DNA from: a virus
Direction: 5' to 3' (one strand)
Virus record (IMG/VR): IMGVR_UViG_3300008216_000072
Span: 1 to 24,634 of that record
DNA: 24,634 nucleotides
Shown: piece by piece, positions 1 to 24,634 of the stretch
Layout of the letters: every line of letters starts with the position of its first letter
Position numbering within the stretch: the stretch's first letter is position 1
Notes under the pieces: model-generated
Databases searched by the model: none
Told to the model about the DNA's origin: nothing
Seen by the model: only the letters and a program-made list of their open reading frames with translations
Position numbers and translations under genes: made by a program

Positions 1-44
1 TCTGTCTTGAAAGTTCCGCACATTGCGGAGGATCCAACTGCCAT
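1..44 (-). CDS. Start of a late-operon gene cut by the window edge
   Basis: Only the first 14 codons are present (MAVGSSAMCGTFKT, then the edge). The start is well supported: AAGGAGG lies 5 bases before the ATG, and that ATG overlaps the TAA stop of the preceding gene in a TAATG junction, the coupling arrangement used elsewhere in this operon. The position, just after the head-tail adaptor block, fits another connector or tail gene. Nothing can be said about function from 14 residues. Confidence 0.6.
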   Translation of the reverse strand, partial: MAVGSSAMCGTFKT

Positions 45-334
45 TACAGCCTCCTTATAATCTCTGCCAAGTCACGATGGCCCTGATTTCTCAGTAGAGC
101 CCAAATAGTAGTCCGCTCACTCTGCGCCACCCTTTTCATATAAAAGACTAGCACCTCTTTCAATCTATCCCTATGGGCCAGCGCCTGCTCTCGGATGACT
201 GGAGGAGCCCCCTCGGAAACAAGCATTATCTTGTTCAGGGTCATCTCCGCTATTTCTTCAGGAGAATGTCCTCTGTTCTCAGTAGTAAATACGAAAACAT
301 CGTTTATCCGAGAAGAACCAACCGAATCAAACAT
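44..334 (-). CDS. Hypothetical 96-aa late protein
   Basis: A 96-residue, mostly helical, charged protein with no motif I recognise. Its start overlaps the stop of the adaptor gene (TAATG), and its own stop overlaps the next start in the same way, so it sits in a translationally coupled run. There is no signal peptide or membrane segment. Residues 24 to 96 look like three amphipathic helices rich in Arg and Glu (for example around HRDRLKEVLVFYMKRV). Placement between the adaptor and the next gene suggests a small head-tail connector or tail-assembly protein, but that is inference from position only. Confidence 0.7.
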   Translation of the reverse strand: MFDSVGSSRINDVFVFTTENRGHSPEEIAEMTLNKIMLVSEGAPPVIREQALAHRDRLKEVLVFYMKRVAQSERTTIWALLRNQGHRDLAEIIRRL

Positions 335-978
335 TATTGTACGGCCTTCCTAACCCTATCGTAACGGTACTCATCACGGGTTTGCTTACCCTCGCCCAAA
401 TTCTTGAGCCATTGAATAGATTCAATAAACCTGTCTGTGTACTCTTTCTGGATATCGGCTTCGCCCTTCATAAAGACATACGCTTCACACAGACTCCCGT
501 ACAAAAGGCACAATTCTGCGTTGGTCCCCAACCAACTCGTACCATCACTACTGGTTGTTATAGAGGTTGGACGGTAAAAATAATGCAATTCCATGGTGTA
601 GTTACTGTCGGGGGTAGGAGCCAGCAGGAATGTTTCCTCATCCCAGTCAGCGTAATACTTAGGGGTTCCTGTTGTTGCTGGATTAGGGGTGTAATCCTGC
701 AACATAGTTGCCTGTTTATAAAGAAGAAATTCTTTACTAGATGAGTTTATAACGCTCAACGAGTTCTGAGATAAGAAGTCTGTCGGCTTGGACAGGTACT
801 GATTTCCAGAAGTGGCGGACCCTTGGGAAGACTTTCTAAAAACATCTAACTGGCATTCTTTCAAAATACGCTCTTCAGCGTTCAAAATAAATCTCGACAA
901 CTGACTGTCGAAAGTGGTTTCAGTGTTCTGAGTGTAATCCTGAATAGCAGTTTTCAGTGTAGTGAAAGTGAAAGCCAT
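334..978 (-). CDS. Head-tail adaptor protein, SU10-type
   Basis: A 214-aa protein resembling the phage adaptor family typified by Escherichia phage SU10 (related in role to P22 gp4), which forms the ring between portal and tail. The N-terminus (AFTFTTLKTAIQDYTQNTETTF) followed by a helix ending in NAEERILKE matches the remembered family pattern: a short helix, then FNAEERI-like residues near position 35. The middle is beta-rich, with a FLLAPTPDSNYTMELHYFYRP strand region, and the C-terminus is helical and basic. A GTG three codons upstream is possible, but the ATG at 978 follows the previous stop by one base and gives the family-like MAFTFTTL start. It lies in the connector block left of the capsid genes. 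Confidence 0.75.
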   Translation of the reverse strand: MAFTFTTLKTAIQDYTQNTETTFDSQLSRFILNAEERILKECQLDVFRKSSQGSATSGNQYLSKPTDFLSQNSLSVINSSSKEFLLYKQATMLQDYTPNPATTGTPKYYADWDEETFLLAPTPDSNYTMELHYFYRPTSITTSSDGTSWLGTNAELCLLYGSLCEAYVFMKGEADIQKEYTDRFIESIQWLKNLGEGKQTRDEYRYDRVRKAVQ

Positions 979-979
979 G

Positions 980-1483
980 TCATGCACTCACGGTTACGGG
1001 GCCCGCAGAGGCGTCCCCACCGCCACCTTTTACGCTACCCGTTGTTGCGGTTCCACTACTTGCGGCAAATGTATAATTGTCGTCATCAACCTTGGTTATA
1101 GAGTATCCATCGGAGCTTTCTATGGTATCCGAGGAAAACCCGTCAAAAGAACTAACGGAACGGAATCTAACAGTATCCCCCGTGCTTCTCCCATGTCCCG
1201 GTTCCGTAACTGTTATGGTAGCTGACCCGCTGTTTCCGGAACGAAACGAATTAAAAGCAAGAAGGACAGTAACCGCAGGCTCCGTTCTATCTGGGCGGGC
1301 ATTGCGAAGAGCCTGGGGGTCTCCGGTGGGCTTTATAGGATTTAATTGCGGCTGTTTTGCCTCCCATTCATCTTTCCCAACAAGAAATCCGGTCCATTCC
1401 TTACGCATGTGACGTAAGCGATAAGCCGCACCAGAACGATCAGAAATACCCATTGCATGTTTATCAGAGGCATATCTAGCCAT
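980..1483 (-). CDS. Virion-region protein with a beta-rich FCCH-like segment
   Basis: A 167-aa protein. Residues 1 to about 60 are basic and polar (HMRKEWTGFLVGKDEWEAKQ). From about residue 85 a beta-rich, Gly/Ser/Thr-rich segment contains GHGRSTGDTVRFRSV and DGYSITKVDDDNYTF, the pattern of the short barrel called FCCH that phage tail and fibre proteins often carry, where a GH.xxxGdxV turn is followed by Y.V...ddnyTf. The C-terminus (GSVKGGGGDASAGPVTVSA) is low complexity. It starts 13 bases after the previous stop, with GGGG upstream of the ATG. A structural role near the head-tail junction is inferred from position and fold type. Confidence 0.7.
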   Translation of the reverse strand: MARYASDKHAMGISDRSGAAYRLRHMRKEWTGFLVGKDEWEAKQPQLNPIKPTGDPQALRNARPDRTEPAVTVLLAFNSFRSGNSGSATITVTEPGHGRSTGDTVRFRSVSSFDGFSSDTIESSDGYSITKVDDDNYTFAASSGTATTGSVKGGGGDASAGPVTVSA

Positions 1484-1496
1484 TAGGACCCCGCAC

Positions 1497-2375
1497 TTAC
1501 AAAGAGGCGTAGTAAGGAACTAAGTTAATACTTGCTATGTCGTGATCTTCTTCTGCTGCACGGGTAAACTCTTCTTCGTACAGTCCTTTTAAAATCTGTA
1601 TTCTTTCGGGAGCTTTTTTCAGGGATATGTAGTAGGCCAAACCTGCCGCCAAGCACGGGTAAAAACGAAAAGGTATCTCGGTAGTATTTACCGCAGCATC
1701 CACATCATCTATTCGGACGAGACGATCATAAATAAAAATATCTGTGCTATTCTCGGGAACAGGCCAAATCTTAACTACAGGGGTTATCTGGCGATCCACG
1801 TAAAATTGGATGGGCCTCCCCGTAGTAGTTTTGGTAGGGATATTTAGATAGGTGTCCCGAGTTATTCTTGCGATAGATATATCGGAATCACTACGCCTTA
1901 TTACCCCAGTTAGAATATCAATAGTGGCCTGGGTATCCTCTAAACTTGGGCTAGCCGAAATTGTCGTGCTCGCCCCGCTAGTGCCCCCAGTTATGGTTTC
2001 CCCAGAGGTAAAGGTTCCCGATGGAACGGTAACCGTTATTGTGGTGGAGGTGGGTTTTGTAATTATGGAAGCCGTGACCGCGCTAGTTCCACCCGTAATG
2101 GTTTCCCCAACGCTGAGACTTCCGGAATCCCCAACAGTCGCTGTGATAGTACCTACTGGATATTCGGATATTCCGGAGGCTACTGTTTGACTTACCTGCT
2201 TAATAGTCCAACGATTTAAGCCACGGTTAGCCCAGTCCGAGAACAATAAATTAAGAGACCTTCGAGCCGTGGCGGAATCATAGCCTGTCCGAAACTCCAA
2301 ACCACAACGCTCAAAAGCCTCTTCTATATAGTCTGCTACATTGGGCTCAAAATCCTTAGATCCGGAGACAGCCAT
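1497..2375 (-). CDS. Probable head-tail connector or tail accessory protein with an inserted beta repeat
   Basis: A 292-aa protein. The N-terminal 65 residues (ADYIEEAFERCGLEFRTGYDSATARRSLNLLFSDWANRGLNRW) and the C-terminus (DRLVRIDDVDAAVNTTEIPFRFYPCLAAGLAYYISLK) resemble gp4-like and other tail accessory proteins remembered from uncultured phages. Between them, at about residues 80 to 145, sit two copies of a Gly/Thr-rich unit, each containing GETITGGTS, which looks like a pair of inserted beta modules. Like the other late genes it has closely spaced neighbours. The exact family name is uncertain. A structural role at the neck is likely. Confidence 0.7.
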   Translation of the reverse strand: MAVSGSKDFEPNVADYIEEAFERCGLEFRTGYDSATARRSLNLLFSDWANRGLNRWTIKQVSQTVASGISEYPVGTITATVGDSGSLSVGETITGGTSAVTASIITKPTSTTITVTVPSGTFTSGETITGGTSGASTTISASPSLEDTQATIDILTGVIRRSDSDISIARITRDTYLNIPTKTTTGRPIQFYVDRQITPVVKIWPVPENSTDIFIYDRLVRIDDVDAAVNTTEIPFRFYPCLAAGLAYYISLKKAPERIQILKGLYEEEFTRAAEEDHDIASINLVPYYASL

Positions 2376-2393
2376 TGTATTTCAAACCCTTCA

Positions 2394-2798
2394 TCAGTAT
2401 TCCTTCAGGCAGTGGATAACCACGGAATAAGTGTCGCCACTGCCATGACCCACAGTGGTAAACTGAATATCCCCTGTTTTCCCTCCGGAAGCTGCCACGT
2501 TAGGCAATCCACTGATGTCTGAATAGTCAAGGCTATCAGAATAGTCAGCAGGAAGTTCCGCCGCGATAACGTCGGTGGAAGCGTCCCAAAGGATCTTCAC
2601 GCCCATGCCGACGTTAGTGAACACGATCTTCTTAATCCTGACACCAGTGCAAGCCGTTCCATCCTGACGAGAGGAGAGAGCGGAAACATCTACTTTTGTA
2701 ACCGCAGCTTCTCCACTCCCGTCGCTGGTATTGGTGCAGTAGATTATGGCGTCTCTCGCACCATCTATAACCGTGGTGGTTGTTACAGCATCAGCCAT
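2394..2798 (-). CDS. Small structural protein, unrecognised
   Basis: A 134-aa, Thr/Ser/Val/Asp-rich protein with alternating beta pattern (RIKKIVFTNVGMGVKILWDAS) and no membrane segment or cysteine cluster. A strong AAGGAG lies 6 bases before the ATG. Near its C-terminus is GDIQFTTVGHGSGDTYSVVIHCLKEY, a strand-turn-strand pattern. Its neighbour at 2848-3396 also ends with a strand and polar tail (GSFTFIIEYVQIA), so the two could be paralogous or cooperating capsid-surface or neck proteins. That is an inference from composition and position downstream of the capsid gene. Confidence 0.7.
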   Translation of the reverse strand: MADAVTTTTVIDGARDAIIYCTNTSDGSGEAAVTKVDVSALSSRQDGTACTGVRIKKIVFTNVGMGVKILWDASTDVIAAELPADYSDSLDYSDISGLPNVAASGGKTGDIQFTTVGHGSGDTYSVVIHCLKEY

Positions 2799-2847
2799 GA
2801 TCTACTCCTTAATTTCACCAGATAACACTGTCATTCTCCTCTTCGAT

Positions 2848-3396
2848 CTATGCAATCTGCACGTATTCGATAATAAACGTAAAGGAGCCTGCGGTGGTGG
2901 CGTCTGCCGTATTGGTGATGTTGCAGTAGATCGTCCTTGCTGAAGCGGTATACTGCACAGAGGCGGGGGCCGTTGTTCCACTTTCAGTCTGTGTAACCAA
3001 AGAAGGCAATGTCACATTGCCCACTACAACAGTCGTGCCACCATCCAAAATCTGATCCGTTACCGCCGCCACAATCTGTGCACCGGAACTGGAAGTACCA
3101 ACCTCATAACCAATGTCGCCTGTCCCAATTACGGGAGCAGTCGCGCAAAAGATTTTGATATTGGTCATAATTGTGTTGGCGGGTTGGGTGAACTCACCAA
3201 TAGCAGGACTATCGCCAGCCGTCGTGTTAACTGTAACGCCTGTCGCATAACCGACATGCTTGATGTACTTGTTTGTAAAAATACCAGTAGAAGCAACAGA
3301 GGAAGTTTCAGTAACTGTCCCGGTTGTTGCAGCGATATTTATGACTTTAAACCCGTTTTCAGAACGAACGGGGCCGTTAAAAGTTGTGTTAGCCAT
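2848..3396 (-). CDS. Beta-rich virion structural protein
   Basis: A 182-aa protein rich in Thr, Val, Ile and Gly, starting MANTTFNGPVRSENGFKVINIAATTGTV. This opening (ANTTFNGPVRSENGFK) is a pattern I associate with small structural proteins next to the capsid genes in marine phages, but I cannot name a family. A textbook AAGGAGGT lies 7 bases before the ATG. It is the first gene after the strong hairpin that follows the capsid gene, so its expression may be set relative to the capsid by that hairpin. No catalytic motif is visible. Confidence 0.7.
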   Translation of the reverse strand: MANTTFNGPVRSENGFKVINIAATTGTVTETSSVASTGIFTNKYIKHVGYATGVTVNTTAGDSPAIGEFTQPANTIMTNIKIFCATAPVIGTGDIGYEVGTSSSGAQIVAAVTDQILDGGTTVVVGNVTLPSLVTQTESGTTAPASVQYTASARTIYCNITNTADATTAGSFTFIIEYVQIA

Positions 3397-3475
3397 CCGG
3401 CTACCTCCTTACAAAGATTGCCCTAGAGTCTTGTAAGCGTCTGCTGGGCCAGTCGCTAGGGCTAGTTATCCCAGG

Positions 3476-3511
3476 GAAGACCGGGAGGAGGCTAACCTCC
3501 TCCCGGTCTTC
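3476..3511 (-). terminator. Long perfect hairpin just after the major capsid gene
   Basis: Sixteen consecutive base pairs (arms 3476-3491 and 3496-3511) close a four-base loop, about 10 bases past the capsid stop codon. On the minus strand no T-run follows (CCCTGGGATAACTAG), so this is not a standard intrinsic terminator. It may be a partial terminator or a 3' stability/processing element that raises capsid mRNA over the downstream genes. Confidence 0.6.
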
Positions 3512-3520
3512 TCCTATTGT

Positions 3521-4429
3521 TTATGCTCCAGGTGATCCAAAGATCCCGCGTGGATCAGACCAACCAAACGCATAGCGTTCACGGGCCTTATACCGCACGT
3601 TACCTGTATCAAAATCACCTTCCATGGAAGTACGAACTGCCGTCCGGTTGAAACCTTTCAACCCGTTGGGCGCATCCGTCATAATGAACCAAGCATCGGT
3701 ATCCGTCAGGAAGTGATTAACGGCGTAGCCTTCAGGAAGCATTCCCATGTTCCTTACAGCATTTACGTCGTTATCCGCCGTTCCCGGACGAAGTGTCGAT
3801 TCGAGGAGCCGATCCGTAGTAAATTGGAGTTCCTTCGGAACAACCAACTTAGTGCCACGGACAGCTACCTTCAGTCCACGCTCATCCACAAAACCAGCAA
3901 TATCAATGAGGGCCTGTTCAAGGCTGGTCTCATTAAGATCTGCTGCCGTGGAAAGCTCGTTACGGAAGGTACTGCCATTGGCGAGGGTGTGCGCTGTAGA
4001 ACACAGTTCCAAACCATCACCGCCCGTGTAGCTGCTGTCGAAAGCATTGTTAAGAACTGAGGCAGCCTTAACCTGCTTTGTCTGGCTCATACTACGAGCA
4101 AGGGCCTTCGTGTAGCGGCTGGCAAGCCGATCATAAAGGTTATCCTCAATAGCTTCTTCCGTGATGGAGAACGCCAAAGCAATTGTCTCCATCGTGTAAC
4201 GGGCCGTATACACTTCCTGAGCATCGTCAAACGATACCGCCGAGCCTTCAGATTTGGTAGGTGCCGATCCGAAACCGGAGAGCATTACCTCTTCCTCAAA
4301 AGCACGATCAGAGCTTTCCATAGAAAAGATCTCTTCAAACTCACGGTCGTACTGGTCATATTCCAGTCCAAACAAGGCGTTCAGGCCGGGTTCCAACTCT
4401 TTTACAAGTTGCGCTCTACTAATAGCCAT
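3521..4429 (-). CDS. Major capsid protein (Mu gpT-like, HK97 fold)
   Basis: A 302-aa protein that I recognise as a major head subunit of the type annotated as Mu gpT-like. Typical features are the N-terminal helix with ELEPGLNALFGLEYDQYDREFEEIF, a strand/loop region with YTARYTMETIALAFSITEEAIEDNLYDRLASRYTKALARSM (the spine-helix region), a conserved LCSTAHTLANGSTFRNEL loop, and a C-terminal KARERYAFGWSDPRGIFGSPGA. Its role is to build the icosahedral shell around the scaffold. An AGGAGG lies 8 bases before the ATG. The upstream genes are a beta-rich structural protein and the scaffold, and a strong hairpin follows, the expected setting for a highly expressed capsid gene. Confidence 0.88.
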   Translation of the reverse strand: MAISRAQLVKELEPGLNALFGLEYDQYDREFEEIFSMESSDRAFEEEVMLSGFGSAPTKSEGSAVSFDDAQEVYTARYTMETIALAFSITEEAIEDNLYDRLASRYTKALARSMSQTKQVKAASVLNNAFDSSYTGGDGLELCSTAHTLANGSTFRNELSTAADLNETSLEQALIDIAGFVDERGLKVAVRGTKLVVPKELQFTTDRLLESTLRPGTADNDVNAVRNMGMLPEGYAVNHFLTDTDAWFIMTDAPNGLKGFNRTAVRTSMEGDFDTGNVRYKARERYAFGWSDPRGIFGSPGA

Positions 4430-4441
4430 ATCTCAGCCCTC

Positions 4442-5086
4442 CTATACGCCGGTGGTTGAAACAGTACCACCAGCAATAGCACCATTCGGGCTCTGGAAGT
4501 GGTTGTTCAACCGTACAAGGACTGGAATACCAGCAGCAGAGAAGTCCTCATTGAGAGCATCCTCTTGCCAACCAAGAATACGCATATTCAACGTGTTCGT
4601 GGTTGCTATCGTACTGATAGCGAGGGCCCCTGATGAGTTGCCAGTGGTTGTGCTGCCGCTAGTTCCACTAGAGAAGTTAGCGTTAGCAAAAACCGCTGCT
4701 CTGGCGGTAGCCTTACTTGTCCAAGTAGCGTCTGTCGCAATGCTAAAGACTTGCATTGGATCATCCGCGACGAAAGCCTTTACAGGATGGTTACTATCCG
4801 CTCCTGACCCAGGCCAATAATTGCTCCACGTAGGTTTCCCCGTGGTGCTTGCGACATACCTACAGCCCATGAAAGCACCAAGTAGTCCAACAGTGCCACC
4901 CGCCGCTGCGCCTACAACGTCAATATACCCTGTAGACAGGGGGATGACTGGCGTACCGAAGTAAATGACATTGCTGTTTCCGTTAGCGATTTCATACTGT
5001 GTATATCCCGAAACACCCGTAGAGTTGGAGTTTTGCCCGAACTTCGATACGGGTTTTAAACCCCACGCTCCATTTGTATTTGCCAT
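4442..5086 (-). CDS. Virion structural protein, possible capsid decoration
   Basis: A 214-aa, Ser/Thr/Gly/Asn-rich protein with few charged residues (opening MANTNGAWGLKPVSKFGQNSNSTGVSGYTQYEI). The composition and the position directly between scaffold-side genes and the major capsid gene fit a capsid decoration or other head surface protein. A region from about residue 130 (NFSSGTSGSTTTGNSSGALAISTI) is a flexible Ser/Thr/Gly linker, followed by a compact C-terminal part (LGWQEDALNEDFSAAGIPVLVRLNNHF). AGGAG lies 7 bases before the ATG. I recall similar proteins beside capsid genes in environmental phages, without an assigned role. Confidence 0.75.
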   Translation of the reverse strand: MANTNGAWGLKPVSKFGQNSNSTGVSGYTQYEIANGNSNVIYFGTPVIPLSTGYIDVVGAAAGGTVGLLGAFMGCRYVASTTGKPTWSNYWPGSGADSNHPVKAFVADDPMQVFSIATDATWTSKATARAAVFANANFSSGTSGSTTTGNSSGALAISTIATTNTLNMRILGWQEDALNEDFSAAGIPVLVRLNNHFQSPNGAIAGGTVSTTGV

Positions 5087-5125
5087 TTGTAGCTCCTGTC
5101 GGCAAAAGGGTGATAACAGTAAGTC

Positions 5126-5602
5126 CTATTTCTTTACAGATTTAGGACCTCCAAACGTAACACGCGACTGGCGCTCAGGTTTCTGAATCGCCATCGAAGG
5201 ATGCTGGTTTTCCTTAAAGAGGTCGTTGTCAACTGCCTGCATAGCATCAGAATTCTGTCTCTGAAAATAAGACGTGCGCTCGCCAACAATCTCTTCTGGT
5301 ATTCGTGCCAGCAACAACCCACCCACACCAAAGACGCCTTCGTATTTACCGCTATCAATAGTGGGTGCCTCGAAATCCGGGTATTCGTCTTTCCGAACTA
5401 ATTCCCAGCCCTCTCTCATTCGGGCCGATACATTCTTTCGGTCATCAAAACCCCTAACTTCGGAGCGAATCCACCTATGTACGAAGCCTTCCGGTGGGGG
5501 AGGCGCATCCAATAAGGATGGAGGGGCCCAAGGTTTCCTTCGCGGCTGCGCCGCTCTGGTTTGGGAGGCGCGAGGAGTTCTGTCAATCACTTGCTCAACC
5601 AT
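5126..5602 (-). CDS. Hypothetical 158-aa head-region protein
   Basis: A charged, proline- and arginine-rich protein. The start is placed at the ATG giving MVEQVIDRTPRASQTRAAQ because GGAGAG sits 5 bases before it. The longer frame (13 more codons) would run into the scaffold gene and has no such site. After a disordered basic N-terminus with PPPPEGF, a compact part follows (HRWIRSEVRGFDDRKNVSARMREGWELVRKDEYPDF), then GKYEGVFGVGGLLLARIPEEIVGERTSYFQRQNSDAMQAVDNDLF. I recall this pattern beside scaffold and capsid genes in marine phages. The function is unknown; an assembly role is inferred from position. Confidence 0.75.
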   Translation of the reverse strand: MVEQVIDRTPRASQTRAAQPRRKPWAPPSLLDAPPPPEGFVHRWIRSEVRGFDDRKNVSARMREGWELVRKDEYPDFEAPTIDSGKYEGVFGVGGLLLARIPEEIVGERTSYFQRQNSDAMQAVDNDLFKENQHPSMAIQKPERQSRVTFGGPKSVKK

Positions 5603-5612
5603 TTTATCTCTC

Positions 5613-6485
5613 CTAGCGTTTATACTTCGCGTACTCGTCAAGAGGAACCCCGAGCTTTCGAGCTATCGCAACTTCGCTTGGGGACAGTCTTACTGTTTTG
5701 CGCCCAGAAGAACTGGAGCGTGTCGCAGATGCCACAGCCTGCTGGGGCCTCCGGCTATCTGAAGAGGCACTAACCCCATTAAACTTATGGGGAAATGCCT
5801 CTTTTAATCTTTTGTCAATCTCATCGTAATACTCAGGCGACTCCGTGTCAAAGCCTTCTTCCTCGACGAGTTTCTTATGTATGCCAAAGGCTGCAAAGGT
5901 CATAGCCTCATCGTCACCGAACCACGGGTTCCTACCAGCCCATTTCTCCGCCTTCGGATCGGGCCTAACCGGGGCCGCTTGCCGATTTTGTGCCTGTGCC
6001 TGAGCTTGTGCCTGAGCCTGAGTGTAGGCCGCTTTCTGCTGTAATTGGGCAGCTTTTACTCGTTCTTCTTCTATGGCTAACTGAGCCATCTTCTTGTTCA
6101 ACTCTACTTGGGCAGAAGTATCGTTTGTTGCTATCGCCGTTTCCAAATCTCTAGTCAAAGATTCGTTTTGCGTAGCAATGCGATCTCCATATTCTGCAAC
6201 ATAGCCCTCGTCTAAACTCTGGACCCTGTTTTTTAGAGACGCATTCTCCGCCTGCATGTTCTTTGCATAGTTCAATGCGGCGTCCTGCTGTCTCTCGGCT
6301 TCCCTAGCCTTCTTGGTAAGTTTGTCTATCCTACGTTGGACATTCTTACTGTAATTCTCATGCTCTTCCCCGGAAGACGCTCCTACGAGAGAATCCTCTT
6401 CTGCAAGAGGCTCAATCTCCACCTCTACTTGTTTACCGGAATCTGGGAGATCCACGGTTAATTCATCTGTGTTAGTTTCTGGCAT
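5613..6485 (-). CDS. Capsid scaffolding protein
   Basis: A 290-aa acidic, highly helical protein with the composition of phage scaffolds. The N-terminus is acidic (DELTVDLPDSGKQVEVEIEPLAEEDS). A long coiled coil spans about residues 45 to 170, ending in an Ala-Gln run (AQAQAQAQAQAQ). The C-terminal domain ends in VRLSPSEVAIARKLGVPLDEYAKYKR, a short basic helical end that in scaffolds contacts the coat protein and that I recall from this family. GGGGA lies 7 bases before the ATG. It lies between GroES and the capsid genes, the normal assembly-gene order. The Ala-Gln repeat is DNA-level simple sequence and may vary in length. Confidence 0.8.
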   Translation of the reverse strand: MPETNTDELTVDLPDSGKQVEVEIEPLAEEDSLVGASSGEEHENYSKNVQRRIDKLTKKAREAERQQDAALNYAKNMQAENASLKNRVQSLDEGYVAEYGDRIATQNESLTRDLETAIATNDTSAQVELNKKMAQLAIEEERVKAAQLQQKAAYTQAQAQAQAQAQNRQAAPVRPDPKAEKWAGRNPWFGDDEAMTFAAFGIHKKLVEEEGFDTESPEYYDEIDKRLKEAFPHKFNGVSASSDSRRPQQAVASATRSSSSGRKTVRLSPSEVAIARKLGVPLDEYAKYKR

Positions 6486-6499
6486 GGTAAGTCCCCATG

Positions 6500-6946
6500 T
6501 TAAAAGTGCAGGATATCGTCCGGATCCTGTATAACGGCTATGACCTCATCGTCATTTAAAATGCGAACTTCGCCACCGTCTATTTTAAAACGAGCGCCCG
6601 CATATCGGCCAAAAATAATCCAATCCTTCTCCGCGCACCAAGGACCGCCGGGAAACTTCTCCTTATCTCCATAAGCTAGGGGTCCTACCTTCAGCACATA
6701 ACCACAAACAGTGGCTACAGATTCCCGATCCACAACAGCATCGGGAATTAAAACACCTCCCCCAGTCTTTCCTTTTCCTCTGTACGGTAAAATTAACAAC
6801 CGCCATCCCGTTGGATTGGGAAGACGGTCAAAGGTCGCCGCGTCAACTTTCTCCGGATCCAGAACTCTTTCTTCCGGCTTCACATAAGCAGTCTTCAGGG
6901 AGACAAGATTGTCGGTTTCTTCCAATTCAGACTTCTTCTGCATCAT
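6500..6946 (-). CDS. groES: Phage co-chaperonin GroES (Cpn10)
   Basis: A 148-aa GroES-family protein. After about 35 extra N-terminal residues the Cpn10 barrel is clear: PTGWRLLILPYRG, then the mobile-loop region GKTGGGVLIPDAVVDRESVATVCGYVLKVGPLAYGDKEKF, and the closing part WIIFGRYAGARFKIDGGEVRILNDDEVIAVI. GroES normally caps the GroEL cage. Phage versions (T4 gp31 in role) let host GroEL fold large capsid proteins. There is no GroEL gene here, so it must work with the host's. It starts in an ATGA overlap with the preceding 61-aa gene (a second ATG follows directly) and lies immediately before the scaffold, which fits a job in capsid folding. The N-terminal extension is unusual for the family's usual ~95 residues. 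Confidence 0.9.
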   Translation of the reverse strand: MMQKKSELEETDNLVSLKTAYVKPEERVLDPEKVDAATFDRLPNPTGWRLLILPYRGKGKTGGGVLIPDAVVDRESVATVCGYVLKVGPLAYGDKEKFPGGPWCAEKDWIIFGRYAGARFKIDGGEVRILNDDEVIAVIQDPDDILHF

Positions 6947-7128
6947 TCCGCCTTTTCTAAGATTTCTCTTATCTCCTGACTTATATAATCCAAAGATTCG
7001 ATATTGCCAACAAGCTGTCTATACTCTTCCAGACTTTTTATGGTTCCTGAAGTTATCATCTCAGAAATTCGATCCCGACGCTCTCGCACAGATTTCAATA
7101 TATGCTCTGCAAGAAGTATTCCGTCCAT
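6943..7128 (-). CDS. Small helical protein before GroES
   Basis: A 61-aa, all-helical, charged protein (LLAEHILKSVRERRDRISEMI ... YRQLVGNIESLDYISQEIREILEKAE) with no membrane segment. GAGGG lies 8 bases before the ATG, and the stop overlaps the GroES start, so the two are probably translationally coupled. I recall similar 60-residue proteins next to phage chaperonin or lysis genes without a known role. A two-helix hairpin that binds another head protein is possible but not shown. Confidence 0.75.
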   Translation of the reverse strand: MDGILLAEHILKSVRERRDRISEMITSGTIKSLEEYRQLVGNIESLDYISQEIREILEKAE

Positions 7129-7149
7129 AGATGTTTCCCTCTTTCATCG

Positions 7150-7557
7150 TTAGTTACTAACACCCTTAAATTTTTCAAACGTGCGTAAGCCGCCCAAGCC
7201 CAGCATCCCCATTAAAACAGGCATCATTTGGCTCATGTCCAAAGCCGGAAGATCTATAAGGTGACCTGTCTGCGCTAAAATAAACTGCAAGATTGGAGTT
7301 GCAACATACGTCCAAGCCAACGCAATCCCGCAGGACCATCCAATGAATGGACGCCAACCAGCGACAAAAATAGTCCTATGAGCAGCTTCTGTTTTGTTAA
7401 TATCCAGTTGAGCCATGTCGATCTTGGCAAGATGTACCGACAACTGTTGCTCAATCTCACGTTCGGCCTTTGCCCGCGCTTCTTTGTCCTCGGGTAAGAA
7501 ACGCCCGATAACATCTCCGACAATAGGTAAGAGGCTGGGTAAAAGGGCCTGTATCAT
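7150..7557 (-). CDS. Holin, GTA-type three-helix family
   Basis: A 135-aa membrane protein resembling the GTA_holin_3TM family, which makes the inner-membrane hole that starts lysis. The N-terminus (MIQALLPSLLPIVGDVIGRFLPEDKEARAKAE) is a hydrophobic helix followed by a charged linker. The family hallmark WRPFIGWSCGIALAWTYVATPIL gives the second membrane segment (about residues 67-90). A third hydrophobic segment is MMPVLMGMLGLGGLRTFEK near the C-terminus. The start overlaps the preceding stop (ATGA), with GGAG upstream. No endolysin is recognisable in the window. Confidence 0.82.
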   Translation of the reverse strand: MIQALLPSLLPIVGDVIGRFLPEDKEARAKAEREIEQQLSVHLAKIDMAQLDINKTEAAHRTIFVAGWRPFIGWSCGIALAWTYVATPILQFILAQTGHLIDLPALDMSQMMPVLMGMLGLGGLRTFEKFKGVSN

Positions 7558-7907
7558 GTCTCTCCTCCTATCTTAGGATGATTACCATTGTGCATATTCT
7601 TCAAATTTTCTATATCAGACTCCAGTCTCGCAATAAGTGTCAGCATGGTGGCGGTTTCCCGAGCCTTAGCCTCACGCTCCTTGGGCGCTAGCATACCAGA
7701 CATCACTTCCAGACGTTGGGCATGATTCTGAATTGCGACCTCCTGTGTGTCCGTAGATTTGTCCAGTGACCGGATCCTAAGCTCAATATCGCTAATCTTC
7801 TCCACCAGAGACTTTATCTGATGACGGGCAATAGCTGCTGCTCCGGCTACTGAGAATAATATACCCCCTAGAGTGACTATTAACCGTATATCAATAGCAC
7901 CGTCCAC
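7554..7907 (-). CDS. Membrane-anchored coiled-coil protein of the lysis cluster
   Basis: A 117-aa protein. The longest frame would begin much further upstream, but its first 54 codons are just another gene read in the wrong frame, so I place the start at the GTG at 7907 (VDGAIDIRLIVTLGGILFSVAGAAAIARHQI), six bases after the preceding stop. It has one membrane helix near residues 8 to 25, then a long coiled coil (LVEKISDIELRIRSLDKSTDTQEVAIQNHAQRLEVM) and a polar tail. Phage proteins of this shape beside holins may act as antiholins, spanin-like linkers or regulators of lysis; which one is unknown. Its stop overlaps the holin start. Confidence 0.7.
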   Translation of the reverse strand: MDGAIDIRLIVTLGGILFSVAGAAAIARHQIKSLVEKISDIELRIRSLDKSTDTQEVAIQNHAQRLEVMSGMLAPKEREAKARETATMLTLIARLESDIENLKNMHNGNHPKIGGET

Positions 7908-7912
7908 CAGCT

Positions 7913-8077
7913 TTAGATGACACCTCTCTCTTTCAGGGCAAAACCGATAATTCCCCCGGCAATCCCAATAATAATAACCATGGGTTCGTCTATTAAAACA
8001 CCAACACCCATAACAGCGGCACCCATAGCCGCATAACTTGACGGTTCGGACAGACGTCCTTTCATCCACGCAACCAT
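7913..8077 (-). CDS. Small membrane protein, 54 aa
   Basis: A short gene found by hand. AGGAG lies 6 bases before the ATG, and the translation opens MVAWMKGRLSEPSSYAAMG. It carries one or two hydrophobic stretches: AAMGAAVMGVGVLI, then EPMVIIIGIAGGIIGFALKERGVI, with Glu/Lys at the turn and end. This is the shape of a small holin-like or pinholin-like peptide or a membrane accessory of the lysis module. The reading frame here explains the cysteine-rich nonsense that the overlapping frame would give. It stops five bases before the next GTG start. Confidence 0.75.
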   Translation of the reverse strand: MVAWMKGRLSEPSSYAAMGAAVMGVGVLIDEPMVIIIGIAGGIIGFALKERGVI

Positions 8078-8091
8078 ATCACTCTCCTAAC

Positions 8092-8280
8092 TTAGCAAAT
8101 TTTAAATGTTCCGCCGCGAAGGGCGTCCCCCATCCCGCGATTCTTACCCGTTGTAGATGTCGCCAAGGCGACATCCGGCGTCGGCTCTTCCTTGACATCG
8201 TTATAAGGAACAAAACCCTGATCCTTGACCACTATACCTTTCCGAGTCACCCCAACAGAATTACCCTTATTCCTAGCCAT
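8092..8280 (-). CDS. Small basic protein next to the portal gene
   Basis: A 62-aa basic protein (MARNKGNSVGVTRKGIVVKDQGFVPYNDV ... GKNRGMGDALRGGTFKIC) with AGGAG 6 bases before the ATG. It lies between the portal stop and the small membrane gene. I recall similar short proteins ending in RGMG.A.RGG.F beside the portal of many environmental phages; function is not known. There are no membrane segments. The single C-terminal Cys is probably incidental. Confidence 0.75.
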   Translation of the reverse strand: MARNKGNSVGVTRKGIVVKDQGFVPYNDVKEEPTPDVALATSTTGKNRGMGDALRGGTFKIC

Positions 8281-8289
8281 GTCTCACTC

Positions 8290-10719
8290 CTAGCCTCGTT
8301 GCTGCTGTTTCATAAGTTCACGCTCCTTGGCAGCGTTAATACGAGCTTGAACTATCTCTTCCTGGGATTGAATCCTGGCAGAACCAAGATTCACCGTATT
8401 TTGGGCCTTTTTCTGATCCAGAGCCAACCGTTCTTGGTCTATCTGGTTCTCTGCCGCGTCTCTTGCCGCCCTTATCTGTAAATCCTGTTCCTTCAATGCG
8501 ATAAGAGGATCCGGTTCCCCGCCGCCACTTATCTGCATACTCAGTGCCTTGACCTCTTGCATACCCTGAGCAACAAGTTGGGCCACTAAGCTTTCTATTT
8601 GCAAAGCTTGTTCTTCCGTTGGTGGCTGATCTCCCAGTTGCCCCCGCATTTCCATTATTACCTGCTCTTTTGCCTTAATAGATACATGCTCCATCACATG
8701 CTTTTGCAAAGACATGGTAACCGCAGGCATCTGGGCCACCATGGGAGAAGAACCAAATACAAGATGAGCCATGATATGTGCATCGTGGTTCTGTCCTTCA
8801 AAAACAACAAGTGGAACATTCTCTAAGGCTTCAGAATTTTCTGCCGCAGGATCCTTCGGCGTTGGGTCTCCCTGCTCTACAGGTTTCAGTATTGAATCAA
8901 CGTCCTTGATACCTATTGCCCGATACATCCTGCGATACGCTTCATACAGGTTATGAAGCTCCGGAGCAGACTGCGCGAGTTGCAACTCCGTTTGGGCAAG
9001 CGTGACACGTTGTGCCATTGAGAAGATATTCGGGTCGGAAACTGGAACAACATCAACCCTGTCATCAAAATCTTCCGCTTTAACAGTCCGCTCTGCACCG
9101 ACTACGTTGTAGGGATATTCGGGCGGAAGAGACTGTCCAAACACGTCTGACAGAAGATTAAACTCATCCTTCTGTGCATAATGCAGGCGCTTATGTATGG
9201 CGGACATGACTTTTGCGCCCTGCTCCAGCATTGCAATAGTTGTTCCTACTGCCGCCTGCTGGTTGCCGTCACCCACCTGCAAGTTTGAAACTGCTGCGAA
9301 CCTCTGGCCCGCTTCAACGCAAAACCCCATCAACTGATACAAAGTCTGATCGGCACCCTTGTACGGAAGAAGCATAAGAGAATCGCGGATGGCCCCTCCC
9401 GGTGCATCAACATCCCGGAATTCACCCGGAGACAGGGGCTCATCATCGTCCCGTATACGCAAACCACGGGCCTTGAATCCTGCCGGAAGATTAGCAAGAG
9501 TACCGGCATCTATAAGTTGACGAAGTGCGGCTGTCGCTGTGCGGCTCAAGCCGCCAATCATGTGTATCAGGCCAAGACCGTAGAATCCAAAACCGGGAAG
9601 AAATTTGAAATGTACAAAATACTGGTTCTTTCTACGGTTGGAATCGTCGGGATCATAGTTCCTTCGGACGCTTAAAAGCTTACTGTTGTTTTCTGATATC
9701 GTGACGACATACGGAAGCTTGATGCCCGTGGGCTCGCCGCCCTCGTCGGTGTCCTCGTATCCTTCCAAATCCAGATCTACGTGACATTCAAGAAGCGTTA
9801 CTTCCTGATCCAGGTGATTGGGGGATATTCCGGAGATCTCGTCCATCTCCTCACGGACCTGTGACGGATCCGACTGAGATGCTGTCACTTCTACGTCACG
9901 GTAAAAACCAGCAACCTGTTTTTTGCGTAGCTCGTTCTCACTTATCTGTATGATGTGCGTGACATTCTCCGCAGTCTCAAGATCCGTCGCCGTATACGGA
10001 ACAATCAACTGTTCGGCAGGAACAAATTTGCTTACCGCTCTTCCAAGGAATTCATCGTAATATACTTTTTTGAATGTAGAACCTGATAACGGTAAGTAAA
10101 ATAGCATCTGGTCAAATTCCGGCGTGTATTCTTTCATCACGCAGGTAATCTGATAATTCATAAAGTGGCGAACGCGCTCCGCCTGATCCTCTGCCTCTGG
10201 TGTTACCTTTCCTATTATTTCTGTTCTTACGGGACCACCCGATGGAAGAAGTTCTCCGAAAGCCTGCGCCTGAAACTGCGTTACGGCTTCCGCGAGTAGC
10301 GGATGCGTTACACCTGTTGCGCCCCTGAAGGGCTCAGATCTGTCCTCGTACTTGAACCCAAGAAGTTCAAGACCCGTCCGGTAGGTATCCTCCCAGTCCT
10401 TGCGACCATCCTTGTTCGCCTCATACTGGGCCATCAAGTCCGAAGAAATCCGGGATGAAGACGTGTCGGAAAGGCTTTCCGCCAAGTTATCATAGAAATC
10501 TCCAGTATCGGAAGAAGGTGCGCGGGGATCAAAATCGACAACAACGCCGCCATCGTCCTCCAGTTCGATATTAAGACCTGGAGCTTCTATAAGTGTGTCG
10601 TCCTTCACAGGTACCTCGGCGGCGGGGCCTTCCTCTAGTTCAACAGGAGGAATCGCATCCCGGCGCTCTACAAGGGAGGCCGTACCAAAATTACTTCTGG
10701 GGAGGGGGGTGCTAGCCAT
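8290..10719 (-). CDS. Portal protein, P22-like
   Basis: An 809-aa portal subunit; a ring of these forms the DNA channel at one capsid vertex and docks the terminase. The first ~85 residues are acidic and probably disordered. The core begins near SDLMAQYEANKDGRKDWEDTYRTGLELLG, followed by EDRSEPFRGATGVTHPLLAEAVTQFQAQAFGELLP, the conserved region that identifies this family, and FYLPLSGSTFKKVYYD. A helical part around NQQAAVGTTIAMLEQGAKVMSAIHKRLH is also typical. The C-terminus is a long Gln/Glu/Lys/Arg coiled coil, comparable to the barrel of the P22 portal. The start overlaps or abuts the upstream gene's stop, with GAGAAGG upstream. Confidence 0.88.
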   Translation of the reverse strand: MASTPLPRSNFGTASLVERRDAIPPVELEEGPAAEVPVKDDTLIEAPGLNIELEDDGGVVVDFDPRAPSSDTGDFYDNLAESLSDTSSSRISSDLMAQYEANKDGRKDWEDTYRTGLELLGFKYEDRSEPFRGATGVTHPLLAEAVTQFQAQAFGELLPSGGPVRTEIIGKVTPEAEDQAERVRHFMNYQITCVMKEYTPEFDQMLFYLPLSGSTFKKVYYDEFLGRAVSKFVPAEQLIVPYTATDLETAENVTHIIQISENELRKKQVAGFYRDVEVTASQSDPSQVREEMDEISGISPNHLDQEVTLLECHVDLDLEGYEDTDEGGEPTGIKLPYVVTISENNSKLLSVRRNYDPDDSNRRKNQYFVHFKFLPGFGFYGLGLIHMIGGLSRTATAALRQLIDAGTLANLPAGFKARGLRIRDDDEPLSPGEFRDVDAPGGAIRDSLMLLPYKGADQTLYQLMGFCVEAGQRFAAVSNLQVGDGNQQAAVGTTIAMLEQGAKVMSAIHKRLHYAQKDEFNLLSDVFGQSLPPEYPYNVVGAERTVKAEDFDDRVDVVPVSDPNIFSMAQRVTLAQTELQLAQSAPELHNLYEAYRRMYRAIGIKDVDSILKPVEQGDPTPKDPAAENSEALENVPLVVFEGQNHDAHIMAHLVFGSSPMVAQMPAVTMSLQKHVMEHVSIKAKEQVIMEMRGQLGDQPPTEEQALQIESLVAQLVAQGMQEVKALSMQISGGGEPDPLIALKEQDLQIRAARDAAENQIDQERLALDQKKAQNTVNLGSARIQSQEEIVQARINAAKERELMKQQQRG

Positions 10720-10720
10720 T

Positions 10721-11470
10721 CTAGTACCTTCTCAGGGCCATAATCCCACCGTTTCGCATTCCGCGTAGGTCTTCTATGTCTCGATCCGCAGGACGATCCG
10801 AAAGAGGAGGATTTAAGCGGCCATACCAAGTTTGAAACAGGGTCCGGAATTGTTCGTCTGTCATCGGCGGCGCTTTATTGAAATCCTTCAGTTGGTAAGC
10901 TGGAGTCCCAAGCAGTTCCGGGTCTTCTTCTGTTATAGTTCTTCCTCCTTGAAGAGCCCTCCACCCCTGCTCACTCACGCCCATGGTAGGCTGCCGCCGC
11001 TGAAACTCGGGAAAACTACCGGCTTCTAGGGCATCCCGATACACCTTCTCGCGTGGATTAACAGCAGGCGACGTCGGCACCTCCACCCCGCGACCGAAAA
11101 GACGATTCCAACGATTCATTATACTCTCGTATGCAGGGGGGGATTCTCTAAATACATGATCGTACTCACCAGCTTCTGCTCTACGCCTTACTTCCATCTC
11201 AGCCCTTCGCACCTCAGCGTCACTACGTGTAAGAAGATCCGCTACCGTGGCGTCTCCGGCCTCGGTCATCTCCGCAATAAAATTTATAGCGGCCTGTCTG
11301 GATAGCTTGTCAGGGTATGTATACCCTTCCACCAAATCTCCGTCTGCATATCCGAGAGGGCGAAAGCCCATCATACCGCCGTTACGCATTCCAACGGCCT
11401 GTCTGTACCGCTCCGCCGCAGCGATGCCTTCCGGCGTATAGGGAAATTCCCTGCCCATTACATTTGGCAT
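10721..11470 (-). CDS. Hypothetical 249-aa protein with a repeated GMRNGG motif
   Basis: Unrecognised function. The sequence MRNGGMMGFRPLGYADGD at about residues 28-45 is a motif I recall from many marine phage proteins of unknown role, and a second copy, GMRNGGIMALRRY, ends the protein. Between them is a charged helical region (AAINFIAEMTEAGDATVADLLTRSDAEVRRAEMEVRRRAEAGEYDHVF) and a proline-rich part. A strong AAGGAG lies before the ATG. The gene sits directly upstream of the portal in a series of poorly characterised genes between terL and portal, so an internal head or ejected protein is possible. Confidence 0.7.
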   Translation of the reverse strand: MPNVMGREFPYTPEGIAAAERYRQAVGMRNGGMMGFRPLGYADGDLVEGYTYPDKLSRQAAINFIAEMTEAGDATVADLLTRSDAEVRRAEMEVRRRAEAGEYDHVFRESPPAYESIMNRWNRLFGRGVEVPTSPAVNPREKVYRDALEAGSFPEFQRRQPTMGVSEQGWRALQGGRTITEEDPELLGTPAYQLKDFNKAPPMTDEQFRTLFQTWYGRLNPPLSDRPADRDIEDLRGMRNGGIMALRRY

Positions 11471-11471
11471 T

Positions 11472-11618
11472 CTAGGTTCTCCTTTTTGTCGTCTTCTTCT
11501 CCGCGCCCTTCACTGTACCCTTATTCAGGGAAGCGTAAAAGACACTGGAGCCTTTTTTCTTACCATACGTATTAGTCATCGCACCCTTTATCTTTGCACC
11601 TTTTTTAGTTAAAGGCAT
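11472..11618 (-). CDS. Small basic protein (MPLTKKG family)
   Basis: A 48-aa, very basic protein, start MPLTKKGAKIKGAMTNTYGKKKG. This start is chosen because its ATG overlaps the TAA of the preceding gene (TAATG) and because MPLTKKG.KI...M...YG..KG..VFYAS.NKGT is a family pattern I recall from small phage and cellular proteins. The longer reading would add 25 residues that merely overlap the upstream gene. High Lys/Arg content suggests nucleic-acid or capsid-interior binding, but no role is established. Confidence 0.78.
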   Translation of the reverse strand: MPLTKKGAKIKGAMTNTYGKKKGSSVFYASLNKGTVKGAEKKTTKRRT

Positions 11619-12589
11619 TACCGCCCCCCTAGTGGAATTTTGAACCGTGCCATGCCGCTTACGTTGCTTGGGGCACCGTAAAGATTTTCCCAAACACCCT
11701 CCATGGAAACGATGCCGGGCCCTAGAGGGGCTTCAAGATTAGCGCCGAGGCCCTTGCTCGTGCCGAGATCCTGCATGTCCTCGAACCATGCACCAATACC
11801 AAGGTTTCCTTTCCCAACGGGCCTATCGTAGCCAAGATTAAACCTTGTGACACGCGGGTCTTGGGCCGTGGGCCGCTCTTCCTGACCAACGAATTGTGGG
11901 AATAAGGTTTTCATAAACTCTCGGCTTACATCGAACGAACCAATGCCCCCGAGCACCGGGCCCTGAACTCCAAGACCCAACCTTTTTCGCCTCTGCTCTA
12001 CATCCGAATTCGTGTAATATCTTCTGTTAGCTTCCGGTATGACGTTCTGTCTGGTTCTTGCTCCCTCACCAAAAAGAGTAAAAGGACCCAGGTTGAAGGA
12101 GCCCCTATACTCGGTGCCCTCTCCTCCCGGAAACGTGCTTTCCATAAAATGGGCGCGTAACACGTCGCCAATACCACCTTCAACTCTATCATGGACCTCG
12201 CGTCCCTCCTCCGGAAGAAGGACTTCTCTGGAATAACCAACATAGGGTTCTCCCCCCCGTTCGGGAATACCCACATAAAGGCTCGCGTCCTTCTCCCTCG
12301 ACAAAGGGTCTATCCGCGCCTTAAGGGAAGCTTCCGGAAGGTTCTGTCTCGGTGGCACAAGGCCAAATTCAGCAGAAGGTGTTTTAGAGGGTGTTCCGGA
12401 GAGATGGGCCTCATAAGCCCGCCATGCCCGAAGTTTCATCATATACTCAGATGCTGTATCATTAATCAGGTCAGGCAGGTCAGGCCGATCCGGCGGGGTT
12501 GGATCGTGCTCTCCGGGGGTTTTAACGTGGCGGGCGATGACTTCAGGATCCAAATTGCCCCGCTCGCCCAGATATACACGAGATGCCAT
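11618..12589 (-). CDS. Hypothetical 323-aa protein, C-terminal half beta-barrel-like
   Basis: No family recognised. Residues 1 to about 130 are charged and proline-rich with no obvious fold (ERGNLDPEVIARHVKTPGEHDPTPPDRPDLPDL). From about 155 the sequence turns into regular strand-and-turn blocks: EYRGSFNLGPFTLFGEGARTRQN, RLGLGVQGPVLGGIGSFDVSREF, VTRFNLGYDRPVGKGNLGIGAWFED, GLGANLEAPLGPGIVSMEGVWE and a final ARFKIPLGGR. This resembles the alternating hairpins of outer-membrane-like barrels. There is no signal peptide, so if barrel-like it would be delivered in the virion rather than exported. The start has only a weak binding site, and the stop overlaps the next start. Confidence 0.65.
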   Translation of the reverse strand: MASRVYLGERGNLDPEVIARHVKTPGEHDPTPPDRPDLPDLINDTASEYMMKLRAWRAYEAHLSGTPSKTPSAEFGLVPPRQNLPEASLKARIDPLSREKDASLYVGIPERGGEPYVGYSREVLLPEEGREVHDRVEGGIGDVLRAHFMESTFPGGEGTEYRGSFNLGPFTLFGEGARTRQNVIPEANRRYYTNSDVEQRRKRLGLGVQGPVLGGIGSFDVSREFMKTLFPQFVGQEERPTAQDPRVTRFNLGYDRPVGKGNLGIGAWFEDMQDLGTSKGLGANLEAPLGPGIVSMEGVWENLYGAPSNVSGMARFKIPLGGR

Positions 12590-12595
12590 AATCTA

Positions 12596-13174
12596 TTACT
12601 CGCCGTTGATCTCTAGCAGCGTTTTCTCAACATCTTCAATGGTCGCTCCGAGAGCGGCATCATAGGCTGTCAGAACGGCATACATCTTACCGTTTTGGGA
12701 TGTGTGGACTACCGACTCAACATTGTCCTCAATCGCCCGGACAAGAATGTCCACTACCCGCTTATGCCATTTGTTGAAGTTATCAATGAACGTACTTGAT
12801 ATCGCGGCTCGCCTTGCATCTGCAATGTAATCCGTCACCGTTTCATTAAGATTGTGCGACAGCAGTGAGTGCATTTCCGCGTCAGATAGTTCATTGAAGT
12901 CTGTGGCCTTGACCAGTTCTTCCAGACTTTCTTGAAACGCTGAGAACTTTATGAGCAAGAACTTCTTGGCAGTCGGCGTTACATCTAACTGCGGGATAAC
13001 AAGCTGCAACCACGTATCCGCGTGGGTGAACAGTGAATGATTCAACAGCACTGCCTTATTGATTCCGCCGGACGCTAGTTCTTGTCGTTCAAGATGGTTC
13101 TGCACCAACATGACGCCCATCGGACTAAGGCCCGTAATGAACGCCACCATAATGGCTGCAATACTCTTAGACAT
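12596..13174 (-). CDS. Hypothetical protein with an N-terminal membrane anchor
   Basis: A 192-aa protein with one hydrophobic helix at about residues 5-24 (IAAIMVAFITGLSPMGVMLV), then a long helical, mixed-charge domain (KFSAFQESLEELVKATDFNELSDAEMHSLLSHNLNETVTDYIADARRAAISSTFIDNFNKWHKRVVDIL). The AAGGAG 6 bases before the ATG is strong. The layout, one N-terminal anchor and a soluble helical bundle, would fit an inner-membrane protein with a cytoplasmic or periplasmic domain, perhaps part of superinfection exclusion or DNA entry, but no motif shows this. It lies in the accessory run between terL and portal. Confidence 0.65.
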   Translation of the reverse strand: MSKSIAAIMVAFITGLSPMGVMLVQNHLERQELASGGINKAVLLNHSLFTHADTWLQLVIPQLDVTPTAKKFLLIKFSAFQESLEELVKATDFNELSDAEMHSLLSHNLNETVTDYIADARRAAISSTFIDNFNKWHKRVVDILVRAIEDNVESVVHTSQNGKMYAVLTAYDAALGATIEDVEKTLLEINGE

Positions 13175-13201
13175 TGTGATCTCCTTACAAGCTCGTCGCA
13201 G

Positions 13202-13423
13202 CTATCCTTGTACTTCCACTTTTGACTCTGTTTCTATCCACACTTTGGCTCCACAGGACAAAGGTTTATCGGGTCGGTATATTACTTTGCAGGGACCACT
13301 AATTAACACTTCGCGCCCATACTTGTTGTCCTTGTATGTCTTGGCAGTAATGACAGGATTACGTTCGCCCGTCTTATGATTACGTTTTATAACGTGCTGG
13401 TTAACATGAACGTAAGTCTTCAT
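13202..13423 (-). CDS. Small 73-aa protein, conserved-looking
   Basis: Sequence opens MKTYVHVNQHVIKRNHKTGERNPVITAKTYKDN and ends with a compact beta part (REVLISGPCKVIYRPDKPLSCGAKVWIETESKVEVQG). I recall near-identical small proteins (MKTYVHVNQH...GPC.V.YRPDKPLSCGA.VWIET) from many phages and prophages, so this is a real conserved family, but I know of no assigned function. The two cysteines, each in a GPC or SCG turn, are part of the recalled pattern. A GTG one codon upstream overlaps the preceding stop (TAGTG) and could also be used. Confidence 0.8.
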   Translation of the reverse strand: MKTYVHVNQHVIKRNHKTGERNPVITAKTYKDNKYGREVLISGPCKVIYRPDKPLSCGAKVWIETESKVEVQG

Positions 13424-13425
13424 CA

Positions 13426-13590
13426 CTAAACACCCGGTCCCGGCCAGCTACTCGGGGCCCCTTGGCAGCAATCCCCATCCGCTACGCACTTGCAATCCAC
13501 GCACTGGTAGTGCCCATGGACAAATACTTTCGGTTTGTCGCATCCGCAAACCGGACATCTCGGAGAAGGCATCTTTGGTTGTGTATTCAT
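13426..13590 (-). CDS. Small zinc-ribbon-like protein, 54 aa
   Basis: Short gene found by hand, between the tagged 593-aa protein and the 73-aa gene. After MNTQPKMPSPR comes CPVCGC, then VFVHGHYQCVDCKC and DCCQG: two CxxC pairs spaced like a zinc ribbon, with His residues between. I recall small phage proteins with this CP.C...VFVHGH.QC..C pattern. A zinc-binding regulatory or adaptor role is likely from the motif; the partner is unknown. The start follows the upstream stop by 3 bases, with GGGTAGG just before it, and the stop overlaps the next GTG by one base. Confidence 0.78.
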   Translation of the reverse strand: MNTQPKMPSPRCPVCGCDKPKVFVHGHYQCVDCKCVADGDCCQGAPSSWPGPGV

Positions 13591-13593
13591 GGC

Positions 13594-15375
13594 CTACCCT
13601 ATCAGCCTTGCACTCTCATACAATGGCTTGTCTACAAAACCGCCGGATACGTAACCTTCTCTATCATCCACTGATTTAATATAAAGGTCCTTAATCTCAT
13701 CAATAATAGAACGAGGCGATTCCGTTCCTGAAACAACAATATCTTCGTCCCAACGCGGTCCACCAGTTTGCGAGTGCATGTATTCCCGTTCTGGAGTATC
13801 CGGTAAATAATGATCGGATAAACGAACTTCAAAACGTCTGTCTGGTGAAACAATGTATCGACTGGAGCGCCGTTTATCACGGCCCTTGGACGCATATCTG
13901 ACTGTCCATCCCTCTTTCTTCAGGGCTCGCGGGACGGCTTCCATATTTGCACGGGCTATCTCTCTCTGTAAGTAACCAATCCCCATGTGTTCTATTAAGT
14001 TCATCCGTGAGGCTATTTCACCGACAGCTTTCTTATTCCAGAGCCCTTCCTCATCGAGTCCTTGTAAGGCTTCGCCACGCTCACGTATTGCAGCCTCGTT
14101 AGAACGCCTAGCTTCTTCTTCCAATTTATGCCTTTTTTTTGCCTCAAACTTTCTAATAGCATGTCCGGGCTGCCGAGAAGCTAATGGGTCGGGTTTCTGA
14201 TCGTAAACTCGGCGCTGCCGCGCAGACCCGAACTTTGCTGAACCTTCAAGAAATGCTATGCCATCCGAACGCAGTTCCTCGGGCCAATACTCGTTTCGCA
14301 CCAAGTCATTAACTGCGTTTCTCGGCTTACTCTTCTGCGTTCTTGTTTCATATAAATTAAGTAGTTCACCTCGTTGCGCCCCCGTAAGGGGCAAATCGTC
14401 TACCGGCCAAGGGTTTCTGAGGAGGTCGTCTTCTGAGATACCCATTGCTTCTCCCAAAGAAGCAATACCCTGTTGCGGTTTCGCTACGGTGCCGACAATT
14501 TTTTCCCACACCTTGGGGGGAATGACAGTAGGTCCCGCATGCTCGGCAAACGTCTGTAAAAACTCTCCCAGACCTTCTTGCTGTCCAGGAGAAAGAAGGC
14601 TGTAGTATCGTTCTACGGAATCGAGAATACGAAGTGGTAAGTTGACCTTACCAACACGTCTAAATATCTTACGGAGTATCTGACCCTTGCCCTGTCGTGT
14701 TTGAAGCCCCCGACCTCTCACCGGCTCTTCGGGCCGTTGTTCGGGCAATCGTTCGTCGTACCAAAGTCTGAGTATTTCTGAAATTAAAGGCACGCCCTCC
14801 AAAACGGCGGGTACATTCCGCGCCAGATTCCCCGCCGGGGTCTCATATGGAGACCATCCTGGCGGGGTGGTTAGTTCTTCAGGTCCGGGCTGGTCCGTGG
14901 GCCGTGGTTTACCTAAACTCGAAACAGGAACCTCTTGCCAGTCCAAAACAGCGCGGGAAGTATCCGACTTCGGGCGAAACACATTGCCCCGGTACACCTT
15001 GATTATATTTTCAAGCGGGATTTGTCCACGAACCCCGAACTCAGGTCCTGATGCACCCTGTTGAGGAACCGAATCGGAAGGCTTTCTTATACCAACTACA
15101 TATGCAGGAGATTCCGGGGTAGCCTTAAAGTCACGCGGAGCAAAATCGTGGGCGTACATTTCAGCCGTGCGAGGATTTGTGGAAAATATGGTTAAACCCT
15201 TCTGGCTTTCTCCTATGTTGTACTCACCCTTGCTGGCTAAAAAACCTTGTTCTAAAAGATTCTTGTACTCACCCCCGCTCATGCCGCGCCAGAGTATTCC
15301 TTCCTGCGGTTCTGGAGGAACGCGACCCAGCTTGAGTTTATACTCAAGGCTGTCGGGGTCTATGTAATCAGCCAT
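13594..15375 (-). CDS. Large virion-region protein with an ADP-ribosyltransferase-like N-terminus and C-terminal tag
   Basis: A 593-aa protein. Residues 25-133 have the layout of ADP-ribosyltransferase (ART) folds: first strand ILWRGMS (R30), then EQGFLASKG, then LTIFSTNPRTAEMYA (S65, T66, Y74), strand AYVVGIRKP, and finally PEFGVRGQIPLENIIKVYRG, where E112 sits about where the ART catalytic Glu would. This R-S/T-E order is inferred from pattern, not from a search. The middle is charged and helical. About residues 480-575 form another conserved-looking domain (RRSSRYIVSPDRRFEVRLSDHYLP). The last residues, GGFVDKPLYESARLIG, match the end of the neighbouring 757-aa protein. If it is packaged like T4 Alt it could modify host proteins on entry. 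Alternatively it is an inactive structural fold. Confidence 0.75.
   Translation of the reverse strand: MADYIDPDSLEYKLKLGRVPPEPQEGILWRGMSGGEYKNLLEQGFLASKGEYNIGESQKGLTIFSTNPRTAEMYAHDFAPRDFKATPESPAYVVGIRKPSDSVPQQGASGPEFGVRGQIPLENIIKVYRGNVFRPKSDTSRAVLDWQEVPVSSLGKPRPTDQPGPEELTTPPGWSPYETPAGNLARNVPAVLEGVPLISEILRLWYDERLPEQRPEEPVRGRGLQTRQGKGQILRKIFRRVGKVNLPLRILDSVERYYSLLSPGQQEGLGEFLQTFAEHAGPTVIPPKVWEKIVGTVAKPQQGIASLGEAMGISEDDLLRNPWPVDDLPLTGAQRGELLNLYETRTQKSKPRNAVNDLVRNEYWPEELRSDGIAFLEGSAKFGSARQRRVYDQKPDPLASRQPGHAIRKFEAKKRHKLEEEARRSNEAAIRERGEALQGLDEEGLWNKKAVGEIASRMNLIEHMGIGYLQREIARANMEAVPRALKKEGWTVRYASKGRDKRRSSRYIVSPDRRFEVRLSDHYLPDTPEREYMHSQTGGPRWDEDIVVSGTESPRSIIDEIKDLYIKSVDDREGYVSGGFVDKPLYESARLIG
13619..13645 (-). 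repeat. 27-bp identical repeat, copy 1 (C-terminal tag code)
   Basis: Identical to 15404-15430. It encodes the GGFVDKPLY core of the C-terminal tag of the 593-aa protein. Similarity continues with scattered changes through the stop codon and into the following TAGGCCATG junction, so the whole gene end appears to be a shared cassette. Confidence 0.9.
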
Positions 15376-15378
15376 GGC

Positions 15379-17652
15379 CTAGCCAATCATCCTTGCGTCT
15401 TCGTACAATGGCTTGTCTACAAAACCGCCGTGCGTAAATTTCTGGATACCTTTTCCGAGTAAATGCCTCCTCATTTTTGGAGTGATTTTCAACGACCAGA
15501 CCTTAGCGGTCGCCTTATTGATTGGGGAGTAGTATATCTCCGTCATGCCTGCCTTCACACCGAACTTCTTCCCAAACTTGTTGGCATAATTTTTAATCAT
15601 CACGTCATAAAACTTCCGCATACCTTTGGCTTCGTCTCCCGTTAAGCCATACCGCGCCACCTGCATATCTCCAGGTGTCCACGCTAAACTGTCTTTTCCT
15701 TCCTCTGCCGCCAGCCGCAGGGCACGTCTAAAAGCCAGTTCGTGCCACGTTTTCTTGAATGGCATATCGGGGACGGCACCCAACAGACTTGAGATTTGGC
15801 TATCGATTTCTCGAAGCGCGGCCCTTGTCTCGTCGTCAAATTTTCCTCGTTTGACTACTAACCTTGAATATTCGTCTTGTTCTACGGGGGTTAGCCCCAC
15901 TAAACTTTCACCCACCCGTTTGTCTGCTAGTTCTTTAAGACGAGGCAGCCAATCAGACATCCTTGCGTCTTCAGCCGCAGTATCCCGCTCCGCTAATATC
16001 TCGGCTCTTTGTTCTTTGAGCAGAGCAAGCCGCTCCGGGTCTTTATATCCAAAATTTTTAGGAACCAGTTCTTTCACCCCTTCTTTCGCGGCATCCCATG
16101 CTTTGCCAAACTCTCCTCCGATCAGGTGGGCAACTTCGTTCCTATCAATATCCTCATCATCATCTATAAAATCATCCAGAGTCATAATATTATTGGGAGT
16201 CAGCCCCTCGTCGACGTCGTATAGGAGCTGGGCCTCGTCGAAATATGCGTCGAGCATAAGCTTACCATGTAAAGGATCCGGATCAAAATTCTTGAGGAAC
16301 CGTGCAAGAGTTACCCTCTTAATTTCGGCTTTCCGCATGTCCCTGGCTCGCTGATGCGCGTCACCCTGAATTTCTTCAACAAACTTTACATCATTACCTG
16401 CAACCGTTTTTCTGTCATTTACACGCAGGTGAGCGAAATAGTTTTTGTCGGGAAAGTGACCGCCAACAAAATCCTCTCCAGCCGTCCTGGGGGGTAGCTG
16501 CATTAAAATTTCCTGGTAATTCTGGAGTCCTCGACCACGGCCCAATGTCTCCTCGCTAAATATGGTCTTATCTTCGGCACGTATCTTCCCATCCCTCACG
16601 GCATGTCTTTGAGCCATGATCTTGGCCTCTTCCAGAGTACGACCAAAGTAGCGACCTTCTGACCAGGGTAGTGGTGCATCAGAATCGGGGCCATAAACGC
16701 TATATCTGTTGGTGTTGGAGCCGCTGCTACGCAGCCTAGCCGATGATGGGTGTTTATAAATACGGTATCCAAATTCTGGATCAATAAGAGCCGCAACTGG
16801 ACCGCCGATAATTATGGGGCGCGTGACGAGGGATCCCCCATAAACGGACGCCTCGCTTACCGTTTTCGCTTCCAGAAGCCTTGCTTCCAGAGCGGGTCCA
16901 GATTCCTGGGGGTCCAGATTTGGCAGATTTTTCCAAGTCAGAGTCTTACCTTCCCCCCCACGGATAATATCCTTGATGCTAACCGGATTGGCGGCCAGGA
17001 TGTCCTGAACCTCCTGCTTGGAAACTTTTCCTCCCGTTTCGATCTTGTTCCTCAAGTATGGACCCAAGCCTCTATACTCTAGTTCCGCCTCTTTCACGCC
17101 CTCGGTCTTTCTAAGCGTAGTTAATACCTGGGAGGGGTCAGCCGCGTAGCGCCCCCATGACACCTTATCGACAGCGTCGGCAAGTGCTGATCCGTATACA
17201 GGGGGAAGCTGGTACTTCCCGGATTGTGGATCCCATGGCATCAGCGTCGTAATGCCGCCTTCGGGCACGTCTTCTTTAGCAAGACCAAAGAGGTCCTGGA
17301 AATATCCGATACCAGCGCGGGCAAGAGGATGCGGTTCGCCCAGTTGCCCCTGCTGTTTCAGCCAATCCAGAGTTGGTCCCACGATCTGCCAGTCTTTTGG
17401 CAGCAGATCGTAGCCCTGCTGTGCCAGATTAACAAAATTGAGGAACGATCTTATGTTGGGAGGTACTGGGAGCCCCGCAATGCCACCAGGACGACGTACT
17501 ACCAGACTTCTGCCCCGACCCTTCGGACCCTTCTTCTGAATCGCTCCCCCTGGAACTCCTACAGGTGGGGCCGGTTCGTCCAACTGAGGTATTTCAGGTA
17601 GATCTGCCCTCTGCTTGGCAAAGTCTTTGCTAGGGTCGAACTCGTCAGCCAT
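15379..17652 (-). CDS. Large internal or ejection protein candidate with C-terminal tag
   Basis: A 757-aa protein directly after terL, whose stop it overlaps (GGAG is 5 bases before the ATG). The N-terminal ~70 residues are proline- and lysine-rich. A large module at about 370-730 has motifs I recall from very large phage and mobile-element polyproteins: NYQEILMQLP, NYFAHLRVNDR, VKFVEEIQGDAHQRARDM, and PFKKTWHELAFRRALRLAAEEGKDSLAWTPGDMQVARY. These look like one conserved domain of unknown activity, usually split by insertions, here with a helical insertion at about 460-630. It ends in GGFVDKPLYEDARMIG, nearly the same as the 593-aa protein. The position between terL and portal fits a protein packaged inside the head. 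No catalytic residues can be assigned. Confidence 0.75.
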   Translation of the reverse strand: MADEFDPSKDFAKQRADLPEIPQLDEPAPPVGVPGGAIQKKGPKGRGRSLVVRRPGGIAGLPVPPNIRSFLNFVNLAQQGYDLLPKDWQIVGPTLDWLKQQGQLGEPHPLARAGIGYFQDLFGLAKEDVPEGGITTLMPWDPQSGKYQLPPVYGSALADAVDKVSWGRYAADPSQVLTTLRKTEGVKEAELEYRGLGPYLRNKIETGGKVSKQEVQDILAANPVSIKDIIRGGEGKTLTWKNLPNLDPQESGPALEARLLEAKTVSEASVYGGSLVTRPIIIGGPVAALIDPEFGYRIYKHPSSARLRSSGSNTNRYSVYGPDSDAPLPWSEGRYFGRTLEEAKIMAQRHAVRDGKIRAEDKTIFSEETLGRGRGLQNYQEILMQLPPRTAGEDFVGGHFPDKNYFAHLRVNDRKTVAGNDVKFVEEIQGDAHQRARDMRKAEIKRVTLARFLKNFDPDPLHGKLMLDAYFDEAQLLYDVDEGLTPNNIMTLDDFIDDDEDIDRNEVAHLIGGEFGKAWDAAKEGVKELVPKNFGYKDPERLALLKEQRAEILAERDTAAEDARMSDWLPRLKELADKRVGESLVGLTPVEQDEYSRLVVKRGKFDDETRAALREIDSQISSLLGAVPDMPFKKTWHELAFRRALRLAAEEGKDSLAWTPGDMQVARYGLTGDEAKGMRKFYDVMIKNYANKFGKKFGVKAGMTEIYYSPINKATAKVWSLKITPKMRRHLLGKGIQKFTHGGFVDKPLYEDARMIG
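15404..15430 (-). repeat. 27-bp identical repeat, copy 2 (C-terminal tag code)
   Basis: Identical to 13619-13645. It encodes the same GGFVDKPLY core, here at the end of the 757-aa protein. The flanking bases (CCTTGC on the outer side, TAGGCCATG after the stop) are also similar, which fits recent gene conversion or reuse of a gene-end cassette. Confidence 0.9.
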
Positions 17653-19108
17653 AATAACTCCGCAGGTGGGTAGACGGCTCGCTGTCCACCCAATCGTCGC
17701 TCGGTAATTGTACGAAGTTACCCTGACGGTACCGCATCAGGGCCTGCGTGGTGCTGTCTACAAGATCATCATACTCGCCATGCGGAAATGCCGCACATTC
17801 GTCGATAACCTCGTCAGCCCATCGTTCGTCCGGTGCCCATATCATCCCGCTCTCAAATAGCGGCGAAACGGAGTGCACCCGCGTTAACTTATCGTTTCCC
17901 TTACTTGGTGTAAAGTTTACAACAGGTATTCCAACCTGCCGTAATTCCTGCGTCAGCGGCAGCCCCGACGCCTTGGCCTCCACGATTACCGTCTCAGGCT
18001 CCCAGAACTTGTACTGCTCTAACGCCTCCACCTTCAATTCCGGAAAATCCCACCGTCCCTTCTTCGCGCCCAACAAAATCAGATTAGCTGGTCCATCCTG
18101 CTTTGGATAAAATACCCCCCACGTCGTAATGGCCGAGTAATCCGCAGTCTCCCGCTTGCTGAAAGCCGTATCGTAACTCTGTATTACATACGCAAGCTGG
18201 GGAACCTCCTCCTCTTTCCACCTGTTCCACCACTCCTTCTTGATAATCGCACCCTCTTCCGAAGTCGGATTCTGCTGCCACTGGGCATTCCACTTGGAAA
18301 CGGACAACGAAGCACGGACCCCCTCCAACTCCTCCTTGCTCCAGAACTCAGGCCAACAGGAATTCCCGCTCGGCATCAAGGCAGGAAACTCGATCACCTC
18401 CCACCGGTCCGCATGCTCATCATAACTCTGCGCCTTCAAAACCTTTGCAGTCAAATCCTTCAACGACCACCGCGTCATAACAATAACAATGGCACCCCCA
18501 GGCTGGAGCCTCTGCCGGGGACCCGACGTATACCACTCATACGCATGCTCCATCGCCGTCTCGGAAAGCGCGTCCTGCTCGGAATGCGGATCGTCAATAA
18601 TCAACAAATCAGCACCGCGCCCGGTTATCGCACCACCGACACCCGCTGCAAAATACTCCCCACCTTGGTTCGTGGACCACCGCCCGGCAGCCTTGCTGTC
18701 CGCCTGCAAGGACACATTGTCGAATATCGACGTGTACTCGCCCGTATCCAAAAGGTTGCGAACCTTCCTTCCAAAATTTACGGCTAACTCTGCGGTGTGC
18801 GTGGTCTGGATGATCTTGGTCTTCGGAGCACGGCCAATGACCCATGAGGGAAAGAGATAGCTTGCAAACTCAGATTTCGTATGGCGGGGAGGCATGTTGA
18901 TGATGAGCCTCTTGTTCTTGCCGTTTGCAATATCCTCAAATTTCTTTGCAATCATTCTGTGGTGGGCCCCTGCAATAAATTCAGGCCACACTTTGCGGAC
19001 GTACTTTAAGAAGTCTTCCCTACACCCCTCTACTTCTGACATCTGCGCCAAGCGCAATTCCAGCTTCAGTCTCCGCTCCTCGATCTCTGGTGTCTCTGTT
19101 CTTAGCAT
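17645..19108 (-). CDS. terL: Terminase large subunit
   Basis: A 487-aa packaging motor that cuts concatemeric DNA and pumps it through the portal. ATPase motifs: Walker A-like MPPRHTKSE at about residues 72-80 (PPRHxKS is the form seen in this family), Walker B LLIIDDP at 169-174 followed by HSE, and the coupling MTRW at 211-214. The nuclease domain starts at AYVIQSYDTAFSKRETADYSA (D313), continues through ETVIVEAKASG and closes with GEYDDLVDSTTQAL. I place the start at MLRTETPEIEERRLKLE because the 29 codons before it read through the parS palindrome (FHVKH), and AGGG lies upstream. The small subunit is about 3.7 kb upstream rather than adjacent. Confidence 0.92.
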   Translation of the reverse strand: MLRTETPEIEERRLKLELRLAQMSEVEGCREDFLKYVRKVWPEFIAGAHHRMIAKKFEDIANGKNKRLIINMPPRHTKSEFASYLFPSWVIGRAPKTKIIQTTHTAELAVNFGRKVRNLLDTGEYTSIFDNVSLQADSKAAGRWSTNQGGEYFAAGVGGAITGRGADLLIIDDPHSEQDALSETAMEHAYEWYTSGPRQRLQPGGAIVIVMTRWSLKDLTAKVLKAQSYDEHADRWEVIEFPALMPSGNSCWPEFWSKEELEGVRASLSVSKWNAQWQQNPTSEEGAIIKKEWWNRWKEEEVPQLAYVIQSYDTAFSKRETADYSAITTWGVFYPKQDGPANLILLGAKKGRWDFPELKVEALEQYKFWEPETVIVEAKASGLPLTQELRQVGIPVVNFTPSKGNDKLTRVHSVSPLFESGMIWAPDERWADEVIDECAAFPHGEYDDLVDSTTQALMRYRQGNFVQLPSDDWVDSEPSTHLRSYYG

Positions 19109-19127
19109 GAGGGTCCCTGAGTGATGA

Positions 19128-19143
19128 TGTTTCACGTGAAACA
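19128..19143. promoter_or_regulatory. parS: Exact parS-type centromere site
   Basis: The sequence TGTTTCACGTGAAACA is a perfect 16-bp palindrome and equals the widely conserved bacterial chromosomal parS consensus bound by ParB, as known in Caulobacter and (as TGTTNCACGTGAAACA) in Bacillus. It lies 20 bases upstream of the chosen terL start, on the edge of the gene-free repeat region. With even base composition a given 16-mer is expected about 6 per million windows of this size, so chance is unlikely. No parA or parB is in the window, so host ParB is the likeliest partner. Confidence 0.85.
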
Positions 19144-19338
19144 CTAATATGGGGGTGTTTGGAAGGCAATTCCCGTACCAGTTAATCCATATCATTTTTT
19201 ACCGGATTATTTGAGAGAAACAAGGCCGAAGCCATCACTTGCGCCGCCGATGGGCCAGAATCGCGGGCCGGGTGGCGTAACCCGTTGATTCTGTGGCCAG
19301 ATTCAGCCCTGGGGCCCCCTGGCGCTTGGAGCGCGGAG

Positions 19339-19471
19339 CGCGGAGCCAGGACAGCGGAGCCAGGGCAGCGGAGCCAGGGCAGCGGAGCCAGGACCAGGGC
19401 AGCGGAGCCAGGACCAGGGCAGCGGAGCCAGGACCAGGGCAGCGGAGCCAGGACAGCGGAGCCAGGGCAGC
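19339..19471. repeat. Tandem array A (AGCGGAGCCAGGRC units)
   Basis: Starting from a degenerate copy at 19339-19352, seven clean units follow at 19353, 19367, 19381, 19401, 19421, 19441 and 19455. Four are 14 bp (AGCGGAGCCAGGAC or AGCGGAGCCAGGGC) and three in the middle are 20 bp because CCAGGG is added. The 14- and 20-bp forms alternate like a slipped or unequally recombined array. Confidence 0.9.
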
Positions 19472-19562
19472 GGCGAGCGACATCGAAGGCGAGCGACATC
19501 GAAGGCGAGCGACATCGAAGCCAGGGCAGCGGCGAGCGACATCGAAGGCGAGCGACGTCGAA
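19472..19562. repeat. Tandem array B (GGCGAGCGACATCGAA units)
   Basis: Five 16-bp units at 19472, 19488, 19504, 19531 and 19547; the last has one change (GACGTC for GACATC). Between units three and four, 11 bp (GCCAGGGCAGC) matches array A, so the two arrays have been shuffled together. Two 16-bp units are about three helical turns. Confidence 0.9.
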
Positions 19563-19612
19563 GGCTCAATCAGGCTCAATCAGGCTCAATCAGGCTCAAT
19601 CAGGCTCAATCA
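19563..19612. repeat. Tandem array C (GGCTCAATCA x5)
   Basis: Five identical 10-bp units directly abutting array B. A period of about one helical turn places all copies on one face of the DNA, as in iterons bound by an initiator or partition protein. Confidence 0.92.
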
Positions 19613-19802
19613 CCCAAAGTCGACCGCCCAGGATGCTTCCAGACGCACGAAGAGCACCTGACATGGGTTGCGGTGCCCGACAAAACTACAGGCGCTGGCG
19701 GGCGTCATGGCGCATGGGCCAAGCGCCACGGGCCCCGCTGTGAGTTTCATGCGCCACGGGGAAGGCGGCCCCCTGAGTGATTCACTATGACAAACGCTGG
19801 CG

Positions 19803-19833
19803 AAAAAAAGGGCCCGCCGGTATGGCGGGCCCT
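19803..19833 (-). terminator. Intrinsic terminator after the 72-aa gene
   Basis: A 10-bp GC stem (19809-19818 with 19824-19833, loop GGTAT) is followed on the minus strand by seven or eight T. It would end leftward transcription of the island before the repeat region, meaning terL needs its own promoter. Confidence 0.88.
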
Positions 19834-19853
19834 GGTTGCAAGAATGCGAACGG

Positions 19854-20072
19854 CTAGGACGCTACCTTCACCCAGCCAAACGCCTCATGATCGTACGGTC
19901 GATACAGCCCGGAAAACTTCAGCGCAGCAAGGTGACCGGCGAATGCACGCGGGCGCATGTCATCCGGCCTAGCATTATCCAGGTAGACCAAACCCCAGGT
20001 ATCGCCGTTAGCGTCAATTTCCTCAGATTCGGCGCTTCGACGCAGCGCGGCCAACAATTCCATAGATTTCAT
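19854..20072 (-). CDS. Hypothetical 72-aa protein of the island
   Basis: Begins MKSMELLAALRRSAESEEIDANGDTWGLVYLDN; the start is chosen because GGGGGA lies 8 bases before it, whereas 25 further upstream codons would read through the GC hairpin. The C-terminal half (MRPRAFAGHLAALKFSGLYRPYDHEAFGWVKVAS) looks like a small alpha/beta fold around KFSGLYRPYD. The pattern 'AGHLAALK..GLY' reminds me of small proteins linked to DUF932 genes in mobile elements, as is the case here, but I cannot name a family. Its 3' end and terminator are near copies of those of the DUF932 gene upstream. Confidence 0.7.
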   Translation of the reverse strand: MKSMELLAALRRSAESEEIDANGDTWGLVYLDNARPDDMRPRAFAGHLAALKFSGLYRPYDHEAFGWVKVAS

Positions 20073-20092
20073 ATGGGAATCCCCCAAGAGGC

Positions 20093-20115
20093 GGGCCCGC
20101 CGTAATGGCGGGCCC
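20093..20115 (-). terminator. GC hairpin between the DUF932 gene and the 72-aa gene
   Basis: Nine-base-pair stem GGGCCCGCC/GGCGGGCCC with a five-base loop, almost the same as the terminator at 19803. It lacks a T-run on the minus strand and lies about 20 bases before the next start, so it may be a weak terminator or an attenuating leader hairpin. Confidence 0.6.
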
Positions 20116-20136
20116 TGGTTACAAGAGTGCGGACAG

Positions 20137-21267
20137 CTAGGCTGCAAGAATCTCCCGCGCCACGGTGGCGGCGCGAGCCTTTACCGCAGCGCCATTACCC
20201 TCCCCGAGCTTATTGCTTGCGAGCGCAAATTCCGCGCCGCGATTCTGAGCGGGGCGATGATCACATAGCCACGTTACCGTATTAAAGGCCCCCCATAGGG
20301 TCGATTGCGCGCTCGCCATATCGTGGCCGGGGTTTATCGCGCTGGCGTCAATAGCAATGTCAGCCGCGACGATCGACGCATCAGACGCGGACCCGCGCCG
20401 AGCCCTGTCTATAGCTTCATCGACTATGCGCGCCGCGTCCGGGGCGGCCTTACCTTCCGCAATAAAATCGTGCCCGGTGGCGAATGCCATGGCTCGGCGG
20501 ACGCCGACGCTTCGGACAACGCGCCCGCTACCGTCAGTCTTTTCCTTGCCGCCGATGACATTCTGGAAATATTCCAGGCGCTCGGCATCGGTAATGACGC
20601 GCTCCGCCATGGCCTGCGCCAGCTTAGCGAACGCCGCGAAATTCTCCGCCCCCGCACCTATCGCCGCGACGACATTGCCAGCGTCAAACGGGATGCGATG
20701 CGTAAAGCTAGCCGAATTAGACGCGGACGCAACCGCCATGGATAACGTGTTATTGCAGACAACGCGGACGGGCGTAGAAATAATTTTGGCCGCAACGCGC
20801 CCGCTGTGGTCGAAAGTGATAACAAGCGTATCGGTCACGAAATCGCCACCCGGAAGCTCCGCAAGGCGTGACTCCGCGACGACCTGGAACCAACCACGGG
20901 CACCCCCAAACAGCGCTCCCGCCGTATCGAAGCGAAAGCCATGCTCACGGCAAATAAGCTCCGCAAGTTCCAGGGCTCCACTAGTCTGGAACGGCAGATA
21001 TTGACCGGCGACGTACGGCCCCATAATCGCATCATTGTCGGTGCGGGCTATGTGGAACGAGCTATCGATCACCGTACCATCCGCACGGCAATTTGGCCGC
21101 AACTCAACGTCATAGGCCAAGCCCGCCATGGTGCGCCATTGCTCGACCGGCGCACCCGCCGCGATAAGATTGCCCAAGCCATGCCATGGCAGCGGACCGC
21201 CTTCCCGATAGCAGATTGTGGGAAGCATCGCGCCGTTGTGTTCAAAAGTTCCAATTTCATGCGACAT
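20137..21267 (-). CDS. DUF932 phage/plasmid-like protein
   Basis: A 376-aa protein of the DUF932 (TIGR03299-like) family found on phages, plasmids and islands. Recognisable parts are the N-terminal PLPWHGLGNLI, AGLAYDVELRP, VAGQYLPFQTSGALELAELICREHGFRFDTAGALFGGARGWFQVV, the central FDHSGRVAAKIISTPVRVVCNNTLSMA, and the C-terminal STLWGAFNTVTWLCDHRP. The biochemical role is not established; links to replication or recombination of mobile DNA are proposed from context. I start it at MSHEIGTFEHNG, because GGAG sits 7 bases before that ATG; a TTG four codons upstream has nothing. It looks GC-richer than the late genes, as do its island neighbours. Confidence 0.88.
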   Translation of the reverse strand: MSHEIGTFEHNGAMLPTICYREGGPLPWHGLGNLIAAGAPVEQWRTMAGLAYDVELRPNCRADGTVIDSSFHIARTDNDAIMGPYVAGQYLPFQTSGALELAELICREHGFRFDTAGALFGGARGWFQVVAESRLAELPGGDFVTDTLVITFDHSGRVAAKIISTPVRVVCNNTLSMAVASASNSASFTHRIPFDAGNVVAAIGAGAENFAAFAKLAQAMAERVITDAERLEYFQNVIGGKEKTDGSGRVVRSVGVRRAMAFATGHDFIAEGKAAPDAARIVDEAIDRARRGSASDASIVAADIAIDASAINPGHDMASAQSTLWGAFNTVTWLCDHRPAQNRGAEFALASNKLGEGNGAAVKARAATVAREILAA

Positions 21268-21358
21268 TTTAGACTCCAAAATAACGCGGCAAGATTACCG
21301 CCTGGGAATAGTCTCATATCCAGGCATGCGGAGCAAGCGCAGTTTTTAAAAATGCAAT

Positions 21359-21388
21359 GGGCCCGCCGGACTCCCGTCCGGCGGGCCC
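21359..21388 (-). terminator. GC hairpin after the DUF7227-like gene
   Basis: A 13-bp perfect stem (21359-21371 with 21376-21388) and four-base loop. On the minus strand ATTGCATTTTT follows, so the T-run is offset by five bases. Probably an intrinsic terminator; the inner GGGCCCGCC is shared with the two hairpins downstream. Confidence 0.7.
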
Positions 21389-21412
21389 GGCGGGCAACCG
21401 GCAAGGCGGGAG

Positions 21413-22123
21413 TCACGCCCTACCGATATCCCCTACAATATGATGGCGGAGAATCCGGCGCGGCGGTAAGGACTTGGCGAAGCGTTGCACCTTGTCGGCG
21501 TCGGATTCGTCCGGTTGCGTTGCCTGCGACAGCCGTCGCCAGTGCAGCGCCACATTACCGCCAGAGCCATAGCAACCGCCGGGCGTCTCACTATCGCCCG
21601 CCTTGCGCCTCGACGCGCCATGGGCGGTGAATACGATTCCATAATCGCGCTCCGGCCTAGCACATAACGGAGTCCCGCCGCCACAACCGGCACAGCCGAC
21701 GCCGGACAACTCATCCGGACACCGCACCATCTTGACGCCGTGCGCCGTCGTTACCTTGTGACTCGGTTTATCGTCCCAATATGACTCGGGAACGACCACA
21801 ACGGACGCAACGCCGCGCCGTATGTAATGCGCGGCCTGCTTTAAGGAGTCCGCGCTGAAATTAAAAACGGCGAGTCCAGGCTTATTTTTTTTGGCCCAAG
21901 TCTCAGGTAGAAAATGCGTAAATAAAAACGCGACTCCTTTATGTGGTACGGCGCGACGCACAGCGGACTCGTAATCCCTATCTATTTCCGTGGTGGAAGT
22001 TGACTCAGGCTTGAGCGGACAGCTATCAGGACACGTGGTCCACATACTCCCAAATCCAGAGCGATAGGTGACGGCGAGTCCGGCTGTTTTCTTGGCAACG
22101 CTATTTTCGACAGTGTTGAGCAT
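21413..22123 (-). CDS. Cysteine-rich mobile-element protein, DUF7227-like
   Basis: A 236-aa protein. CPDSCPLKP near residue 31, then a core with ETWAKKNKPGLAVFNFSADSL and HYIRRGVASVVVVPESYW, a cluster CPDELSGVGCAGCGGGTPLCARPERDYGIVFTAHG, and GGCYGSGGNVALHWRRL. The pattern TCP.SCP..., an RCP..L.GV.C..C...LC...R...V.F..HG block and GCY..G recalls an unnamed family (I believe DUF7227) of phage and island proteins with probable zinc or iron-sulfur binding. The activity is unknown. The start (GGAGTCAACCTAATG) lies inside a dyad that overlaps its promoter. DUF932 follows it, a pairing I recall from other mobile elements. Confidence 0.7.
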   Translation of the reverse strand: MLNTVENSVAKKTAGLAVTYRSGFGSMWTTCPDSCPLKPESTSTTEIDRDYESAVRRAVPHKGVAFLFTHFLPETWAKKNKPGLAVFNFSADSLKQAAHYIRRGVASVVVVPESYWDDKPSHKVTTAHGVKMVRCPDELSGVGCAGCGGGTPLCARPERDYGIVFTAHGASRRKAGDSETPGGCYGSGGNVALHWRRLSQATQPDESDADKVQRFAKSLPPRRILRHHIVGDIGRA

Positions 22124-22126
22124 TAG

Positions 22127-22157
22127 GTTGACTCCTCATATGAACACTGGAGTCAAC
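22127..22157. promoter_or_regulatory. Dyad over the start of the DUF7227-like gene
   Basis: Nine-base arms GTTGACTCC (22127-22135) and GGAGTCAAC (22149-22157) flank 13 bases that include TCATATGA. As DNA it would be an operator overlapping the likely transcription start. If the transcript begins far enough upstream, the hairpin would hide the GGAG ribosome site. I cannot tell the two apart. Confidence 0.65.
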
Positions 22158-22184
22158 GGTATGAAATTAATCCCATACAGTCAA
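22156..22184 (-). promoter_or_regulatory. Likely promoter of the DUF7227-like gene
   Basis: On the minus strand TTGACT (22184-22179), 17 bases, then TACCGT (22161-22156). It directly follows the terminator T-run of the previous unit, and the gene needs a promoter here. The -10 match is poor. Confidence 0.45.
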
Positions 22185-22185
22185 A

Positions 22186-22216
22186 CAAAAAAATAGCCCG
22201 CCAACGTGGCGGGCTA
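22186..22216 (-). terminator. Intrinsic terminator after the CxxC gene
   Basis: Stem of about 9-10 bp (AGCCCGCC ... GGCGGGCT, 22194-22216) followed on the minus strand by eight bases almost all T (22193-22186). It ends the terS-nuclease-CxxC unit. Its GCCCGCC/GGCGGGC core is shared with the other island hairpins. Confidence 0.88.
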
Positions 22217-22244
22217 GTTAGGGGGGGGGAAGTCAACCAATCAG

Positions 22245-22397
22245 CTACGGAGATTCAGATACCACGTCAACTGTGCGAGTGGCAACGGGAACCTCGCGGA
22301 CCTCCACTTCACCTGCCGAGCGGCACTCTGGGCACTGAATGACCTCCGAAGTCTCACGCCGGAGGTAGCCGTTGCCGAAACACGTCGGACAAATCAT
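22245..22397 (-). CDS. Small CxxC protein, 50 aa
   Basis: Starts MICPTCFGNGYLRRETSEVIQCPECRSAG; the CPTCFGNGY and CPECRSAG pair is half of a DnaJ-type zinc finger (CxxCxGxG), so it probably binds one zinc and acts as an adaptor or small regulator. The C-terminus (EVEVREVPVATRTVDVVSESP) is acidic and probably extended. The start is fixed by GGAGG 8 bases upstream and by its overlap (TAATG) with the stop of the 22-codon gene. A longer frame would begin inside that gene. A strong terminator follows. Confidence 0.75.
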   Translation of the reverse strand: MICPTCFGNGYLRRETSEVIQCPECRSAGEVEVREVPVATRTVDVVSESP

Positions 22398-22465
22398 TAG
22401 TCGGCCTCCAGCCAACGCGCCAGCCTCTCGATCACGCGACGAAGCCACTCCTCAAAAAAATCCAT
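22397..22465 (-). CDS. 22-codon amphipathic microprotein
   Basis: Opens MDFFEEWLRRVIERLARW and ends LEAD. Read as a helix, hydrophobic residues (F, W, L, V, I, L, A, W, L) fall on one face and Arg/Glu on the other, with Trp near the middle and end, a membrane-surface or protein-binding pattern. GAGGAG lies 6 bases before the ATG, a promoter-like element lies 35 bases upstream, and the TAA overlaps the next ATG. It may be a true microprotein or just a leader that couples translation to the CxxC gene. Confidence 0.6.
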   Translation of the reverse strand: MDFFEEWLRRVIERLARWLEAD

Positions 22466-22489
22466 CAACGGACTCCTCTATACGTTAAA

Positions 22490-22529
22490 TAGGACTTATC
22501 CTATAAACCTACCCCGTGGGACTCGTCAA
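22490..22529 (-). promoter_or_regulatory. Promoter with overlapping operator-like dyad
   Basis: On the minus strand TTGACG (22529-22524), 18 bases, then TATAGG (22505-22500). The -10 falls in an inverted pair ATAGGA/TCCTAT (22490-22505), whose half-sites also occur in the palindrome at 23680, so one repressor could bind both. It sits in the 3' end of the nuclease gene and would drive the microprotein and CxxC gene. Confidence 0.55.
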
Positions 22530-23000
22530 CTGAAAAAACGCTTCCCAGTCGTACGGTTCCTGCAAAACAGCCAGAGGCGATACGGCTGCAAGACCGTCCA
22601 TACGCAAATCAACAGCAGTGGAGCCAGCAAAAACACTAATGTCCAGAGAAGAATCGCGCACAACAATAAAACAATTTGCGCGGGAATGGCGACTAAGCCA
22701 CGCAACCTGATGGGGTGAGAGATCGACCTTACCAATTCGGCCCTTTGTGACTTTAAGTTCGAGGAAACTAAACGCACCGTTTTCTGCACACAGTAAGACG
22801 TCGGGGACTCCAGGGATTGCCCAGCTTTCGAGTCTGGTCGTTTCAATTTTCCGGCCCGTCGTCTTTAGGCCGTCGCTTATCAGACGCCACAGTCCCGCTT
22901 CCCGATTCTTTAGCGCCACCCTCGGAATCTTGTTCTTCGACTTCTGTGGGCGTGACGTCGATAGTTTTTTCAAAGCCTTCTCGAATCCGGGCGAGCTCAA
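22509..23000 (-). CDS. VRR-NUC / PD-(D/E)xK nuclease
   Basis: A 163-aa (or shorter) protein. The fold core is clear: REAGLWRLISDGL (conserved Glu, residue 34), ESWAIPGVPDVLLCAENGAFSFLELK, with P66-D67 and E81-L82-K83 as the metal and catalytic residues, and a following LSPHQVAWL. These are the hallmarks of the VRR-NUC family of structure-specific endonucleases, often Holliday-junction or flap nucleases. It lies after terS, which is consistent with processing branched replication products before packaging. The start is uncertain: a TTG at 23000 with AGGTGG upstream, or a GTG at 22919. Both overlap terS, the first by 158 bases. Confidence 0.85.
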   Translation of the reverse strand: MSSPGFEKALKKLSTSRPQKSKNKIPRVALKNREAGLWRLISDGLKTTGRKIETTRLESWAIPGVPDVLLCAENGAFSFLELKVTKGRIGKVDLSPHQVAWLSRHSRANCFIVVRDSSLDISVFAGSTAVDLRMDGLAAVSPLAVLQEPYDWEAFFQLTSPTG

Positions 23001-23454
23001 TTTCCACCTGCTCTCTACTCATTTGGTCAATGGACCCTGTCCTAATTTCAGATTTGCTCACATATATATCGCCCTGAGCTTGGCCCCGCCTGTACTCGGC
23101 CTGTACCGCCGCCGAGAATGCGCCGTTATCGAGCGCCAGATCACGAATCTTTTGCAAGTCACGGACATGACGCTTGTAGCCAACCTTGTACTGCTCATCG
23201 AGTTCGTCCCGGTAGCGCGTAATTTCCGCAACCACATGCGGGCAATGGCGGGGACTGGTAAGTTCAAAGGCGCGAGTGTGGGCCGATGCGGCAGGGTAGC
23301 CCGCTCGAATCGCGGCCTCCCTCAGCGTAATAAGCCCATCGTTGCTTACGAGTTCTTTAACAAACTTTTCCTGACGCCGCGTCAGCTTCCTGGTCGGCCC
23401 ACGAATATCGGAGTTTTTCCGGGGAATCCTTACCGGAAGCTTTGATTTTGCCAA
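22843..23454 (-). CDS. terS: Terminase small subunit
   Basis: A 203-aa protein with the small-terminase pattern: an N-terminal helix-turn-helix region, LTRRQEKFVKELVSNDGLITLREAAIRAGYPAASAHTRAFELTSPRHCPHVVAEITRYRDELDEQYK, then helices (VRDLQKIRDLALDNGAFSAAVQAEYRRGQAQGDIY) for ring formation, and an acidic, low-complexity tail (EVEEQDSEGGAKESGSG). It binds phage DNA at the packaging start and hands it to TerL. The start is set to the TTG at 23454 (TTG-GCA-AAA), because GGAGGG lies 5-6 bases before it; the longer frame adds four codons that contain that site. It is unusual that terL is 3.7 kb away. Confidence 0.85.
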   Translation of the reverse strand: MAKSKLPVRIPRKNSDIRGPTRKLTRRQEKFVKELVSNDGLITLREAAIRAGYPAASAHTRAFELTSPRHCPHVVAEITRYRDELDEQYKVGYKRHVRDLQKIRDLALDNGAFSAAVQAEYRRGQAQGDIYVSKSEIRTGSIDQMSREQVEIELARIREGFEKTIDVTPTEVEEQDSEGGAKESGSGTVASDKRRPKDDGPEN

Positions 23455-23493
23455 AATGCCCTCCAAAAGGCTCTTCTTCCTTTGATATCAACG

Positions 23494-23804
23494 CTGTCCC
23501 GCCACTGTCCCACCGGCTCGCTTTAAGAAACACCTGTAAACTGACGCGGAAAAGCCCTATATCAGTTAGTCTAAGTTAAAATACCACGGGCCGGGCCGTA
23601 AACGAACTAATCCTAACCGGTATAGCGTCCCGTGAGCAACATATGGGGGGATCGCCTGCGGGACAAGAAAAGCCTAAAAATCCTATATAGGATGTGGGTT
23701 ATTGGAACCGTCCCGCCTGTCCCACCAATCCCACCATGAATTGTAGATTTTTTTTTTTTTTGAATTTACAGAATCCGTTCTATAGTGGGACGCCGGGACG
23801 GCGG
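23494..23804. repeat. Paired GTCCC(G/A)CC elements
   Basis: CTGTCCCGCCA-CTGTCCCACC at 23494-23514; CGTCCCGCC-TGTCCCACC-AATCCCACC at 23709-23735; and an inverted pair GTGGGAC-GCC-GGGAC at 23785-23799. The same GTCCC motif thus occurs in three small clusters, two direct and one inverted, in an otherwise AT-moderate noncoding stretch. Confidence 0.7.
23680..23693. promoter_or_regulatory. 14-bp palindrome ATCCTATATAGGAT
   Basis: A perfect palindrome between the upstream small gene and terS, with a TATATAGG core that could double as a -10 box. It shares half-sites with the dyad at 22490-22505, so both could bind the same repressor. Confidence 0.55.
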
Positions 23805-23846
23805 TTCGTCTGGCTGCTTGGAAGAACCGTGGGCCGTGGTTGTTGT

Positions 23847-24038
23847 CTAGTCTCGTTGTCGAAAGATGTGTCGTCGGTTAGCCAATTCTTGCTTGTGTCG
23901 TCGGTTAGCCAATTCTTGCTTGGCTGATTTTAGTTTCTGCTCTTCGGTCGGTGTGTCGGTGCCGGAATGCTCAAAAGCATCGACCATCATTTGTAGCTCC
24001 CAGTTCGTGCGCCACCGGAAATCATAGTAGGTGGTCAT
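23847..24038 (-). CDS. Small 63-aa early protein with a duplicated 9-residue end
   Basis: Starts MTTYYDFRWRTNWELQMMVDAFEHSGTDTPTEEQKLK; the start is chosen because GGGGGAGAG lies 5 bases before the ATG, which follows the previous stop by one base. The end carries KQELANRRH twice in a row, from a 27-bp in-frame DNA duplication, giving a charged helical tail. The family is not recognised. It is early in the likely transcript from the 24521 promoter, a common place for small phage proteins that act on the host. Confidence 0.7.
   Translation of the reverse strand: MTTYYDFRWRTNWELQMMVDAFEHSGTDTPTEEQKLKSAKQELANRRHKQELANRRHIFRQRD
23867..23920 (-). repeat. 27-bp perfect tandem duplication in a gene
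   Basis: Two identical 27-bp copies (23867-23893 and 23894-23920). In frame they code for KQELANRRH twice. The perfect identity suggests it arose recently by slippage. Confidence 0.9.
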
Positions 24039-24039
24039 G

Positions 24040-24342
24040 TCACTCTCCCCCGTCACGGACGGGCTGTATTCTGCCCTCCTCGATGTTTTCGATGACTCCA
24101 CCGGCGCTGCACGACTTCAAGAAGGCCCGAGCAGCGGCACAAATGGGCGCAGACTCTGGCACGAAGCCCGTGTTGTCTGCGTAGGATTTTGCGCGGCTAC
24201 GGATGTCACTCCAAGCGTCTCGCTCGGTTTCGAGGTCAAGCCAGTAGTGCCGCGACGTTGTTTTGACAATCGTCGGTGTCTCCGTTTCGCACTCTTCGCA
24301 ATCGTCGTAAAATCGTTTTGGAATACGTACTGCTAAAGTCAT
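24040..24342 (-). CDS. Hypothetical 100-aa early protein
   Basis: Begins MTLAVRIPKRFYDDCEECETETPTIVKTTSRHYWLDLETERDAWSDIRSRAKSYADNTGFVPE and ends with ICAAARAFLKSCSAGGV. I recall a pattern of small proteins with V.IP.RF..D......P...V..T..HY...L......L...A..YAD......L..SAR...., found in phages and in bacteria, whose role is not known; 'RIPKRFYDDC' and 'AKSYAD' match it. The start is placed at the ATG preceded by GGGAG. An alternative frame overlapping its beginning is listed in the findings. The stop sits one base before the next start. Confidence 0.75.
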   Translation of the reverse strand: MTLAVRIPKRFYDDCEECETETPTIVKTTSRHYWLDLETERDAWSDIRSRAKSYADNTGFVPESAPICAAARAFLKSCSAGGVIENIEEGRIQPVRDGGE

Positions 24343-24520
24343 GGTAGTTCTCCCTCTTCCGGTTAGGTTTTGCCATGAGTTGACTCCCATAACAGGTTGG
24401 AGGCCCACGGATCATCCAAACAACCAACTGTTCACGATGTCAAAGAACGGTGGCGCGGTTCCCGGCGGGGGTTAGAGAGGTGGCCTCTAGTCCACTTCGC
24501 CCTGCTCGGCGGCCTCTTTC

Positions 24521-24550
24521 ATTATAAGAATTTTCCCATATAATTGTGGC
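24521..24550 (-). promoter_or_regulatory. Probable early promoter (TATAAT)
   Basis: On the minus strand GCCACA (24550-24545), 18 bases, then a perfect TATAAT (24526-24521). The weak -35 is part of the GTGGCGA iteron, so binding there could switch the promoter on or off. It would drive the leftward early genes at 24342. Confidence 0.6.
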
Positions 24551-24586
24551 GAAATTGTGGCGAAAATAAGGTCATTTTGTGGCAAA
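24542..24586. repeat. GTGGCGA iterons
   Basis: Two abutting 11-bp copies of AATTGTGGCGA (24542-24552, 24553-24563) and a looser third (TTTTGTGGCAAA, 24575-24586). The spacing of about one helical turn is typical of initiator-binding iterons. Confidence 0.7.
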
Positions 24587-24597
24587 CGCCATTTTTC

Positions 24598-24634
24598 TGT
24601 GGATAACTCTAAAGTTATCCACAAGTTATCCACA
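24598..24634. promoter_or_regulatory. Three perfect DnaA boxes (possible replication origin)
   Basis: TTATCCACA occurs exactly three times: once on the minus strand (24598-24606) and twice on the plus strand (24615-24623, 24626-24634, 11 bases apart, one helical turn). The first two form a 10-bp inverted repeat. This is the host DnaA consensus. Together with the iterons it suggests an origin, or a DnaA-controlled promoter. The window ends inside it. Confidence 0.8.

Follow-up and report, generated by a model that had tools for sequence, protein, structure and literature searches.

The window analyzed here, a stretch of 24,634 nt, contains a complete parS site of the bacterial chromosomal type in front of the gene for the large terminase subunit (terL), and the same site was found in a large part of the related viral loci. 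On sequence grounds, it is likely that this is an orphan chromosomal-type parS, which is kept so that the ParB protein of the host loads on phage DNA, and binding of host ParB to the phage site is very likely. The use of host ParB is proposed because the site is conserved in comparison with its flanks, occurs at varied places, shows T/C variation and is accompanied by no detected parA or parB gene. The window corresponds to a virus record of IMG/VR and represents a 24.6-kb fragment beside relatives of 51–62 kb.

parS Site and Its Surroundings

The site matches the 16-bp parS consensus exactly (16/16) and is a perfect 16-bp palindrome, as stated in the earlier note on this DNA, and it was the only match with up to three mismatches in the whole window. 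Dinucleotide shuffles at the same threshold gave 0.10 matches on average, and 10 of the 100 shuffles contained one. The chance of an exact match per window, which the earlier note had put at about 6 in a million, was reproduced as 24,634 × 4^-16, i.e., ~6e-6. The coordinates of the site and of the neighboring features are given in Table 1.

Table 1. Features of the window related to the parS site.
Feature	Position	Strand	Remarks
parS	19128–19143	.	TGTTTCACGTGAAACA; kept in relatives
terL, large terminase subunit, 487 aa from ATG 19108	17645–19108	-	phrog_38, E 9e-112; PF17289
Conserved terL leader element	19146–19239	-	directly upstream of parS
Tandem repeat arrays	19340–19612	+	terL–DUF932 gap
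Terminase small subunit-like gene	22843–23466	-	phrog_51, E 4e-8; one edge of the parS-holding region in relatives
SU10-type portal gene	8290–10719	-	near the other edge of the parS-holding region

The location beside terL was also confirmed: parS is in the leader, 19 nt upstream of the terL start codon. The longest terL frame reaches ATG 19195, and parS would fall inside it. The start was assigned to ATG 19108 (M30) because most of the 80 relatives align only from residues 26–41 (the homology begins earlier in 15 of them and later in 2). A reading of parS as TerL-coding sequence was rejected, since the TerL homology mostly begins beyond the site. The leader element is common to the window clade and is also found in loci without parS (L131, L179, L183 and L184). 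In the locus L045, it lies beside parS but upstream of a terS-like gene instead of terL; therefore, the leader element and parS can sit together away from terL.

Genes for adaptor, major capsid, GroES, portal, TerL, DUF932, DUF7227 and small-terminase-like proteins were recognized in the window using PHROGs and Pfam. Gene-poor stretches include 19109–19853 and 23467–24634, and the second of them contradicts the description of the parS surroundings as the only large gene-free region. The tandem repeats are GC-rich, with units of 10, 14–20 and 16 bp. Three DnaA-box-like 9-mers (TTATCCACA/TGTGGATAA) are located at 24598–24634, at the gene-poor contig end. The window contains no tRNA and no Rfam match, so a known RNA element was rejected, and a sigma-70 promoter scan of the terL–DUF932 gap found nothing.

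Conservation among TerL Relatives

A TerL search of viral contigs gave 415 relatives, 80 of which were kept; their loci comprise 591,161 bases in total. The parS pattern TGTTNCACGTGNAACA was found in 53 of the 80 TerL-related viral loci, namely in 27/33 loci of the window clade and 26/47 others, and sites with one mismatch were present in four and three more loci, respectively. When 60 control palindromes were made by shuffling, with the composition unchanged, each was found in 0/80 loci, and the presence of parS is therefore not due to chance. The inner 14-mer GTTYCACGTGRAAC occurred in 58 loci (29/33 in the clade and 29/47 in the others), and its reversed control occurred in none of the 80. 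A census of perfect 16-bp palindromes across the same loci revealed parS in 37, TGTTCCACGTGGAACA in 9 and any other palindrome in no more than 2. When 44 whole records were scanned, 28 contained the pattern and none contained the reversed pattern.

The window clade includes the window and the loci L123–L154 (33 loci), of which 31 have a site with at most two mismatches and enough flanking sequence; 26 of these sequences are distinct. The site of the distinct sequences has 1.92 bits per column, versus 0.32 in 60 flanking columns, and is exact in 22 of them and carries one mismatch in 4. The earlier note had proposed a comparison of the site position among relatives, and in the window clade the exact and one-mismatch sites mostly lie at the same place; the refuting condition named there, relatives without the site at this position, therefore did not hold for the close clade. 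The TerL of the locus L122 is identical to that of the window, and this may be nearly the same phage.

The presence of parS among relatives is patchy. One locus of the window clade (L131) has no parS, and a half-site is damaged in two of the 33 (L124 and L127). No site was found in the nine loci of a low-GC subclade; other low-GC relatives (L014, L021, L023, L088 and L103) contain exact sites with unlike flanks. The degenerate positions 5 and 12 are occupied only by T/A or C/G, both in the phage records and in the sites of metagenome-assembled and single-cell genomes (MAGs and SAGs).

Position of the Site across Subclades

In a quick maximum-likelihood TerL tree (153 rows), the window was placed in a clade of 34 rows with an SH-aLRT of 100. 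The site of the window clade mostly starts 30–40 bp before the terL ATG; the exceptions are L144, L146, L147 and L152, where it lies 63–286 bp before the ATG. In the sister set (61 rows), subclades differ in that the site precedes terL, falls in a frame after terL or lies 1.4–3.6 kb past terL, and some groups, e.g., the low-GC one, have no site. Parsimony on the tree gave 13 changes of presence and absence, which is an overcount, as truncated contigs and one-mismatch sites were scored as absent. The tie of parS to the terL leader is thus clade-specific, and a terL operator at a fixed place was rejected because other subclades have the site elsewhere, in different gaps or within nearby genes.

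Among the 146 exact sites of the 120 loci found with parS as the query (parS-first loci), 48 are located in open frames ≥600 nt long, with both strands counted. The VSRET phase accounts for 38 of them and the FHVKH/Q phase for 10; not all of the frames are genes. The third reading phase of parS holds a stop, so an in-frame site is impossible there. Sites in long frames on the terL strand encode V(S/P)R(E/G)T. When 22 such sites were compared, their frames fell into five groups that blastp did not connect at 1e-5. The 14 frames of the largest group, which mainly represent the gene following terL, share the place of the site mostly by descent, and the frames of L121 and L067, which represent two groups, resemble each other in the residues flanking the site and may be related. 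The sites inside genes therefore outnumber the independent gains. In the largest group, residues swap between S and P and between E and G, and the palindrome is unchanged; its preservation while the residues vary points to selection on DNA.

Distance from terL in Longer Records

In the four longest site-bearing records that were mapped (G071, G061, G082 and G040), all 10 sites are located within 7.5 kb of the terL start. Every site was nearest to the terS–g290 module in 36 of the 41 parS-first loci that matched the references at ≥40% identity and 80 bits (55 loci had any match), where the module accounts for 21–31% of the named genomes, its bounds were set after the site mapping had been seen, and the references cover ~50 of the 60 kb of each named genome. 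The five exceptions are L044, L057, L062, L064 and L068. In L064, a 44-kb record, two sites lie 3.3–3.4 kb past polA, not by terL. The 41-kb record G055 also has two sites, one of which was not mapped to a gene. In some members, two or three sites are clustered over a few kb, a feature shared with chromosomal parS. Longer records contain 1–3 sites each, and most site counts are minima because 26 of the 28 site-bearing records are shorter than 30 kb.

When 82 larger ORFs close to parS, taken from 77 of 82 loci classed as non-clade, were compared with PHROGs, terL families were listed most often, as counted with no random-position control. The location of the sites near terL may partly reflect gaps or loose linkers that tolerate a 16-mer. 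Of the four parS-bearing relatives of 51–62 kb, three encode PolA, primase and the PolA-side helicase; in the fourth (G040, 50.9 kb), HepA helicase alone was seen of this set. In four records, DnaA-box-like sites were not consistently near parS, and GC skew was dropped as an origin marker because gene strand likely drives the skew.

Partition and Integration Genes

No ParA, ParB or integrase families were found among the 20 window proteins compared with PHROGs and the 20 compared with Pfam, in agreement with the earlier observation that parA and parB are missing here. ParB_N (PF02195) was detected in 0/44 records of the phage group (10/14 control genomes), ParA-type AAA_31 in 0/50 records (14/14) and tyrosine integrase (PF00589) in 0/50 records (14/14), most of the records being fragments. 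The annotation of the named relatives, over ~50 kb of each, names no partition gene or tyrosine integrase. A phage-encoded ParABS system was rejected on the basis of the ParB and ParA counts in these records, which, being mostly fragments, give no proof for each genome. The search for a parB elsewhere was thus negative for the records of the group, with the window genome represented by its 24.6-kb fragment. Carriage of the phage as a plasmid, which had been suggested as well, received no positive support, with tyrosine integrase, ParA and ParB absent from the searched records, mostly fragments.

Among 50 parS-bearing viral records at large, ParB_N was found in four, in three of them over the Pfam cut-off. 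The loci concerned (L285, L286, L287 and L289) place ParB_N over the cut-off on three parS-bearing viral contigs of 49–111 kb, and these contigs possibly carry self-contained partition systems.

parS across Viral Contigs

Exact parS was found in at least 120 stretches of IMG/VR viral contigs, and four control palindromes gave 1, 29, 4 and 33 stretches. This exceeds the largest control by a factor of at least 3.6, and the true enrichment is probably far higher. The A- and G-variants of the site occurred in 4 and 29 stretches, respectively, compared with at least 120. A rough recapture estimate (judged by contig names, 2 of the 37 exact loci found with TerL as the query were among the 120) suggests ~2,000 parS-bearing contigs, with a wide error. 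Homologues of 15 window proteins, some of them distant, are encoded by 44 of the 120 parS-first loci.

A second phage group was also observed (L017, L044, L049, L053, L075 and L098), with a TerL ~26–28% identical to that of the window and as many as five exact parS in a stretch of ~1 kb. The five exact sites of L017 and of L044 are packed into ~0.8–0.9 kb and lie no more than 1.4 kb upstream of terL. One 23-kb viral contig (L333 and L336) contains an array of several copies of the A-variant TGTTACACGTGTAACA.

Named Relatives and Bacterial Contigs

The window phage was attributed to HTVC023P/DSL-LC04-like podoviruses. Its TerL is 58–66% identical to those of HTVC023P, HTVC027P and 023Pt_psg01, and, as in the HTVC023P-type podoviruses, GroES and capsid genes follow terL in a like order; the portal gene is shared as well. 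The GC content differs (~51% in the window versus a mean of 42% in this type), and the HTVC023P-type genome (~58.8 kb) includes PolA, primase and helicase, whereas the window is a fragment without that half. None of the four named relatives contains the pattern TGTTNCACGTGNAACA. HTVC027P, which was cultured on Pelagibacter, has CGTTTCACGTGAAACA at record position 16412, 4.1 kb before terL, a 15/16 match with the inner 14-mer intact; HTVC023P has only TGTTACACATGTAACA, in which the CACGTG center is absent. In the main text of the paper on HTVC023P-type phages, the words parS and ParB do not occur (PMC9599517).

The TerL scan of genome contigs yielded contigs binned into MAGs as well as single-cell genomes of SAR11; the ones included in the tree fell outside the window clade and so point to no host for it. 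The pattern was absent from all 80 TerL relatives located on bacterial genome contigs (50 at 51–72% identity and 30 more distant). Among the 50 closest, the 14-mer was found in one (L256), and L213 and L225 have other one-mismatch forms. At the genome level, 13 of 27 MAGs and single-cell genomes with a TerL relative contained the parS pattern, on contigs that are not necessarily chromosomal, and one contained the reversed control. The 13 include a SAR11 single-cell genome (G091), in which contig C2 carries an exact site. On a 1.1-Mb MAG chromosome called Dehalococcoidia (L250, CP070693.1), a partial TerL with 62% identity to that of the window was observed, which may represent either integration or misassembly.

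Possible Role of the Site

Chromosomal ParB, a CTP-dependent DNA clamp, binds this palindrome specifically and spreads outward. At the phage parS, host ParB would load and spread over the terS–terL–portal region, and through ParB, host ParA and SMC could be engaged. Recruitment of SMC by ParB–parS complexes is described in PMC7022226. As for the purpose, local action on the terminase and late region, either as a copy-number-sensitive brake on late transcription or as organization of DNA for packaging, can be put forward tentatively. That phage genomes are positioned or partitioned along with the origin domain of the host is a somewhat more doubtful purpose, titration of ParB from the host is an unlikely one, and any other purpose is more unlikely still. 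A local role is somewhat likelier than titration or partition because the sites lie close to where the structural genes begin, at a distance from terL that spreading ParB could cover. According to PMC5815017, Caulobacter ParB in E. coli spreads up to ~2 kb from a single parS, and the distance in B. subtilis is ~10 kb. In the account given in PMC7022226, P. aeruginosa ParB represses genes behind the intergenic parS3 and parS4, while in B. subtilis without Spo0J, the expression of genes adjoining the sites is unchanged, and the latter weakens the transcriptional reading.

It can also be supposed, with considerable doubt, that virulent phages repeatedly evolved parS in the terminase region and that host ParB serves as a genome-copy counter for the late genes. 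ParB clamps would silence or organize these genes at few copies, and replication would dilute ParB and release them. Such a counter would exemplify a habit common among viruses, because viral contigs are enriched in exact parS and, in the 50 records checked, ParB was mostly absent.

Several alternatives to these proposals were considered. A temporarily episomal phage inherited via host ParB and ParA, for which parS would be a partition site, is rather unlikely. It is reported that parS on an element without parAB is stabilized in trans (SGI1/IncC, PMC10954446) and that one oriC-proximal parS is enough for segregation of the P. aeruginosa chromosome (PMC4368675); however, the searched records contain no tyrosine integrase or partition gene, none is named in the annotation of the relatives, and the closeness of the site to terL is left unexplained. 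Position would also be irrelevant for a decoy, in which many phage copies of parS strip ParB (with ParA, SMC and division regulators) from the host origin and stop chromosome segregation and division, yet most of the mapped members have their sites close to the terminase gene. Few sites per genome (1–3 in longer records, most counts being minima) also argue against a decoy. This explanation appears improbable, even though a plasmid with two parS sites was reported as lethal to Caulobacter (PMC5815017), the parS mimics of SGI1 destabilize the IncC helper plasmid (PMC10954446) and small arrays are present in the second phage group (five exact sites in L017 and L044).

That the site is an operator of a non-ParB phage or host regulator behind a late promoter, similar to parS by convergence, is very improbable. 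In the window clade, the site does adjoin the conserved leader element, but the match is full over all 16 positions, the degenerate position is T or C as in bacterial genomes, sites also occur inside genes and on unrelated phages, and fewer stretches of viral contigs contain the A- and G-variants. An origin by chance, or through the hitch-hiking of a protein motif (VSRET/FHVKH), is hardly credible. It would agree with the 48 of 146 exact sites in long open frames and with the largest frame group, which shares the place of the site mostly by descent; however, the shuffled controls were absent from all 80 loci, the sites of the window clade are in the leader, and the peptide varies where the DNA palindrome is constant. 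Chance was rejected using the shuffled-palindrome controls, the palindrome census and the conservation of the site versus its flanks. Loading of host ParB at a retained parS is the preferred explanation. The earlier proposal of host-ParB use is accordingly retained in part: the sequences support a putatively functional parS, while the tie to the terL leader is limited to the window clade.

Comparison with Known Systems

The phage site is the same 16-bp palindrome, with the same T/C variation, as parS of the chromosomal ParABS systems, the published consensus of which is the parS sequence listed in Table 1 (PMC10197239). It differs from chromosomal parS in that no parA or parB was detected and that it is located near terL rather than oriC. 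SGI1 is the nearest precedent found, by analogy: like the phage, it is a mobile element with a foreign parS and no ParB of its own (for the phage, ParB in 0/44 records, mostly fragments). The parS-like sites of SGI1 use the ParABS of IncC with a plasmid-coded ParB, and binding was reported (PMC10954446); the putative partner of the phage site is the ParB of the host chromosome, and its carrier looks virulent.

A ParABS system of their own, with parA and parB, is brought by certain phage-plasmids and extrachromosomal prophages, e.g., those of mycobacteriophages. These phages also have parS on phage DNA, whereas ParB and ParA were found here in 0/44 and 0/50 records, respectively. Other papers describe an engineered lambda-parS that serves as a label (PMC13190303), a survey of ParB-fold proteins (PMC12704722) and the reverse case, a phage with ParB in which no ParA was found (PMC10286716). 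Among the open-access papers listed, a set that excludes preprints and the majority of subscription journals, no report of chromosomal parS on phages without parAB was found.

The 16-bp parS is a simple mark for finding such viruses. HTVC027P, whose site keeps the inner 14-mer, and Pelagibacter HTCC1062 form a cultured pair. If host ParB loads on the phage DNA, a core segregation protein would serve marine viruses of a widespread group as a host factor, and infection would offer a natural test of the roles of ParB–parS beyond chromosome segregation.
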